In this document: in pieces, positions 1-64,000 of the stretch | Layout of the letters: each line of letters opens with the position of its first letter | Numbering within the stretch: position 1 is the first letter of the stretch | Source of the DNA: Cupriavidus pauculus | GTDB lineage: Bacteria > Pseudomonadota > Gammaproteobacteria > Burkholderiales > Burkholderiaceae | Reading direction: 5' to 3' | NCBI RefSeq assembly: GCF_008801835.1 | Contig: NZ_VZOW01000009.1 | Span: 1-64,000, forward strand | Length of the DNA: 64,000 nt | Notes under the pieces: model-generated | What the model was told of the DNA's origin: nothing | The model's input: the letters and a program-made list of their open reading frames with translations, nothing else | Database searches by the model: none | Made by a program: the position numbers and the translations under genes

Positions 1-76
1 GGCCGTGCCAGCGCGGTGTGCGCGGGCGGCGCCGGCGATGCCGCGGCCGGCCTCGCCCGGGGCTGCCCGGTCGGGC

Positions 77-1366
77 TCAGCGTGCGCCGGCGTCGGCGAG
101 TTCGACGTTGTCATCGCCGCCACGCAGCACGCGGCTCAGGCGCGCGCGATCGAGCTCGCGCTCCCACGCCGACACCACCACGGTGGCCACGCCATTGCCG
201 ATGATGTTGGTCAGCGCACGGCATTCGCTCATAAAGCGGTCGATGCCCAGGATCAGCACCATGCCCGCCACCGGAATCGTCGGCACCACGGCCAGCGTGG
301 CGGCCAGCGTGATGAAGCCCGAGCCGGTCACGCCGCTGGCGCCCTTCGAGGTCACCATCGCCACGGCGAGGATCGTCAGCTGCTGCATCAGCGTCAGTTC
401 GATATTGGTGGCCTGCGCGATGAAGATCACCGCCATCGTCATGTAGATATTGGTGCCGTCGAGGTTGAACGAATAACCGGTCGGCACCACCAGCCCGACC
501 ACCGACTTCGAGCAGCCGAGCTTTTCCATCTTTTCCATCAGGTGGGGCAGCGCGGCCTCGGACGAGCTGGTGCCCAGCACGATCAGCAGTTCTTCCTTGA
601 TGTACGCGACGAAGCGGATGATCGAGAAGCCGATCAGGCGCGCCACGGTGCCCAGCACCACCAGCACGAACACAATGGCCGTGAAGTAGAACGTGCCGAT
701 CAGCTTGAGCAGCGGAATCAGCGAGCCCAGGCCGTACTTGCCGATGGTGAACGCCATGGCGCCGAACGCACCGATCGGAGCCACCTTGGTGATCACGTGC
801 ACGATGTGGAAGAACACCTTCGACACCTGGTCCACCATGTCGTGGACGATGCGCGCGCGCTCGCCGATGACTGCCAACGCAGAGCCGAAGAACAGCGACA
901 CCAGCAGGATCTGCAGGATGTCGCCGTTGGCGAATGCGCTGAAGATCGTGTCCGGGATGATGTGCATGAAGAATTCGACCGTGCTCTGGCCGTGTGCCTT
1001 CGACACGTATTGCGAGATCGACTTGGTGTCCAGCGTGGCCGGGTCGATGTTGAAGCCGACGCCCGGCTTGAGCACGTGCGAGGCGACCAGGCCGATCAGT
1101 AGCGCGAAGGTCGAGACGATCTCGAAATAGAGCAGCGCCTTGCCGCCCACGCGGCCCACCTTCTTCATGTCGCGCATGCCGGCAATGCCGGACACCACGG
1201 TACAGAAGATGATCGGCCCGATGATCATCTTGATCAGCTTGATGAACGCGTCGCCCAGCGGCTTCATTTCCACGCCGGTTTGCGGCCAGAAATGACCCAG
1301 CAGGATGCCGACGGCGATCGCGAACAGGACCTGCACGTACAGGATCTTGTAGAAGGGTTTCCTCAT
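77..1366 (-). CDS. dctA: C4-dicarboxylate:cation symporter DctA
   Basis: Inner-membrane symporter of the glutamate/dicarboxylate (DAACS) family that takes up succinate, fumarate and malate. The 429-residue product matches the usual length. It carries the serine-rich re-entrant motif [10 protein letters not shown] (residues 265-274) and, near residue 305, the NLDGTN substrate/cation motif. I chose the ATG at 1366, which gives the standard N-terminus MRKPFYK; the reading frame is open further upstream, but that part overlaps the promoter and does not resemble the family. Its sigma-54 promoter and upstream sites point to control by a DctB/DctD-type two-component system, which is not in this window. 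Bases 1-76 beyond the stop show no gene. Confidence 0.95.
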
Positions 1367-1466
1367 GATGTCTTCCTCGGTGTTTTGACCGGTGTGGGCG
1401 CTCGATGGCGTCCCGCGTTGCACGCCTGGCCAGAAAGCGTCGGCGGCGCGTCTGCTGGTAACTATT

Positions 1467-1482
1467 TGCAACAGCCGTGCCA
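1467..1482 (-). promoter_or_regulatory. Sigma-54 promoter of dctA
   Basis: Read on the minus strand the site is TGGCACGGCTGTTGCA, an exact match to the -24/-12 consensus TGGCACG-N4-TTGCA. The GG doublet is at 1481/1480 and the GC doublet at 1469/1468, so transcription should start near 1456, about 90 bases before the dctA ATG. RpoN control of dctA is established in rhizobia and other proteobacteria; its use here is inferred from the sequence match. Confidence 0.9.
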
Positions 1483-1552
1483 CAGCGAGGGCGGCGATCA
1501 AGTCATTGATTTACAAGGAAGTCGTGAGAATCGCGCGGCGCGGCGCTCCAGA

Positions 1553-1591
1553 ATTCCGGAAATCCGGAATGGTGGACTCCGGAAATCCGGA
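1553..1591. promoter_or_regulatory. Tandem enhancer-binding palindromes upstream of dctA
   Basis: Two copies of the palindrome TCCGGA-AA-TCCGGA lie at 1555-1568 and 1578-1591, centred 23 bp apart (about two helical turns). The first copy extends to ATTCCGGAAATCCGGAAT. They sit about 105 and 128 bp upstream of the predicted sigma-54 start, the normal place for enhancer sites. The core CGGAAATCCG is the same as I remember in the rhizobial DctD sites (TGTGCGGAAATCCGCACA), so DctD is the likely ligand. Confidence 0.75.
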
Positions 1592-1694
1592 CGGCATTGC
1601 GCCGCTTGCACCACTCAAAAGTGTCGCCAGAGGCATCCCGATGGATACCGCTGCATGGTCAGGTGTCGGTGCGCAGGGCCGTGGCGCTGTGGAT

Positions 1695-1708
1695 TCCGGA
1701 TTTCCGGG
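1695..1708. promoter_or_regulatory. Third TCCGGA palindrome
   Basis: The sequence TCCGGATTTCCGGG repeats the dctA enhancer motif with one mismatch and the spacer in opposite orientation. It lies 117 bp from the nearer tandem site and about 36 bp upstream of the -10 box of the divergent ferredoxin gene. It could be an auxiliary dctA enhancer site or act on the divergent gene; the sequence alone does not decide. Confidence 0.5.
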
Positions 1709-1743
1709 CAGTGTCGCGGCGCGGAATGACATGGCCGACCACG

Positions 1744-1749
1744 TATAAT
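1744..1749 (+). promoter_or_regulatory. -10 box upstream of the ferredoxin gene
   Basis: A perfect TATAAT stands 72 bp before the start codon of the 2Fe-2S ferredoxin gene. No good -35 hexamer is evident at 16-18 bp spacing, so the promoter may be activator-dependent or weak. Confidence 0.5.
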
Positions 1750-1820
1750 TACGAGCTTCCGATTCACGCCGCGCCCGCGTCCGCCCCTGTACGACGGCGC
1801 GCGCACGCCAGTCCGCCGTC

Positions 1821-2141
1821 ATGAGCAGCTACTACAAACATCACGTCTTCTTCTGCCTGAACCAGCGCGACGACGGCAAGGCTTGCTGCGCCGACCACAA
1901 TGCGCGCGCCATGCAGGAATACGCCAAGAAGCGCTGCAAGGAGCTTGGCATCGCCGGCGCCGAAGGCCGCGTGCGCATCAACAAGGCCGGCTGCCTGAAC
2001 CGTTGTGAACTTGGACCGGTGCTGGTGGTCTACCCCGAGGCCGTTTGGTACACCTTCGTCGACGAGCAGGACATCGACGAAATCATCGAAAGCCATCTGA
2101 TCAACGGCAAGCCCGTCGAGCGCCTGATGGTGGACCGCTGA
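1821..2141 (+). CDS. Thioredoxin-like [2Fe-2S] ferredoxin
   Basis: Small cytoplasmic iron-sulfur protein of 106 residues. Cysteines at 12, 22/23, 58 and 62, with the typical GCLNRCELGP block (57-66), fit the thioredoxin-fold [2Fe-2S] ferredoxins related to the NuoE/HydB ferredoxin domain. It probably shuttles electrons, but the partner is unknown. It is followed closely by an intrinsic terminator, so it appears monocistronic. It is divergent from dctA and shares its upstream region, including one copy of the dctA enhancer palindrome. The start is an ATG with the expected N-terminus; no strong ribosome binding site is visible. Confidence 0.85.
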   Translation: MSSYYKHHVFFCLNQRDDGKACCADHNARAMQEYAKKRCKELGIAGAEGRVRINKAGCLNRCELGPVLVVYPEAVWYTFVDEQDIDEIIESHLINGKPVERLMVDR

Positions 2142-2163
2142 TCCCCGTACCTGCCGAGCCGCG

Positions 2164-2185
2164 CCGGGTCGATGCCCGGTTTTTT
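2164..2185 (+). terminator. Intrinsic terminator after the ferredoxin gene
   Basis: A GC stem CCGGG/CCCGG (2164-2168 with 2175-2179) is followed by six T residues, 22 bases after the ferredoxin stop codon. Confidence 0.8.
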
Positions 2186-2217
2186 GTTGTGCCGTCGTTA
2201 TCCTGCCCCCAGTCATC

Positions 2218-2862
2218 ATGAACGCGCATACCCAGGTCACCACCATTGCCGGTCCCGTCGGCGCCATCGACATTTCGATCGATCTGCCGCAGAACGAACC
2301 CGTGCGCGGCATCGCGCTGGTGGCGCATCCGCACCCGCTTTTCGCGGGCACCAAGGACAACAAGGTGGCGCAGACGCTGGCGCGCACCTTCGTCGCACTG
2401 GGCTACGCCACGGTGCGCCCCAATTTTCGCGGCGTCGGCGGCTCGGCCGGCGAGCACGACAAGGGCATCGGCGAACAGGACGACCTGCTGGCAGTCATCG
2501 ACTGGATGCGCACGCAGACCGCGTGGTCGCCGCAAGTGGCCACGCTGCCGCTGGCGCTGGGCGGATTTTCGTTCGGCAGCTTCGTGCAGACGCACGTGGC
2601 ACGCCGTCTGGCCGAGGCCGGCAAGCCCGCGCAACGGCTGGTGCTGGTGGGCACCGCCACCAGCCGCTGGGACGTCGCCACGGTGCCGGCCGACACCATC
2701 GTGATCCACGGCGAACAGGACGACACGGTGCCTCTGGCCAGCGTGCTGGACTGGGCCCGTCCGCAAGAGCTGCCGGTGATCGTCATTCCCGGCGCCGACC
2801 ATTTTTTTCATCGCAAGCTGCACCTGATCAAGCAGCTTGTCGTCAACGCGTGGGAACGGTGA
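2218..2862 (+). CDS. Alpha/beta hydrolase (COG2945-like)
   Basis: A 214-residue single-domain alpha/beta hydrolase. The nucleophile elbow GFSFG (116-120) places the catalytic Ser at 118. An Asp in HGEQDD near residue 170 and the His of GADHFFH near 199 complete a plausible triad. An early HPHP motif follows the first core strand, as in the small dienelactone-hydrolase-like family with COG2945-type members. The physiological substrate is unknown. The start ATG lies just after the preceding terminator and has no obvious Shine-Dalgarno sequence. The penicillin-binding protein gene follows after 44 bases, so co-transcription is possible. Confidence 0.8.
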   Translation: MNAHTQVTTIAGPVGAIDISIDLPQNEPVRGIALVAHPHPLFAGTKDNKVAQTLARTFVALGYATVRPNFRGVGGSAGEHDKGIGEQDDLLAVIDWMRTQTAWSPQVATLPLALGGFSFGSFVQTHVARRLAEAGKPAQRLVLVGTATSRWDVATVPADTIVIHGEQDDTVPLASVLDWARPQELPVIVIPGADHFFHRKLHLIKQLVVNAWER

Positions 2863-2906
2863 ACCGTCCCGTCCGCGCCCATCCTTTTCTCGTTGGAACA
2901 TTACTC

Positions 2907-4112
2907 ATGCTGAACAGAGCCACGCCGCACTTCGCGTCCGCCCTCGCCCCCGTCGCCATCGCCGCGACGATCGCCACCGCGCTTGCCGCCGCTCCTGCCG
3001 CCGTGCTGGCGCAGGGCGTGCCGACGCCGCAAGTGGCCGCCAAGTCCTGGATGCTGTACGACGTGACCAGCGGTCAGGCGCTGGCATCGCAGAACGCCGA
3101 CCTGCGCATCGAACCGGCGTCGCTGACCAAGCTGATGACGGCCTACCTGGCGTTCGAGGCGCTCAAGGAAAAGCGTCTGACGCTGGACCAGACCGTGACG
3201 CCCACCGACATCGTGCGCAAGGTGAAAAGCGATGAGTCGCGCATGTTCATCGAGGCCGGCAAACCGGTCAGCGTGCAGGACCTGCTGTTGGGCCTGATCG
3301 TGCAGTCGGGCAACGACGCCGCGCTGGCGCTGGCCGAAGCCGTGGGCGGATCCGAGGAAGGCTTCGTGGCGATGATGAACCGCGAAGCGCAGCGCATGGG
3401 CATGAAGGGCACGCACTTCACCAATACCGACGGCGTGCCCGACCCGAACCACTACACCACCGCGGTGGACCTGGCCACGCTGACCACGCGCCTGATCAAG
3501 GACTTCCCCGAGTACTACGCGATGTACTCGCAAAAGGAGTTCACCTATAACAAGATCAGGCAGCCCAACCGCAACCGCCTGCTCTACATCGACCCGACCG
3601 TGGACGGCGTGAAGACCGGCCACACCAAGTCGGCCGGCTACTGCCTGATCTCGTCGGCCAAGCGTCCGCTGGCCAATGTGCCGAATGGCTCGCGCCGCCT
3701 CGTGTCGATCGTTATCGGCACCAGCACCGAGCAGATCCGCACGCAGGAAAGCCTGAAGATCCTGAACTACGGCTTCCAGTTCTTCGACACGCTGCGCCTC
3801 TATGACCGCGGCCAGGTGCTGGCCACGCCCGACATCTACAAGGGCAAGAGCGGCACCATCAAGATCGGTGTGGCCGACGAGACGTTCGTCACGGTGCCCA
3901 AGGGCACGGGCGGCCGCCTGAAGCCGGTGCTGGAGCGCCAGGAACTGCTGATCGCGCCGATCGCGGCAGGCCAGCAAGTGGGCACGGTCAAGCTGATGGA
4001 CGGCAACAACAAGGTGGGCGAATTCCCGGTGGTGGCGCTCGAGGAAGTGCCCGAGGCGGGCTTCTTCGGCCGCCTGTGGGATACGATCCGCCTCTGGTTC
4101 AAGCGCAAGTAA
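2907..4112 (+). CDS. dacC: D-alanyl-D-alanine carboxypeptidase (PBP5/6 type)
   Basis: A periplasmic, low-molecular-mass penicillin-binding protein that trims the terminal D-Ala of peptidoglycan pentapeptides. The 401-residue product begins with a signal peptide ending at the AQG region near residue 37. It carries the three active-site motifs SLTK (72-75), SGN (134-136) and KTG (236-238). After these comes the PBP5 C-terminal beta domain, then an amphipathic tail (residues ~385-401, ending LWFKRK) that anchors it to the membrane. The ATG at 2907 gives the signal peptide directly; the frame stays open upstream, but that overlaps the hydrolase gene in another frame. A YbeD-family gene follows nine bases later. 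Confidence 0.93.
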   Translation: MLNRATPHFASALAPVAIAATIATALAAAPAAVLAQGVPTPQVAAKSWMLYDVTSGQALASQNADLRIEPASLTKLMTAYLAFEALKEKRLTLDQTVTPTDIVRKVKSDESRMFIEAGKPVSVQDLLLGLIVQSGNDAALALAEAVGGSEEGFVAMMNREAQRMGMKGTHFTNTDGVPDPNHYTTAVDLATLTTRLIKDFPEYYAMYSQKEFTYNKIRQPNRNRLLYIDPTVDGVKTGHTKSAGYCLISSAKRPLANVPNGSRRLVSIVIGTSTEQIRTQESLKILNYGFQFFDTLRLYDRGQVLATPDIYKGKSGTIKIGVADETFVTVPKGTGGRLKPVLERQELLIAPIAAGQQVGTVKLMDGNNKVGEFPVVALEEVPEAGFFGRLWDTIRLWFKRK

Positions 4113-4121
4113 GGAATCCAG

Positions 4122-4430
4122 ATGACAACCGATTCGAACAACGGTCCGCTGACGCCGGGCGATATTCCGCCCGAGCAGTCGCTGATCGAATACCCGAGCG
4201 ATTTCCCGATCAAGGTGATGGGCGCGATGCAGGACGGCTTTGCCGAAGCCATCGTGACGCTGATCCAGGACTTCGACCCGAACTTCCACGCCGGCAAGAT
4301 GGAGATGCGTCCTTCGCGCAACGGCAACTACCTCGGCCTGACCGTGACCGTGTGGGTCACCAGCCGCGAGCAGCTCGACGATCTGTATCGCGCGCTGACG
4401 TCGCACCCGATGGTCAAGGTGGTGCTGTAA
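4122..4430 (+). CDS. YbeD/DUF493 family protein
   Basis: A 102-residue cytoplasmic protein of the YbeD family, a small ferredoxin-like (ACT-resembling) fold. The family blocks YPSDFPIKVMG and GNYLGLTVTVW are present. A good Shine-Dalgarno AAGGA stands seven bases before the ATG. In many proteobacteria ybeD sits between dacA and the lipoate genes lipB/lipA; here dacC precedes it but an rRNA methyltransferase follows. Its molecular role is unknown in the family; a link to lipoylation is only inferred from other genomes. Confidence 0.9.
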   Translation: MTTDSNNGPLTPGDIPPEQSLIEYPSDFPIKVMGAMQDGFAEAIVTLIQDFDPNFHAGKMEMRPSRNGNYLGLTVTVWVTSREQLDDLYRALTSHPMVKVVL

Positions 4431-4434
4431 GCGC

Positions 4435-5628
4435 ATGAACGCCATCACCCTGAAGCCGGGCAAGGAAAAATCGCTACTGCGGCGCCATCCGTGGGTCTAC
4501 GCCACGGGCATCGCCTCCACCGAAGGCCGCTGCGAAGCGGGCTCGACCGTGGTCATCCGCGCCGCCGACGGCCGGTTTCTGGCGCGCGGCGCCTACAGCC
4601 CGGCATCGCAGATCCGCGCCCGCGTGTGGACGTTCGATGAGAACGAGCCGGTCGATCACGCGCTGTTCAAGCGTCGCGTGGCCGCCGCCGTGGCGCATCG
4701 CAAGCGCTGGGTGCACGACACCAGCGCCGTGCGCCTGATCTTCGGTGAAGCAGACCGCGTGCCGGGCCTGATCGTCGACTACTACGGCCAGGGCGAAACC
4801 GGCCAGCTGGTGTGCCAGTTCAATGCCGCGGGCGTCGAGCAGTGGAAGGATGCGCTGGTGCAGGCGCTGATCAAGGAAACCGGCTGCCCCAACGTCTACG
4901 AACGGTCCGACGCGGCAGTGCGCCAGCGCGAAGGCCTGGAACTGGTGACCGGCGTGCTGGCCGGCGCCGAACCCGATCCGGAACTGTCGATCACCGAGCA
5001 CGGCGTGCGCTACTACGTGGACGTGCGCAACGGCCACAAGACCGGCTTCTATGTCGACCAGCGCGACAACCGCAAACTGGTGGGCGATCTGGCCGAAGGG
5101 CGCGAGGTGCTCAACTGTTTCTGCTACACCGGCGGCTTTTCGCTGGCGGCGCTGCGCGGCGGCGCCGCGTCGGTGACGTCGATCGATTCGTCGGGCGAAG
5201 CGCTGAAGATCGCGGCCAACAACGTCACGCTGAACGGCTTCGATGCGCAACGCGCCACCTGGCTCGATGCGGACGTGTTCAAGACGCTGCGCGAATTCCG
5301 CGCCGAGAACCGCCAGTTCGACCTGATCGTGCTCGATCCGCCAAAGTTTGCGCCGTCGGCCCAGCACATCGACCGGGCCGCTCGCGCGTACAAGGAAATC
5401 AATCTGGTCGGCATGCAGTTGCTGCGTCCGGGCGGCCTGCTGTTCACGTATTCGTGCTCGGGCGCGATCGGCATGGAACTGTTCCACAAGATCGTGGCCG
5501 GCGCCGTGACCGACGCTCGCGCCGACGCCCGCATCCTGCGCCGCCTGTCGGCCGGCACCGATCATCCGATGTCCGCGGCATTTCCCGAAGGCGAATATCT
5601 GAAGGGCCTGCTGCTCGAGAAAATCTGA
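4435..5628 (+). CDS. rlmI: 23S rRNA m5C1962 methyltransferase RlmI
   Basis: A SAM-dependent methyltransferase that makes 5-methylcytosine 1962 in 23S rRNA. The 397-residue protein has an N-terminal PUA domain (about 1-75; KEKSLLRRHPWVY is typical), a central EEHEE-like region, and a Rossmann methyltransferase domain. SAM-binding motif I is CYTGGFSLAA, motif IV LDPPKF is near residue 300, and the catalytic Cys lies in TYSCSG near residue 341. It starts four bases after the ybeD stop, so the two are translationally linked. RlmI is favoured over its paralogues by length and the PUA start. Confidence 0.9.
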   Translation: MNAITLKPGKEKSLLRRHPWVYATGIASTEGRCEAGSTVVIRAADGRFLARGAYSPASQIRARVWTFDENEPVDHALFKRRVAAAVAHRKRWVHDTSAVRLIFGEADRVPGLIVDYYGQGETGQLVCQFNAAGVEQWKDALVQALIKETGCPNVYERSDAAVRQREGLELVTGVLAGAEPDPELSITEHGVRYYVDVRNGHKTGFYVDQRDNRKLVGDLAEGREVLNCFCYTGGFSLAALRGGAASVTSIDSSGEALKIAANNVTLNGFDAQRATWLDADVFKTLREFRAENRQFDLIVLDPPKFAPSAQHIDRAARAYKEINLVGMQLLRPGGLLFTYSCSGAIGMELFHKIVAGAVTDARADARILRRLSAGTDHPMSAAFPEGEYLKGLLLEKI

Positions 5629-5674
5629 CACGTCCGGCAGCGGCGCAGCCGGGCCCGGGTTTTCCAGAATTGCC

Positions 5675-5810
5675 TTGAGACTGTCTCACTCCGGTCATAT
5701 TGGCCGCATAAGATTCGTCTCACGGTAAGGCATTGGCAGGTGTCTGACCGTCTCTTCTTATCAGTCTTCGTGGTAATGGCCCCGCCCTTGTGGCGGGGCG
5801 TTTTTTTTTT
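5675..5810 (+). other. Intergenic region with possible small transcript
   Basis: The 330-base gap between rlmI and the nitronate monooxygenase gene holds no convincing open frame. A TTGAGA hexamer at 5675-5680 could be a -35 element, but no clear -10 follows. About 110 bases later a strong intrinsic terminator closes the interval. This could be a small RNA or just a long rlmI 3' untranslated region; the evidence is weak. Confidence 0.25.
5779..5810 (+). terminator. Strong intrinsic terminator
   Basis: Stem GCCCCGCC (5779-5786) pairs with GGCGGGGC (5792-5799), followed by G and a run of ten or more T residues. It ends whatever transcript comes from rlmI or from the interval ahead of it. Confidence 0.92.
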
Positions 5811-5902
5811 GCGCTTCGCGCATTCGCCGCACCACCGCCAGCCGGCATGGAGGGCGCCCTCTACTGCCGCCACCGCGCGCCGCCGCGTCATCTGAAACTC
5901 CC

Positions 5903-5921
5903 TATAATCGAACGATCGTTC
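5903..5921 (+). promoter_or_regulatory. Promoter with TetR-like operator for nitronate monooxygenase
   Basis: A perfect TATAAT (5903-5908) is followed after one base by the perfect 12-bp palindrome GAACGATCGTTC (5910-5921). That places the palindrome over the transcription start, where a repressor would block initiation. Palindromes with an AACG/CGTT core are common operators of TetR-family regulators. No TetR gene is adjacent, so the regulator is encoded elsewhere. Confidence 0.65.
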
Positions 5922-5959
5922 AGTTCACCGATTGCGTACCCATCATTCGAGGAGACTTC

Positions 5960-6937
5960 ATGCCCGGCGCCAAACATATTCCACCCGTCCTGCAAAACCT
6001 GGCCTTGCCCGTGATCGCATCGCCCATGTTTATCGTCAGCTATCCGGAGCTGGTGATGGCCCAGTGCAAGGCGGGCATCGTTGGCTCGTTCCCGGCGCTC
6101 AACGCGCGTCCGGCCGAACTGCTCGACGAATGGCTGACGATGATCCAGGAAGAGCTTGCGGCGTTCCAGGCGGCCAATCCTGGCAAGCCGGTGGGGCCGG
6201 TGGCGGTGAACCAGATCGTGCATGTGTCCAACGCTCGGCTGGAGCACGACGTGAAGGTCTGCGTGGAGCACAAGGTGCCGATCTTCATCACGTCGCTGCG
6301 CGCGCCGGTCAAGGAAATGATCGACGCAGTGCACAGCTATGGCGGCATCGTGCTGCACGACGTCATCAGCATCCGCCACGCGGAGAAGGCAATCGAGGCC
6401 GGCGTCGACGGGCTGATCCTGGTGGCGGCTGGCGCGGGCGGCCATGCCGGTACGCTGTCGCCGTTCGCGCTGGTCGGCGAAGTGCGCAAGATCTTCGATG
6501 GCCCGATCGCGCTGTCGGGCGCGATCGCCACCGGCGACGCCGTGCTGGCCGCGCAAGCCATGGGCGCCGATTTCGCTTATGTCGGCACGCGCTTCATCGC
6601 GTCGCAGGAAGGCCACGCCAGCGCCGAGTACAAGCAATCGATCACCAGTTCGGCCGCGTCGGACATCATCTACACCAACCTGTTCACGGGCGTGCACGGC
6701 AACTACATCCGCGAGAGCATTCTTAATTCGGGGCTCGATCCCGAAAACCTGCCCGTGGCGGACAAGACCAAGATGGACTTTTCCAGCGGCGCATCGAAGG
6801 CCAAGGCATGGAAGGACATCTGGGGCGCCGGCCAGGGCGTGGGCCAGATCCACGACATTCCCACCGCGGGCGAGATCGTGGCGCGCATGAAGGCCGAGTA
6901 CGATGCGGCGCGCGCCCGCCTGGGACTGGTAGCATAA
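5960..6937 (+). CDS. Nitronate monooxygenase (2-nitropropane dioxygenase family)
   Basis: An FMN-dependent TIM-barrel enzyme of 325 residues that oxidises alkyl nitronates such as propionate 3-nitronate. Family blocks include the N-terminal PVIASPMF flavin loop, GGHAG at about residue 163 and the ALSGAIATGDAVLAA segment that binds phosphate. Related members act as flavin-dependent enoyl reductases or detoxify nitro compounds, so the exact substrate is uncertain. A clear GAGGAG ribosome binding site precedes the ATG. A TetR-type operator overlaps its promoter, suggesting substrate-inducible expression. Confidence 0.87.
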   Translation: MPGAKHIPPVLQNLALPVIASPMFIVSYPELVMAQCKAGIVGSFPALNARPAELLDEWLTMIQEELAAFQAANPGKPVGPVAVNQIVHVSNARLEHDVKVCVEHKVPIFITSLRAPVKEMIDAVHSYGGIVLHDVISIRHAEKAIEAGVDGLILVAAGAGGHAGTLSPFALVGEVRKIFDGPIALSGAIATGDAVLAAQAMGADFAYVGTRFIASQEGHASAEYKQSITSSAASDIIYTNLFTGVHGNYIRESILNSGLDPENLPVADKTKMDFSSGASKAKAWKDIWGAGQGVGQIHDIPTAGEIVARMKAEYDAARARLGLVA

Positions 6938-6945
6938 GGGCGTTT

Positions 6946-7461
6946 TTGCGCCCTGCGCCCACCATCGCGCCGCTTTTCGCCCCCGTACCGTTGCAGCCCG
7001 CCCACCCCGAACGCCCCAACCGCCAGGCCGGCCAGCCTGAAACGCTTACCCACCGCGAGCGCGCGATCCGCGCGTTCTGGGTGACCTGCGGCGCGCTGAG
7101 CCTGGTGCTCGGCATCATCGGCATCTTCCTGCCGCTGCTGCCGACCACGCCGTTCATCCTGCTGGCCGCCGCGTGCTTCGCGCGCGGTTCGGAAAAATTC
7201 CATCACTGGCTGATTACGCACCAGCGCTTCGGGCCGCTCGTGCGCGACTGGCAGGCGCATCGCAGCATCCCGCTGCGCGCCAAATGCCTCGCGCTTTCGA
7301 TGATGTGGATCTCGATGGGCACCACCGCGTGGCTACTGCGCGGGCGCCCCGTGTCGTCGCTGACGCTGCTGGCGATCGGGCTGGCGGTCACGGTATGGAT
7401 GGTGCGGCTGCCGACGCGCCCGCGCGGCGGCTACGCCGATACGGACACGCAGCAGCCATGA
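6946..7461 (+). CDS. YbaN/DUF454 family inner-membrane protein
   Basis: A small membrane protein with two or three hydrophobic helices. The diagnostic DUF454 block PLLPTTPFILLAAACFARGS follows the first helix and is succeeded by a second hydrophobic stretch near the C-terminus. Function unknown. There is no ATG start in the frame. I place the start at the TTG at 6946 because AAGGG lies five bases upstream and overlaps the stop codon of the preceding gene, which implies translational coupling (171 residues). A second TTG at 6991 is possible but has no ribosome binding site. Confidence 0.75.
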   Translation: MRPAPTIAPLFAPVPLQPAHPERPNRQAGQPETLTHRERAIRAFWVTCGALSLVLGIIGIFLPLLPTTPFILLAAACFARGSEKFHHWLITHQRFGPLVRDWQAHRSIPLRAKCLALSMMWISMGTTAWLLRGRPVSSLTLLAIGLAVTVWMVRLPTRPRGGYADTDTQQP

Positions 7462-7502
7462 CCGCGGCGCGCGCGCGACGCCCCGTTGCGCGCCCGCCGC
7501 TG

Positions 7503-8753
7503 TCAGTCGTAACGGCGCGCGTCCTCGATCACGCGGCCGTCCTGCGGCAACGATCCCGCCGCCACAAACTGCACGTCGCCGCGCAGGCGCATCACCTCCC
7601 GCATCGATTCGGCAATAGCGCGCGCCAGGCCTTCGTCGTCGCGCGTGGCGTCGCAATGCAGCGTCATGGCGTCGTTGCCGACCGCGCCCGTCACCACCAG
7701 CCGTGCGGCGCGCACTTCCGGATGACGGCGCACCACATCGGCCACCTGGCCCGGATGCACGAACATGCCCTTGACCTTGGTGGCCTGGTCCGCGCGGCCC
7801 AGCCAGCCTTTCAAACGGATGTTGGTGCGGCCGCAGGGGCTGGCCCGATGCGATGAATCGGCCACTACGGCCGACAAGTCGCCGGTGCCGAAACGGATCA
7901 GCGGATAGTCGCCATTGCCGAGCACGGTGACCACCACTTCGCCCGTTTCGCCCTCTGGCATCGGCTTGGAGCCGCCCGGCTCGACGATTTCCACGATCAC
8001 GCCTTCGTCGACCACCCAGCCGTCGCCGCCATCGGTTTCGTAGGCGATCAGGCCGAGATCGGCAGTGCCGTACATCTGCCGCGCCACGATGCCATGGTCC
8101 TGCAACCACGCACGCAGCGTGGGCGGGCAGGCTTCGCCGGATACCAGCGCCTTCGACAGGCTGCCGCACGGCGCACCCATTTCGGCGCCGCGCTCGATCA
8201 GCAGTTTCAGGAACGACGGCGTGCCCGCATAGGCCGCGGGCTGCAGGCTGGCCAGCGCCTGCACCTGCGATTCGGTCTGCCCGACGCCAGCGGGAAACAC
8301 GCAGCAGCCCAGCCGGTGCGCGCCCGACTCCATCATCATGCCGGCCGGCGTGAAGTGATACGAAAACGTGTTGTAGACCAGATCGCCAGCGCGGAACCCG
8401 GCGGCAAACATCGCGCGCGCGGTGCGCCACCAGTCCGCCGCAAAGCCGTCGGGCTCGTGGATTGGCCCGGGCGACTGAAACACATGACGCAGCGCACCGA
8501 CGCGCGTCGCATTGAGCCCGCCCAACGGCGGCGCCGCGCGCTGGCGCGCCGCCAGTTCGGACTTGCGCGTGACCGGCAGCAAGGCCAGCGCCTCACGCGA
8601 GCGGATCTCGCGCGCATCGACTTCGCACAGCACCTCGGCGAAGTACGGCGCGTGCGCCTGGGCGTGGGCGATCTGCTGCGCCAGCGCGGTCATCAACGCC
8701 GCTTCGCGCTCGGCGGGTGCGCGCGTTTCCAGGGAATCGAAGTAGTCGGCCAT
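7503..8753 (-). CDS. PaaK-like phenylacetate-CoA ligase family enzyme
   Basis: A 416-residue adenylate-forming enzyme of the phenylacetate-CoA ligase family, predicted to activate an aromatic or other carboxylic acid to its CoA thioester in the cytoplasm. Visible features are the aryl-CoA-ligase blocks YNTFSYHFTPAG and YAGTPSFLKLL, the adenylate-binding MYGTADLGLIAYE, and the C-terminal GRADQATKVKGMFVHP hinge. The glycine-rich P-loop seen in PaaK is weak (QTESQVQALAS region). It closes a transporter operon whose other end encodes a second acyl-CoA ligase. The true substrate is unknown; it is not a canonical paa cluster. Confidence 0.82.
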   Translation of the reverse strand: MADYFDSLETRAPAEREAALMTALAQQIAHAQAHAPYFAEVLCEVDAREIRSREALALLPVTRKSELAARQRAAPPLGGLNATRVGALRHVFQSPGPIHEPDGFAADWWRTARAMFAAGFRAGDLVYNTFSYHFTPAGMMMESGAHRLGCCVFPAGVGQTESQVQALASLQPAAYAGTPSFLKLLIERGAEMGAPCGSLSKALVSGEACPPTLRAWLQDHGIVARQMYGTADLGLIAYETDGGDGWVVDEGVIVEIVEPGGSKPMPEGETGEVVVTVLGNGDYPLIRFGTGDLSAVVADSSHRASPCGRTNIRLKGWLGRADQATKVKGMFVHPGQVADVVRRHPEVRAARLVVTGAVGNDAMTLHCDATRDDEGLARAIAESMREVMRLRGDVQFVAAGSLPQDGRVIEDARRYD

Positions 8754-8878
8754 GGCAGAAATTTCGTGGACGATGCTGGGACGTTATGGTGAGAGTGGCG
8801 ATGGCGCGCCGAGGTCAGCTTGCGGGCCGGCGGTGCGCGCCGGTGTGCGGCTCGGCGCGGGTCGGCTATGAGCCGCGC

Positions 8879-9694
8879 TCAGGCCAGCCAGCGCTTGCGC
8901 CGACGATAGCTCTTGACGTCGCGGAACGATTTGCGCGCGCCGCCCTCGGCGTCGTTGGCGGCCACGCCCAGATAGAACTCCTTGACGTCCTCGTTGGTGC
9001 GCAGCGATTCGGCGTCGCCATCCATGACCACGCGCCCGTTTTCGAGGATGTAGCCGTAGTCGGCGTAGCGCAGCGCCACCATCGTGTTCTGCTCCGCCAG
9101 CAGGAAGCTGACGCGCTCGCGCGTGTTCAGGTCGCGCACGATCTCGAAGATTTCCTCCACGATCTGCGGCGCCAGGCCCATCGACGGTTCGTCGAGCAGG
9201 ATCATCGACGGCTTGGCCATCATCGCCCTACCGATGGCGCACATCTGCTGTTCGCCGCCCGACGTATAGCCAGCCTGCGACTTGCGGCGCGTCTTCAGGC
9301 GCGGAAAGTACGCGTAGATCTTGTCCAGCTCATCGCGCGTATCGCCGCGCGACAGTCCGCGCGTATAGGCGCCGGTCAGCAGGTTTTCCTCGATGGTCAG
9401 ATGCGCGAAGCAATGGCGGCCTTCCATCACCTGGATCACGCCGCGCTTGACGAGGTCGTTGGGCGTGAGCTGATCGACGCGCTGGCCGCGATATTCGATC
9501 GATCCCTTGGTGACGTCGCCGCGCTCGGCGTGCAGCAGATTGGAGATCGCCTTGAGCGTGGTGGTCTTGCCCGCGCCGTTGGCGCCCAGCAACGCCACGA
9601 TGCGGCCCTCGGGCACATCGAGCGACACGCCCTTGAGCACCAGGATCACGTGGTCGTAGATGACTTCGATGTTGTTGACGGATAGCAGGGACAT
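8879..9694 (-). CDS. ABC transporter ATP-binding protein, LivF type
   Basis: A cytoplasmic ATPase subunit of a branched-chain-amino-acid-type (HAAT) importer, 271 residues. Walker A is GANGAGKTT (37-45) and Walker B is ILLDEP with catalytic Glu169. The signature is TSGGE (144-148) instead of LSGGE. A basic tail of about 20 residues (RKSFRDVKSYRRRKRW) extends the usual LivF C-terminus. It belongs with livG-, livH- and livM-like genes upstream and is separated from the binding-protein gene by a short hairpin repeat. Confidence 0.9.
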   Translation of the reverse strand: MSLLSVNNIEVIYDHVILVLKGVSLDVPEGRIVALLGANGAGKTTTLKAISNLLHAERGDVTKGSIEYRGQRVDQLTPNDLVKRGVIQVMEGRHCFAHLTIEENLLTGAYTRGLSRGDTRDELDKIYAYFPRLKTRRKSQAGYTSGGEQQMCAIGRAMMAKPSMILLDEPSMGLAPQIVEEIFEIVRDLNTRERVSFLLAEQNTMVALRYADYGYILENGRVVMDGDAESLRTNEDVKEFYLGVAANDAEGGARKSFRDVKSYRRRKRWLA

Positions 9695-9729
9695 GGCGAC
9701 GCCTCGAAATTTCCCACCGTTTGCGAGCG

Positions 9730-9753
9730 CCCTCTCCCACGCATGGGAGAGGG
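9730..9753. repeat. REP-like hairpin between binding-protein and LivF genes
   Basis: A perfect 10-bp inverted repeat, CCCTCTCCCA/TGGGAGAGGG with a 4-base loop, lies 30 bases after the binding-protein stop. There is no T tract. CTCTCCC...GGGAGAG hairpins are dispersed repeats in many Burkholderiales. Here the hairpin may protect the abundant upstream part of the operon mRNA from 3' decay. Confidence 0.6.
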
Positions 9754-9782
9754 GCGACCACTCAGCCGCGCAGCGCCGCGGC

Positions 9783-11117
9783 TCAGGACTTCATGCACGC
9801 GGGCGTGAAGCCTTTTTCCTTGGCGTACTGCGCGGCGGTGGCCTTGAACAGCGGGTGGATCAGGTTCTTGTTGCCTTCGATCCAGTCCGACACCACCACC
9901 CACTTGGTGCCGTCCCACTGCTGGATCTTCACCTTGCCCGATCCTTCGTGGTTGTCGCAGCTGGTCTTGATCTCGGGCAGCAGGCCGGTGGCGCCGAGCT
10001 GTTGCAGGCGCGCGCTGGTCAGGTTCAGGTTTTCGAACGCCCAGCGCATTTCGTCGCCGCTCATCACCTTCTTGCCGAACTTGGCCTGCGCCACGCGGAT
10101 CGCCTCGACGGTCACCACGGCCGCCGACACGCCGCGGTTATAGAGCACCGATCCCACCTTGTTCTTGTCCTGCATGTTGCCCTTGCCGGCGCCGTAGACC
10201 ACCTTCTCGATATCGGCGATCAGCGGCACGCCCTTGCCGGCCACGTTCCATGTCGCGCTCATGTAGCCCTTGGCCGCGTCGCCGGCCGGCACGGTGTCTT
10301 CCTCCGATCCCGCCCACCACGAGCCGATCATCTTGTCGCGCGGAAAGCCCACCTTCTGCGCGGCCTTCAGCGCGGTCTGATTCATCACGCCCCAGCCCCA
10401 GAAGATCACGTAGTCCGGATTTTCCTGGCGAATCTTGAGCCATTGCGCGCCCTGTTCGTTGCCCGGATGCGCCACGGGGATTTCCACCAGGTTGAACTTG
10501 CCGAGCTTCGCCTCGGCCTGCAACGCCACGATGGGCTCCTTGCCATAGGCCGAATCGTGATACAGGTAGACGATCTTCTTGCCCGCGAGCGAGCCGCCGT
10601 TCTTCGACGCCAGGAACTTGACGATGGCCGACACCTGCATCTGGTAGGTCGTCACGAGCGGGAACGCATAGGGGAACACCGAGCCGTCCACCGCGTCGGT
10701 GCGGCCGTAGCCCATCATCACCAGCGGCACCTTGTCCGCGGCGGTCTTGTCGACCAGCGCATATGAGATGCCGGTGGACATGGTGTGATACGCGGTGCCC
10801 TTGCTGGTGCTGTTCTTGGCTTTCAGCCGCTCATAGCACTCCACGCCCTTGGCGTTGTTGTATTCGGTTTCGCATTCCTCCCAGGACAGCTTCACGCCGT
10901 TGACGCCGCCGTCCTTGAGATTGACGTAGTTCAGGTAATCGACAAACCCGCCGTAGAACGACTGGCCATTGGCGCCATACGGGCCGACGCGATAGCTGGG
11001 CAACGCGACGAACTGGTCGCCGGCCTGCGCTTGCGCCGGCAGCGCGGGCGCAAGCAACGCAGCGGCGACGCTGACCACCAGGGCGACGCGCTGCATGTTG
11101 CGAAATACGGTTGTCAT
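9783..11117 (-). CDS. ABC transporter substrate-binding protein (HAAT family)
   Basis: Periplasmic solute-binding protein of the branched-chain-amino-acid-type family (type 1 periplasmic fold), 444 residues. It has a typical signal peptide with a hydrophobic core at residues 11-25 and cleavage after AQA near residue 31. Unlike plain LivK it is long and has cysteines (SWEECE, VECYERLK, KTSCDNHEG) that could form disulfides. These larger members usually bind aromatic or fatty carboxylates rather than leucine. I chose the ATG at 11117, preceded by AAGGAGA; a GTG five codons earlier is also open. Confidence 0.88.
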   Translation of the reverse strand: MTTVFRNMQRVALVVSVAAALLAPALPAQAQAGDQFVALPSYRVGPYGANGQSFYGGFVDYLNYVNLKDGGVNGVKLSWEECETEYNNAKGVECYERLKAKNSTSKGTAYHTMSTGISYALVDKTAADKVPLVMMGYGRTDAVDGSVFPYAFPLVTTYQMQVSAIVKFLASKNGGSLAGKKIVYLYHDSAYGKEPIVALQAEAKLGKFNLVEIPVAHPGNEQGAQWLKIRQENPDYVIFWGWGVMNQTALKAAQKVGFPRDKMIGSWWAGSEEDTVPAGDAAKGYMSATWNVAGKGVPLIADIEKVVYGAGKGNMQDKNKVGSVLYNRGVSAAVVTVEAIRVAQAKFGKKVMSGDEMRWAFENLNLTSARLQQLGATGLLPEIKTSCDNHEGSGKVKIQQWDGTKWVVVSDWIEGNKNLIHPLFKATAAQYAKEKGFTPACMKS

Positions 11118-11243
11118 GACAGTCTCCTTCACCTCGAACGGGCGTTGTTATGGGAACGACTCGAAAACACCACGCGGCGCGATGCACATCCGGCAAGACG
11201 ATTCCGGCCGCGCAGCAATGCCGGAACCATGCCGACCGCACCG

Positions 11244-12320
11244 CTAATGCGGGAACGGCCAGAGCCGCAGCTTTTCCTTGGCGATCTGCCAGAGCCGCGC
11301 CAGGCCATGCGGTTCGACGATCAGAAAGAAGATGATCAAACCGCCAAACGTCATCAGCTGGATATGCGAGACGGTGGCGTTGGTGAACGGCAGGTGCAGC
11401 AACGCCGCCAGCGCGGGCAGCACGTTGTCGAGCAGGATCGGCAACAGCAGGATGAACCCGGCGCCCAGGAACGACCCGAGCACGCTGCCGACGCCGCCGA
11501 TGATGATCATGAACAAGATGCGGAACGAGAGGTCGAGCGAGAAGCCGTCGGGCTCGACGGAGCCGAGATAGCAGAACGCGTACAGCGCGCCGGCCACACC
11601 GCAATAGAACGAACTCACCGCGAAGGCCAGCAGCTTGGTGCGCATCAGCGGAATGCCGATCACTTCGGCGGCCACGTCCATGTCGCGCACCGCCATCCAG
11701 GCGCGGCCCGTGGCCGAGCGCACCAGGTTCTTGGCGATCAGCGCCAGCACCACGACGATTGCCAGCACAAACAGGTACTTCTTCACCGGCGTGTCGATCG
11801 GCACGCCGAACAGATCGAGCCGCTGGGCCGTGATCACGCCCGACGAGCTGTTGTTCGACAGCCAGGGAAACTTGGTCAGCGCCCACACCACGAAAAACTG
11901 CGCTGCCAGCGTGGCCACGGCAAGATAAAAACCCTTGATGCGTAGCGACGGCAAGCCGAATGCCACCCCAACCAGCGCAGCCGTCGCGCCGGCGAGCACG
12001 AACGTCAGCAGCACCGGAATACCCTCGATGCGCAGCTGGAAGTTGTAGGCGGCATAGGCGCCGACCGCCATGAACGCAGCCGTGCCCAGCGACAGCTGCC
12101 CGGCGTATCCCGTGAGGATGTTCAGCCCCAATGCCGCGAGCGAGAAGATCAGGAATGGCGTGAGGATGGCGCTGAGCCAGTATTCGCTGCCCGTGAACGG
12201 AATCACGGCAAATGCTACGACCATCAGCAACGCAAAAAAGATGCGGTCCTGCCGGATCGGAAAGATCTGGCTATCGGCGATGTAGCTGGTCTTGAACTGG
12301 CCCGATTCGCGGTAGAGCAT
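11244..12320 (-). CDS. ABC transporter permease, LivM type
   Basis: Inner-membrane permease of the HAAT importer, 358 residues with about nine or ten hydrophobic helices. The LivM hallmarks LGLNILTGYAGQLSLGTAAFM and IIIGGVGSVLGSFLGAG are present, the latter next to the ATPase-contacting loop. The N-terminal 28 residues are hydrophilic. The ATG is preceded by CTGGAG. Its leader contains a duplicated copy of the livH 3' end. Confidence 0.9.
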   Translation of the reverse strand: MLYRESGQFKTSYIADSQIFPIRQDRIFFALLMVVAFAVIPFTGSEYWLSAILTPFLIFSLAALGLNILTGYAGQLSLGTAAFMAVGAYAAYNFQLRIEGIPVLLTFVLAGATAALVGVAFGLPSLRIKGFYLAVATLAAQFFVVWALTKFPWLSNNSSSGVITAQRLDLFGVPIDTPVKKYLFVLAIVVVLALIAKNLVRSATGRAWMAVRDMDVAAEVIGIPLMRTKLLAFAVSSFYCGVAGALYAFCYLGSVEPDGFSLDLSFRILFMIIIGGVGSVLGSFLGAGFILLLPILLDNVLPALAALLHLPFTNATVSHIQLMTFGGLIIFFLIVEPHGLARLWQIAKEKLRLWPFPH

Positions 12321-12338
12321 GAAATTCTCCAGACATCA

Positions 12339-12477
12339 GCAAAGTTAGCCTTCGCCGAAAACACATCGCCCGCTAGACGCGCGACTTGGACGGTTTTTGC
12401 CTCCGGCCGTCGCTGCGCGACTTAACTTTGCTGCGCAAAGTTAGCCTTCGCCGAAAACACATCGCCCGCTAGACGCG
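12339..12477. repeat. 43-bp direct repeat duplicating the livH terminus
   Basis: Bases 12339-12381 and 12435-12477 are identical over 43 bp, offset by 96 bp. The second copy covers the last codons and stop of livH, so the first copy, in the livM leader, is a duplicated gene end. Between them lies a perfect 9-bp hairpin (TAACTTTGC at 12423-12431 with GCAAAGTTA at 12435-12443) and a GACGG/CCGTC stem. The interval may be a tandem duplication or a remnant of a dispersed repeat. Confidence 0.85.
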
Positions 12478-13383
12478 GTCGATGTGTTTCTCCCCGAAAA
12501 GTCCCTCCGGACGTACCAGGAGGAACAGCAACGCAAACACGTAAGGGAACCAGCCCTCAATGCCGCCGAAGTTTCCGCCGAACACGGACTGGAATACGGG
12601 CGGGATGTAGATTTCGGCCAGCTTTTCCGATGCGCCGATGATCAGGCCACCGACGATGGCGCCGGGCACCGATGTGAAGCCGCCAAGGATCAGCACCGGG
12701 AGGGCCTTGAGCGCGGTCAGCGTGAGCGCGAACTGCACGCCGTTTCGCGAGCCCCACAGCATGCCGGCCACGAGCGCCACAAAACCGGCCACGCCCCACA
12801 CAATGGCCCAGATGTGCTGCAGCGGAATGCCCAGCGAGAGCGCCGCCTGGTGGTCGTCGGCCACGGCGCGTAGCGCGCGGCCTACCTTGGTGTACTGGAA
12901 GAACAGCGCCAGCACCGCCACCAGCACGGCGGCGATCAGTGCGGCGGCCAGGTCGAACTTTGACACGACGATGTTGAATTTCGTCAGGATCGATTCGATC
13001 GGCTCGTCGACGATGCCGAGCTGGATGGGACGGACCTCGTTGCCGAACAGGAGCGGCCCCAGCCCCTCCAGAAAGAACGACAGGCCGATGGTGGCCATGA
13101 ACAGCGTGATCGGCGGCTGGTTGACGAGCTTGCGCAGCACGAAACGTTCGGTGCTCATGCCGACGATGATCATGACGACGAACGCGCCGATCACCGCTGC
13201 CCACATCGGCAGCCCCTTGTCCATCAGACCGACCACCGCCAGCGCGGCGAAATACACCATCGCGCCCTGCGCAAAGTTGAAGACACCGGACGCCTTGTAG
13301 ATCAGCACAAAGCCCAGCGCCACCAGCGAATACATCAGCCCGGAGAGCAGTCCGCCGATCAGGATTTCGAAGAAGAAGGTCAT
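12469..13383 (-). CDS. ABC transporter permease, LivH type
   Basis: Inner-membrane permease partner of the LivM-like protein, 304 residues and about eight helices. The start MTFFFEILIGGLLSGLMYSL is the standard LivH N-terminus. The conserved EGLGPLLFG region and the ILGGFTSVPGAIVGGLIIG loop near the C-terminus contact the ATPase. The frame continues open far upstream, but the ATG at 13383 matches the family, and upstream sequence overlaps livG in another frame. The last codons form part of a 43-bp direct repeat. Confidence 0.92.
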   Translation of the reverse strand: MTFFFEILIGGLLSGLMYSLVALGFVLIYKASGVFNFAQGAMVYFAALAVVGLMDKGLPMWAAVIGAFVVMIIVGMSTERFVLRKLVNQPPITLFMATIGLSFFLEGLGPLLFGNEVRPIQLGIVDEPIESILTKFNIVVSKFDLAAALIAAVLVAVLALFFQYTKVGRALRAVADDHQAALSLGIPLQHIWAIVWGVAGFVALVAGMLWGSRNGVQFALTLTALKALPVLILGGFTSVPGAIVGGLIIGASEKLAEIYIPPVFQSVFGGNFGGIEGWFPYVFALLFLLVRPEGLFGEKHIDRV

Positions 13384-13412
13384 GGTGTGGTCCCGGCGCG
13401 CGGCGCGGTGCG

Positions 13413-14354
13413 TTAGTGTGAAGCGCCCAGATAGGCGCGGATCACGTCGGGATTCGACTTGACCTCGTCGGGCGTGCCGTCGCCGATTTTCCGGCCGTAG
13501 TCGAGCACCACCACACGGTCGGAAATATCCATCACAACGCCCATGTCGTGTTCGATCAGCACGATGGTGGTGCCGAACTGGTGATTGACGTCGAGGATGA
13601 AGCGGCACATGTCCTGCTTCTCCTCCACGTTCATGCCGGCCATCGGCTCGTCCAGCAGCAGCATCGAAGGTTCGGCCGCCAGCGCGCGCGCCAGCTCCAC
13701 GCGCTTCTGCAGGCCGTAGGGCAGGCGGCCCACCGGCGTCTTGCGGATCGCCTGGATTTCCAGGAAGTCGATCACTTCCTCGACCTTGCGGCGATGGCGC
13801 ACTTCCTCGGCGCGCGCCGGGCCCCACCACAGCGCGTGCGCGAACAGTCCGGTGCGGAACTGCGTGTTGCGGCCGGTCATGATGTTGTCGAGCACGCTCA
13901 TGCCCTTGAACAACGCAATGTTCTGGAACGTGCGCGCGATGCCCTGACGCGCCGCCTCGGTCGGATGCATCTGACGACGCTCCTGCCCGCGAAAGACGAT
14001 GCGGCCGTGCTGCGGGTGATAGACGCCATTGATGACGTTGAGCATCGAACTCTTGCCCGCGCCGTTCGGCCCGATGATCGCGCGGATCTCGTGCTCGCAG
14101 ACATCGAACGAGATGTCGGTCAGCGCCTTCACGCCGCCGAACGCCAGCGAGATGTTGTGCAGGTCGAGGATGACGTCGCCGCGCGTCTGCGTGCGCGCCG
14201 TGGCATCGGGCCGATGCGCGTCGCCGGTGCGCGGAATGTCTTCACGCGCGCCTTCGGCGTGACCCGGCGGCGCCAGGTTGCCGGGCGACACCATCGCGCC
14301 GGCGGCGTCTACGCGCGCCATGCCGCCCTGCCACGCTGTCTGGGTAACCGTCAT
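13413..14354 (-). CDS. ABC transporter ATP-binding protein, LivG type
   Basis: ATPase subunit of the same importer, 313 residues. Walker A is GPNGAGKSS (95-103), the signature is LPYG-QKR, Walker B is LLLDEP, and the switch His is in IEHDMG. The first ~60 residues, rich in Ala, Gly, Pro and Arg, are an extension absent from typical LivG proteins (~255 residues). The ATG at 14354 is supported by GGGAGG nine bases upstream, so the extension is likely translated. Next ATG options inside the extension lack ribosome binding sites. Confidence 0.9.
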   Translation of the reverse strand: MTVTQTAWQGGMARVDAAGAMVSPGNLAPPGHAEGAREDIPRTGDAHRPDATARTQTRGDVILDLHNISLAFGGVKALTDISFDVCEHEIRAIIGPNGAGKSSMLNVINGVYHPQHGRIVFRGQERRQMHPTEAARQGIARTFQNIALFKGMSVLDNIMTGRNTQFRTGLFAHALWWGPARAEEVRHRRKVEEVIDFLEIQAIRKTPVGRLPYGLQKRVELARALAAEPSMLLLDEPMAGMNVEEKQDMCRFILDVNHQFGTTIVLIEHDMGVVMDISDRVVVLDYGRKIGDGTPDEVKSNPDVIRAYLGASH

Positions 14355-14382
14355 GCTGATTGCCTCCCGTCCCTGTGAGCCT

Positions 14383-16347
14383 TCATGCCGCGCGCGCACC
14401 GCCAGCGGGCGGGAAGCGCTTCACGTCCACCAGCTTCAGCGTGGCCGACACGCTGCCTTCGCGGCCATCCTCGAACTTCACGCGCGTATCGATGAACTGC
14501 TCGGTGCGCCCGGCGTAGAGCGCGTCGACCAGCACGCGGTACTTCTCGGCGATAAAGCCGCGCCGCACCTTGCGTGTGCGCGTCAGTTCGTCGTCATCGG
14601 GATCCAGCTCCTTATGCAAAATCAGGAAGCGCGCGATCTGCGAGCCGGCCAGCATCGCGTCGGCGGCCAGATCGGCGTTGACCTGTTCCACGCAATCGGC
14701 AATCATCGCCGTCACTTCGGGCAGCCCGGCCAGATCGATGTATCCCGCATACGGCAGATGGCGGCGTTCGGCCCAGTTGCCCACCGCATCGAAATCGATA
14801 TTGATAAACGCGCAGACCCTATCGCGGTCGGTGCCGAAGGCCACGGCCTCCTTGATGTACGGAAAGAACTTGAGTTTGTTCTCGATGTACTTGGGCGCGA
14901 ACATCGATCCATCGGCCAGCTTGCCGACGTCCTTGGCGCGATCGATGATCTTCAGGTGACCGTCGGCGTCGATCACGCCCGCATCCCCGGTCATGAAATA
15001 GCCGTCGTCGTTGATCGCTTCGCGCGTGGCGTCGTCGCGCTTGTAGTACGCCTTGAGCAGACCAACGCCGCGCACCAGCACTTCGCCGTTGTCGGCAATG
15101 CGGATCTCCATGCCGGGCGCGGCGGGGCCTACCGAATCGAACTTGACCTGGCCATCGGGCTGCAGGCAGACGTAGGCGCAGGTTTCGGTCTGGCCATAGA
15201 ACTGCTTGAGATTGATGCCGATCGAGCGGTAGAAGCGGAACAGGTCCGGTCCGATCGCTTCGCCGGCCGTGTAGCCGACGCGGATCCGGCTCATGCCCAG
15301 CACATTGCGCAGCGGCCCGTAGATCAGCAGTTCGCCCACCGCGTAGCGCATGCGGTCGGCCCATGACACCGCGCGCCCGTCGAGGATGTCGGCGCCGCAG
15401 CGGCGCGCCACGCCCATCGCCCAACCGAATATCTTGCGCTTTGCCCAGCCCGCATCTTCCATGCGGATCATCACCTGCGTGAGCAGCCCTTCGTAGATGC
15501 GCGGCGGCGCGAAATAGTAGGTGGGGCCGATCTCGCGCAGATCGGTCATCACGGTCTCGCGCGATTCCGGACAGTTGACCGTGAAACCCGCCACCATGGC
15601 CTGCGCATAAGAGAACAGGTTGTCGCCCACCCACGCCATCGGCAGGTACGACAGCACATCGTCGTGCGGGCCCAGGCCGTCGAACTGGCAACCGTTGCGC
15701 GCGGCGCCGATCAGGCCCGCGTGGGAATGGCACACGCCTTTCGGCTTGCCTGTGGTGCCGGAGGTGTAGAGGATGATCGCGGTGTCGTCCGGCGCGCCGG
15801 CCTGTACCGCCGCGTCGAAGAAGCCCGGATTGGCGCGGTCGTATTCGCGTCCGATTTCCTGCACGCGCGCGTACGACAGCAGCGAGGGATCGTCGTAATC
15901 GCGCAGGCCGCGCGGATCCTCGTAGATCAGATGACGCACGGCGCGGCCGCGCTCTGCCAGTTGCGGCTGCACCTCCAGCAGCTTGTCGACCTGTTCCTGA
16001 TCCTCGACGATGGCGAACGCGATCTCTGCATCGTCAAGCACGTAGACCATCTCGTTGGCGATGGCGTCCTGGTAGAGCGGCACCGGTACGCCGCCCAGCG
16101 CCTGCGCGGCGGTCATCGCCCAGTACAGGCGCGGACGGTTGTCGCCCACCACGGCCAGGTTCATGCCGCGCTGAAAGCCGAGCGCTGCCAGCCCGCATGC
16201 CAGCTCGCGCACTTCGCGGGCCACCTGCGACCAGCTGTATGTCTGCCAGATGCCGAGATCCTTTTCGCGATGGGCCGGGTGATCGGGCCGCTGCGTGGCG
16301 TGCGCCAGCAGGCATCGCGGGAAGGTCGTTGCCGACGATTCCTGCAT
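14383..16347 (-). CDS. AMP-dependent long-chain acyl-CoA synthetase family protein
   Basis: A 654-residue adenylate-forming ligase of the FadD15/ACSL-like class. The P-loop YTSGTTGKPKG is at 194-204, the adenine motif FYGQTE near residue 385, and the TGDAG/DRAKD hinge in the last third. It is first in a seven-gene minus-strand operon ahead of livG, livH, livM, the binding protein, livF and a PaaK-like ligase. The arrangement implies that the imported compound is activated to a CoA ester on entry. A strong GGAGAGGAGA ribosome binding site precedes the ATG. The chain length or aromatic preference cannot be read from sequence. Confidence 0.88.
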   Translation of the reverse strand: MQESSATTFPRCLLAHATQRPDHPAHREKDLGIWQTYSWSQVAREVRELACGLAALGFQRGMNLAVVGDNRPRLYWAMTAAQALGGVPVPLYQDAIANEMVYVLDDAEIAFAIVEDQEQVDKLLEVQPQLAERGRAVRHLIYEDPRGLRDYDDPSLLSYARVQEIGREYDRANPGFFDAAVQAGAPDDTAIILYTSGTTGKPKGVCHSHAGLIGAARNGCQFDGLGPHDDVLSYLPMAWVGDNLFSYAQAMVAGFTVNCPESRETVMTDLREIGPTYYFAPPRIYEGLLTQVMIRMEDAGWAKRKIFGWAMGVARRCGADILDGRAVSWADRMRYAVGELLIYGPLRNVLGMSRIRVGYTAGEAIGPDLFRFYRSIGINLKQFYGQTETCAYVCLQPDGQVKFDSVGPAAPGMEIRIADNGEVLVRGVGLLKAYYKRDDATREAINDDGYFMTGDAGVIDADGHLKIIDRAKDVGKLADGSMFAPKYIENKLKFFPYIKEAVAFGTDRDRVCAFINIDFDAVGNWAERRHLPYAGYIDLAGLPEVTAMIADCVEQVNADLAADAMLAGSQIARFLILHKELDPDDDELTRTRKVRRGFIAEKYRVLVDALYAGRTEQFIDTRVKFEDGREGSVSATLKLVDVKRFPPAGGARAA

Positions 16348-16533
16348 TGCTGTCTCCTCTCCCCGCCGACGTAGGTGCCATGCCGGGTATCAAGCCGCAA
16401 CACCGGTCGCTATACTGGGTCGATCGCGCGACATTGCCGCACCGCATCAAGCCCGCCTTGCCTTTGTGGATGAGGATTGCTGGCAGGGGCCGGTTCCGTG
16501 TGATCGTAAGATAGCCGATGCCATCCGCCGGGG

Positions 16534-16551
16534 TTGTCGCGCCGACGACAA
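16534..16551. promoter_or_regulatory. Candidate Crp/Fnr operator
   Basis: TTGTCG-N6-CGACAA, a perfect 6-bp inverted repeat with a 6-base spacer, lies 26 bp before the Crp/Fnr-type gene. Its geometry matches Crp/Fnr sites (half-sites separated by six bases), so autoregulation or control of the divergent ligase-transporter operon is plausible. A TATACT at 16411-16416 in the same intergenic region may be a -10 element. Confidence 0.45.
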
Positions 16552-16577
16552 TTCCGGGTTAATCCCTACGGAGTGCG

Positions 16578-17258
16578 ATGCGTACCGATTCCCCGCATGA
16601 TTTCATCGACCGCTGCGCCTGGGCCGTCGACCTGAGCGCCGAGCAACGCGAGCGTGTCAAACGCGTGACCACGGTGCGCGAGTACGCCCAGGGCGACTAC
16701 GTCTGCCACAAGGGCGAACTGGCCGAACACTGGCTGGGCGTGGTCGAGGGCATCGTCAAGATCACCACCGTATCGCCGTCGGGCAAGTCGGTGACGTTCA
16801 CCGGCGTGCCGCAGGGCGGCTGGTTTGGCGAAGGCGCGGTGCTCAAGAAGGAAATCCGCAAGTACGACGTGATGGCGCTGCGCCGTTCGCGCATCGCCTT
16901 CGTGCCGCGCGAGACTTTTCAGTGGCTGCTGGATACCAGTCTGCCGTTCACGCGCTTTCTGCTGATGCAGTTCAACGAGCGGCTTGGGCAATTCATTGCG
17001 GCGGTGGAATACGAACGGCTGCTCGACATCGATTCGCGCGTGGCGCGCGCCGTGTCGTCACTGTTCAACGAGCATCTGTACCCGGGCATCGGCAAGACGC
17101 TGGAGATCTCGCAGGAAGAGATCGGACTGCTGGCGGGCATTTCCAGACAGCGCGCCAACCAGGCGCTGAAGGTGCTGGAACAGCAGGGGCTGGTGCGGGT
17201 CGACTACGGCGTGATCGAAGTGCTCGATCTGGAAGGACTGCGCCAGTACGGCGAGTAG
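16578..17258 (+). CDS. Crp/Fnr-family transcriptional regulator
   Basis: A 226-residue regulator with an N-terminal cyclic-nucleotide-binding-like beta roll (about 20-120; GDYVCHKGELAEHW), a long dimer helix and a C-terminal winged helix (ISQEEIGLLAGISRQRANQAL). There is no N-terminal cysteine cluster of FNR type, so it is not an oxygen sensor of that kind. The ligand is unknown. It is divergent from the acyl-CoA ligase/ABC transporter operon and probably controls it. CGGAG precedes the ATG. Confidence 0.88.
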   Translation: MRTDSPHDFIDRCAWAVDLSAEQRERVKRVTTVREYAQGDYVCHKGELAEHWLGVVEGIVKITTVSPSGKSVTFTGVPQGGWFGEGAVLKKEIRKYDVMALRRSRIAFVPRETFQWLLDTSLPFTRFLLMQFNERLGQFIAAVEYERLLDIDSRVARAVSSLFNEHLYPGIGKTLEISQEEIGLLAGISRQRANQALKVLEQQGLVRVDYGVIEVLDLEGLRQYGE

Positions 17259-17294
17259 GCCGGCGCCGCGCACGGGCGCGTGAGACATGGGCGC

Positions 17295-17335
17295 AAAAAA
17301 ACGCGACGGCGGCGCATTGGACGCACCGCCGTCGC
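17295..17335 (-). terminator. Intrinsic terminator after 3-hydroxyacyl-CoA dehydrogenase
   Basis: A 10-bp perfect stem (17303-17312 with 17326-17335) is followed on the minus strand by seven T residues. It ends the icmF-side operon and, by its stem alone, may also slow plus-strand transcription from the regulator gene. Confidence 0.9.
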
Positions 17336-17354
17336 GCATCGATCGCCGCAACCG

Positions 17355-18209
17355 TTACTTGCTGTACACGTACACGCCGCGTCCGGTCTTGCGGCCCAGA
17401 TAGCCCGCCGCCACCATCTCGCGCATCAGCATCGCGGGGCGATACTTCGGGTCGGCAAATTCGGTGTAGAGCACTTCCATCACGGCCAGCATCGTGTCCA
17501 GGCCAATCATGTCGGCCAGCGCCAGCGGACCGATCGGATGATTGCAGCCAAGCTTCATGCCTTCGTCGATTTCCTCGGGCGACGCCAGGCCTTCGCCCAG
17601 CACGCAGAACGCCTCGTTGATCATCGGGCACAGGATGCGGTTGACCACGAAGCCCGGGCTGTTCTTGACCGTGATCGGATACTTGCCCAGCGCCTTCGAC
17701 AACGCTTCCACATCGCCGTGCGTCGCGTCGCTGGTCTGCAGGCCGCGGATCAGTTCCACCAGCGCCATCATCGGCACCGGGTTGAAGAAGTGCATGCCGA
17801 TAAAGCGGTCCGCGCGCGAGGTAACGGCGGCCAGCTTGGTGATCGAGATCGACGAGGTGTTCGATGCGATGATCACATCCGGCCCGACGATGCCGTCGAT
17901 CTGCCGAAGGATCTTGACCTTGAGATCGTAGTTCTCGGTGGCGGCCTCGATAACGATATCGGCGCGCTTGAAATCGTCATACGAGGTGCTGCCGTGGATG
18001 CGCGACAGCGCGGCGGCTTTGTCGGCCTCGGTGGCCTTTTCCTTCTTGATCAGGCGATCCAGGCTCGATGCCACGGTGGCGATGCCCTTCTGCACTGCCG
18101 CGTCGCTGATGTCCACCATCACCACGTCGAGGCCCGCCACCGCGCATGCCTGCGCAATGCCGTTGCCCATCGTACCGGCACCCACGATGCCCACTGTCTT
18201 GATTGCCAT
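17355..18209 (-). CDS. hbd: 3-hydroxybutyryl-CoA dehydrogenase
   Basis: NAD(P)-dependent oxidation or formation of 3-hydroxyacyl-CoA, linking acetoacetyl-CoA and (S)-3-hydroxybutyryl-CoA. The 284-residue, single-function form has the dinucleotide motif VGIVGAGTMGNGIAQ (6-20) and the catalytic His140 in GMHFFNPVP. Conserved Ser and Asn positions (NTSS, NSPGFVVNR) are also present. It lies downstream of a HIT-family gene and icmF on the same strand. Together with isobutyryl-CoA mutase it would feed butyryl-CoA-derived intermediates into central metabolism. Confidence 0.92.
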   Translation of the reverse strand: MAIKTVGIVGAGTMGNGIAQACAVAGLDVVMVDISDAAVQKGIATVASSLDRLIKKEKATEADKAAALSRIHGSTSYDDFKRADIVIEAATENYDLKVKILRQIDGIVGPDVIIASNTSSISITKLAAVTSRADRFIGMHFFNPVPMMALVELIRGLQTSDATHGDVEALSKALGKYPITVKNSPGFVVNRILCPMINEAFCVLGEGLASPEEIDEGMKLGCNHPIGPLALADMIGLDTMLAVMEVLYTEFADPKYRPAMLMREMVAAGYLGRKTGRGVYVYSK

Positions 18210-18253
18210 GTCTCGCTACCTTGCGTTGTTGGAGTTTCGAATGATTGCCGCGC

Positions 18254-18691
18254 TCAGCCGCGCTGCGCCGCCAGTGCGGCGATCACGCGTTCGGCATGCT
18301 GCTTGAGCACCGCCATGTCCTGCTGCTGGCGCGCGTGTCCGCGCAGGGACTGGTCGGCATAGCGCGGCACGATATGGAAGTGGACGTGCGGCACGGTCTG
18401 GCCGGCCGCTGCGCCGTTGAACTGGCTGATCACGATGCCGTCGGGGCCGAATGCCTCGCGCACGCCGCGCGCGACGATCTGCGTGGCGCGGATCGCAGCC
18501 GCCGCGGCGGCCTCCGACAGGCCGAACAGATCGACCGCCGCTTCCTTCGGCACCACCAGCGCATGGCCGTCGGACTGCGGCATGATGTCCATGAACGCGA
18601 TGGTGTCGGCGTCCTCGTAGATCTTGAAGCACGGGAGTTCGCCACGCAGGATGCGGGCGAAGATGTTGTTGCTGTCGTACTCGGCTTGCAT
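18254..18691 (-). CDS. HIT-family nucleotide hydrolase/transferase
   Basis: A 145-residue histidine-triad protein. The motif HVHFHIVP places His at 102, 104 and 106, the catalytic triad of nucleotidyl hydrolases acting on AMP-NH2-type or dinucleotide substrates. The N-terminal block NNIFARILRGELP is typical of the HINT/HIT branch. I chose the ATG at 18691; the frame extends upstream, but that sequence has no family similarity. Its role beside acyl-CoA genes is unclear. Confidence 0.88.
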   Translation of the reverse strand: MQAEYDSNNIFARILRGELPCFKIYEDADTIAFMDIMPQSDGHALVVPKEAAVDLFGLSEAAAAAAIRATQIVARGVREAFGPDGIVISQFNGAAAGQTVPHVHFHIVPRYADQSLRGHARQQQDMAVLKQHAERVIAALAAQRG

Positions 18692-18779
18692 GACTGTCTT
18701 GGAGATATCGGCGGAGCAACGAGTGTAGCGCCCGCGCTCCGCCGGGGGAACCATCCCACCCGTTTTTCCCGCCGCGGTG

Positions 18780-21700
18780 TCACATATTGCGCCGATACTG
18801 CCCGCCCACCTCGAACAGCGCGTGCGTGATCTGCCCTAGCGAGCACACGCGTACCGCATCCATCAGCACCGCAAACACATTGCCGTTGTCGATTACCGCC
18901 TGGCGCAGGCGCTCGAGCATGGCTGGCGCTTCCGCCGCATGGCTGCGCTGAAATTCCGCCAGGCGGCTCAGCTGACTCTGCTTTTCGTCGTCGCTGGAAC
19001 GCGCCAGTTCCAGTGTCTGCGGCGTCGGATCGCCATGCGGATTGCGGAACGTGTTCACGCCGATGATCGGTAACGTGCCGTCGTGCTTGAGCTGTTCGTA
19101 GTAGAGCGACTCCTCCTGAATCTTGCCGCGCTGATAGCCGGTTTCCATCGCACCCAGCACGCCGCCGCGCTCGGCAATCCGCTCGAACTCCTGCAGCACC
19201 GCCTCTTCCACCAGATCGGTCAATTCCTCGATCAGGAAGCTGCCCTGGTTGGGGTTCTCGCACTTGGCCACGCCCCATTCGCGATTGATGATCAGCTGGA
19301 TCGCCAGCGCGCGTCGCACCGATTCCGCCGTGGGCGTGGTGATGGCCTCGTCGTAGGCATTGGTGTGCAGCGAATTGCAGTTGTCGTAGATGGCAATCAG
19401 CGCCTGCAGCGTGGTGCGGATATCGTTGAAGTCGATTTCCTGCGCATGCAGCGATCGGCCGGAAGTCTGGATGTGGTACTTGAGCTTCTGGCTGCGATCG
19501 TTGGCGCCGTACTTGTCGCGCAGCGTCACGGCCCAGATGCGACGCGCCACGCGGCCGAGCACGCTGTATTCGGGGTCCATGCCGTTCGAGAAAAAGAACG
19601 ACAGGTTCGGCGCGAAATCGTCGATGTGCATGCCGCGCGCCAGATACGCCTCGACGTACGTGAAGCCGTTGGCCAGCGTGAACGCGAGCTGCGAGATCGA
19701 ATTCGCGCCGGCCTCGGCGATGTGATAGCCCGAGATCGACACCGAATAGAAATTGCGCACCTGGTGATGGACGAAATATTCCTGGATGTCGCCCATCACC
19801 TTGAGCGAAAACTCGGTCGAGAAGATGCAGGTGTTCTGCCCCTGGTCTTCCTTGAGGATATCGGCCTGCACGGTGCCGCGCACGTTCTGCAGCACCCATG
19901 CGCGGATCTTGGCTTCCTCGTCGGCGGTGGGCTCACGGCCATTCTCGCTGCGGAACCGGTCAAGGTTCTGGTCGATGGCCGTATTCAGGAACATCGCCAG
20001 AATCGACGGCGCCGGGCCGTTGATCGTCATCGACACCGACGTGCTCGGGCTGGTCAGGTCGAAGCCATCGTAAAGCACCTTCATGTCGTCGAGCGTGGCG
20101 ATCGACACGCCCGAGTTGCCCACCTTGCCGTAGATGTCGGGACGCTCGTGCGGATCCTCGCCATACAGCGTGACGGAATCGAACGCGGTGGAGAGCCGCT
20201 TGGCGTCCATGCCTTCGGACACCAGCTTGAAGCGGCGATTGGTACGGAACGCATCGCCCTCGCCGGCAAACATGCGCGTCGGATCCTCGCCTTCGCGCTT
20301 GAATGCGAACACGCCGGCCGTGTACGGAAAACTGCCGGGCACGTTCTCGCGCATCAGCCATTTCAGGATCTCGCCTTCATCCTCGAAGCGCGGCAGCACC
20401 ACCTTGCGCACCTTGGTGCCGGAAAGCGTGGTCGTGATCAAGCCGGTGCGGATTTCCTTGTCGCGGATCTTCACCACGTATTCGTCGCCGCCATATGCCG
20501 CCTGCATCTGTGGCCACATCGCCAGCAGCTTGCGCTCGACGGCGCCCAGCGACGCGTCGCGCTCCGCCGCCAGCGCCTCCAGCGCGCGGCCCTCGGCGTT
20601 GCCCGCTTCGTTGGCGTCGGCGTTGCCGTGCGCCGCGGACAACATGGCGCGCGCCGCGCGCAGTTGCTGGCGTTCGCGCGCAAGCCGGCTCTGTTCCGCC
20701 ACGCGACGGTGATAGCCGCGCACCACGTCGGCCAGCTCGGCCAGATAGCGGCTGCGCGCGGGCGGCACGATCACGTTCTGCCCCGTCGAGATGCGCCCGT
20801 TCAACGCCGGCAGCACGCCGGTCCTGAGCGACAGCCCGCGTTGCGACAGCGCCTGAACCAGTCCCTGATAGAGCATTGTCACGCCGTCGTCGTTGAAGCG
20901 CGACGCCTGCGTGCCGTACACGGGCATGTCTTCAGCGCGGCTATGCCATTGCTCGCGATTGCGCTGCACCTGCTTCGCGACATCGCGCCACGCATCCTGT
21001 GCGCCCTTGCGGTCGAACTTGTTGATCGCGACGAAATCCGCAAAATCGAGCATGTCGATTTTTTCGAGCTGGCTGGCGGCGCCAAATTCGGGCGTCATCA
21101 CGTACAGCGAGAGATCGACATGCGGCACGATGGCCGCATCGCCCTGACCAATGCCCGAGGTTTCCACGATCACCAGATCGAAGCGCGCGGCCTTGCACGC
21201 GGCAATCACATCGGGCAGTGCTTGCGAGATCTCGGAACCGGCCTCGCGCGTGGCGAGCGATCGCATGAAGATGTTCGGATGATTGATCGCGTTCATGCGG
21301 ATGCGGTCGCCCAGCAGCGCGCCGCCCGACTTGCGGCGCGACGGGTCGATCGAGATCACCGCGATCGACAGCGCATCCTGCTGATCCAGGCGGAAGCGCC
21401 GGATCAATTCATCGGTCAGCGACGACTTGCCCGCGCCGCCCGTGCCGGTGATGCCGAGCACCGGCGTGGCGATGATTGCGGCCTGCGCGCGCAATTCGCT
21501 CACCATCGACGCGGCGGCCTGGCCGTTTTCGAGCGCCGTGATCAGTTGCGCCAGCGCGCGCCGGTCGCCGCCCGCCACGCCGTCGAGCGTAGTCGGCGCG
21601 TATCGCGTGAGGTCGATATCGCAACGCTGCACCATGTCGGCAATCATGCCGGCCAGTCCCATGCGCTGTCCGTCTTCGGGACTGTAGATGCGCGCCACGC

Positions 21701-22091
21701 CGTAGGCCTGCAGCTCGCGAATCTCGTCGGGCACGATCACGCCGCCGCCGCCGCCGAACACCTGGATGTGATCGCCGCCGTGTTCGCGCAGCAGATCGAT
21801 CATGTATTTGAAATATTCGACGTGCCCACCCTGGTAGCTGGAGATGGCAATGCCCTGCACGTCTTCCTGCAGCGCGGCGGTCACCACCTCGCGTACCGAG
21901 CGGTTGTGGCCGAGGTGGATCACCTCGCAGCCGTGCGACTGAAGAATGCGCCGCATGATGTTGATCGACGCATCGTGTCCGTCGAACAGCGAAGCCGCCG
22001 TGACGAAACGCACCTTGTTGGCGGGCGCGCCGCCGGGCGTGGCGCCGGGCTTGGCGGTTGCCGTCCTGCTCACATCGGAAAGATCAGTCAT
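18780..22091 (-). CDS. icmF: Fused isobutyryl-CoA mutase IcmF
   Basis: A coenzyme-B12 enzyme that interconverts isobutyryl-CoA and n-butyryl-CoA, fused to its own G-protein chaperone. The 1103-residue protein has three parts. First is an N-terminal B12-binding domain with DGHDAS, base-off ligand His39. Then comes a MeaB-like GTPase with P-loop GTGGAGKSS (216-224) and NKFDRKG. The C-terminal TIM-barrel mutase contains [16 protein letters not shown] and the YQRG...E ending. Length and order match the IcmF of Cupriavidus metallidurans. The ATG at 22091 is chosen because GTGGAG precedes it. A MerR-like operator lies in the promoter about 90 bp upstream. Confidence 0.96.
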
Positions 22092-22167
22092 TGTCTCCAC
22101 CGCTTTGTTATGTGGCTGGCTGCCGCGCGCCGGCGATTCTGACGATCGCACTGACGAGGGCCGGACG

Positions 22168-22193
22168 ATTATATGACGTTTACGTTAACGTAA
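22168..22193 (-). promoter_or_regulatory. icmF promoter with embedded palindrome
   Basis: On the minus strand a perfect TATAAT (22168-22173) is preceded by the perfect 14-bp palindrome TTACGTTAACGTAA (22180-22193). A TGACTT, 18 bp from the -10 box, may be the -35 element. A palindrome filling the spacer between -35 and -10 is the layout used by MerR-family regulators. The ACGTtaACGT core resembles sites of LiuR-type regulators of branched-chain acyl-CoA catabolism, though I recall that consensus only loosely. Confidence 0.7.
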
Positions 22194-22311
22194 GTCACGG
22201 TGCGCGTGAAAGCCGCGCTGGCGGCACGTCGGCCGGATGGCTGGCCGGGTAAGTGCCCTTTGCCGGCATCGTCGCACAGAGCCCCCGCGCAAAACAGTGC
22301 CTGGAAATGCG

Positions 22312-22344
22312 AAAGGCCGCCGGACGATCATCCAGGCGGCCTTT
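22312..22344. terminator. Bidirectional intrinsic terminator
   Basis: AAAGGCCGCC (22312-22321) pairs with GGCGGCCTTT (22335-22344), a 10-bp perfect stem with A/T flanks on both sides. It follows the minus-strand DUF2917 gene by 20 bases. Confidence 0.75.
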
Positions 22345-22363
22345 GGGTCACGCGCTGTGGCAA

Positions 22364-22702
22364 TCAGGTGCTGATCTGCGGGCAATCGCCAAACGCGTCG
22401 GTCTTGCGGGCGTTCCAGCGACGCAGCAGTTGGTGCGCGATGAAGACGGCGCGGCGCAGCGACCACGGCGCCGGCGTCTCGGTCAGCAGAAAGCGCGCGC
22501 GCGGCGCGTCGCCGGACAGCCAGACGCGTTCGCCTTCGCCCAGTGCCGCCACATCGCCGGGGCGCAGCCAGATGTCGGCGGGATGGCCCTCCACGGTCAG
22601 CCAGAGGCGGCCTTCCAAGGCCGTTACGGTTTGCCCGTGGCGCGCGCGCCAGCTGACCGGGCGATCGGGTTCGTCGAGTTCGAATGTTCTGAGTTCACGC
22701 AT
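22364..22702 (-). CDS. DUF2917 domain protein
   Basis: A 112-residue protein with a small cupin-like DUF2917 fold (VTALEGRLWLTVEGHPADIWLRPGDVAAL). Biochemical function unknown. The ATG at 22702 is supported by AAGGAGA six bases upstream; the open frame starts 37 codons earlier without a ribosome binding site. It is divergent from a MocR-type regulator, with repeated operator-like motifs between them. That suggests it is that regulator's target. Confidence 0.82.
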   Translation of the reverse strand: MRELRTFELDEPDRPVSWRARHGQTVTALEGRLWLTVEGHPADIWLRPGDVAALGEGERVWLSGDAPRARFLLTETPAPWSLRRAVFIAHQLLRRWNARKTDAFGDCPQIST

Positions 22703-22811
22703 GGGCGTCTCCTTGCTGCGCAGCCGCGCGGATCCCGTTGCGGAATCCGGCGAAGAAAAGGGGCGCTGCGCCGTGCTTCCATTATTCATGGCGGGGTCTA
22801 CAATCCCATGC

Positions 22812-22862
22812 ACAGTTCCGAACAGTTTTCGATGAACTGTTCAGTAGTTTTTGCTGACAGTT
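22812..22862. promoter_or_regulatory. AACTGTT-type operator repeats at MocR locus
   Basis: ACAGTT occurs at 22812, 22822 and 22857, and its complement AACTGT at 22835. The middle pair forms a perfect inverted repeat GAACAGTT-N7-AACTGTTC (22820-22842). Repeated half-sites upstream of an autoregulated MocR gene are typical; the binding protein is inferred to be the adjacent MocR. Confidence 0.6.
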
Positions 22863-22878
22863 GCCGCCCCCGCCCCGC

Positions 22879-24279
22879 ATGAAACTCATACTCGACCCGT
22901 CCACGGGCGTTCCGCTGACCGAGCAGATCGTGTTGGCCGTGAAGTCCTGGATCAGCTCGCGCGAAGCCGCGCCCGGCGCCCGCCTGCCTTCGATCCGCGC
23001 GCTGGCCGCCGAGCACGGCATCAGCCGTTTTCCGGTGATCGAGGCGTACGACCGACTGGTGTCGCAGGGGCTGGTCGATTCGCGCCAGGGGTCGGGCTTT
23101 TACGTGGCCGACAGCACGCTGGCTGGACGCAGCGGACGCGGATGGTCGGACCCAAGCCTGGCCGAAGACCTGTCGGTGCACATCATCGACCAGTTTCACC
23201 ATCCCAGCGGCACGCTGAAGCTGGCCGGCGGATTCGTGCCCGAGGAATGGCGCGATGTGGAAGGACTGACGCAGGCGATCCGCCACATCACGCGGCACGA
23301 TATCGACAGCGTGATTCACTACGCCACGCCGCTCGGGCATCCGGAATTGCGCAAGCAGGTGCTCACGCGCGTGCGGCAGATTGGCGTGCAGGCGGAACTG
23401 TCGCAGGTGCTGATCACCAGCGGCGCGAGCCAGGCGCTCGACCTGATCGTGCGCCATCTGCTCAAGCCGGGCGACACGGTATTCGTCGAGGATCCCGGCT
23501 ACTACAACCTGTTTGGCCTGTTGCGCATGCACGGCGTGCAGCTGGTGGGCGTGCCGCACACGCCGAACGGCCCCGATCCGCAGGCGTGCGAGGCGTTGCT
23601 GCGCAAGCACAAGCCGAAGCTGTTCTTCACCAACAGCATCCTGCAGAATCCGACTGGATCCACGCTGGCGCCACCGGTGGCGTTCCGCCTGCTGGAGCTG
23701 GCGCGCCGCCATAACTTTCGTTTCGTCGAAGACGACATCTTCTCGGACTTCCAGCTCAACTTCACCGATCGCCTGGCCACGCTGGACCAGCTCGAACACG
23801 TGATCTATATCGGCGGGTTCTCGAAAACGGTGTCCGCGGCGCTGCGCGTCGGGTATCTCGTGGCGGAAAAGAATCTGATCAAGGACCTGATCGACGTGAA
23901 GGTGCTGACCAGCGTGGCGGGATCGCATTTTGCCGAGGCGGTCACGGCCACCATGCTTGAGCGCGGTGCGTATCGAAAGTATGTGGAACGGTTGCGCGTG
24001 CGCACGCGCGAAGTGACGGCCGACGCGGTGAAGATTCTCGACCAGTATGGCTGGGAAGTGTTTTGCGAGCCCGCGGGCGGCAATTTCCTGTGGGCGCGTC
24101 CGCGCGGTATCGAAGATTCGCGTGAACTGGTGGCGCTGGCCGAAACCTACGGCATTTCGCTTGCGCCGGGACATTTCTTCCGGCCCGGCGGCGAAACGTC
24201 CGCCTGGGTGCGCATCAATTCCGCCTACGCCGGCGAAGAACGGTCGCGCGCGTTCTTCGCCGATTCGGGCAGCCGCTGA
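22879..24279 (+). CDS. MocR/PdxR-type GntR regulator with aminotransferase domain
   Basis: A 466-residue transcription factor fusing an N-terminal GntR winged helix (about 1-78; LPSIRALAAEHGISR, QGSGFYV) to a fold-type I PLP aminotransferase domain. The PLP-binding Lys is residue 316 in GGFSKT. Members sense amino-acid or PLP-linked ligands rather than catalyse. The ATG at 22879 follows a possible TTG start six codons upstream. It is divergent from the DUF2917 gene and convergent, with no gap, onto an APC permease. Either may be in its regulon. Confidence 0.87.
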   Translation: MKLILDPSTGVPLTEQIVLAVKSWISSREAAPGARLPSIRALAAEHGISRFPVIEAYDRLVSQGLVDSRQGSGFYVADSTLAGRSGRGWSDPSLAEDLSVHIIDQFHHPSGTLKLAGGFVPEEWRDVEGLTQAIRHITRHDIDSVIHYATPLGHPELRKQVLTRVRQIGVQAELSQVLITSGASQALDLIVRHLLKPGDTVFVEDPGYYNLFGLLRMHGVQLVGVPHTPNGPDPQACEALLRKHKPKLFFTNSILQNPTGSTLAPPVAFRLLELARRHNFRFVEDDIFSDFQLNFTDRLATLDQLEHVIYIGGFSKTVSAALRVGYLVAEKNLIKDLIDVKVLTSVAGSHFAEAVTATMLERGAYRKYVERLRVRTREVTADAVKILDQYGWEVFCEPAGGNFLWARPRGIEDSRELVALAETYGISLAPGHFFRPGGETSAWVRINSAYAGEERSRAFFADSGSR

Positions 24280-25689
24280 TCAGTCCTGCGCGTCGCCGCC
24301 GTGGTTATGCAGCACGGCGTTACGGCGCGAGTAACCGAAGTAGATCAGGAGCCCCAGCACCAGCCAGCACAGGAACGCGATCCACGTCACCACCTGCAGA
24401 TGCAGCATCAGGAACAGGCAGAACGCCACCGACAGCAACGGCACCACCGGCACGCCGGGGCAACGGAAGGTGCGCGGCAGGTGCGGATGCGTGCGGCGCA
24501 GGACCAGGATCGACACCGAGATCAGTGCGAAGGCGGACAGCGTGCCGATGTTGATCAGCTCCGCCAGCACGTTCAGCGGCACGAAGCCGGCGATGGTGGC
24601 GAACACGATGCCCACGGTCCATGTGGCAGTGAACGGCGTGGCGTGCACCGGATGCACCGTCGACAAGACTTCCGGCAACAGGCCGTCGCGCGACATCGCA
24701 AAGATGATGCGCGTCTGGCCGTAGGTCATCACCAGGATCACGGTGGTCATGCCAAGGATCGCGCCCAGGTCGACAAAGCCGGCCACCCAGTTCTGGCCCG
24801 CGTATTGCAGCGCCAGCGACACCGGATGGTCGACGCCCTCGAACTTCGCGAACGGCACGATGCCGGTCATGATGGCGGCGACCGCCACGTACAGCACGGC
24901 GCAGACCGCCAGCGACCCGATGATGCCGATGGGCAGGTCGCGCCCGGGATTGCGCACTTCCTCCGCGGCCGATGTGACGGCGTCGAAGCCGATGAACGCG
25001 AAGAACATCAGCGCCGCCGCATTGAAGACGCCGGAAAAGCCGAACGGCGCAAACGGTTGCCAGTTGGCCGGCTGCACGTGCCAGACGCCAACTGCGATGA
25101 ACAGCACCACCACGCCGATCTTGATCACCACCATCACGTTGTTCAGGCGCGTCGATTCGCGCACGCCGTACGACACCACCCACGTGATCGCCAGCATGAT
25201 CAGGATGGCCGGCAGGTTCACCAGCGTGTGGACGTCGGGCACCGATCCCGGCGCGGCGCTTAACGCGCGCGGCAATTGCACGCCAAACCCCGCCAGCAGC
25301 GACTGGAAATAGCCCGACCATCCCACCGAGACCGCCGAGGTGGCCAGTCCGTATTCGAGCAGCAGGTCCCAGCCGATCATCCACGCGATGATCTCGCCGA
25401 GCGTGGCGTAACAGTAGGTGTAGATCGAACCGGAAACAGGAATTGCCGAGGCAAATTCCGCGTAGCACAACGCCGCGAATCCGCACGCCATCGCCGCGAT
25501 GATGAACGACACCGTCAGAGCCGGACCGGCGGTCAGCGCGCCGGTGCCGGTCAGCACGAAGATGCCGGTGCCGATGATCGCGCCGATGCCCATCAGCACC
25601 AGATCCACGGGCCCCAGCACCTTGCGCAATCCGTCATGCTCGCTCACTTCCAGCATGGCTTCGATGTTCTTGGTGCGAAACAGACTCAT
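24280..25689 (-). CDS. APC-family amino-acid permease
   Basis: An inner-membrane amino-acid transporter, 469 residues, with about 12 hydrophobic helices. The APC fingerprint GIGAIIGTGIFVLTG is near residues 35-50, in the unwound first helix that binds the amino-acid carboxylate. AEEVRNPGRDLPIGI is typical of the cationic-amino-acid-transporter (CAT, YfnA/YhdG-like) subgroup. GGAGG precedes the ATG. It ends directly against the MocR gene. Substrate cannot be assigned; being next to beta-alanine catabolic genes is suggestive only. Confidence 0.9.
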   Translation of the reverse strand: MSLFRTKNIEAMLEVSEHDGLRKVLGPVDLVLMGIGAIIGTGIFVLTGTGALTAGPALTVSFIIAAMACGFAALCYAEFASAIPVSGSIYTYCYATLGEIIAWMIGWDLLLEYGLATSAVSVGWSGYFQSLLAGFGVQLPRALSAAPGSVPDVHTLVNLPAILIMLAITWVVSYGVRESTRLNNVMVVIKIGVVVLFIAVGVWHVQPANWQPFAPFGFSGVFNAAALMFFAFIGFDAVTSAAEEVRNPGRDLPIGIIGSLAVCAVLYVAVAAIMTGIVPFAKFEGVDHPVSLALQYAGQNWVAGFVDLGAILGMTTVILVMTYGQTRIIFAMSRDGLLPEVLSTVHPVHATPFTATWTVGIVFATIAGFVPLNVLAELINIGTLSAFALISVSILVLRRTHPHLPRTFRCPGVPVVPLLSVAFCLFLMLHLQVVTWIAFLCWLVLGLLIYFGYSRRNAVLHNHGGDAQD

Positions 25690-25853
25690 GGCGCGCCTCC
25701 GGTCGGGGTCATCCCAATGACTATAGGTTGTACAAGTACCGTCGGCGACGGGTTCTGCGCGTCATGGCAGCAGTGCCGACACAAAGCGCGCGATGTTACG
25801 CGACTTGCCCGCGACAAGCCTTGACGTGGATACCGTTTCCGCGCCGGCCAGGC

Positions 25854-25881
25854 AAAAAAAAACGCTCCACGACGGGAGCGT
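25854..25881 (-). terminator. Intrinsic terminator after mmsA
   Basis: ACGCTCC (25862-25868) pairs with GGAGCGT (25875-25881); on the minus strand the stem is followed by nine T residues. It ends the aminotransferase-mmsA operon. Confidence 0.92.
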
Positions 25882-25911
25882 CTTCTATGCAGTCCGTGAC
25901 TGCGTGCGCAA

Positions 25912-27429
25912 TTACTTCGCCACCGGCATCGTGAACTCGGCGCCCTTGGCGATGCTGTCCGGCCAGCGCTGCATCACGCTCTTGTAGCGCGTGTAGAAGC
26001 GCACGCCCTCTTCGCCATAGGCGTGATGATCGCCAAACAGCGAGCGCTTCCAGCCACCAAACGAATGCCACGCCATCGGCACTGGAATCGGCACGTTGAT
26101 GCCGACCATGCCCACCTGGATCTGGCGAGCGAACGCGCGGGCGATACCGCCGTCGCTGGTGTAGCACGACACGCCGTTACCAAATTCGTGCCGATTGATC
26201 AGATCCACCGCTTCGGCAAAGTCGTGCACGCGCACCACCGACAGCACCGGCCCGAAGATCTCTTCCTTGTAGATCGTCATGTCCGGCTTGACGTGATCGA
26301 ACAGCGTGCCGCCGACGAAGAATCCGTTGTCGTGACCGTCGACCTTGTGGCCGCGGCCATCGGTCACCAGTTGCGCGCCTTCGGCCACGCCCTTGGCGAT
26401 ATAGCCTTCGACCTTGGCCTTGTGCGCGGCGGTGACCAGCGGGCCCATCTCGGCGTCGGCCTCCATGCCGTTGCGGATCTTCAGCGTCGCGGCGCGCTCG
26501 GCCAGGCGCGGCACCAGCCGGTCGGCCACATCGCCCACCGCCACCGCCACGGAAATCGCCATGCAACGCTCGCCGGCCGAGCCGTACGCGGCGCCCACCA
26601 GCGCATCGACAGCCTGGTCCAGATCGGCGTCGGGCATCACCACCAGGTGGTTCTTTGCGCCGCCCAGCGCCTGCACGCGCTTGCCGTGCCGCGTGCCTTC
26701 CGTGTAGATGTATTCGGCGATCGGCGTGGATCCGACAAACGACAGCGCCTGCACATCGGGATGCGCCAGCAGCGCGTCGACAGCGGTCTTGTCGCCCTGC
26801 ACCACGTTGAACACGCCATCGGGCAGCCCGGCCTGCTTGAGCAGGTCGGCGATCAGCAGGCTCGGCGACGGATCGCGCTCGGACGGCTTGAGCACGAACG
26901 TGTTGCCGCACGCCAGCGCCACCGGGAACATCCACATCGGCACCATCACCGGGAAGTTGAACGGCGTAATGCCGGCCACCACGCCCAGCGGCTGGCGCAG
27001 GTTCCAGTTGTCGATGCCGCCGCCGATGTTGTCGGTGAAATCGGTCTTGAGCAGGTTGGGAATCCCGCAGGCAAACTCCACGACCTCGATGCCGCGCGTG
27101 ACTTCGCCCTTCGCATCGGAAAACACCTTGCCGTGCTCGCGCGTGATCAGCGCGGCCAGGTCATCGTGATGGCGGTCCAGCAGTTCCTTGAACTTGAACA
27201 GGATGCGTGCGCGGCGCAGCGGCGGGGTTTCCGCCCAGGCCGGCCATGCCGCCTTGGCGGCGGCCACCGCGGCCGCCACATCGTCGGCGGTGCCCATCGC
27301 CACGCGCGCCGCGACGTCGCCCGTGGCCGGGTTGAACACATCGGCAAAGCGGTCGGTGCCCGCGCGCTGCACGGTGCCGCCGATGTAGTGATGGATTTCG
27401 GCGATCTGCCGGTTTTCTGCGATATTCAC
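25912..27429 (-). CDS. mmsA: Methylmalonate-semialdehyde dehydrogenase (CoA-acylating)
   Basis: Oxidises methylmalonate or malonate semialdehyde with NAD and CoA to propionyl- or acetyl-CoA. The 505-residue ALDH-fold protein has catalytic Cys289 (GERCMA). In place of the usual general-base Glu it has Asn260 (LGGAKNH), a hallmark of the CoA-acylating MMSDH branch. It starts with GTG, preceded by AGAGGAAGA. It lies 30 bases after an omega-aminotransferase gene, which would make malonate semialdehyde from beta-alanine, so the pair forms a beta-alanine route. Confidence 0.93.
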
Positions 27430-27459
27430 TGCGGTCTTCCTCTCAATGGCGGGCAGGTC

Positions 27460-28791
27460 TTACTTCACACTCTGCAGTGCCTGCTTCACGGTGTCGAACA
27501 ACTGATCGATCTCGGCCTCGGAAATGATCAGTGGTGGCGAGAATGCCAGGATATCGCCGGTGTAGCGCACCAGCACGCCAAGCTCCAGGCATTTCAGGAA
27601 CGCCTCATAGGCACGCGCACCCGGTGCGCCCGGACGCGATTCCAGTTCCACACCGGCCACCATGCCGAGGTTGCGGATGTCTTTCACATACGGCGCGCCG
27701 CGCAGCGCATGCACGGCCGATTCGAATTTTGCCGACATCTCGGCAGCGCGTTCGAACAGCTTGTCGCGCTTGTAGATGCCCAGCGTGGCGATACAGGCCG
27801 CCATCGCCAGCGGATGGCCCGAATAGGTGTAGCCGTGCGGCAGTTCGATCGCACCAGCGGCCGTGGCGTTGATCACGGCGTCGTGCACTTCGCGGCGCAC
27901 CGCCACTGCGCCCATCGGCACCGCGGCATTGTTGATGGCCTTGGCCATCGTGATCAGGTCCGGCGTCACCTTCAGGCGCTCGGCCGCGGTAGCCGCACCA
28001 AGGCGGCCGAATGCGGTGATGACCTCGTCGAAGATCAGCAGGATGCCGTGCTTGCTGGTGATTTCGCGCAGCTTTTCCAGATAGCCGACCGGCGGCACCA
28101 GAACCCCGGCCGAGCCGGCCAGCGGCTCGACGATGACGGCAGCGATGTTCGAGGCATCGTGCAGCGCGACCAGGCGTTCGAGTTCGTCGGCCAGATGGGC
28201 GCCCCACTGCGGCTGGCCTTTCGAGAACGCGGCCTCGGCGATATTGAGCGTGGCGGGCAGATGATCGGTGCCCGGCATCACGTTGGCCGACCACATCTTG
28301 CGATTCGGCCCGATGCCGCCGACGCCCATGCCGCCAAAGCCAACACCGTGATAACCGCGTTCGCGGCCGATGATGCGCGTGCGTTGCCCTTCGCCGCGCG
28401 CGCGATGGTAGGCCAGCGCGATCTTCAGCGCCGTGTCGACCGATTCGGAGCCGGAATTCGTGAAGAAGATACGATCGAGTCCCTGCGGCATGATCGAGGC
28501 CACCTTGGTGGCGGCTTCGAATTCCAGCGGGTGGCCCATCTGGAACGGCGGTGCGTAGTCGAGCGTGGCCGCCTGGTGCGCGATCGCCTCGACGATTTCC
28601 TTGCGCGCGTGGCCAGCCGCCACGCACCACAGGCCCGCGCACCCATCGAGCACGCGACGTCCGTCGTGGGTCGTGTAGTACATGCCGCTGGCCGAGGCCA
28701 GCAGGCGCGGCGCGGCCTTGTACTGGCGATTGGCCGTGAACGGCATCCACAGGGCTTCGAGATCGGGAATCACGGTTTTGGCGGCGTCCAT
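27460..28791 (-). CDS. bauA: Beta-alanine/omega-amino acid:pyruvate aminotransferase
   Basis: Class III PLP aminotransferase, 443 residues, moving the amino group of beta-alanine (or other omega-amines) to pyruvate. The PLP Lys284 lies in TMAKAINN, Asp255 in IFDEVITAFGR contacts the cofactor, and the LWMPFT start is typical of omega-transaminases. The ATG at 28791 matches the family N-terminus. It is co-transcribed with mmsA and divergent from a MocR regulator. I assign BauA by context; other omega-amine substrates are possible. Confidence 0.88.
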   Translation of the reverse strand: MDAAKTVIPDLEALWMPFTANRQYKAAPRLLASASGMYYTTHDGRRVLDGCAGLWCVAAGHARKEIVEAIAHQAATLDYAPPFQMGHPLEFEAATKVASIMPQGLDRIFFTNSGSESVDTALKIALAYHRARGEGQRTRIIGRERGYHGVGFGGMGVGGIGPNRKMWSANVMPGTDHLPATLNIAEAAFSKGQPQWGAHLADELERLVALHDASNIAAVIVEPLAGSAGVLVPPVGYLEKLREITSKHGILLIFDEVITAFGRLGAATAAERLKVTPDLITMAKAINNAAVPMGAVAVRREVHDAVINATAAGAIELPHGYTYSGHPLAMAACIATLGIYKRDKLFERAAEMSAKFESAVHALRGAPYVKDIRNLGMVAGVELESRPGAPGARAYEAFLKCLELGVLVRYTGDILAFSPPLIISEAEIDQLFDTVKQALQSVK

Positions 28792-28877
28792 ACATTCTCC
28801 TGATAGCGGTGTAAGCAGCGTGGCACGGCGGTGCGCCACGGATGTCGGCCACTCTACCGGCGGGGTCTGGCCTAAAG

Positions 28878-28933
28878 AATATACGGTCTGGAGATCGACA
28901 GCTGACCGTACAGTTCCACGCGCGGTAACTGTA
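28878..28933. promoter_or_regulatory. Nested inverted repeats at the bauA promoter
   Basis: Two inverted repeats overlap: TACGGTC (28882-28888) with GACCGTA (28904-28910), and TACAGTT (28909-28915) with AACTGTA (28927-28933). A minus-strand -10-like TATATT (28878-28883) touches the first half-site, about 90 bases from the bauA start. The arrangement suggests the divergent MocR acts here as activator or repressor. The rest of the 327-base divergent region has no gene. Confidence 0.6.
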
Positions 28934-29082
28934 TAGATATCGCGCCGCGCCGCGACATTTCGCCAGCCGCCATGGCGCGCCCGTTGCAGTGCTGAAATGC
29001 CGGTTCCACGCCCAATTCACGGCCGATCCACGCTGCAACGCATCAAAACACCCGGTCCACGCCGAAGCGGTCCGCATGCCAG

Positions 29083-29094
29083 TACACTGTACAG
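29083..29094. promoter_or_regulatory. CTGTACAG palindrome ahead of MocR gene
   Basis: A possible -10 box TACACT (29083-29088) overlaps the palindrome CTGTACAG (29087-29094), which shares the TACAG half-site found at the bauA promoter. It sits 25 bases before the MocR ATG and fits autoregulation. Confidence 0.5.
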
Positions 29095-29118
29095 GTTTTG
29101 ATTCGTTCCACGCGCCGC

Positions 29119-30570
29119 ATGCTCAACCTGAACCTGATCCGCAGCCGCCGCGGCGGCGAAACACTGACCGAGCAGATCGTCGCCGGCATCGCCGCGCTGA
29201 TCGATCGCCGCGCACTGCGCGCCGGCGCATCGCTGCCGTCGGTGCGCCGGCTGGCCCAGCAGCACAACGTCAGCACCTTCACCGTGGCCGAAGCCTATGG
29301 CCGCTTGACGGCGCTCGGTTATCTGGCGGCGCGGCCGGGCTCGGGTTATACGGTGGCGCATCGCCACGCGCCGGCCGGCCATCCGCGTGCGCCGCACTGG
29401 GAAGCGCCGGGGCTCAACGCGGCGTGGCTGTTGTCCGATGTGTTTGCCGACCATTCGGTGCCGATCAAGGCCGGCGCCGGATGGCTGCCCGGCGACTGGC
29501 TCAACGAGGAAGGCCTGCATCAGGCGATGCGCAGCGCGGCGCGCGTGCCTGCGGCGCAGGTATCGGGCTACGGCCACCCATACGGCTTCGGCGCGCTGCG
29601 CGAGCATATCGCCGTGCACCTGAGCCAGTACGGCATGCCGGTGCAGGCGCAGCAGGTGGTGCTCACCCAGGGCGCCACCCAGGCGCTGGATCTGGTGGTG
29701 CGAACGCTGCTGCAGCCCGGCGACACGGTACTGGTGGAATCGCCGTGCTATTGCAATCTGCTGCAGATCCTGCGGCTGGCGGGATTGCGCGCCATTGGCG
29801 TGCCGCGCACGGCGGCGGGCCTGGACACCGATGCGCTCGACGACGCGATCCGCCAGCACGCGCCGCGCGCACTATTCGTCAACACGGTGCTGCAGAATCC
29901 GACCGGCGCCACGCTGACCAGCATGAATGCGTTCCGGGTGCTGCAACTGGCCGAGCAGCACCGCCTGCTGGTGGTGGAGGACGATATCTATCGCGAACTG
30001 GCGCCGGCCGGATCGCCGATGCTGGCGGCCATGGACGGCCTGTCGCAGGTGGTCTACGTGAATGGCTTCTCGAAAACGATCACGCCGTCGCTGCGCGTCG
30101 GCTATCTGGCGGCCAGCCCCGATCTTGCCAAGGCATTTGCGCGCACCAAGATGGCGGTCGGACTGACCTCGTCGGAAGTGACCGAGCGGCTCGTGTATTC
30201 GGTGCTGACCAGCGGCCACTATGGACGCCACGTCGCCGCGCTGGCCGAACGGCTACGCGCGCAGCAGGATCACGTGACGGAAAAAATGGAAGCGCATGGG
30301 CTGGAAATCATGCTGCGGCCCGAAGGCGGCATGTTTGCCTGGGCCCGGCTGGCGCAGGCGCCGGGCGCAGCCGGAGCGGCGCTCACCGGCAACCGGCTCG
30401 CCACGCTGGCGCTGGAACACGGCATCTGGCTCGCGCCAGGATCGTACTTCGAACCGGGGGAAACCGATTCGCCATGGATCCGCTTCAACGTGGCGACCAG
30501 CGATGCGCCGCAATTGTGGGCATTTTTCGATGCCGTGCGCGGCGGGACGGAAATCGCCCGCGCCGCCTGA
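29119..30570 (+). CDS. MocR-type GntR regulator (beta-alanine locus)
   Basis: A 483-residue GntR winged-helix plus aminotransferase-like regulator. The DNA-binding half includes LPSVRRLAQQHNVSTFTVAEAYGRL and the wing RPGSGYTV; the PLP Lys319 is in NGFSKT. It is divergent from bauA-mmsA, so it probably controls beta-alanine catabolism. It is a paralogue of the MocR at 22879-24279. The ATG at 29119 is preferred over a TTG seven codons upstream because it matches the MocR start MLNLNLIR. Confidence 0.88.
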   Translation: MLNLNLIRSRRGGETLTEQIVAGIAALIDRRALRAGASLPSVRRLAQQHNVSTFTVAEAYGRLTALGYLAARPGSGYTVAHRHAPAGHPRAPHWEAPGLNAAWLLSDVFADHSVPIKAGAGWLPGDWLNEEGLHQAMRSAARVPAAQVSGYGHPYGFGALREHIAVHLSQYGMPVQAQQVVLTQGATQALDLVVRTLLQPGDTVLVESPCYCNLLQILRLAGLRAIGVPRTAAGLDTDALDDAIRQHAPRALFVNTVLQNPTGATLTSMNAFRVLQLAEQHRLLVVEDDIYRELAPAGSPMLAAMDGLSQVVYVNGFSKTITPSLRVGYLAASPDLAKAFARTKMAVGLTSSEVTERLVYSVLTSGHYGRHVAALAERLRAQQDHVTEKMEAHGLEIMLRPEGGMFAWARLAQAPGAAGAALTGNRLATLALEHGIWLAPGSYFEPGETDSPWIRFNVATSDAPQLWAFFDAVRGGTEIARAA

Positions 30571-30647
30571 GCCGCCCTTCGGACCGCTATCGGCGCGAGA
30601 TCGGCGCGAAACCCGCCGACAGCGGGTGCGCCGCGATGCCATGCCGC

Positions 30648-31262
30648 TCAGAAGCGGTAGCGCACGTACCCGGTGTAGAAGTTGCTGCCCGGGTTCGGTT
30701 CCTTGATGCCGGCGTTGGAGATGTGCTGGAAGCGGAAGCCCACTTCGGTGTTGGCGTTCTTGCCGAAGCCCACGCCGATGCCGACCATGTCGGAGAACTG
30801 GAACGCGGTGCCCGAGCGGTTCTGGTCCGACGTGCCGGTATGGCTCAGCACGCGCAGGCCCACCGAGGCCTCGGCAAACGGCACGAAATAGCCGCCGCGC
30901 TTTTCCACGCGGAAGATCGGCGACACGCCGAATTCGAACAGATTCTGTTGATTGGTGCCGCTGCGCGCATCCCAGCCTGCGACGTTGAATTCGCCCTGCA
31001 GGCGGAACAGCCATCCCTGCGGATTGCCGTACTGGATCGGCGTGTTGAAGTTCAGGCCGAGTTCATACTTGTTGACGCCGTGGCTCGGATCGCGGCCCAT
31101 CGCGACGTGCACGGCGGGGTGGCTCCAGCCAACCAGTTCTTCGGCGCTGGCAGCGGAACTGGCGCCGGCGGCAAGCGCGGCGAGGGCAACGGTGCGGACG
31201 ATAAGGAGGCTTCGGGATTTTTGAGCGAGGTGCATGCGGCGTTGTTGTTGTTCTGTCTTCAT
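30648..31262 (-). CDS. pagL: Lipid A 3-O-deacylase PagL-like outer-membrane enzyme
   Basis: An outer-membrane beta-barrel enzyme that removes the 3-O acyl chain of lipid A. The product (204 residues from the chosen ATG) has a signal peptide ending near SAASA|EE (residues 25-40) and alternating beta strands ending in the Phe of VRYRF, as outer-membrane proteins do. The conserved catalytic block FRFQHISNAGIKEPNPG contains His180 and Ser182. The third triad residue (Glu, 12 positions after Ser in the Pseudomonas enzyme) aligns with Asn194. The start is uncertain; an ATG at 31238 would also include the signal peptide. Confidence 0.83.
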   Translation of the reverse strand: MKTEQQQRRMHLAQKSRSLLIVRTVALAALAAGASSAASAEELVGWSHPAVHVAMGRDPSHGVNKYELGLNFNTPIQYGNPQGWLFRLQGEFNVAGWDARSGTNQQNLFEFGVSPIFRVEKRGGYFVPFAEASVGLRVLSHTGTSDQNRSGTAFQFSDMVGIGVGFGKNANTEVGFRFQHISNAGIKEPNPGSNFYTGYVRYRF

Positions 31263-31772
31263 GTTCGGGGGCATCGAAGAGAGAGTGGCTCGGCAAACGG
31301 AATCGAATGCCTGACCGATCGGAAGCACCAGGGCGCTCCGGGCAGTCAGGCCCAGAGCCGCTCCACCAACCAGCTCGCGGCAACACAAATTCCGAGCCAG
31401 ACGGCGAGGCAGCCTGCAATAAAACGGTAAGTCATTGTGAAAATCAACAGCAGAGTGGAGGCTTTGAATCGAATTTTTGCGACGCATTATACATGCATGA
31501 ATGTATGTATCGGGGCGTCGACTGTCGCGCACTTCATTGACAGTGATCGATCAATCAGAAAAATCTCCAAGGCGCATCATGCCAGCGCGCCAACAACCCT
31601 GCACGCCGAGGGTTAAACGGACGAATCAAAAATTTTGGCGGTACGGACGCGGCAAATGTGCTCGCCGTAGCGTCGCTGGCAGCCGTCACGCTCGGCCCAT
31701 GCGCAGCGCCCCGACGGCGCACGGGGCGCGGTCGGGGCGAAGATTCTCAGAAAATTCAAAGGGTTGGGTAAA
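31263..31772. other. Gene-poor, AT-richer intergenic region
   Basis: About 510 bases between pagL and the hydrolase gene. No frame here has convincing codon usage. The region is visibly richer in A and T than its surroundings and contains an ATACAT-N6-ATGTAT inverted repeat (31489-31506) and the palindrome TGATCGATCA (31544-31553). It probably includes the pagL promoter; no known element is recognised. Confidence 0.5.
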
Positions 31773-32651
31773 TCAGCCGCGCAGAAACGGTAGGACTTCT
31801 TCCAGCAGGCGGGCGGGAATTTCCTCGGCAATGTAGTGGCCGCACGGCAGCGCGTGGCCGGTGACGTGGCGCGCCACGCGACGCCATTCTTCGAGCGGCT
31901 GGAAACATTTTCCAACCGCACCGTCGGCGCCCCACAACGCCAGCATGTCGCACTCGATCATGCGGCCCGCGGCGATGTCGGCGCGGTCGTGTTCCAGGTC
32001 GATGCCTGCGCTGGCGCGGTAGTCCTCGCAAAGGCCGTGGGCCGATCCGGGCTGCTGCAGGCAGCGCAGATATTCGGCCAGCGCGGCGTCGGTAAACGGG
32101 GCCAGGCCGGCGCTGCGGCTTCCCATGGTCTGACGCAGATAAAGCGCCGGATCGGCCTCGATCAGCGTCTCCGGAAACGGCGCCGGGCGAATCAGAAAAA
32201 ACCAGTGGTAATAGGCGCGTGCGAAGGCCTCGTTGGTCTGCGCATACATCGCCAGCGTCGGTGCGATGTCCAGCGTCACCAGCCGGCGGACCGCCTGCGG
32301 GTGGTCGACGGCCAGCCGGTGCGCCACGCGCGCGCCGCGGTCGTGCGCCATCACGCTGAAGTGCTCGAACCCGAGCGCGCGCATCACGGCCAACTGGTCG
32401 GCCGCCATGACGCGCTTGCTGTAGTTGCTGTGGTCGGGCAGCCCGGCGGGCTTGCCGCTGTCGCCGTAGCCGCGCAGGTCGGTCGCCACCACGGTGAAGT
32501 GGCGCGCCAGCTCGCCGGCCACCTTGTGCCAGATCACGTGCGTCTGCGGATGGCCGTGCAACAGCAGCAACGGCGGCCCTTCCCCGCCGACCACCGCGTG
32601 AATCGGCACCCCGTCATGGTCGATGCGATGCGTGACGAATCCCTCAAACAT
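31773..32651 (-). CDS. Haloacetate/fluoroacetate dehalogenase-type alpha/beta hydrolase
   Basis: A 292-residue alpha/beta hydrolase matching fluoroacetate dehalogenase (DehH1/FAcD). Compared with the Rhodopseudomonas enzyme, all key residues are present with the same spacing: nucleophile Asp104, carboxylate-binding Arg105 and Arg108, second Asp128, halide-pocket His149, Trp150 and Tyr211, and catalytic His272. It should hydrolyse haloacetates to glycolate, although some relatives prefer other 2-halo acids. Its ATG overlaps the leuD stop by eight bases (ATGTTTGA), implying translational coupling. Confidence 0.85.
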   Translation of the reverse strand: MFEGFVTHRIDHDGVPIHAVVGGEGPPLLLLHGHPQTHVIWHKVAGELARHFTVVATDLRGYGDSGKPAGLPDHSNYSKRVMAADQLAVMRALGFEHFSVMAHDRGARVAHRLAVDHPQAVRRLVTLDIAPTLAMYAQTNEAFARAYYHWFFLIRPAPFPETLIEADPALYLRQTMGSRSAGLAPFTDAALAEYLRCLQQPGSAHGLCEDYRASAGIDLEHDRADIAAGRMIECDMLALWGADGAVGKCFQPLEEWRRVARHVTGHALPCGHYIAEEIPARLLEEVLPFLRG

Positions 32652-33306
32652 GCCTGTCTCCCTGTTTTGCCAGCCGCGCCATGGTCGTCGCCGCCACGTC
32701 GCGCAGCCACGGGCTGGCGGCGTGATGGCGGCGCGCGAAGGCGTCGATGTCGGCGGCGTGCGTCAACGACATGCCGATGATATCGAGGCCGCGGCGGAAC
32801 ATGTCCAGATGGCGCGCCGACATCGAGAACGACGTGGCGAACGACCCGGCGCGCACCGTCATCGACGACAGGTCGATGCGGATCGACGCGGGCGCCACTG
32901 GATCGCTGACCGCGCGCATCAGGATATCGACGTCCGCCTGCGGCAGCATCGCCAGCAGCAGACGGTTGTTCATCGCGTTCGAGTAAAAGATCTCGCCGAA
33001 ACTCGGCGCGATCACGGCGCGGATACCGAACTGCTGCAGGCCCCACACGGCGTGCTCGCGGCTGGACCCGCAGCCGAAATTCGCGCCCGCCACCAGCACC
33101 CGCGTATCGCGCCACGCCGGCTGGTTGAGCACGAAATCGGCGCGCGGCGCGCCGTGCTCGTCGAACCGCATGTCGTAGAGCAGGCCCTTGTCGAGACCGG
33201 ACTTGTCGATGCCGCGCAGGAACTGCTTGGGCATGATCTGATCGGTATCGAGGTTTGGCAGCGGCAGCGGCGCGCCGACGCCCTCGATCAATGTGAATGC
33301 CGACAT
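32644..33306 (-). CDS. leuD: 3-isopropylmalate dehydratase small subunit (LeuD paralogue)
   Basis: The swivelling small subunit of an aconitase-family isomerase, 220 residues. The block PNLDTDQIMPKQFL at the N-terminus and ANFGCGSSREHAVW around residues 75-88 are diagnostic. It pairs with the LeuC-like protein encoded immediately upstream. There is no leuB or leuA nearby, so this is probably a second copy that may act on an isopropylmalate analogue. The ATG at 33306 gives the standard start MSAFTLIEG. Confidence 0.85.
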   Translation of the reverse strand: MSAFTLIEGVGAPLPLPNLDTDQIMPKQFLRGIDKSGLDKGLLYDMRFDEHGAPRADFVLNQPAWRDTRVLVAGANFGCGSSREHAVWGLQQFGIRAVIAPSFGEIFYSNAMNNRLLLAMLPQADVDILMRAVSDPVAPASIRIDLSSMTVRAGSFATSFSMSARHLDMFRRGLDIIGMSLTHAADIDAFARRHHAASPWLRDVAATTMARLAKQGDRHV

Positions 33307-33320
33307 GTTCGGACTCCGGG

Positions 33321-34736
33321 TCAATTGAGCGGGTTCAGTTGGCGCACATCGGTGATGCAGCCGGTAACGGCCGCCGCCGCGGCCATGGCGGGGCTCATCA
33401 GGTGCGTGCGTCCGGCGCGTCCCTGGCGGCCCTCGAAGTTGCGATTGGTGGTCGATGCGCAGCGCTCGCCCGGCGACAGCACGTCGTCGTTCATCGCCAG
33501 GCACATCGAGCAGCCGGGCTTGCGCCATTCGAAGCCGGCGTCGATCAGCAACGCGGCAATGCCCTCGGCTTCGGCCTGATCGCGCACCGCGCCCGAGCCC
33601 GGCACCACCATCGCGCGCACGCCGTCGGCCAACTTGCGGCCGCGCACCACGTCGGCCACCGCGCGCAGGTCTTCGATGCGGCCGTTCGTGCACGATCCGA
33701 TGAACACGCGCTGCACCGGCAGGCCGCTCAGCGTGCTGCCCGGCGCGAGGCCAATGTAATCGAGCGCGCGCGCCGCGGCGGCCTGCGCGCTGGCGTCCGC
33801 GGCATCGGTCGGTTGCGGCACGACGGCGGTGACCGGAATCGCCTGGTCGGGACTGGTGCCCCATGTCACGTAGGGCGCGACGACCGATGCGTCGAAGGCC
33901 AGCTCGGCATCGAATACCGCGTCGTCGTCGGAATGCAGCGCCGTCCATGCCGCGCGCGCCGCGTCGGCCATCGGGCCATCGATATCGACCGCGCGCGCCA
34001 GCACGTAGCCGATCGCCGTCTCGTCAGGCGCGATCAGCGCGCCGCGCGCGCCGGCCTCCACGGCCATGTTGCACAGGGTCATGCGCGCTTCCATCGACAG
34101 CGCGTCGATGGCGCTGCCGGTGAATTCGACCACGTAGCCGCGCGCGCCCTGAGCGCCGATGCGCGCGATGACATGCAGGATCAGATCTTTCGACGTGGTG
34201 CCCGGCGGCAGGCTGCCATCGACGCGGATGCGCATGGCCTGCGCCAGCCGGTACACCAGCGTCTGCGTGGCCAGCACGTGCTCGACCTCCGATGTGCCGA
34301 TGCCAAACCCCAGCGCGCCGAACGCGCCATACGTGGTGGTGTGGCTGTCGCCGCAAAGCACGACCATGCCCGGGCGGATCATGCCGTGCTCGGGCGCGAT
34401 CACATGTTCGATGCCTTGCAGCGGATCGTTGGTGTCGAACAGCGCAATCCCGTGCAGATCGCAGTTGCGTTTCAGATTGCGCGCCTGCAACGCCGACGCG
34501 GGGTCCTGGATCACGCGCGGCGACTGCGCGTGCGTGGGGATGATGTGGTCGACCACCGCCAGTTGCTGGCCCGGCGCCGCCACTTGGCGGCCCTGCTCGG
34601 CCAGTCCCGCAAACGCTTGCGGGCTGGTGTACTCGTTCATGATGTGCAGATCCGCGTAGAGCAGCACGTTGTCCGCATCGAGCGTGACAACCGTGTGCGA
34701 TTCCACGAGTTTCCGATACAGCGTGCGTCCGGCCAT
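33321..34736 (-). CDS. leuC: 3-isopropylmalate dehydratase large subunit (LeuC paralogue)
   Basis: The [4Fe-4S] catalytic subunit of the isopropylmalate isomerase family, 471 residues. Cluster ligands are visible in FIGSCTNGR and in GCSMCLAMN. CGDSHTTTYGAFGALGFGIGTSE carries active-site His and Ser residues. It lies 14 bases ahead of leuD and is divergent from a LysR regulator, forming a regulated leuCD-hydrolase unit outside the main leucine operon. Homoaconitase- or citraconate-like substrates remain possible. Confidence 0.87.
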   Translation of the reverse strand: MAGRTLYRKLVESHTVVTLDADNVLLYADLHIMNEYTSPQAFAGLAEQGRQVAAPGQQLAVVDHIIPTHAQSPRVIQDPASALQARNLKRNCDLHGIALFDTNDPLQGIEHVIAPEHGMIRPGMVVLCGDSHTTTYGAFGALGFGIGTSEVEHVLATQTLVYRLAQAMRIRVDGSLPPGTTSKDLILHVIARIGAQGARGYVVEFTGSAIDALSMEARMTLCNMAVEAGARGALIAPDETAIGYVLARAVDIDGPMADAARAAWTALHSDDDAVFDAELAFDASVVAPYVTWGTSPDQAIPVTAVVPQPTDAADASAQAAAARALDYIGLAPGSTLSGLPVQRVFIGSCTNGRIEDLRAVADVVRGRKLADGVRAMVVPGSGAVRDQAEAEGIAALLIDAGFEWRKPGCSMCLAMNDDVLSPGERCASTTNRNFEGRQGRAGRTHLMSPAMAAAAAVTGCITDVRQLNPLN

Positions 34737-34794
34737 GGTGGCTGCCTGTTCTGGAGAGTGGGATGAACGGCAGTCTAATCGCGGAATTCATCGC

Positions 34795-34800
34795 TATAAT
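34795..34800 (+). promoter_or_regulatory. -10 box in the leuC/LysR divergent region
   Basis: TATAAT stands 72 bases before the LysR start codon. It is flanked by a near-direct repeat, CGGAATTCAT at 34782-34791 and CCGCAATTCATT downstream, and TTCAT-N-rich sequence of the T-N11-A kind used by LysR proteins. Confidence 0.5.
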
Positions 34801-34872
34801 TTCGCCATCCGCAATTCATTCGTGCCCTGGATTCATGAGTCTGGCGCGCAATCCTGCACCCTGCCCTCCGCC

Positions 34873-35790
34873 ATGGACGCCTTTTCCGATCTCGCCTTTT
34901 TCATCCTGCTGGTCAAGCGCGGCAGCCTGGCGGCCGCGGCCCAGCATCTGGGCCTGACGCCGTCGGCGGCCAGCAAGCGGCTGGCCGCCCTGGAGGCGCG
35001 GCTTGGCGTGCGCCTGCTCAATCGCACCACGCGCCGGCTATCGGTGACGCCTGAAGGCGAGGCCTATCTGGCGCAAGGCGGACGCATCCTGGCCGAACTG
35101 GAAGAACTGGAGCAAGGCTTGGGCGGCAGCCGCGTGGCGCCGCGCGGATTGCTGCGCGTGAATGCCACGCTCGGTTTCGGCCGCCGGCACCTGGCGCCCG
35201 CGGTGGGCGATTTCCTGCTCGCATATCCCGAAGTGGAAGTGCAGTTGCAACTGACCGACCGCGCGCTGAATCTGGCCGAGGAAGGGTTCGATATCGGCAT
35301 CCTGGTGGGCGACCTGCCCGATGCGCGGCTCAACGCCCGCAAACTGGCGCCGAACCACCGCCTGCTGTGCGCGTCGCCCGCGTATCTGGCGCGGCACGGC
35401 GAGCCCGCTTCGCCGCGCGCCTTGCAACAGCACCGCTGTATCGTCATTCGCGAAAGCGAAACCGCCTATGGCACCTGGCACCTGCAGGCGGCGGGTCGGC
35501 AGGAAACCATCAAGGTGCGCGGCGCGGCGGCCACCAACGATGGCGAAGTGGCCGTCAACTGGGCACTGCAGGGCCACGGCATCGTGTTGCGATCGGAATG
35601 GGAAGTGGCGCCGCTGCTGCGCTCGGGACGCTTGCGACAGGTGCTGCCGGACTGGTCCGCGCCGCCGGCGGACATCTACGCGGTGTATCTGTCGCGCGAC
35701 AAGCTGTCGGCCCGCGTACGCGCCTTTGTCGACTTCATGGCCGAGCGCTTTGGCGGTTACGACACCGCCGCCGATTACCACGGCTGGTAA
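34873..35790 (+). CDS. LysR-family transcriptional regulator
   Basis: A 305-residue LysR regulator with an N-terminal winged helix (SLAAAAQHLGLTPSAASKRLAALEARLGVRLLNRTTR, residues ~17-52) and a two-lobed effector domain. By the family rule it controls the divergently transcribed leuC-leuD-hydrolase genes and represses itself. The ATG at 34873 gives the usual MDAFSDLAFF start. The effector may be the substrate of that pathway, which is not known. Confidence 0.87.
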   Translation: MDAFSDLAFFILLVKRGSLAAAAQHLGLTPSAASKRLAALEARLGVRLLNRTTRRLSVTPEGEAYLAQGGRILAELEELEQGLGGSRVAPRGLLRVNATLGFGRRHLAPAVGDFLLAYPEVEVQLQLTDRALNLAEEGFDIGILVGDLPDARLNARKLAPNHRLLCASPAYLARHGEPASPRALQQHRCIVIRESETAYGTWHLQAAGRQETIKVRGAAATNDGEVAVNWALQGHGIVLRSEWEVAPLLRSGRLRQVLPDWSAPPADIYAVYLSRDKLSARVRAFVDFMAERFGGYDTAADYHGW

Positions 35791-35935
35791 GCGACGGCCG
35801 GCACCCGGAGGCCGCCATATGAAGACTGGTGCGCCCGGCGCGTTGGATCGCCCTTTATCGCGCAGGGTTGTGCGATCGCGCGCCGTGCGGCCCTGCTACG
35901 CTAACAGCTTCCGCCCTCACGCTCCGGATATTCCC

Positions 35936-36949
35936 ATGCACACGCACAACCTCTCCGCGTGGACCCATTCCCACATTTTCGATACCGGCAACCCGGCTGC
36001 CGAACGGGGCACGCGGCTGGTGATGTGGATCACTTTGGCGATGATGGCCATCGAGATCGCGGCCGGTCTCGGCTTCAATTCGATGGCGTTGCTGGCCGAC
36101 GGCTGGCATATGAGTTCGCACGCGGTGGCGATCGGCCTGTCGGCGTTTGCGTACGCGGCCGCGCGTCGGCTGGCGCACGATGCGCGCTTCACGTTCGGCA
36201 CCTGGAAGATCGAAGTGCTGGCGGCGTTTGCCAGCGCGGTATTCCTGCTGGGGGTGGCCGCACTGATGGTGTTCGGATCGGTGGAGCGGCTGATCAGCCC
36301 GGCGCAGATCCATTATCAGCAGGCCATGGCAGTCACGGCAGTCGGCCTGCTGGTCAATCTGGGCTGCGCGTGGATTCTGGGCGGCGCGCACGGGCACGAT
36401 CATCATGCGCATGGCCATGGGCACGAACATGGGCATGACCATCACGGGCAAGGGCACGGACACGCGCATGGTCACCACGACATCAACCTGCGTTCGGCAT
36501 ATCTGCACGTTCTGGCCGATGCGGCGACGTCGGTGCTGGCCATCGTCGCGCTGGCCGGCGGTTGGTGGCTGGGCTGGAGCTGGCTCGATCCGGCGATGGG
36601 TCTGGTTGGCGCGGTGCTGGTGGGACGCTGGGCCATCGGCCTGATGCGCCAGAGCGGCACCGTGCTGCTCGATCGCGAGATGGATCATCCCGTGGTCGAC
36701 GAAGTGCGCGAAGTGCTCGACCAGTTTGCCCAGGGTGAAGACGGCACGCGCGTCGCGGATCTGCACATCTGGCGCGTGGGCCGCGAGCAGTTCGCCTGCA
36801 TCGCCAGCCTGGTCACGCACGACAGCGCGCTGACGCCGCAACGGGTACGACAGGCGCTATCGGTGCACGAGGAACTGGTGCACGTCAGCGTCGAGATCAA
36901 CCTGTGCGATGACGGCCCGGCGTCGCGCCGGACCACACATCGACATTGA
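35936..36949 (+). CDS. dmeF: Cation diffusion facilitator DmeF (Co2+/divalent metal efflux)
   Basis: Inner-membrane CDF exporter, 337 residues with six helices. A 30-residue histidine-rich cytoplasmic loop (residues 152-181, about 15 His) lies between helices 4 and 5. Metal-site residues are visible in LADGWHMSSHA (helix 2) and HVLADAATS (helix 5). DmeF of C. metallidurans exports mainly cobalt, backing up other efflux systems. No dmeR-type repressor gene precedes it. The ATG at 35936 is chosen for the characteristic MHTHNLSAWTHSH start. Confidence 0.92.
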   Translation: MHTHNLSAWTHSHIFDTGNPAAERGTRLVMWITLAMMAIEIAAGLGFNSMALLADGWHMSSHAVAIGLSAFAYAAARRLAHDARFTFGTWKIEVLAAFASAVFLLGVAALMVFGSVERLISPAQIHYQQAMAVTAVGLLVNLGCAWILGGAHGHDHHAHGHGHEHGHDHHGQGHGHAHGHHDINLRSAYLHVLADAATSVLAIVALAGGWWLGWSWLDPAMGLVGAVLVGRWAIGLMRQSGTVLLDREMDHPVVDEVREVLDQFAQGEDGTRVADLHIWRVGREQFACIASLVTHDSALTPQRVRQALSVHEELVHVSVEINLCDDGPASRRTTHRH

Positions 36950-36963
36950 ACTCACGTCGCCAC

Positions 36964-37002
36964 TGACCGCCCGGCGCCACGAAACATGGCGCCGGGCGGT
37001 CA
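36964..37002. terminator. Long perfect hairpin between convergent genes
   Basis: A 16-bp perfect stem (36964-36979 with 36987-37002) and a 7-base loop lie between the convergent dmeF and quinone oxidoreductase genes. It has no T tract on either strand, so it may act as a bidirectional barrier or mRNA end rather than a classical terminator. Confidence 0.6.
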
Positions 37003-37017
37003 CGGCAAAACGGCACG

Positions 37018-38001
37018 TCAGGGCACCAGCACGATCGCGCCGGTAGTTTCGCGGCGCTCCGCGGCTTCGTGCGCGCGCGCCACGTCGGCCAGCGGAAAGC
37101 GCGCGCCGATATCGACCTTCACATGGCCCGCTGCGACGGCGTCGAACAAGTCCTTCGCATTGGCGCGAAAACGCACCGGGTCCGCGTTATGCGGAAACAC
37201 CGAGGGGCGCGTCAGGAACAGGCAGCCCTTCTTGTTGAGGATTTCCGGTTCGATGGCCGGCGCCGGACCCGACGCCGCGCCGTACAGCACCACCATGCCA
37301 AAGGTCTGCGCGCAATCGAGCGAGCCCAGGAAGGTGTCCTTGCCAACGGCGTCGTAGACCACATTCACGCCGCGGCCGTCGGTGGCGTCACGCACCTGCT
37401 TGACCCAATCGCCGTGGCTGTAGTCGATCGCGATATCGCAACCGGCCGCGCGGGCCGTCGCGCATTTGGCGGCGGACCCTGCCGTGCCGATCACGCGCGC
37501 GCCCAGCGCCTTGGTCCAGCTGCTGAGAATCTGCCCCACGCCGCCCGCCGCAGCGTGCACCAGCACGGTATCGCCCGGCTTCACGGCGTAGGTATGGCGC
37601 ACCAGATACTGCGCGGTCATGCCCTTGAAGATCACTGCGGCGGCCTGCTCGTCGCCGAGGCTGTCGGGCAGCCGCACGAGCTTGTCGACGGGGACGTTGC
37701 GGCCTTCCGCGTAGGCGCCCAGCCCGGCGTTCATATAGGCAACGCGATCGCCCACGGCGACGTCGGTCACGCCCTCGCCCACCGCCCCGACCACTCCGGC
37801 CGCCTCGTGGCCGAGCCCGGTGCCGGACGGCAACGGATAGGTGCCGCGGCGCTGATAGATGTCGATGAAGTTGAAGCCGATCGCGGTGTGCCGCACGCGC
37901 GCCTCACCGGCTGCAGGCGGCGGCAGCTCGACGGACTCGAGCCGCATCACCTGCGGCAAACCAAATTCGTGAAGGCGAACGGCGCGGACAGTCGTCGACA
38001 T
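37018..38001 (-). CDS. qor: NADPH:quinone oxidoreductase (Qor type, MDR superfamily)
   Basis: A zinc-independent medium-chain dehydrogenase/reductase of 327 residues that reduces quinones with NADPH. Qor features are FIDIYQRRGTYPLPSG, GHEAAGVV, and the nucleotide-binding AAAGGVGQ. GAGGAGA stands before the ATG at 38001. It is cytoplasmic and probably protects against redox-cycling quinones. It shares orientation with the downstream neighbour, an acetyltransferase gene 72 bases away, but no operon is certain. Confidence 0.9.
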   Translation of the reverse strand: MSTTVRAVRLHEFGLPQVMRLESVELPPPAAGEARVRHTAIGFNFIDIYQRRGTYPLPSGTGLGHEAAGVVGAVGEGVTDVAVGDRVAYMNAGLGAYAEGRNVPVDKLVRLPDSLGDEQAAAVIFKGMTAQYLVRHTYAVKPGDTVLVHAAAGGVGQILSSWTKALGARVIGTAGSAAKCATARAAGCDIAIDYSHGDWVKQVRDATDGRGVNVVYDAVGKDTFLGSLDCAQTFGMVVLYGAASGPAPAIEPEILNKKGCLFLTRPSVFPHNADPVRFRANAKDLFDAVAAGHVKVDIGARFPLADVARAHEAAERRETTGAIVLVP

Positions 38002-38073
38002 GGGGTCTCCTCGATGCAATCGGCAAATATGGGAGCCCAGATTATTGACGCTTTTGCAGAATCCTGCCGGCGC

Positions 38074-38517
38074 TCACGCCAGCTCCGCGCACATGCACAG
38101 CGCGCCGGTATTGCGCAGCCGTAGAAATTCCTGGCTTTCCAGCACCTGCGTCGGCAGCTTCGAGGCGTGGATCAGCGAAAAACCGTAGCGCGCGAAATAG
38201 CTGGGGCAGGCCGAGGTCAGCAGGACGGCGCGGCGAGCGCCGTTGGCGCGGGCGCGCATCATCACTGCGTTGACCAGATGACTGGCCACGCCCTGGTCGC
38301 GCCATTCACGCAACACGGCCACCGAGCGCACGATCGCCGTATCGTCGAACAGCTCGGCGCAGGCGCATCCAATCAGCTGGGTGTCGAGAAGGGCGACATG
38401 GAAATTGCCGACCAGGCGCGGCAAGTCGTCCACCGGAAGGGCGCAACGCTCCAGCACGGCGCCGATGGCCGGCGCATCCGTCGGCTGCGCCGCACGGATT
38501 TGCAGATCTCTGATCAT
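38074..38517 (-). CDS. GNAT N-acetyltransferase, ArsN2-like
   Basis: A 147-residue single-domain acetyl-CoA-dependent acetyltransferase. The core RSVAVLREWRDQGVASHLV is the acetyl-CoA-binding motif A. The pattern ALPVDDL near the N-terminus, the GCACAELF strand and the CPSYFARYGF region resemble the ArsN2 family associated with arsenic resistance. No ars genes are adjacent, so arsenical detoxification is only a family-based guess; other small substrates are equally possible. Confidence 0.72.
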   Translation of the reverse strand: MIRDLQIRAAQPTDAPAIGAVLERCALPVDDLPRLVGNFHVALLDTQLIGCACAELFDDTAIVRSVAVLREWRDQGVASHLVNAVMMRARANGARRAVLLTSACPSYFARYGFSLIHASKLPTQVLESQEFLRLRNTGALCMCAELA

Positions 38518-38831
38518 TGGGAGCCTCTTGTTTCTGTCATCACGTTGCGACGGATACGCCATGGAAGCTCTGCATGGCGCAGCCTGTTGCGCCGCTCATC
38601 GTCGGGTCATACGACAACGCACCAGCGCGAGCACCAGGTGCTGCACCGGTGCCGACGCGCCCCACAGTATCGCAATCGAACGCGCGTTTCCAGATGGGGA
38701 CTTACCGTATGTGCCACGCACCATGCATTACCGCAACGGAGCATGAAATGCGCCAGGTTCACGCCCGAGTATCGGCGCGTCTCATGACAGCATTGGGTTG
38801 GAAAACAGGGGGAAAAACCTAAATGAAAAAC

Positions 38832-38906
38832 TGGAGGCGGGGATACGGAATCGAACCGTCGTAAGCGGCTTTGCAGGCCGCCGCATAACCACTCTGCCAC
38901 CCCGCC
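38832..38906 (-). tRNA. tRNA-Cys (GCA)
   Basis: A 75-base cloverleaf on the minus strand. The acceptor stem pairs GGCGGGG with CCCCGCC, the anticodon stem is GCGGC/GCCGC with loop CTGCAAA (anticodon GCA), and the T-loop is GGTTCGATTCC. The discriminator base is U, the identity element of cysteine tRNA, followed by an encoded CCA (38832-38834). Confidence 0.96.
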
Positions 38907-39014
38907 TTAGAGATGACGGCCCGAGCAGGCCGTTCAGTGGTGCGGGGCGCAGTGTAGCCGAAGTCGAAAAAGTCTGCAGGACGTGCGATCGTGCGCTGTA
39001 CGCCGGGGCGCCCG

Positions 39015-39494
39015 TTACTCGTCGAGCTCGCCCATCGCCGACTGCAGGTAGTTGTGCACGCCCACCTTGCGCAGCAGTTCCAGTTGCGTCTGCAGCCAGT
39101 CGATATGCTCCTCGGTGTCGTGCAGGATGTCGGTGACGATCTCACGCGAGACGTAATCGCTCACCGATTCGAAGTATTTGATCGCCTCCTTGCAGGACGC
39201 CTGCGACACGAGTTCGAGCTTCAGATCGCAGCCGAGCATTTCCTCGGTGTTCTCGCCGATCATCAACTTGTCCAGGTCCTGCAGGTTGGGCAGGCCGTCG
39301 AGCATCAGGATGCGTTCGATCAGCCGGTCGGCGTGCTTCATTTCCTCGATCGACTCGTCGTATTCATGCTTGCCCAGCGCCTTGAGTCCCCAATGCCGAT
39401 ACATCCGCGCATGCAAAAAATACTGGTTGATGGCGGTCAGTTCGTGTTTGAGTTGGCCGTTCAGCAGTTGAATTACCTTCCTGTCGGTTTTCAT
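39015..39494 (-). CDS. bfr: Bacterioferritin
   Basis: Iron-storage four-helix protein forming a 24-mer with haem at subunit interfaces, 159 residues. Ferroxidase ligands Glu18, Glu51, His54, Glu94 and His130 are in place, and Met52 is the haem ligand. The position of the second-site Glu127 is occupied by Thr (HDTEEH). The ATG at 39494 gives the standard [12 protein letters not shown] start. It is preceded by its own upstream region with a palindrome; a DUF2383 gene lies further upstream on the same strand behind a terminator. Confidence 0.93.
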
Positions 39495-39531
39495 CGCCTC
39501 GATCCTCGCCATCGGTAATTAGCATTTTCAT

Positions 39532-39547
39532 GGTAATGCGCAATACC
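39532..39547. promoter_or_regulatory. Near-palindrome upstream of bfr
   Basis: GGTAATGCGCAATACC is a 16-base palindrome with one mismatched pair, 38 bases upstream of the bfr ATG. The AT-richer stretch further up (39605-39630) has GATTGATATTGATT, weakly Fur-box-like. Neither can be assigned with confidence. Confidence 0.35.
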
Positions 39548-39633
39548 GGAAGATCAAGCGCGGGGCGGGTTTCCGGCCGATGCGCGCACTTTTGGCATGA
39601 TTGTGAGATTGATATTGATTCCGATTTAAGGCA

Positions 39634-39663
39634 AATAAAAAGCGCCTCGCAATGGAGGCGTTT
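39634..39663 (-). terminator. Intrinsic terminator after the DUF2383 gene
   Basis: CGCCTC (39643-39648) pairs with GAGGCG (39655-39660), extended by A/T pairs. On the minus strand it is followed by TTTTTATTT. It separates the DUF2383 gene from bfr. Confidence 0.85.
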
Positions 39664-39725
39664 ACCGATTTTGCGCGGACGCCGCGAAACGCCCGCGTCA
39701 AAATCTTGAGTCGTTTCCTGAGTTG

Positions 39726-40181
39726 TTATTCGCCGCTCGCGCGATAACGGTTTCGCAGGTCGCGGATCAGATCGTGATTGCGCAGCACGCCCTGATACTG
39801 GCGCTCGATCAGCGCGCGAATATCGAAGCTGAGATCGGTTTGCTGCAGCGCCTCGGCATATTTCTTCTTGGCGACGTCCTCGCCCTTTTCGGTTTCCTCG
39901 AGGATGGCCAGATCAGTGCGGTCGCTCACCGCGGTGCGCAGGCTGATCCAGCCGCGATGCAGCGCGCCGGCCACGCTGCCGTGGTCTTCCGGCTTGCCGC
40001 CCAGTGCCGCGACTTGGGCCTGCAGCTCGCGCACGGCCGCGCCGATTTCTGCGGCCCGGCTCGAAAACAGCGTCTTCAGTTCCGGATTCTTGGCGTCTTC
40101 AGCGGCCTTGCGGAAGCCTTCCTCGCCGTCTCGCGAGACTTCGATCAGGTCATTCAGTACAGACACATTGTTATCAGCCAT
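39726..40181 (-). CDS. PA2169-family four-helix-bundle protein (DUF2383)
   Basis: A 151-residue all-helical, ferritin-like protein of the DUF2383/PA2169 family. The pattern VLNDLIEVSRDGEEGFRKAAEDA at the N-terminus and RNHDLIRDLRNRYRA at the end is characteristic. Members are often induced by stress; no enzymatic role is established. A clear GAGGAG precedes the ATG at 40181. It has its own terminator, so it is not in an operon with bfr. Confidence 0.85.
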   Translation of the reverse strand: MADNNVSVLNDLIEVSRDGEEGFRKAAEDAKNPELKTLFSSRAAEIGAAVRELQAQVAALGGKPEDHGSVAGALHRGWISLRTAVSDRTDLAILEETEKGEDVAKKKYAEALQQTDLSFDIRALIERQYQGVLRNHDLIRDLRNRYRASGE

Positions 40182-40366
40182 AGCGGACTCCTCTTATCTC
40201 ATTGCCACGCCCACGCGGCGTATCCGCGGCGTGGCATGGAACACGCCGCGCCTGGCATCGCCACGCGCGGCCCTTGCATTCAAGATAGAGGAGCGGCCTC
40301 GCCAGCACTGTCGGGAGGCCTCGCAAGCGGTTGTCGGCTTTTACCTACATCGCCGTAAATGTGCCG

Positions 40367-40963
<597 letters not shown>

Positions 40964-41210
40964 ATGGTGTGCAGTCGCTGGAGCGCCATGGTGCCCGCGC
41001 GGCATGATGCAGGACGGGACAGGCGCGCCGCGCCGCGCCGATTGGGAGAGGCGCGGACGCGGGATGCCGGCAAGGATACCGCGAAACGCCATCCACCATC
41101 GGGCGCAGGGTTACCTGCCGGTAGAAGTTTTTACATGCGCCGTGGCGGCACGCAGCGGTTCCGACGTCACAAACTCCGCCCCACGGCAGCCTTGCCAATG
41201 GGGCGGCGGA

Positions 41211-41236
41211 AAAACAAAACCGCCCGAAGGCGGTTT
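41211..41236 (-). terminator. Intrinsic terminator of the glmU-glmS operon
   Basis: AAACCGCC (41217-41224) pairs with GGCGGTTT (41229-41236) around a CGAA tetraloop (TTCG on the minus strand). On the minus strand it is followed by TTGTTTTT. It lies 80 bases after the glmS stop. Confidence 0.88.
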
Positions 41237-41315
41237 CGTCGGCCAGCGTCTGCGTCCCAAAAGCCATCATCGGGACAGCGAGCGCGGACCCTCCAATGCG
41301 GACCGTCGATGCGGT

Positions 41316-43154
41316 TTATTCCACCGTCACGGACTTGGCCAGATTGCGTGGCTTGTCCACATCGGTGCCGCGCGCGCAGGCCGTGTGATAGGCCAGCAAT
41401 TGCAGCGGCACCACATGCAGGATTGGCGACAGCGCGCCGTAGTGCTCGGGAAGGCGGATCACCTGGATGCCGTCGGACGACTGGATATGCGTGTCGGCGT
41501 CGGCAAACACGTACAGCCGGCCGCCGCGCGCGCGCACTTCCTGGATGTTGGACTTGAGCTTTTCCAGCAGGGCGTCGTTCGGCGCCACCGTCACCACCGG
41601 CATCGCCTCGGTCACCAGCGCAAGCGGGCCATGCTTGAGCTCGCCGGCCGGATAGGCCTCGGCGTGGATGTAGGAGATTTCCTTGAGCTTCAGCGCGCCT
41701 TCGAGCGCGATCGGATAGTGCAGGCCACGGCCCAGGAACAGTGCGTTTTCGCGCCGCGCAAAATCCTCAGACCACGCGATGATCTGCGGCTCCAGCGCCA
41801 GCACGCCGTGCAGCGCAACCGGCAGATGGCGCAGGTTGGTCAGCGCCTGTGCTTCCTGCTCATCGGTGAGATGGCCGCGCACCTTGCCCAGCGCCAGCGT
41901 CAGCATGTACAGCGCGGCCAGCTGCGTGGTGAAGGCCTTGGTCGACGCCACACCGATCTCGGTTCCGGCGCGCGTCAGGAAACTTAGTTCGGTCTCGCGC
42001 ACCATCGCGCTGGTCGCCACATTGCAGATGGCCAGCGTATGGGTGTGGCCAAGCGAGCGCGCATGGCGCAGCGCTGCCATGGTATCGGCGGTTTCGCCCG
42101 ACTGCGAGATCACCACCACCAGCGCGCGCGGGTTCGGCACGGTCTCGCGGTAGCGGTACTCGCTGGCCACTTCCACCTGTGTGGGAATCCGGGCGATCGA
42201 TTCGAGCCAGTACTTGGCAGTGCAGCCCGAGTAATAGCTGGTGCCGCACGCCAGGATCAGGATGCTGTCGATCTCGGTAAATACCTGCGCGGCGTTGGGG
42301 CCGAACAGTTCCGGCGTGATGGCGGCGATGCCTTCGAGCGTATCGCCCAGCGCGCGCGGCTGCTCGAAGATTTCCTTCTGCATGAAGTGGCGGTACGGGC
42401 CCAGCTCGACGGCCGCCGCGTGGGCTTCCACCACGCGCGCCTCGCGTTGCACCTCGTGATCGTGCACGTCGCGGATCTTCGCGCCCGCGCGCGTCAGTTC
42501 CACCACATCGCCCTCTTCCAGATAGATGATGCGGTTGGCGGTGCCGGCCACGGCCAGCGCGTCCGACGCCAGGAACGTTTCGTCGTTGCCCAGCGCCACC
42601 ACCAGCGGCGATCCGGCGCGCGCGCCGACCACCACGTCAGGCTGGTCCTTGGCGACCACGGCGATCGCGTAGGCGCCGTGCAGGCGCTTGGTCACCACGC
42701 GCACCGATCCGAACAGATCGCCACGCGTGGCGCTGCTCGGATAGGTATAGGCCTGGTGGATCAGGTGCGCCACCACTTCGGTGTCGGTCTGCGATTCGAA
42801 GCCGTAGCCGACCGCGCGCAGTTCGTCGCGCAGCGGCTCGTAGTTTTCGATGATGCCGTTGTGCACCAGCGCAATGGTCTCGTCCGAGAAATGCGGATGG
42901 GCGTTGACCGTGTCGGGCTTGCCATGCGTGGCCCAGCGCGTGTGGGCGATGCCCAGGGCGCCGGCCAGGCCAGACGCCTGCGTCTGTGTGTCCAGATCGG
43001 CCACGCGCGACACCGTGCGCGCGCGCTCCAGCATGGCGTCGCGCACGACGGCCACGCCGCACGAGTCATAACCACGATATTCCAGGCGACGCAGCCCTTC
43101 GATCAGGACCGGTACGATATTGCGGTGCGAAACCGCGCCGACGATGCCACACAT
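41316..43154 (-). CDS. glmS: Glutamine:fructose-6-phosphate aminotransferase (isomerising)
   Basis: Makes glucosamine-6-phosphate from fructose-6-phosphate and glutamine, the entry to amino-sugar and peptidoglycan synthesis. The 612-residue protein has an N-terminal Ntn glutaminase domain with catalytic Cys2 (MCGIVG) and two SIS sugar-isomerase domains ([16 protein letters not shown]). It ends with the canonical [12 protein letters not shown]. It lies 12 bases after glmU, so both hexosamine steps are co-expressed. No glmS ribozyme is present upstream. Confidence 0.97.
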
Positions 43155-43166
43155 CTCTGAACCCCT

Positions 43167-44531
43167 TTATTTTTTCGGTTGCTTGACCGGACGCTGCCAC
43201 GCGTCGAGAGTCATCTGCTTTGCACGCGACAGCGTGAGCTTGTCGGCCGGCGCTTCCTTGGTCAGCGTGGTGCCCGCGCCGATGGTCGCGCCGCGTCGCA
43301 CGGTGACCGGCGCCACCAGTTGCGTGTCCGACCCGATGAAGACGTCGTCCTCGATGATGGTCCGGTGCTTGTTGACGCCATCGTAGTTGCAGGTGATCGT
43401 GCCCGCGCCGATGTTCACGCGCTGGCCCACCGTCGTGTCGCCCACGTAGGCCAAATGATTGGCCTTGCTATGGTTGGCGATCTGGCTGTTCTTGACTTCG
43501 ACGAAATTGCCGATATGCACATCCTGGCCCAGTTCGGTACCGGGACGCAGCCGCGCGTAAGGGCCGATGCGGCCATCCGGCCCGATCTTTGCTTCTTCGA
43601 AGTGGCAGAACGGTTGCACGCGCACGCCGGCGGCGACGCTGGTGTTGCGGATTACGCAGTGCGCGCCGATATGCACGCCATCGTCCAGATGCACGCGGCC
43701 TTCGAACACGCAGCCGACGTCGATCGTCACGTCGCGCCCGCATGTGAGTTCGCCACGCACATCGATGCGTGCCGGATCGAGCAGCGTGACGCCTGCTTCA
43801 AGCAGACGTTGCGCGATGTTGCGCTGGTGAATACGCTCGATTTCGGCCAGTTGGACCTTGCTGTTGACGCCGAGCGTTTCCCACAGCGCGGCAGGCTGGG
43901 ACGACACTATCTCCACGTCGTCGTTGGCGGCGCGTTCGATGGTGTCGGTAAGGTAGTACTCGCCCTGCGCGTTGTCGTTGCGCAGCGTGGCGAGCCAGAG
44001 GCGCAGGAGCGGCGTCGGGCAGACGATGATGCCGGTGTTGATTTCGCGGATGGCGCGCACTTCCTCGCTGGCGTCCTTCTGCTCGACGATCCGCACGATG
44101 TTGCCGGCGGCGTCGCGAACGATGCGGCCGTATCCGGTAGGATCGGGCATTTCGACGGTCAGCACGCCCAGGCGCTCGCTGCCGGCGGCCTGCACCAGAT
44201 GCTGGAGCGTTGCGGCGCTGGTCAGCGGCACGTCGCCATACAGCACCAGCGTGGGCTGGCTGTCGTCGAGCAGCGGCAGTGCCTGCATGACGGCGTGGCC
44301 CGTGCCAAGTTGCTGGCTCTGCTCGGCAAAGGCCACGTCGCTGGCGGCCACGGCGTTGCGTACCTGATCGGCGCCATGGCCGACCACGACCACGAGCCGC
44401 GTGGGCGACAGCGTGCGGGCGGTGTCGAGCACATGGGCCAGCATGGGCCGCCCTGCAACGGGATGCAGCACCTTGGGCAGCGCGGAATTCATGCGCTTGC
44501 CCATGCCCGCGGCAAGAATGACGATATTCAC
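43167..44531 (-). CDS. glmU: Bifunctional GlmU (GlcN-1-P acetyltransferase / GlcNAc-1-P uridylyltransferase)
   Basis: Makes UDP-GlcNAc for peptidoglycan and lipid A. The 454-residue protein has an N-terminal pyrophosphorylase domain ([25 protein letters not shown]) and a C-terminal left-handed beta helix of hexapeptide repeats with the acetyltransferase site ([10 protein letters not shown]). The start is a GTG at 44531, giving MNIVILAAG; the frame is open 20 codons further up without similarity. It overlaps the 5' region of a divergent lipoprotein gene only slightly. Confidence 0.95.
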
Positions 44532-44656
44532 AAGGAGGTCCCTAAGTGAGTGTGTCTGAGAAAAATTGGAAGAATTCGTGCCCCGAAGCACTGCGTCCGA
44601 CGTGGCTAAACCGTTGCCACGACTGCGCTGGCGGGCGATCCGCCGGGCCTGGAAAG

Positions 44657-45604
44657 ATGCGCGCCGATTCTAGCACGCGCCCCCGCGCCCCATTGACCCG
44701 AACACCTGGCGTTACGGTTGTTCACATTTGGTCACGACGCGTTTTTGCATGGTTTGCAGCATTTACCGTCGCCGTGGCGTTGGTCGGCTGCAACGCCATG
44801 AAGCTGGGCTACCAGCAGGGCGACAAGCTCGCCTATTGGTGGATCGACCGTTACGTCGACGTTTCCGACGCCCAGGAACCGCCCACCAAGGACGCCATCG
44901 CGCGCTTCTTCGACTGGCACCGGCAGGCCCAACTACCGGAAATCGCCACCGTACTCACGCGCGTCAAGGGCGAGGTGGCCGGGCCGGTGGACGCGGCGAT
45001 GATCCGCCAGGTGCAGCAGGACACCAACCGGCTGGGCCGGCAGGCGTTCGAGAACGCCATCCCGGACCTGGCCGACCTGATGCTGACGCTGACGCCCGAG
45101 CAGATCCAGCGCATGGAGTCGAAGTTTGCGGACAGCAATGCCAAGTACCGCAAGGAATTCCTGAAGTCGGATCCCGAAGCCCGCACCGACGCGCGCTTCG
45201 ACAAGATCATGGGTTACGCCAAGCTGATTTACGGCGGCTTCTCGCGCGAGCAGGAAAAGACCATCCGCGAGGCGATGGGTCCGTACATGCAAGGCGCCGA
45301 CGCCCGCTATGCAGAACGCGTGAAACGGCAGCAGGAGTGGATCGCGCTGGCGCGCGAGATTTCGACGACCCGTCCGCCCAAGCCGCAGGTCGAGGCGATG
45401 CTGCGCACATTCGCCGACCATTGGCAGCGGCCCGCCAGCGGCCAGCAGCGCAGCAACGCCGCGGGCGTCGATCTCTCCGTGACGATCGCCAACCTGACCA
45501 CACCGAGCCAGAAGGCTCACGCGGTGGACCAGTTCCAGAAATGGATCGACGATACGCGCTCGCTGATGCGCGAGGGCCGATCACGGGCGCAGGCGTCGCA
45601 GTGA
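44657..45604 (+). CDS. DUF6279 family lipoprotein
   Basis: A predicted outer-membrane or periplasmic lipoprotein of about 315 residues. A hydrophobic signal ([16 protein letters not shown]) ends in a lipobox Cys, followed by an all-helical, charged region with [19 protein letters not shown], the DUF6279 hallmark. Function unknown. The start is uncertain: the ATG at 44657 lacks a clear ribosome binding site, and a TTG at 44693 is an alternative. It is divergent from glmU and convergent with ttcA. Confidence 0.78.
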
Positions 45605-45629
45605 TGCGCGGCGCCGGGCCGGCGGCCGC

Positions 45630-46595
45630 TCAGGCGGCCGGTTCGGAGGCCGAAGGCTCGGCCGCAGCGGCGGGCGCGGTGGGCTCGCCGGCTTTCCCGA
45701 TCTTGTCGAAGCGAACGAACTCCATGCGGTTTGCGTCGATATTGCCGGTGAACGTCAGCGCCTGCTGCGTGAACGTGGTTTCCCCGAACAGCGAAGCCTC
45801 GTCCACCTTCGCCAGCCCGGTGGCCAGTCCCGTGAACGGGAACAGGTCGGTATCGGCCAGATGCGACGGCACCACGTTGCGCAGGGCCGAGAAAATATTG
45901 TCGATGCGGCCGGGGTTCTCGCGCTCCATCGCCTGCAGCATCTCGCTGACTTTCTTGCGCTGCAGGTTTTCCTGCGAGCCGCACAGATTGCACGGGATGA
46001 TCGGGAATTCCATCGCGCGCGCGTAGGACGCGATGTCCTTTTCCGCGCAGTACGCCAGCGGGCGGATCACGATGTGCTGGCCATCGTCGGTAGCCAGTTT
46101 CGGCGGCATCGCCTTCATCTTGCCGCCGAAGAACATGTTCAGAAAGAACGTGTTGACGATGTCGTCGCGGTGATGGCCGAGCGCGATCTTGTTGGCGCCC
46201 AACTCCTTGGCCGTGCGATAGATCACGCCGCGGCGCAGGCGCGAGCACAGCGAGCAGGTGGTCTTGCCCTCGGGCACCTTCTCCTTGACGATCGAATAGG
46301 TGTCCGCCTCGACGATCACATACTCCACGCCCAGCGTTTTCAGGTACTCGGGCAGGATGTGCTCGGGAAAGCCGGGCTGCTTCTGGTCCAGGTTCATCGC
46401 GATCAGCTTGAACTGGATCGGCGCGCGCTTCTGCAACGCCATCAGGACCGATAGCATCGTGTACGAGTCCTTGCCGCCACTCATGCAGACCAGCACGGTG
46501 TCGCCGTCCTCGATCATGCCGAAGTCGCCGATGGCCTTGCCGGTCAGCGACTGCAGGCGGGTTTCAAGGCGATAAAAGTTAGCGGAGTGACTCAT
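45630..46595 (-). CDS. ttcA: tRNA 2-thiocytidine biosynthesis protein TtcA
   Basis: Thiolates cytidine 32 in tRNA. The 321-residue ATPase has the PP-loop SGGKDS (39-44) and two CxxC pairs, C114/C117 and C202/C205, which bind the [4Fe-4S] cluster needed for activity. The last ~25 residues are an Ala/Pro/Glu-rich tail not needed in the family. It is monocistronic between the DUF6279 lipoprotein gene and folB. Confidence 0.94.
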
Positions 46596-46719
46596 GAGAC
46601 GTACCTGTAACGGGCGCGGGCGCTGAACAATGGCCCCAGCCCGTAGAAAAAAGCCGGAATGGACGGGGCGATATTCTACTCAACCGGCCCGCGCGGTGCT
46701 TTTTCCCCGGCGCGCCGGC

Positions 46720-47118
46720 TCAGGCCTGCTTCAGATGGAAGACCTCGACGCCAACCGATTCGCAGTCGGGATAGACGTCGGGCTTCTCGGTCGAGACGCG
46801 CACCGCGCGCACCTTCGGGTGCTGCAGCATGGCGCGCGCCACATCGTCGCACAGCGTTTCCTGCAGATGGATGTGCCCCTGCGCCATGCGGGCCGCCACC
46901 GTGTTGCGCATGAAGTCGTAGTCGACCACTTCCTCGAGCTTGTCGGCCTGCGGCGTGGTTTCGGCCAGCGACACAAACAGGTCGATGTTCACCAGCACAC
47001 GCTGTTCGCCCTTTTTCTCGAATTCGTGCACGCCGATGTTGATCTGCACTTCGTAGTTGCGCAGGAACATGCGACGGCAGTCTTGCAGGCTGGGATGGGA
47101 AAGGGCGGCAAAAGTCAT
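46720..47118 (-). CDS. folB: Dihydroneopterin aldolase
   Basis: Cleaves dihydroneopterin to the hydroxymethyl-dihydropterin used in folate synthesis. The 132-residue protein shows VQINIGVHEFEKKGEQRVLVN at the N-terminus and YDFMRNTVAARM in the middle, with the catalytic Glu/Lys (STEKP) towards the end. A start at an internal Met (residue 17, RRMFLRNYEVQINIG) is possible. It follows an SDR gene of pteridine-reductase type by 24 bases, so the two are probably one operon in pterin metabolism. Confidence 0.88.
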   Translation of the reverse strand: MTFAALSHPSLQDCRRMFLRNYEVQINIGVHEFEKKGEQRVLVNIDLFVSLAETTPQADKLEEVVDYDFMRNTVAARMAQGHIHLQETLCDDVARAMLQHPKVRAVRVSTEKPDVYPDCESVGVEVFHLKQA

Positions 47119-47142
47119 GGCAGGGGAAATCTCGAAACAGCT

Positions 47143-47961
47143 TTACTCGGTGAGGAACATTACGTCGCGGGCCAGCGGCATCAGGTGCTGGCCCCCGTCG
47201 ACATAGAGGGTGGTGCCGGTCACGGCGCGCGCGCCGGCCAGATAGGCGACGGCCTGCGCGATATCGTCCGGCGTGGACGACTTGCCCAGCGGCGTCATCG
47301 CATGCGCGCGTACGAAGCCCGGGTCGGACTGGTCGCCCGACACCAGCGTGATGCCGGGCGCCACGCCCACCACGCGCAACCGCGGCGCCAGCGCCTGCGC
47401 CAGCTGCACCGTCGCGGTCTGCAATGCGGACTTGGACAGCGTGTACGACAGGAAATCGGGATTCAGGTTATTGAGCTTCTGGTCCAGCAGATTGATCACC
47501 ACGCCGCGCTGTTCGGTATCGTTGCCATCGGCGCCAAGCGCCTTGTGCATCTCCCGGGCCAGCAGCAGCGGCGCCGCCACGTTGGTGCGCATATGCGTAT
47601 CGAGCGATCCATACGAAAAGCTCGTGGCCACGTCGTACTGGAACAGCGAGGCGTTGTTGACCAGGCACGACGGCACGCCCAGCGCATCGGCGCATGCGGC
47701 GATCAGCTTGCCGGTCTCGGCCTCGCTCGACAGATCGGCCTGCAGCACCGCGGCACGGCGGCCCAGGCCGCGGATCTGCGTGGCCAGCGCCTCGGCCTCG
47801 TCGCGCGAGCGGTTGCAATGGATGGCCACGTCCCAGCCCTGCGCGGCCAGTTCGAGCGCGATGGCGCGGCCGAGCCGGCGTGCGCCGCCCGTAACCAGTG
47901 CCACGCCGCGCGATGCGCGCGATTGGGCGCCGCTGGCGCCCTGAGTGATTGAATCTGGCAT
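47143..47961 (-). CDS. Short-chain dehydrogenase, pteridine-reductase/FolM-like
   Basis: A 272-residue NAD(P)H-dependent SDR. The cofactor motif TGGARRLG follows the TGxxxRxG pattern of pteridine reductases (PTR1, FolM) instead of the usual TGxxxGxG. The catalytic Tyr-x-x-x-Lys is SYTLSKSAL, and the ending PDDIAQAVAYLAGARAVTGTTLYVDGG is normal. With folB immediately downstream, reduction of dihydropterins or dihydrofolate is likely. The ATG at 47961 is chosen; the frame is open upstream through the divergent gene. Confidence 0.85.
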   Translation of the reverse strand: MPDSITQGASGAQSRASRGVALVTGGARRLGRAIALELAAQGWDVAIHCNRSRDEAEALATQIRGLGRRAAVLQADLSSEAETGKLIAACADALGVPSCLVNNASLFQYDVATSFSYGSLDTHMRTNVAAPLLLAREMHKALGADGNDTEQRGVVINLLDQKLNNLNPDFLSYTLSKSALQTATVQLAQALAPRLRVVGVAPGITLVSGDQSDPGFVRAHAMTPLGKSSTPDDIAQAVAYLAGARAVTGTTLYVDGGQHLMPLARDVMFLTE

Positions 47962-47977
47962 TGCTACAATTCGCGGT

Positions 47978-49156
47978 ATGCAGAAAGTCGCTAGTCTACC
48001 CCTTCCCTCCGCCGACGCGCTTGCCGCCTCGACGGCCCTTTCCACTGTGATTGGCGATGCCATTGCGGCCGCCGGCGGCTGGATCGGCTTCGATCGCTTC
48101 ATGTCGCTCGCGCTTTACGCGCCGCGGCTGGGGTATTACAGCGGCGGCGCGGCCAAGTTCGGCCGCGATGCCGGCGACGGCAGCGATTTCATTACGGCGC
48201 CCGAACTGACGCCGTTTTTCGCACGGACGCTGGCGCGCCAGTTCGCGCCGCTGGTCGCCATGGACCTGCCGCACGTGATGGAATTCGGCGCGGGCACCGG
48301 GCGGCTGGCGTCCGACCTGCTGCTGGCGCTCGAATCCGAAGGCGCACTGCCGCAGTCCTACAGCATCGTCGAGCTGTCGGGCGAGTTGCGCGCACGCCAG
48401 CAGGAAACGCTGGCGCGGCGCGCCCCGCATCTGGCCGAGCGCGTGACGTGGCTGGACGCGCTGCCCGACCGTTTCGAGGGCGTGGTGGTCGGCAACGAGG
48501 TGCTGGACGCCATGCCGGTGCGCCTGTTCGCGCGCAATCACGGCCAGTGGCACGAACGCGGCGTGGTGCGTGACGGCGACAGCTTTGCCTACCAGGACCG
48601 CCAACTTGACGATGCGGCGGTGCCAGCCGTGCTGCGAGACTTCCCTGGCGATCACGACGTGGTCACCGAAACCCATGCTGAAGCCGAAGGTTTCACGCGC
48701 GCCGTGGGCGCGATGCTGGCGCGCGGCGCGGCCTTCTTCATCGATTACGGATTTCCGGCGGCCGAGTACTACCACCCGCAGCGCGCGGGCGGCACGCTGA
48801 TGTGCCACTACCGCCATCATGCGCATCCCGATCCGTTTCTGTACCCGGGGCTGCAGGACATCACCGCGCATGTGAATTTCAGCGGCATCGCCGAAGCGGC
48901 CGTCGACGCAGGACTGACCGTGGCGGGCTTCGCCTCCCAGGCGCGCTTCCTGATGAACGCCGGCATTACCGACCTGATGATGTCGCTGGATCCGTCCGAC
49001 GCGCGCGCGTTCCTGCCGCAGGCCAACGCAGTGCAGAAGCTGCTCAGCGAGGCCGAGATGGGCGAGCTGTTCAAGGTGATCGCGCTGACCCGCGATCTCG
49101 ACGACGCGCTGCCGCTGGCCGGCTTTGCGCGCGGCGACCGCAGCTTTGCCCTCTGA
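47978..49156 (+). CDS. MidA/NDUFAF7-type SAM-dependent methyltransferase (DUF185)
   Basis: A 392-residue class I methyltransferase. Human NDUFAF7, a homologue, methylates an arginine of complex I. SAM motif I is VMEFGAGTGRLASDLL, and the family motifs FDRFMSLALYAPRLGYY and NEVLDAMPVRLF are plain. The ATG at 47978 is close to the divergent SDR gene (16 bases). Bacterial members are common but their substrate is not known. It is followed by a DUF2905 gene nine bases later. Confidence 0.88.
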   Translation: MQKVASLPLPSADALAASTALSTVIGDAIAAAGGWIGFDRFMSLALYAPRLGYYSGGAAKFGRDAGDGSDFITAPELTPFFARTLARQFAPLVAMDLPHVMEFGAGTGRLASDLLLALESEGALPQSYSIVELSGELRARQQETLARRAPHLAERVTWLDALPDRFEGVVVGNEVLDAMPVRLFARNHGQWHERGVVRDGDSFAYQDRQLDDAAVPAVLRDFPGDHDVVTETHAEAEGFTRAVGAMLARGAAFFIDYGFPAAEYYHPQRAGGTLMCHYRHHAHPDPFLYPGLQDITAHVNFSGIAEAAVDAGLTVAGFASQARFLMNAGITDLMMSLDPSDARAFLPQANAVQKLLSEAEMGELFKVIALTRDLDDALPLAGFARGDRSFAL

Positions 49157-49165
49157 GGCGCCGAC

Positions 49166-49360
49166 ATGCTGCGCTGGACCTTCACCATCTTCCTCTGCGT
49201 GATCGTGCTGTCCGCATCGCTGCCATGGCTGCAAAAGATCGGCCTGGGCCGACTGCCCGGCGACGTGCGCTTCCGCCTGTTCGGCCGCGAATACGTACTG
49301 CCGTTTGCATCGACCATCCTGCTGTCGCTGCTGGCGCTGGTGATCGGCAAACTCCTCTAG
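49166..49360 (+). CDS. DUF2905 family small membrane protein
   Basis: A 64-residue protein with two transmembrane helices (residues ~5-20 and ~46-62) linked by IGLGRLPGDVRFRLFGRE, the DUF2905 signature. Function unknown. It starts nine bases after the methyltransferase stop, so the two are co-transcribed. Confidence 0.85.
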   Translation: MLRWTFTIFLCVIVLSASLPWLQKIGLGRLPGDVRFRLFGREYVLPFASTILLSLLALVIGKLL

Positions 49361-49444
49361 CGCGCCAGCGTTGCGGCGTGCGAGGCCTGCACACCGCAAC
49401 GCCGCGCGCAACACCTACGCACACGCCGCCCGGGCGCGCTGCCC

Positions 49445-50686
49445 CTACTCCATCAAACCAAGCCGGCCGGCCACTGCCGCCACGCGCGCCTGGTGCACGC
49501 GATCCTTGATCAGGTCGACCTTGTCGGCGCAGGCCTTGGCGATGGCGCCCGCATCGACCGACGCAGCGGCCTCGCGCGCCGCGAGCAGGCGCGCGGTCTG
49601 CGGGTAATCGCGGTCCTCGAAGCCCAGTCGGCCGCGCGCGTCGGCTTCGCATGCCTGCAGGGCCTGGGCAAAGCGCTCGGGCTTGCGCAGCGCGTCGCAG
49701 CGTTCGACCAGCCGCGTCAGCGCCGCCGCGCCGAATTCCATGGAACGATGGATATTGCCGTGCTCGCGCGCCACCAGCACTGCCAGTTCTCGGCAGTCGT
49801 TGGGCACGCGCAGGCGCTGGCAGACCGCTTCGAGCAGTTTCACGCTGCGCTGTTCATGCCCGATATGGCGCGGCAGCACGTCTGCGGGCGTGGTGCCCTT
49901 GCCCAGGTCGTGCGTCAACGCGGCAAAGCGCACGGGCAGCGACGCGCCGCTGCGCGCGGCATAGTCGACCACCATCATCACGTGCACGCCGGTATCGATT
50001 TCAGGGTGATAATCGGCGCGCTGCGGCACGCCCCACAGGCGGTCGAGTTCCGGCAGCAGCCGCGCCAGCGCGCCACAGTCGCGCAACACATCGAACATGC
50101 GCGACGGCGTGGCCTCCATCAGCCCGCGCGCCAGTTCCTGCCACACGCGCTCGGGCACCAGCGCGTCGACCTCGCCAAGTTCGACCATGCGGCGCATCAG
50201 CGCGACCGTCTCAGGCGCCACAGTGAAATCGGCGAAGCGCGCGGCAAAGCGCGCGGCGCGCAGGATCCGCACGGGATCCTCGGCAAACGCATCGGAAACG
50301 TGCCGGAACACGCGGCGCTGCAGATCCTGCCGGCCGCCGTAGGGATCGAGGATCGGCCCGACCAGATTGCCGTGTTCGTCGACCGCCTGGGCCATCGCGT
50401 TGATGGTGAGGTCACGCCGCACCAGATCGTCTTCTAGCGTGACATCGGGCCCGGTATAGAACGCAAACCCCTTGTAGCCCACGGCCGTCTTGCGCTCGGT
50501 GCGCGCCAGCGCGTATTCCGCGCGCGTCTGCGGATGCAGGAACACGGGAAAATCCTTGCCCACCGGCTTGTAGCCGGCGGCTTCCATCTGTTGCGGCGTG
50601 GCGCCCACCACGACATAGTCGCGGTCCTGGCTGGGCGTACCCAGCAACTGATCGCGGATGGCGCCGCCGACGGCATAGACCTGCAT
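49445..50686 (-). CDS. cca: CCA tRNA nucleotidyltransferase with HD domain
   Basis: Adds or repairs the 3' CCA of tRNA. The 413-residue multifunctional type has the class II polymerase head (VGGAIRDQLLG, DRDYVVVG with the catalytic acidic pair, RRDLTINAMA) and a C-terminal HD phosphohydrolase domain (THDLGKGTTP, GHEQRS). The ATG at 50686 gives MQVYAVGG, which matches the family; the frame runs open upstream through the glutathione transferase gene. Confidence 0.95.
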   Translation of the reverse strand: MQVYAVGGAIRDQLLGTPSQDRDYVVVGATPQQMEAAGYKPVGKDFPVFLHPQTRAEYALARTERKTAVGYKGFAFYTGPDVTLEDDLVRRDLTINAMAQAVDEHGNLVGPILDPYGGRQDLQRRVFRHVSDAFAEDPVRILRAARFAARFADFTVAPETVALMRRMVELGEVDALVPERVWQELARGLMEATPSRMFDVLRDCGALARLLPELDRLWGVPQRADYHPEIDTGVHVMMVVDYAARSGASLPVRFAALTHDLGKGTTPADVLPRHIGHEQRSVKLLEAVCQRLRVPNDCRELAVLVAREHGNIHRSMEFGAAALTRLVERCDALRKPERFAQALQACEADARGRLGFEDRDYPQTARLLAAREAAASVDAGAIAKACADKVDLIKDRVHQARVAAVAGRLGLME

Positions 50687-50688
50687 CG

Positions 50689-51381
50689 TCAACCCGTCAC
50701 GACGATGGCATCGGGCCGATCGGGCCGCGTGCGATACGGCTCGTCGGCCACCACGAAATCGCGCTCCGCGCGCGCGCCGGCGATCCATTCCTGCATGGCG
50801 GGCAAGCCCAGCATGAAGTCGGCATAAGCCTGTGCCGCATCGGGCAGGCGCACCCCGTAGGTGGCAAAGCGGCTGACCACGGGCGCGTAAAACGCATCGG
50901 CCACCGAAAACTCGCCAAACAGAAACGGCCCCTTGGCACCGTGGCGTGCGCGCAGATCGGTCCAGATCGATGCGATGCGATCGATGTCGCCCTGCACGGC
51001 CACGTTCCAGCCGATGCCGGGCGCCAGCTTGGCCGTGATGTTCATCGGCATCTGGCTGCGCAGATTGCCGAAGCCCGAATGCATTTCCGCGCAGACCGAG
51101 CGCGCCGTCGCGCGCGCGGCGGCGTCGGCGGGCCACAACTGCTTTTCAGGAAAGCGCTCGGCCACGTATTCGGAGATCGACAGCGAATCCCACACGGTCA
51201 CGTCGCCATCAATCAGCGTCGGCACCTTGCCGGCCGGCGAATAGCGCGCGATCTCGACGTCGAAATCCGGGGTGAACAGGCGCAGCGCGACTTCCTCGAA
51301 TGCGATGCCGGCGTGGCGCAGCAGCAGCCAGGGGCGCAGCGACCAGGACGAATAGTTCTTGTTGCCGATGACGAGCTTCAT
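50689..51381 (-). CDS. Glutathione S-transferase family protein
   Basis: A 230-residue GST with an N-terminal thioredoxin-like domain (MKLVIGNKNYSSWSLRPWL, with Ser near 11-14 as candidate catalytic residue; PAGKVPTLIDG cis-Pro loop) and a helical C-terminal domain. The NYSSWSLRPWLLL start resembles the zeta/maleylacetoacetate-like bacterial clade with serine chemistry. Two bases separate it from cca, so they are one transcript. Substrate unknown. Confidence 0.88.
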   Translation of the reverse strand: MKLVIGNKNYSSWSLRPWLLLRHAGIAFEEVALRLFTPDFDVEIARYSPAGKVPTLIDGDVTVWDSLSISEYVAERFPEKQLWPADAAARATARSVCAEMHSGFGNLRSQMPMNITAKLAPGIGWNVAVQGDIDRIASIWTDLRARHGAKGPFLFGEFSVADAFYAPVVSRFATYGVRLPDAAQAYADFMLGLPAMQEWIAGARAERDFVVADEPYRTRPDRPDAIVVTG

Positions 51382-51650
51382 CGTGAATTTCCTTGAAGGG
51401 GCAGGCACAGCGATTGGACGGTGGCGGGCATGGCGGGCGCGATATCCGCGGCGCGCCGGCGATCCGTCGCGGACGACGGGCCGATGCCGTGCAGACCGTG
51501 GATGGACGTTTGGGCGATTGTGCGATTGGGGCGGTCATTGGCCGAAGCCCCAGCCGCGCATGGCCATGCGCCGGAACCGAACATTCTAGCGACGCAACGG
51601 CCCGCGCTCCAAGCGAAATGCGCGTTCGCGAGCGATTGCGCCGCGTCGCT

Positions 51651-52673
51651 TCAGCGGTGGACGCTGCCGCGCATGGCCTGCAAGACCGATTCGTGGCCGC
51701 GGCCGGCCAGCACATCGGTCATCACGGATTCGAGGCTGAGCGGATGCACGCCGAGCTCCGGCGCCATCGGCTGTGCCAGCACGTTGTCGAGCCGCATCGA
51801 GTCGAGGTTGTCGCGCGATAGCACCGTGCCGCCCGGCATGTACTCAAGCACCGCGGCCTGCATGCGCGCCAGCGCATCGGGCAGCGCGATTACCGGTCGC
51901 GGATGGCCCGAGGCGCGCCCGGCAAACTTCACCAGTTCCTCCAGCGTATAGACCTGCGGGCCGCCCAGTTCGTAGGCCTGCCCGATGGTGGCGCGATTGG
52001 CCATCGCATTGACGAACGCCTGCGCCACATCGAGCACGAACACGGGCTGGAAACGCGCCTGCGCGCACGCCAGCGGCACCACGGGCGCCATCTGCTGCAA
52101 CTGCGCGAACAAGTTGATGAAATGGTCGTCGGGACCGAACACCACGGACGGGCGGAAGATCGTCCAGTCCAGACCGCTCTCGCGCACCACGCGCTCGCCT
52201 TCGCCCTTGCTGCGCAGATACATCGACGGGCCTTGCGGGTCGGCGCCCAGCGCGCTCATGTGGATCAGCCTGCGGACGCCGGTGCGCTGGCAAGCCTCCA
52301 CCAACTGGCGCGGCAGATCCACGTGCGCGGCGGCAAACTGCGGGCCGTACGGGTCGGCGCGATCGCCATGGAGCACGCCCACCAGGTTGACGACGATACC
52401 GTCGACGCCGAGCGACCCGATCGCGTCGTCGAGCACGGCGGCATCGGCCAGCCCAAGCTCGACGACTTCCACGCGCGGCAGCAACAGCAGATGCTGGGCA
52501 TGCTCGGTCTTGCGCGTGCCGACCACGATGCGTTCGGGTGCGATGGGACTATCGGGATTGGCTGCCGGATCGATCGGCGCGCCCGAGGCGGACGCCGCGC
52601 CGGCCAGGCGGGACACGAGGTGGCTGCCGATGAAACCGGCGCCCCCGATGACAAGGACATTGCTGGTCTGCAT
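51651..52673 (-). CDS. NDUFA9-like NAD(P)-binding protein (atypical SDR)
   Basis: A 340-residue extended/atypical short-chain dehydrogenase with the dinucleotide motif VLVIGGAGFIGSHLVSRL at the N-terminus and FRPSVVFGPDDHF in the middle, as in the complex I accessory subunit NDUFA9 family. No Tyr-x-x-x-Lys catalytic pair is obvious (YLRSKGEGE is the closest). The ATG at 52673 has CGGAG upstream; a GTG seven codons earlier is possible. It may act on lipids or ubiquinone-linked metabolites; not established. Confidence 0.82.
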   Translation of the reverse strand: MQTSNVLVIGGAGFIGSHLVSRLAGAASASGAPIDPAANPDSPIAPERIVVGTRKTEHAQHLLLLPRVEVVELGLADAAVLDDAIGSLGVDGIVVNLVGVLHGDRADPYGPQFAAAHVDLPRQLVEACQRTGVRRLIHMSALGADPQGPSMYLRSKGEGERVVRESGLDWTIFRPSVVFGPDDHFINLFAQLQQMAPVVPLACAQARFQPVFVLDVAQAFVNAMANRATIGQAYELGGPQVYTLEELVKFAGRASGHPRPVIALPDALARMQAAVLEYMPGGTVLSRDNLDSMRLDNVLAQPMAPELGVHPLSLESVMTDVLAGRGHESVLQAMRGSVHR

Positions 52674-52784
52674 GCTGGGCTCCGAGACTTGCACGTTACG
52701 CGGGCATGAAATAGGCGCGACGCGTCACGAAGCGCCCGCCGGCCCGTGTGGCGGACCGGCAGGCGAGCCGGAACAGACCGCGGA

Positions 52785-54752
52785 TCAGGGCAGGCTGGTC
52801 GTCGTGACGGCCGACGGCGCGACCACTCCCAGCCGGTCTTTCAGCGACTGCGGGCGGCCACTCATCAATGCAGCATAGTACGTGGCATTGGAAAGCACAT
52901 TCTTCACATAGGTTCGCGTTTCCGTGAACGGGATGGTCTCTGCAAAGATCGCGCCTTCCACGGGCCGCGACAGGCTCGAACGCCACGCCTTGGGGCGTCC
53001 CGGGCCGGCGTTGTACCCGGCCGACGCCAGCGTCCATGAACTATCGAGGTCCGTCAGCACCATGCTCATGTAATTCGTGCCGAGCAGGATGTTGATGTTG
53101 GGATCGCCCATCATCGACGGCGAGAAATCGGTCATGCCGATTTTCCGCGCGACGAACTTCGCCGTGGCCGGCATCACCTGCATCAGGCCATGGGCGCCCG
53201 CCGAAGACCGCGCATTCATGATGAACCGCGACTCCTGACGGATCAGCCCGTACGCCCAGGCCATATCCAGGCCGACGTCGTCGGTGGCGCGCTGCATGAT
53301 GTCGCGATACGGCATCGGAAAACGCTGCGCGAAATCGTGCTCGGTCCTGGTGCGATCGGCGGTGTTGACGGTGCGGTCCAGCAGCTCGATCTTGCGCGCA
53401 TATTCGGCGGCCGCCAGCAGCTCGCGATCGCTCATGCCGCGCAATTCCCAGTTCCATTCGCGATTGCCTTCGAAGCGCAGATTCAGGTCGTAGAACTTCT
53501 GCGCGCGCACGAAGCCTGGCCGCGTGCGCATCGCCGTCGCTTCGGCGTCGCTCACGATGGTACGTTGCGGCAGCGTGATGCGATTGCCCAGTTCCTCGCT
53601 GGCCAGTTGGCCGTAGAAGTTGAACTGGCCGGCGATCGACTGGAATTGCGCCTGCGCGTCGGCGTTGCGGCCGTCGGCCTTGAGCGCGCGCGCGTACCAA
53701 TATGTCCACGCCGGATCCTTGGCGCGCAGTTCGGGGCGCATCAGGTCGATCGACTGGCGCACCTGTTTCCAGTCGCCCTGGCGCAGCGCGGCGCGCACGC
53801 GCCACTCCTGCGATTCGTCCGAAAGCCACTGGTTGCCGCCCATGTCGAGCTGGCGACGATAGTAGCCGGCCGCTTCCGGCATCAGCTTCTTGGCGGCGAA
53901 CTGGCCGATCACGCCCCACGCCGCGCCCTGTTCGTCGCGCGAAATGGTGCCGACGATGGTGTTCAGATAGGCGGCGGCCTGCGCGGGATCGCTGCGCGCC
54001 ATCTTCACCACGGTGGCCAGCGAATCGCTGTCGACGCGCGCGTCGGGGACGGTCGCGGCGATCTTGCCGGCCAGCGTCGTGTAGTTTTGCTCCAGCGCCT
54101 GACGTGCCTGGAAGGCCACGTCGCTACGCTGGATCTGCTGGCTTTGCGCGAGGTAGCCGATCAAATCGACGCAGCCTTCGCCGTAGTAGCGCGGATCGAC
54201 CAGCACGGCGCGCGCCTCGGCGGCTACGTTCTGGCCTTTCAGCGCGCGCGACAAGAGCGCGTAGCACTCCACCTGCGTGTCGTCCTTGAGCACGAACTGT
54301 GGATACTGGACATCGAAATTGGCCCAGTCGCGCTTCTTGCCCAGCACCAGCAACCAGTCGTTGCGCATCCGGTCGGCAATCGCGTCGCCCTGGTAGCGCT
54401 GCAGGAATGCGGCGACTTCGGCATCGGGCGCGTCGATGCGCGCGAGACCGCTGCTGTCGAACATCTGCGGTTTGATGCGGAAGTATTCGACGTACGACGG
54501 AATCGGGTAATCGACCAGCGTGGCCGAGATCGCCGCGGCGCGGTCGACGTCGTTCTTGCGCGCGGCTTCGCGCAGCGCCACGAAGGCGTCGTCCGGATTC
54601 GACGGAATGGTCAGCGCGGCCGGCTGTTGCTGCACCGGGCGCGACTGCGGCGCCGGCTTTTTCTGCGCATAGGCGGGGCTGGCCAGCAGCGCGCCCGCAA
54701 ACGCCAACCCTGCGATGCGACCGGCGCGGCGCAGATATACTCCCTTCGGCAT
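52785..54752 (-). CDS. slt: Soluble lytic murein transglycosylase (Slt70-like)
   Basis: A periplasmic enzyme that cleaves peptidoglycan to 1,6-anhydro products, 655 residues. A signal peptide ends at AYA|QKK near residue 29. A long helical superhelix (~50-480) precedes a lysozyme-like domain with catalytic Glu507 in RQESRF, followed by GLMQVMPATAK and AGYNAGPGR. It is divergent from the 5-formyl-THF cyclo-ligase gene and close downstream of no other gene on its strand. Confidence 0.93.
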   Translation of the reverse strand: MPKGVYLRRAGRIAGLAFAGALLASPAYAQKKPAPQSRPVQQQPAALTIPSNPDDAFVALREAARKNDVDRAAAISATLVDYPIPSYVEYFRIKPQMFDSSGLARIDAPDAEVAAFLQRYQGDAIADRMRNDWLLVLGKKRDWANFDVQYPQFVLKDDTQVECYALLSRALKGQNVAAEARAVLVDPRYYGEGCVDLIGYLAQSQQIQRSDVAFQARQALEQNYTTLAGKIAATVPDARVDSDSLATVVKMARSDPAQAAAYLNTIVGTISRDEQGAAWGVIGQFAAKKLMPEAAGYYRRQLDMGGNQWLSDESQEWRVRAALRQGDWKQVRQSIDLMRPELRAKDPAWTYWYARALKADGRNADAQAQFQSIAGQFNFYGQLASEELGNRITLPQRTIVSDAEATAMRTRPGFVRAQKFYDLNLRFEGNREWNWELRGMSDRELLAAAEYARKIELLDRTVNTADRTRTEHDFAQRFPMPYRDIMQRATDDVGLDMAWAYGLIRQESRFIMNARSSAGAHGLMQVMPATAKFVARKIGMTDFSPSMMGDPNINILLGTNYMSMVLTDLDSSWTLASAGYNAGPGRPKAWRSSLSRPVEGAIFAETIPFTETRTYVKNVLSNATYYAALMSGRPQSLKDRLGVVAPSAVTTTSLP

Positions 54753-54852
54753 TATTTGCTATCCCTTGTGTGGTCTGGTGCCCATGAACCCATGCGGCAC
54801 GGAAGATTTGCCTGTCTCAGACATTGATTGTTCGCGGCCATTATTGCACGCC

Positions 54853-55461
54853 ATGTCGTCACCTCAATCACCGGACAACGGCCCTGACGCCGGCCAATTC
54901 GCCGACGTCGAGGATCGCCGCCTGTTGCGCCGTCAACTGCTAACGCTGCGCGCCAACCTGCCGCACCGCGCCGCCGCCGATGCACGCATCGATGCCGCGC
55001 TTGGCACACTGCTGGAGCGCGTGGGTGCGCAGACGGTGGGCTTCTACTGGCCGATCCAGCAGGAATTCGATGCACGCGCCACGGTGGCCCGATGGCTGGC
55101 GGCCATGGCGGGCCGCGTGGCCGCCCTGCCGGTGGTCAGCCGTCCCGGCGCGCCGCTGGACTTCCATGTGTGGACGCCTGACACGACGATGCGCGCCGGA
55201 CACTACGTCATTCCCGTGCCCGATGGCACTGCGGCCGCCACGCCCGACGCGCTGCTCATTCCCTGTGTCGGTTTCAGCGCCGAGAAGTTCCGGCTGGGCT
55301 ACGGCGGCGGCTTCTACGATCGCACGCTGGCCGCCATGGCCGAGCGCGGCGCGCAGCCGCTGGCGATCGGCATCGCTTTCGATGCGTGCCGCATCGCACT
55401 GCGGCCGGCCGCGCACGACTTGCCGATGGACTGGCTGGTCACCGAAAGCGGCGCGGTCTGA
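54853..55461 (+). CDS. 5-formyltetrahydrofolate cyclo-ligase
   Basis: Converts 5-formyl-THF to 5,10-methenyl-THF with ATP, recycling a folate storage form. The 202-residue protein (from the ATG at 54853) has the ATP-binding LRRQLLTLRANL start and the diagnostic GYGGGFYDR loop. An ATG at 54784 in the same frame would add 23 residues. In enterobacteria this gene (ygfA) lies next to 6S RNA; no 6S-like structure is seen here. It is the folate partner of the nearby metF. Confidence 0.9.
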   Translation: MSSPQSPDNGPDAGQFADVEDRRLLRRQLLTLRANLPHRAAADARIDAALGTLLERVGAQTVGFYWPIQQEFDARATVARWLAAMAGRVAALPVVSRPGAPLDFHVWTPDTTMRAGHYVIPVPDGTAAATPDALLIPCVGFSAEKFRLGYGGGFYDRTLAAMAERGAQPLAIGIAFDACRIALRPAAHDLPMDWLVTESGAV

Positions 55462-55559
55462 GCGTTCGCGCCAGCACGCCAGGCGATGCCGCGCGCTGGC
55501 CACAGACGCGCTCGGACACGCGCCGCGACCACATGACGCCACGCCCCCACATCGCGCCC

Positions 55560-56318
55560 TTAACTTGCAGCAGGCGCTGGCGCCGGCACGAGTGCGTCGA
55601 TCAGCTCGCGCATGCGCTTCCAGTGCGATCCTTCCCAGAACACGCGCCGGCACTTCGGGCAACTGACAAAGCGCTCGTGCCGCTCGAACACGCCATCGGG
55701 CACGCGGCCCTGCGCCTGCGGCTTGTCGATGCGTTGCAGCGGCACGTTGCAGTCCAGGCATAGCGCAAACGGCCGCGCACTGCGCGCCAGATCGAGCCGC
55801 GCAAACACCTCGCGCGCCTGCAGCGGCGACTTGATGGCGCGCACATAGCAGCCGTGCGTGATTTCGCGGCGCTTGAGCAGTTCGCGGTCGCGCGTCAGCA
55901 CGATGCGCCGCTCGGCGGCGGCGATGCGCGCAATCTCGCTGTCCTCGAAATGGTTGTCGTAGAGCGTGTCGAATCCGGTCATGCGCAAGAGGTGCGCAAG
56001 ACCGCCCAGGTGCGCATCGGCAATAAAGCGGATCTCGCGCAGCGGGCGCTCGCGCACGCGCAGCAGCGGCGTGATATCGAGCGATTCGAACTGCGGATAG
56101 ACGGCCACGCGGTCGCCGTCCTCAATGATGTGGTCGAACGGCGCCGATTCGCCATTCACGAGAATCAGTTCCACCTCGGTATGCGGCACGCCCAGCGCCT
56201 CGATCATGTGCTTGACCGTGGCCGCCCGCGCGCAGGCGCGCGACAGGTCGCGGCGCCGTTGCGATGGCGCCAGGAAATCGTTCAGTTCCTCGTAGAAACG
56301 GAAAGTGGCGTGGACCAT
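55560..56318 (-). CDS. Mut7-C RNase / ubiquitin-fold fusion protein
   Basis: A 252-residue protein with an N-terminal ubiquitin-like (ThiS/MoaD-fold) domain (residues ~1-85: ATFRFYEELNDFL, VELILVNGESAPF) and a Mut7-C PIN-like nuclease domain. Acidic residues lie in FIADAHLGGLA and TRDRELL, and a zinc ribbon is made from CLDCN and CPKCRR. Proteins of this type are predicted RNases; no target is known. The ATG at 56318 is chosen from two candidates. Confidence 0.82.
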   Translation of the reverse strand: MVHATFRFYEELNDFLAPSQRRRDLSRACARAATVKHMIEALGVPHTEVELILVNGESAPFDHIIEDGDRVAVYPQFESLDITPLLRVRERPLREIRFIADAHLGGLAHLLRMTGFDTLYDNHFEDSEIARIAAAERRIVLTRDRELLKRREITHGCYVRAIKSPLQAREVFARLDLARSARPFALCLDCNVPLQRIDKPQAQGRVPDGVFERHERFVSCPKCRRVFWEGSHWKRMRELIDALVPAPAPAAS

Positions 56319-56369
56319 GGCGTCGAGTATGACACCATCGCGCGCGGCGCAACACGCCACGACACGCCG

Positions 56370-56732
56370 CTATCGGGCGTTGCCGATCCGCAATGCGGCC
56401 TCCACCGCCATGCGCGCCCAGGGCGTCATCGCGGCCGGCGATTCCAGGCACGCGGGCGGGAGGCTCAGATAGTGACGCAACGTCACCTCGCGCCGCGCCG
56501 AGTGGTAGCGAAACGGCTCGCTGCCTTCGGCGGCAAAGCGCGCTAGCGTCACGTCGTCGGCTTTCAGGTAGCACTGGCCGCCGCTGACCAGCGCGAACAT
56601 CAGGCCATCGTAAAACAGACCGTGCCCGCCAAACATGCGTTTGGCCGTGATCGGGCCGATGCCGGACGCCAGCGGCGCCATCAGTTCGAGCAGGTGCTCG
56701 ACGAACGGATCTGGGCGGCGCGCGGCGGGCAT
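56370..56732 (-). CDS. TfoX N-terminal domain protein
   Basis: A 120-residue protein with only the N-terminal TfoX/Sxy domain. ITAKRMFGGHGLFYDGLMFALV is the family signature. Full TfoX controls competence; single-domain forms are common and of unknown function. The ATG at 56732 gives the expected start. It lies 26 bases after metF on the same strand, so it is the last gene of the ahcY-metF transcript. Confidence 0.82.
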   Translation of the reverse strand: MPAARRPDPFVEHLLELMAPLASGIGPITAKRMFGGHGLFYDGLMFALVSGGQCYLKADDVTLARFAAEGSEPFRYHSARREVTLRHYLSLPPACLESPAAMTPWARMAVEAALRIGNAR

Positions 56733-56758
56733 TGCAGGATCGGCGGCGGTGGGCGGCG

Positions 56759-57589
56759 TTACAGCTTCAGCCGCTGCCAGATCGCCTTGGTGGCCGCGGC
56801 GGTATTGAGCGTGTAGAAGTGCAGGCCTGGCACGCCGGCGGCCAGCAGGCGCTCGCACAAAGCGGTCACCACATCGAGGCCGAAGGCGCGGATCGCTTCC
56901 TTGTCGTCGCCGAACGATTCGAGCCGCTTGGCCACCCAGCGCGGCACTTCGGCGCCGCACATCTCGGAAAAGCGCATCAGCTGCGAGTAGTTGGTGATCG
57001 GCATGATGCCCGGCACGATCGGCACGTCCACGCCCATCTTGCGCACGTCGTCGACGAAGCGGAAGTACGCGTCGGCGTTGTAGAAATACTGCGTGATCGC
57101 CGAGTTGGCGCCGGCCTTCACCTTGCGCACGAAATTGTCCAGATCGTGCTTGGGCGAGCGTGCCTGCGGATGGTATTCGGGATAGGCGGCGACTTCGATG
57201 TTGAACCAGTCGCCGGTCTCCGCGCGGATGAATTCGACCAGTTCGTTGGCATAGCGGAACTCGCCGATCTCGCCCATGCCGGACGGCATGTCGCCGCGCA
57301 GCGCGACAATATGGCGGATGCCGCCGTCGCGATACGTCTGCAGGATATTGCGGATGCTCTCGCGAGACGATCCCACGCACGACAGATGCGGCGCGGCTTC
57401 GATGCCTTCGCGCTGGATTTCCAGCACGGCGTCGAGCGTGCCTTGCTGCGTGGTGCCGCCCGCGCCAAACGTCACGGAGATGTACTTGGGCTGCAGCGGC
57501 GCCAGTTGCGCGCGCGTGTTGCGCAGTTTCTCCGCGCCTTCCGCCGTCTTGGGCGGGAAGAATTCGAAGCTGTAGTAGCGATCAGTCAT
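56759..57589 (-). CDS. metF: 5,10-methylenetetrahydrofolate reductase
   Basis: FAD-dependent reduction of methylene-THF to 5-methyl-THF, the methyl donor for methionine synthesis. The 276-residue TIM-barrel protein has FEFFPPKT at the N-terminus, SVTFGAGGTT, and the FAD-binding ALRGD. ITQYFYNADAY is the conserved active-site strand. The ATG at 57589 is used, three codons into the open frame. It is downstream of ahcY and a holin-like gene, in the S-adenosylhomocysteine-regulated operon. Confidence 0.94.
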   Translation of the reverse strand: MTDRYYSFEFFPPKTAEGAEKLRNTRAQLAPLQPKYISVTFGAGGTTQQGTLDAVLEIQREGIEAAPHLSCVGSSRESIRNILQTYRDGGIRHIVALRGDMPSGMGEIGEFRYANELVEFIRAETGDWFNIEVAAYPEYHPQARSPKHDLDNFVRKVKAGANSAITQYFYNADAYFRFVDDVRKMGVDVPIVPGIMPITNYSQLMRFSEMCGAEVPRWVAKRLESFGDDKEAIRAFGLDVVTALCERLLAAGVPGLHFYTLNTAAATKAIWQRLKL

Positions 57590-57671
57590 GGTTGGCACGC
57601 CGCATTCGCGGCGCCCGATAAGAATCGTTGAAGCAGGCCATCGGCGCCGCGCGGGGCGCCCGGACGGCTGG

Positions 57672-58019
57672 TCAGTTGCGCTCGCCCAGCAACACGCTGG
57701 AGAGGATCCACGAGATCACGCTGTACAGGATCGAGCCCAGCAGCGCGGCGCCAAACCCGTTCACGACGAATCCCTGCAGCAGGTTGCCGACGAACAGGAA
57801 CAGCAGCGCGTTGATGACGAAGATGAACAGACCCAGCGTCACCAGCGTGACCGGCAGAGTCAGGATGACCAGGATCGGCCGGATCAGCGTGTTGACCAGA
57901 CCCAGCACCAGCGCGGCGATCATCGCGGCGCCGAAGCCTCCGAGATGGATTCCGCTGATCAGGCTGCCTACCAGAAACAGTGCAGCGGCATTGATGATCC
58001 AGACGGCCAACAGTCTCAT
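57672..58019 (-). CDS. Phage-holin-superfamily IV membrane protein
   Basis: A 115-residue protein with four hydrophobic helices (about residues 5-20, 30-50, 52-75 and 85-108) of the YvlD/holin superfamily IV type. LLAVWIINAAALFLVG and LIRPILVILTLPVTLVTLG are characteristic. There is no phage nearby. It sits between ahcY and metF; this arrangement is seen in related betaproteobacteria, but its role is unknown. Confidence 0.82.
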   Translation of the reverse strand: MRLLAVWIINAAALFLVGSLISGIHLGGFGAAMIAALVLGLVNTLIRPILVILTLPVTLVTLGLFIFVINALLFLFVGNLLQGFVVNGFGAALLGSILYSVISWILSSVLLGERN

Positions 58020-58282
58020 TGCGACTCCTTTGTTTTCAGGGCGATGCAATCGCTTGCGAAGGCGATCGACGTCGATCGATCGCGTCGGCCGGCGAGCGTC
58101 GCGCCCGTCGGCCAGTAGAGAAGGACCGCGCACCGCGGCGCCGGTTCATCGGGCGCGGCCGCCGCTTGATCGCGCCGCAGGTTTGGCCGCCCGCGACGCC
58201 GGATCGAGCGGCCGCCAGCGCCGAGACGCCGGTGCGCGTTCCACGCCCCTCGTCCGCCGCGTGGCGGGAGGGGCACCGCCAA

Positions 58283-59701
<1,419 letters not shown>

Positions 59702-59814
59702 GTTTCACTCCGATGTAAGAGTGGCGCATGGAACGGGAGAAGATGCGGACGCGCCGCGATGATGATCGCGGCGGGCAGACAGGTCGACTCGCGTCCCGTG
59801 CAAACCACGGAACA

Positions 59815-59914
59815 GCGAGCGCCGTTGAGACATTCCGAGCCTGGCGAATGGCGCTGGGACAGGGCGTGACCGCCTGTGCCGCGAAGTCCATCCGTTGCAA
59901 CGCTCCTCGGAGTG
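59815..59914 (-). promoter_or_regulatory. S-adenosylhomocysteine (SAH) riboswitch
   Basis: On the minus strand the ahcY leader contains the SAH aptamer blocks in order: CTCCGAGGAGCGTTGCAACG, then GCCAGGCTCGGAATG, then CAACGGCGCTCGC. The CCGAG/CTCGG helix and the pseudoknot partners GAGCG and CGCTC are intact. SAH riboswitches activate ahcY when SAH accumulates and are established in Ralstonia and Cupriavidus. Confidence 0.95.
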
Positions 59915-59919
59915 GCGGT

Positions 59920-59925
59920 ATTGTA
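59920..59925 (-). promoter_or_regulatory. -10 box of the ahcY operon
   Basis: TACAAT on the minus strand, seven bases before the riboswitch, puts the start of transcription at the aptamer edge near 59913. The -35 element is poor. Confidence 0.6.
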
Positions 59926-60010
59926 GCGTCCTGTTTGCGCCCTGCGGCGTGAACCCCTAGTTTTTTTCCTGCTTTTGTTCGCCACCCTCCCCTCACCCCG
60001 CGCCTTGCAC

Positions 60011-60841
60011 ATGCTCCCCACGCCACCCCGCACCCTGACCATCGCCGGTTCCGATTCCGGCGGCGGCGCAGGCATCCAGGCGGATCTGAAGACTTTCGCC
60101 GCGCTGGGCTGCTTCGGCATGAGCGCGATCACCGCCATCACGGCGCAGAACACGCTCGGCGTGACCGGCGTGCACGCGATTCCCGCCGACATGGTCGCGG
60201 CGCAGATCGACGCGGTGGCCAGCGACATCGGCGTCGACGCCGCCAAGACCGGCATGCTGGGCACAGCCGCGATCGTCGAAGCGGTGGCCGATGCAGTCGA
60301 TCGACATGGCATCCGCCGGCTCGTGGTGGATCCCGTCATGATTTCCACTTCGGGCGCCACGCTGTCCGACGATGCAACCAGCCAGGCGATGGTCAGGCTG
60401 CTGTTTGCGCGCGCCACGCTGGTCACGCCGAATCTGCCCGAGGCGTCGTATTTGCTGGGCCGGCGCATCGCGCGCCGCGCCGAGATGGAGGCCGCTGCGG
60501 CCGACCTGCTGGCCATGGGCTGTCAGGCCGTGCTGCTCAAGGGCGGGCACCTGGAGGACGACGGCCCGGGCGCGGCGGGACTGGACGACCTGCTGATGCT
60601 GGCCGACGGCACCGTGCGCGTGTACACGCATCGGCGCATCGACACGCCGAACCTGCACGGCACCGGCTGCACGCTGGCCGCGGCCATCGCGGCCCAGTTG
60701 GCGCGCGGCGAGGCGCTGCCCGACGCCGTCAGCACCGCGCTCGATTACGTCGCCCAGGCTATCGCCGCCGGCGCGCAACTGCGCCTGGGCGCCGGCAACG
60801 GCCCGCTGAACCACAGCTTCGCGCCGCGCGCGCTGGGATGA
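60011..60841 (+). CDS. thiD: Hydroxymethylpyrimidine/phosphomethylpyrimidine kinase
   Basis: Two-step phosphorylation of HMP to HMP pyrophosphate in thiamine synthesis. The 276-residue ribokinase-fold enzyme has the substrate-binding [20 protein letters not shown] at the N-terminus and the catalytic [10 protein letters not shown] anion hole. The ATG at 60011 is chosen, with 12 open codons upstream. It is divergent from ahcY and overlaps the next gene by ATGA. Other thiamine genes end the window on the opposite strand. Confidence 0.94.
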
Positions 60842-61320
60842 CCACGATGGAAATGCTGACCGACATCGACCTGCGCCAGGACCCCGACGCGCGCTGGTAC
60901 GTGAAGGACGAAACCGTGCAGGTGACGTTTGCCGCCGGAGCGGGCGAGCTGATCAGCCGCGAGGGGCCTAACCGCTATGGACGCGGCGACGCCATTGTTA
61001 CCGGCGCCACCGGCGACCGCTGGGTGGTGTCGCGCGCGCGCTTCGATGCGCGCTACCTGCCGGCCGCATCGCACGCCCATGGCGAGGACGGCGCCTATCG
61101 CAACAAGCCGACGCCCGTGCTGGTCAAGGAGATGTCGCGCGCCTTTGCCATCGAGCGATCGGCGGGCGGCGACGTGCTCAACGGCAAACCCGGCGACTGG
61201 CTGATGCAATACGCGCCCGGCGACCATGGCATCACCGAGCGCGCAAGATTTCTTGCCGTGTACCGGCCCGCGCCGTCGCAACCGTCGGAACGCGCGGAAC
61301 CGGAAGATCCGAAGGCCTAG
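60838..61320 (+). CDS. PGDYG-domain protein
   Basis: A 160-residue protein with a C-terminal PGDYG-type block (YAPGDHGITERARFLAVYRP) and a preceding conserved NKPTPVLVKEM. Function unknown; the family is uncharacterised and the domain name reflects the sequence. It overlaps thiD by four bases (ATGA), so translation is coupled, and its stop overlaps that of the convergent thioesterase gene. Confidence 0.8.
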   Translation: MTTMEMLTDIDLRQDPDARWYVKDETVQVTFAAGAGELISREGPNRYGRGDAIVTGATGDRWVVSRARFDARYLPAASHAHGEDGAYRNKPTPVLVKEMSRAFAIERSAGGDVLNGKPGDWLMQYAPGDHGITERARFLAVYRPAPSQPSERAEPEDPKA

Positions 61321-61751
61321 TTGCCGCCCACCAGCTGCACCAGCTTGAACGCGGCGCGGGCCGAGCAAACCACCGTACCCGCGGCGTCGCGGGCCTCGCC
61401 CTCGACAAAGGCGATCTTGCCGCCGCGGCGCATGATGCGCGCCTCGAACGTCAGTTCACCGCGCGCGGCGGCCAGGAAATGCGTGGACATGTCGATCGTG
61501 ATCACGCCCACTTCCAGCGGCGCATGCGAGCGCGCCGCGCCGCTCAGCGTGAAATCGAGCACCGCCATCAGCGTGCCGCCGTGCACGTCGCCACGGCTGT
61601 TCACAACGTTCGGGTTGGCGGGCAGCCGGGTGCGGCACAGTCCGTCTTCCATGTGTTCCGGCTGCAGGCCCAGCAGGCGCATCAGCGGGATGTCGATACC
61701 GAAATAGGGCTTGTCGGGCGTGCCGGGAGCGGCGGGCTTGATGTCGTGCAC
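61317..61751 (-). CDS. PaaI-family thioesterase (hotdog fold)
   Basis: A 144-residue hotdog-fold acyl-CoA thioesterase with NVVNSRGDVHGGTLMAVLDF, carrying the catalytic Asp/Asn site, and ARSHAPLEVGVITIDM. Substrate unknown. The start is a GTG at 61751, preceded by GAGAGGAAA; an ATG 14 codons upstream lacks a ribosome binding site. The stop codons of this gene and the convergent PGDYG gene share four bases (CTAG). Confidence 0.83.
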   Translation of the reverse strand: MHDIKPAAPGTPDKPYFGIDIPLMRLLGLQPEHMEDGLCRTRLPANPNVVNSRGDVHGGTLMAVLDFTLSGAARSHAPLEVGVITIDMSTHFLAAARGELTFEARIMRRGGKIAFVEGEARDAAGTVVCSARAAFKLVQLVGGN

Positions 61752-61970
61752 AGCTGTTTCCTCTCTGCCGGGTTCCGTAGGTCGGAACCTCATTGCTCTG
61801 GTGACTGGACGAGAGAGGATATGCGGATTGGTGGGGCGCTGCCAGATGGAGTGGCCGGTTAGCGCCCAATCTGTCGGATTTCGTGACGCGCCGGCGCCGG
61901 ACGGGGAATTCGTCGCCGCCCTGCCCCCTTGGCGTCCCCTCAGGGCGCGCCGGGGGCAGGCCGGGCGGCC

Positions 61971-63101
61971 TCAGGCGAACATGCGGGTCAGGTCCGCCAC
62001 TGCGGCGGGCACGTCGTCGGCCTCGGTGATCGCGCGCACCACCGCCGCGCTGCCCACGCCCACGGCCAGCACTTCGCGCATATTGCCGGCGTTGACGCCG
62101 CCAATGCCGACCAGCGACGGAATCACCGGCTGCATCAGCGCCACATACGACTGGAAGCGCCCCATGCCCTGCGGCTGCGTCGGCATGACCTTGGTGGTGG
62201 TCGGGAAAATGGCGCCGAGCGCCAGGTAGCTGGGGCCGATGGCCGCCACGCGCAGCATCTCCGCGTAGCCGTGCGTGGACACGCCCAGACGCAGGCCCGA
62301 CGCCCGGATCGCATCGAGATCGGCCGCGTCCAGGTCTTCCTGACCCAGATGGATGCCATAGATGCCGCTGTCCCCGCCGCACGCCGCATGGTGGTCGATC
62401 GCCACGCGCCAGTGGTCGTTGATGAACAGCCGCGACGACTGGCCCTTCGCCGCATTGGCGGCGCGCACCACTTCGGCCTTCACCGCGGCGGGATCGTCGG
62501 ACTTGAAGCGCAACTGCACGGTCGGCACCTTCAACGGCACCAGCTTTTCGATCCAGGCCGCGCTTGGCATCACCGCGTACAGGCCCAGATCGGGCGGACA
62601 CGGCGCAAAAGCGGGCGCGGATTGTCCGGCCGGCACCAGCGCGGCATGGCGCACCTTCGGGAAGCGCGCGAAATCGGTCGGCCACGCCGCACTGCCCGGC
62701 TGCCACGCGCGCGCGATGCACAGCGCGTCGTGCGCGGGAAAATGCAGCGACAGCGCCGCGCACAGCACGGCCACGAAGGCCGGCGAATGCGCGGTCTCGT
62801 CGTCGGCCGGCACGTCGAGCACCCAGGTGCCCATCGGCGAACGCACCGTGTCGATCCAGCGGCCGCCTTCGCGCTCGGTTTCGATCAGCACCGCATTGGC
62901 CGCCGCAACGCGATCGATCGCATTGGTCTCGGCCTCGCCATCGGACAGCACCACGTCGTGGCCGCCCAGCGTGGCCGGCGCATTGGCCAGCGGCCACGCG
63001 CGCCATGGCGTGTCATCGCGCCCGAACCTCGCGGCAAAGCGCTCCATCAGGTCTTCGAACAGGGCGGCGTCGATGGCCGCGGCAACACCCGGGCGCGTCA
63101 T
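61971..63101 (-). CDS. thiE: Thiamine-phosphate synthase with N-terminal extension
   Basis: Couples HMP-PP and thiazole phosphate into thiamine phosphate. The 376-residue protein is nearly twice the usual ThiE length (~210). The ThiE TIM barrel starts near residue 171 (DLGLYAVMPS), with HLGQEDLDA, STHGYAEM and GIGGVNAGN. Residues 1-170 resemble a degenerate ThiD/ribokinase-like region (HSPAFVAVLCAALS where ThiD has [13 protein letters not shown]). ATG at 63101 overlaps the thiG stop (ATGA). Confidence 0.88.
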   Translation of the reverse strand: MTRPGVAAAIDAALFEDLMERFAARFGRDDTPWRAWPLANAPATLGGHDVVLSDGEAETNAIDRVAAANAVLIETEREGGRWIDTVRSPMGTWVLDVPADDETAHSPAFVAVLCAALSLHFPAHDALCIARAWQPGSAAWPTDFARFPKVRHAALVPAGQSAPAFAPCPPDLGLYAVMPSAAWIEKLVPLKVPTVQLRFKSDDPAAVKAEVVRAANAAKGQSSRLFINDHWRVAIDHHAACGGDSGIYGIHLGQEDLDAADLDAIRASGLRLGVSTHGYAEMLRVAAIGPSYLALGAIFPTTTKVMPTQPQGMGRFQSYVALMQPVIPSLVGIGGVNAGNMREVLAVGVGSAAVVRAITEADDVPAAVADLTRMFA

Positions 63102-63946
63102 GCGCGATCCTCCGCGCCTTCGGCGTGCCAGAACGGCATGCCGACCACGGGCGTGCTGGCCTGCGCGACTTCGCGCTCGGGCATCGGCCCGGCCAGATAA
63201 GCGGTGCGGCCGGCCTGCACGGCCTGGGCGAACGCGCGTGCCATGTTCACCGGATATGCTGCCTGCGCGACGGCGGTGTTCAGCAACACGCCGTCGTAGC
63301 CCCACTCCAGCACCTGCGCCGCATGCGACGGCAATCCCAGCCCCGCGTCGACGATCAGCGGCGTATCGGGCAGGCGGTCGCGCAGCGTGCGCATCGCGTG
63401 CGGATTGACCGCGCCGCGCCCGGTGCCGATCGGCGCGGCCCACGGCATCAGCGCCTGGCAGCCCACATCCAGCAGGCGGCGGCACAGCACCAGGTCCTCG
63501 GTGCAGTACGGCAACACCTTGAAGCCTTCCTTGATCAGCGTTTCGGCCACGGCCGGCATGTTCAGCGTATCGGGCTGCAGCGTGTAGTCGTCGCCGATCA
63601 GTTCGAGCTTGATCCAGTCGGTCTCGAACACTTCGCGCGCCATCATCGCCGTATTGACGACCTCGTTGGCAGTGAAGCAGCCGGCGGTATTGGGCAGCAC
63701 CGGCACGCCCAGCGTGCGCAGCATCTGCCAGAAGGTGTCGCCGCCCAGCGTCTGGCCGTCGCCGCTGCCCACCGCGCTCTGGCGGCGCAGCGCCACGGTG
63801 ATCATGGCCGGGCGCGACGCCTCGACGGCGGCCTGCAGCGTGGCCGGCGACGGATAGCGGGCGGTGCCCAGCAACAGGCGCGAATCGAACGATTCGCCAT
63901 ACAGCACGAACGGATCGCGCAACGATTCAGCAGGTTCGAATGTCAT
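63098..63946 (-). CDS. thiG: Thiazole synthase
   Basis: Builds the thiazole phosphate of thiamine from DXP, dehydroglycine and ThiS thiocarboxylate. The 282-residue TIM barrel has the Schiff-base Lys113 (WIKLELIGD), the ThiS-contacting PNTAGC and phosphate-binding loops (APIGTGRG, DAGLGLPSHA). It lies six bases after thiS, whose C-terminus is at the window edge. The stop overlaps the start of thiE. Confidence 0.94.
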   Translation of the reverse strand: MTFEPAESLRDPFVLYGESFDSRLLLGTARYPSPATLQAAVEASRPAMITVALRRQSAVGSGDGQTLGGDTFWQMLRTLGVPVLPNTAGCFTANEVVNTAMMAREVFETDWIKLELIGDDYTLQPDTLNMPAVAETLIKEGFKVLPYCTEDLVLCRRLLDVGCQALMPWAAPIGTGRGAVNPHAMRTLRDRLPDTPLIVDAGLGLPSHAAQVLEWGYDGVLLNTAVAQAAYPVNMARAFAQAVQAGRTAYLAGPMPEREVAQASTPVVGMPFWHAEGAEDRA

Positions 63947-63952
63947 GATGAT

Positions 63953-64000
63953 TTAGCCTCCCGTCACCGGTTGCACGAGATCGATCTGGTCGCCCGCGTG
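63953..64000 (-). CDS. thiS: Sulfur carrier protein ThiS (C-terminal part, truncated by window)
   Basis: The last 15 codons of a minus-strand frame read HAGDQIDLVQPVTGG, ending in the Gly-Gly terminus on which ThiS is adenylated and thiocarboxylated. The rest of the gene lies beyond the window edge. It precedes thiG by six bases, as in most thiamine operons. Confidence 0.9.
   Translation of the reverse strand, partial: HAGDQIDLVQPVTGG

Follow-up and report, generated by a model that had tools for sequence, protein, structure and literature searches.

HAAT importers such as LIV-I/LS of Escherichia coli, which we take to be TC 3.A.1.4, combine two BPD_transp_2 permeases and two ATPases with a Peripla_BP_6 binding protein. 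Uptake is coupled to CoA ligation in the vectorial acylation of E. coli FadD/FadL, where the ligation drives fatty-acid uptake and makes it irreversible. The locus analyzed here lies in a stretch of 64,000 nucleotides of Cupriavidus pauculus DNA (the window) and has the HAAT composition of two permeases, two ATPases and one type-I Peripla_BP_6 binding protein; it differs from LIV-I/LS by an acyl-CoA synthetase gene within the operon, a C-terminal tail on LivF, and a Trp where LivJ has Glu226. The layout proposed in the initial annotation, five transporter parts between two ligase-type genes with a divergent Crp/Fnr gene, is present in the order described (Table 1). Taken as a whole, the locus is best explained as a HAAT importer for small branched carboxylates which are trapped as CoA thioesters, an explanation to which we give about an even chance of being correct. 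CoA ligation would then pull uptake forward and prevent its reversal as with FadD/FadL, except that here an ABC importer stands ahead of the ligase and the likely cargo is small branched acids. Other HAAT systems, found beside sfnG/sfnB (sulfone monooxygenase/sulfur acquisition), have a binding protein which is 46-55% identical in the loci seen; these differ in having no ligase genes, and the LivF tail is missing in all five loci that have a LivF.

Table 1. Features of the ligase-linked HAAT locus and its surroundings (positions in the window).
Feature	Position	Strand	Evidence or remark
Nitronate-monooxygenase-like FMN protein, recurrent neighbour	5960-6937	+	Also in 29/80 close loci; L188, L205, L221
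PaaK-like gene, 416 aa, P-loop degenerate	7503-8753	-	AMP-binding match spans only profile positions 201-374/384
SPGPIHEP codons (residues 94-101), where PaaK has P-loop SSGTTGKP	8451-8474	-	DNA read and alignment
LivF-type ATPase with C-terminal tail	8879-9694	-	ABC_tran 94.1 bits
LivF C-terminal tail ARKSFRDVKSYRRRKRWLA, candidate docking element	8882-8941	-	RRKRW motif
Periplasmic binding protein	9783-11132	-	Peripla_BP_6 130.9 bits
LivM-type permease	11244-12320	-	BPD_transp_2 122 bits
LivH-type permease	12469-13383	-	BPD_transp_2 110.8 bits
LivG-type ATPase, long N-terminal extension	13413-~14354	-	ABC_tran and BCA_ABC_TP_C
FadD-like AMP-forming acyl-CoA synthetase, 654 aa	14383-16347	-	Pfam AMP-binding 229 bits and AMP-binding_C_3
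Imperfect inverted repeat CCGGGGTTGTCG-6-CGACAATTCCGG, possible operator	16528-16557	.	Divergent promoter region
Putative Crp/Fnr-family regulator, divergent	16578-17258	+	cNMP_binding and HTH_Crp_2
3-Hydroxybutyryl-CoA dehydrogenase, neighbour	17355-18209	-	NF004474 497 bits (cut-off 408); PDB 4pzc 569 bits
Fused isobutyryl-CoA mutase IcmF, neighbour	18780-22151	-	PDB 4xc6 2270 bits, E 0

The LivG reading frame stays open to 14399, and its start at about 14354 is our judgement of the likely one; the likely start of the binding protein is the ATG of a plausible signal peptide at about 11117.

The gene set is conserved well beyond the window. Among 40 loci fetched around PaaK-like orthologues across the phylum, 36 carry the FadD-like, LivG, LivH, LivM, LivF and PaaK-like genes together, and the binding protein was also detected by similarity in 28 of these 36. 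All seven genes are present in 71 of 80 close loci, the remaining nine being partial contigs of 3.5-13.5 kb. With 36/40 and 71/80 the grouping is more than chance. The family was present in 42 of 299 genomes of the phylum sample (about one in seven) and in a third (96/300) of the Burkholderiales sample, and it occurs on a Deinococcus plasmid in the order LivG-FadD-LivH-LivM-SBP-LivF-PaaK-like.

The LivF tail tracks the FadD-like ligase. Its RRKRW motif is found in 87/87 LivF proteins of the divergent and named ligase loci and is missing from E. coli LivF and from five of six comparison LivF proteins. The genome of the window encodes eleven LivF-type ATPases, two of them tailed, and only two FadD-like genes, namely the one in the window and another situated 3.4 kb away from the second tailed LivF; a general LivF feature is thus ruled out, as the tail is missing in 9/11 of these ATPases and in E. 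coli LivF. Among complete LivF ORFs scored by the strict pattern, 153 had both the tail and a FadD-like gene within 8 kb, 13 had neither, 11 had the tail without the FadD-like gene and three the FadD-like gene without the tail. Nine of the 11 tail-only cases have at most 3.8 kb of DNA upstream (the ligase of L287 is known separately), L071 has a partial FadD-like gene at the contig end, and L184, on a Methylibium plasmid, is a real exception, as its 13 kb of upstream DNA contain no FadD-like gene. As for the three scored as tail-less, in L029 the reading frame continues past the tail, in L191 the motif takes the form SRRKRWL, and the ORF scored in L216 is an additional LivF (45%), the locus's own LivF being tailed.

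The genes adjoining the operon suggest isobutyrate or a similar small branched acid as the cargo. The initial annotation stated that no beta-oxidation or ring-cleavage genes are directly attached; for beta-oxidation this holds from the PaaK-like gene to the Crp/Fnr gene and fails just beyond, since a 3-hydroxybutyryl-CoA dehydrogenase and IcmF come next on the operon strand. In the surroundings of the copy in the window, no gene for ring cleavage was detected. The neighbouring IcmF has the B12-binding, MeaB and MM_CoA_mutase domains of a fused mutase and is the orthologue of the structurally solved IcmF of Cupriavidus metallidurans. At least one branched-acid-type neighbour was present in 20 of 46 Burkholderiales loci versus one of 40 control regions drawn from the same genome sets (Fisher p 6.5e-6, by a test that ignores shared ancestry and with neighbour categories and identity thresholds set after a first look at the order set). 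By category, these 46 loci had leucine/isovalerate genes in 11, valine/isobutyrate genes in five, 3-hydroxybutyryl-CoA dehydrogenase in nine and IcmF in three. In the phylum-wide set such a neighbour was found in only 1/40 loci; nine of these 40 come from the order of the window and none of the nine has one, which brings the combined Burkholderiales count to 20/55.

Single loci add detail to these counts. The operon of L229 continues on the same strand with genes for MmsA, an acyl-CoA dehydrogenase, an enoyl-CoA hydratase, a 3-hydroxyisobutyryl-CoA hydrolase and a 3-hydroxyisobutyrate dehydrogenase, a full set for isobutyryl-CoA to propionyl-CoA; four of these five catabolic genes exceed their NCBIfam cut-offs, and the acyl-CoA dehydrogenase, which misses its own, shares 63% identity with the isobutyryl-CoA dehydrogenase of Azospirillum. 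An Azospirillum copy adjoins isobutyryl-CoA and isovaleryl-CoA genes, and leucine genes adjoin the operon in five Burkholderiales contigs (L069, L070, L072, L073, and L075). In Roseovarius, Xanthobacter Py2, and Diaphorobacter, copies carried on plasmids adjoin a split B12 acyl-CoA mutase with MeaB, the type of the Xanthobacter Py2 enzyme Xaut_5043/5044, which we take to be a pivalyl-CoA mutase. Here the mutases, fused or split, adjoin the locus and stand outside the conserved operon. The available part of PMC10481361 gives isobutyryl/n-butyryl-CoA and pivalyl/isovaleryl-CoA as IcmF substrates. In Aminobacter and Paracoccus the copies lie among unrelated genes.

The leading alternative is an importer of branched-chain amino acids (or keto acids) that happens to lie near catabolic genes, with the ligase separately salvaging leaked branched acids. 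The HAAT architecture would suit it, as would the leucine and valine degradation genes; against it, the B12 acyl-CoA mutases would have no place there, and in L229 catabolism begins at the acyl-CoA stage, the genes read including neither an aminotransferase nor a branched-keto-acid dehydrogenase. The NCBIfam amino-acid equivalog or subfamily cut-offs are missed by all four membrane and ATPase subunits (LivF 201/441, LivG 242/362, LivM 121/366, and LivH 95/379 bits). The binding protein is related to PDB 4ru0 (E 3.7e-132); its AlphaFold2 model reached a pLDDT of 46.5. Glu226 of E. coli LivJ is, we assume, the residue that binds the amino group, and in an alignment at 14% identity (probability 93) 154 of the 160 binding proteins encoded in ligase operons have Trp at this position, so that binding of Leu, Ile or Val alone appears less likely. 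We therefore consider an amino-acid importer unlikely.

Of the two ligase-type proteins, the FadD-like one keeps the sequence motifs expected for activation. Its P-loop is intact in the window (YTSGTTGKPKG), TSGTT is present in all of the 14 most frequent P-loop variants listed (67 of the 82 aligned sequences), and the A5, A7, and A10 motifs of an AMP-forming synthetase are found in the variants listed. The top NCBIfam match is FadD11 with 300 bits, under its cut-off of 950, and no equivalog cut-off is passed among the best 25 matches listed. The protein falls in a long-chain-like group, which counts against a small branched substrate.

The PaaK-like protein compares differently with its described relatives, the phenylacetate-CoA ligases PaaK1/PaaK2 and the 2-hydroxyisobutyryl-CoA ligase HCL. 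It shares with them the fold and the A7 GD and A8 GR.D regions: PDB relatives are 4r1l, 2y4o, and 6hdw, and the predicted structure (pLDDT 78.6) matches 2y4o by Foldseek (E 1.6e-30), with query-normalised TM scores of 0.75 to 2y27_A and 0.77 to 6hdw. The A5 region is likewise preserved in the alignment of 93 sequences. It departs from them in its P-loop, where SSGTTGKP has become SPGPI(Y/F/H)(E/D)P with S, P, G and E/D invariant in 93/93. One Thr is replaced by Pro in 90/93 and the other by Ile, Val or Leu in 92/93, Tyr, Phe or His takes the place of the second Gly in 90/93, and the Lys is Glu or Asp in every one; SPGP is found in 72 of 73 close sequences, the remaining one being gapped there. 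The A10 Lys position is variable (K 76, R 8, L 5, I 2, V 2), the protein in the window having Arg where PaaK has its catalytic Lys, and in the Deinococcus homologue P-loop, A8 Asp and A10 Lys are all unrecognisable. The score against the phenylacetate-CoA ligase family TIGR02155 is 119 bits, far under the cut-off of 646. A relic gene is ruled out by a dN/dS of 0.11-0.29 over six Cupriavidus loci, far below 1; constraint is weaker than on LivF, the binding protein, LivM, LivH and the FadD-like gene of the same loci. Since the P-loop is replaced throughout while selection is purifying, the protein is probably a retained PaaK-fold homologue that does not adenylate.

These data bear on two further alternatives. 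That an aromatic or long-chain fatty carboxylate is imported and activated by two ligases, as the initial annotation had it, would fit the presence of a FadD-like protein beside a PaaK homologue with a predicted PaaK fold, and also a related FadD-like system without the PaaK-like gene which in Pseudosulfitobacter and Polaromonas lies amid acyl-CoA dehydrogenase and CoA-transferase genes; only the FadD-like protein, however, retains the ATP-binding loop of a ligase. An aromatic cargo is unsupported, given the PaaK-like score, the lost P-loop and the missing ring-cleavage neighbour, and the first two of these rule out phenylacetate import. A long-chain cargo is unsupported as well, because the genes that recur beside the operon act in isobutyryl-CoA and isovaleryl-CoA metabolism and thus indicate C4-C5 branched acyl-CoA, which leaves the two-ligase proposal improbable. 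The other alternative, in which the operon yields two different CoA thioesters and the PaaK-like protein works as a ligase through an atypical P-loop, is just as improbable: the preserved core regions and purifying selection would suit it, and the A10 Lys in 76/93 means that some catalysis could remain, but single P-loop changes lower activity by as much as 2000-fold or abolish it according to a motif table in the available part of PMC8388817, and here both Thr, the second Gly and the Lys are replaced.

Of the interpretation offered initially, the part that stands is the coupling of import to CoA activation, which best accounts for the conserved gene set and the ligase-linked LivF tail. A HAAT-type importer would be dedicated to acids of the isobutyrate, isovalerate or pivalate type, and the FadD-like synthetase would convert them to CoA thioesters, trapping them on arrival. 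The LivF tail probably recruits the synthetase, or a complex, to the transporter; the PaaK-like protein, most likely making no acyl-adenylate itself, may bind acyl-AMP or acyl-CoA, pass it on, or regulate the synthetase. In the Cupriavidus of the window the product would be isobutyryl-CoA, which the neighbouring IcmF would convert to n-butyryl-CoA for oxidation via 3-hydroxybutyryl-CoA dehydrogenase. More tentatively, and with clearly less confidence than in the importer as such, we picture an import-and-activation machine in which the LivF arm anchors the synthetase where the transporter opens into the cytoplasm and the P-loop-less PaaK homologue is a second subunit that either receives the acyl-adenylate or controls the synthetase; the cargo would then exit the transporter as a CoA thioester. 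Such a machine, if real, would tie ABC transport to metabolism in a new way, one conserved from Proteobacteria to Deinococcus.

To our knowledge, a dedicated ABC importer is usually held to be unnecessary for uptake of small branched acids, and our search of open-licence papers found no isobutyrate or pivalate importer. The operon itself is undescribed in the literature found, including the available parts of PMC6515984, PMC4103551, PMC5343134, PMC10481361, and PMC8388817. If our explanation is correct, the label "branched-chain amino acid transporter" is wrong for the whole family, which would gain a testable substrate class; the tail and the P-loop-less ligase homologue would offer two handles on tying an ABC importer to an enzyme, and the system could be useful for strains making or degrading branched acids.

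The operon may be controlled by the product of the divergent gene, whose score with the CRP model NCBIfam NF008732 is 58 bits, under the cut-off of 266. A sigma-70-type promoter scan gave one site versus 1.6 expected, and the divergent promoter region contains the inverted repeat listed in Table 1 as a possible operator.

The initial annotation described a HAAT importer between two different acyl-CoA ligase genes, with a divergent Crp/Fnr gene, and this layout was confirmed, every claimed gene being found in the window, which lies on contig 9 of a 6.4 Mb genome. Beyond the Crp/Fnr gene, on the operon strand, are a 3-hydroxybutyryl-CoA dehydrogenase, orthologous to 4pzc (569 bits), and a fused isobutyryl-CoA mutase IcmF, orthologous to 4xc6 (2270 bits); on the other flank, genes for a DUF454 protein and a nitronate-monooxygenase-like protein run in the opposite direction. 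The latter is a recurrent operon neighbour (29 of 80 close named loci; also L067, L188, L205 and L221 among the fetched loci), annotated as two pieces in Xanthobacter Py2. With 58 bits, the Crp/Fnr protein stays well under the CRP cut-off of 266 and on this score is not CRP itself. The divergent promoter region contains an imperfect inverted repeat. Counted along the open ORF, the Pfam domain of LivG begins at residue 93.

Coordinates and scores of features in the window, in contig C10 of the same genome and in the fetched locus L229
Feature	Source	Position	Strand	Remark
Nitronate-monooxygenase-like FMN protein	window	5960-6937	plus	
PaaK-like protein	window	7503-8753	minus	416 aa
LivF	window	8879-9694	minus	
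LivF tail	window	8882-8941	minus	
LivG N-terminal extension	window	14150-14354	minus	long, apparently disordered; precedes ATPase domain
FadD-like synthetase	window	14383-16347	minus	
Crp/Fnr	window	16578-17258	plus	
Second tailed LivF and second FadD-like gene	C10	148797-154863		51% and 39% identical; 3.4 kb apart
Distant PaaK relative	C10	161732-162940	opposite	34% identical
YjbR-family gene	L229	10795-11163		56 bits; between LivF and PaaK-like
Methylmalonate-semialdehyde dehydrogenase	L229		operon strand	726 bits, cut-off 448.5
Acyl-CoA dehydrogenase	L229		operon strand	no equivalog cut-off reached; 63% identity with isobutyryl-CoA dehydrogenase of Azospirillum
Enoyl-CoA hydratase	L229		operon strand	443, cut-off 286
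3-Hydroxyisobutyryl-CoA hydrolase	L229		operon strand	366, cut-off 274
3-Hydroxyisobutyrate dehydrogenase	L229		operon strand	430, cut-off 291.6

Orthologues of the PaaK-like protein were found in 42 of 299 genomes sampled across the phylum (E < 1e-100, 45-100% identity) and form a clearly separate class, the next best match being at 1.8e-54; within the order 96 of 300 genomes carry one (E 1e-90 or better). Forty of the 42 phylum loci were fetched, the own genome and one congener being excluded, and in 36 of these the FadD-like, LivG, LivH, LivM, LivF and PaaK-like genes are clustered, with a binding protein detected by similarity in 28 of the 36. Of the remaining four, one is truncated where its contig stops, whereas L156, L157 and L177 have the PaaK-like gene but no transporter; at L156 and L157 its neighbours are an aminotransferase gene and one resembling dihydroxy-acid dehydratase. 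The PaaK-like gene of L153 is divergently oriented. All seven genes are present in 71 of the 80 close named loci, the other nine being contigs covered only in part, and the Crp gene in 74. A Deinococcus plasmid carries the row LivG, FadD-like, LivH, LivM, binding protein, LivF and an AMP-binding PaaK-like gene.

The PaaK-like protein is modelled with the PaaK fold, but its P-loop has been replaced. In an alignment of 93 sequences (the window, 40 phylum, six plasmid and 46 order loci) the motif SSGTTGKP of E. coli PaaK becomes SPGPI(Y/F/H)(E/D)P, with S94, P95 and G96 invariant, P97 in 90 and I98 in 86 sequences, and Glu (66) or Asp (27) at the P-loop Lys position. SPGP is likewise present in 72 of 73 close-set sequences, the last being gapped there. 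The A10 Lys position holds K in 76, R in eight (the window has Arg), L in five, I in two and V in two, and regions A5, A7 and A8 are retained. According to the review PMC8388817, the A3 P-loop contacts the ATP phosphates, assisted in PaaK1 by Ser94, Thr96 and Thr97, and single substitutions there abolish activity or lower it by as much as 2000-fold. The structural model has the PaaK fold (pLDDT 78.6; top Foldseek match 2y4o, E 1.6e-30) and matches the 2-hydroxyisobutyryl-CoA ligase 6hdw with a TM of 0.77. Against six Cupriavidus loci dN/dS is 0.11-0.29, well under 1, the other operon genes being lower at 0.02-0.12. The Deinococcus homologue lacks a recognisable P-loop as well as the A8 Asp and the A10 Lys. 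The PaaK-like gene thus encodes a retained protein that most likely does not adenylate its substrate. The FadD-like synthetase, in contrast, retains its motifs, with TSGTT in all 14 of the commonest P-loop variants (67 of 82 sequences).

Whereas E. coli LivF stops before this point, all 87 LivF proteins of divergent and named ligase loci end in a tail containing RRKRW, most commonly RKSF(R/K)xxK.Y(R/K)RRKRWL, which is kept even at 53-60% overall LivF identity; the Deinococcus and Polaromonas proteins are also tailed. Among six comparison LivF, five of the sfn type lack the tail and that of Pseudosulfitobacter, whose locus has a FadD-like but no PaaK-like gene, carries it. In the own genome two of 11 LivF-type ATPases are tailed, and the only two FadD-like genes (E 1e-40) are that of the window and one near the second tailed LivF; together with the PaaK relative on C10 these probably form a paralogous system. 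Over all loci, tail and FadD-like gene occur together in 153 and are both missing in 13, with 14 apparent exceptions, one of them genuine (L184). Given these counts, the tail tracks the synthetase and not the PaaK-like protein, making it a candidate docking arm. At L184, a plasmid of Methylibium petroleiphilum PM1, the FadD-like gene upstream of LivG is lost and an IS3-like element stands there instead; LivF tail and PaaK-like gene are kept. A search of the open-licence literature found no description of the tail or of the P-loop-less PaaK homologue.

A marker-protein panel was used to screen the DNA flanking 46 Burkholderiales loci, roughly one for each genus, and 40 control regions 100-300 kb off on the same contigs (24 from order and 16 from phylum genomes). 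Leucine/isovalerate genes were found at 11 loci, valine/isobutyrate genes at five, 3-hydroxybutyryl-CoA dehydrogenase at nine and IcmF at three. At least one marker neighbours 20 of the 46 loci against one of 40 controls (Fisher 6.5e-6, for loci that share ancestry and marker categories chosen after a first look at them). Other counts speak against a branched cargo: in the phylum-wide set just one of 40 loci has a marker neighbour, and none of the nine from the window's own order, and the Aminobacter and Paracoccus copies sit among other genes. At L229 the operon runs on, on the same strand, into the steps from isobutyryl-CoA to propionyl-CoA. An Azospirillum plasmid copy adjoins isobutyryl-CoA dehydrogenase, mmsB, isovaleryl-CoA dehydrogenase, methylcrotonyl-CoA carboxylase and HMG-CoA lyase; the plasmid copies of Roseovarius, Xanthobacter Py2 and Diaphorobacter have as neighbours a TetR gene, MeaB and a B12 acyl-CoA mutase of the split type. 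At the two positions where methylmalonyl-CoA mutase has Tyr and Arg, the window IcmF has Phe and Gln and the Xanthobacter mutase Leu and Asn, so that, judged by these residues, neither looks like a methylmalonyl-CoA mutase.

The proposed import and CoA activation of an aromatic or fatty carboxylate is supported in part: the gene set is kept, but the second "ligase" is P-loop-degenerate and the recurrent neighbours are isobutyryl- and isovaleryl-CoA genes. From these neighbours we infer small branched acids as the cargo class. Such an acid would enter through the binding protein and permeases and be trapped by conversion to a CoA thioester; the enzyme would be the FadD-like synthetase, which the tail would keep close to LivF. 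The PaaK-like protein may aid or govern this activation; in Cupriavidus IcmF and 3-hydroxybutyryl-CoA dehydrogenase would carry the product onward, and the Crp/Fnr protein would control the divergent promoter.

The binding protein is related to 4ru0 (E 3.7e-132). When aligned with LivJ, 154 of 160 ligase-operon binding proteins have Trp at the position of Glu226, the residue with which LivJ contacts the amino group. Sister proteins from sfn-adjacent operons mostly have Val or Ile there, and loss of Glu226 is therefore not peculiar to the ligase operon. These relatives (L083, L084, L239, L241, L242) lie in HAAT operons beside sfnG/SfnB that have neither ligases nor the LivF tail and may import a sulfone or other organosulfur compound. 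One sampled genome of 2.6 Mb (G308) has eight matches to the binding protein, an unusual expansion.
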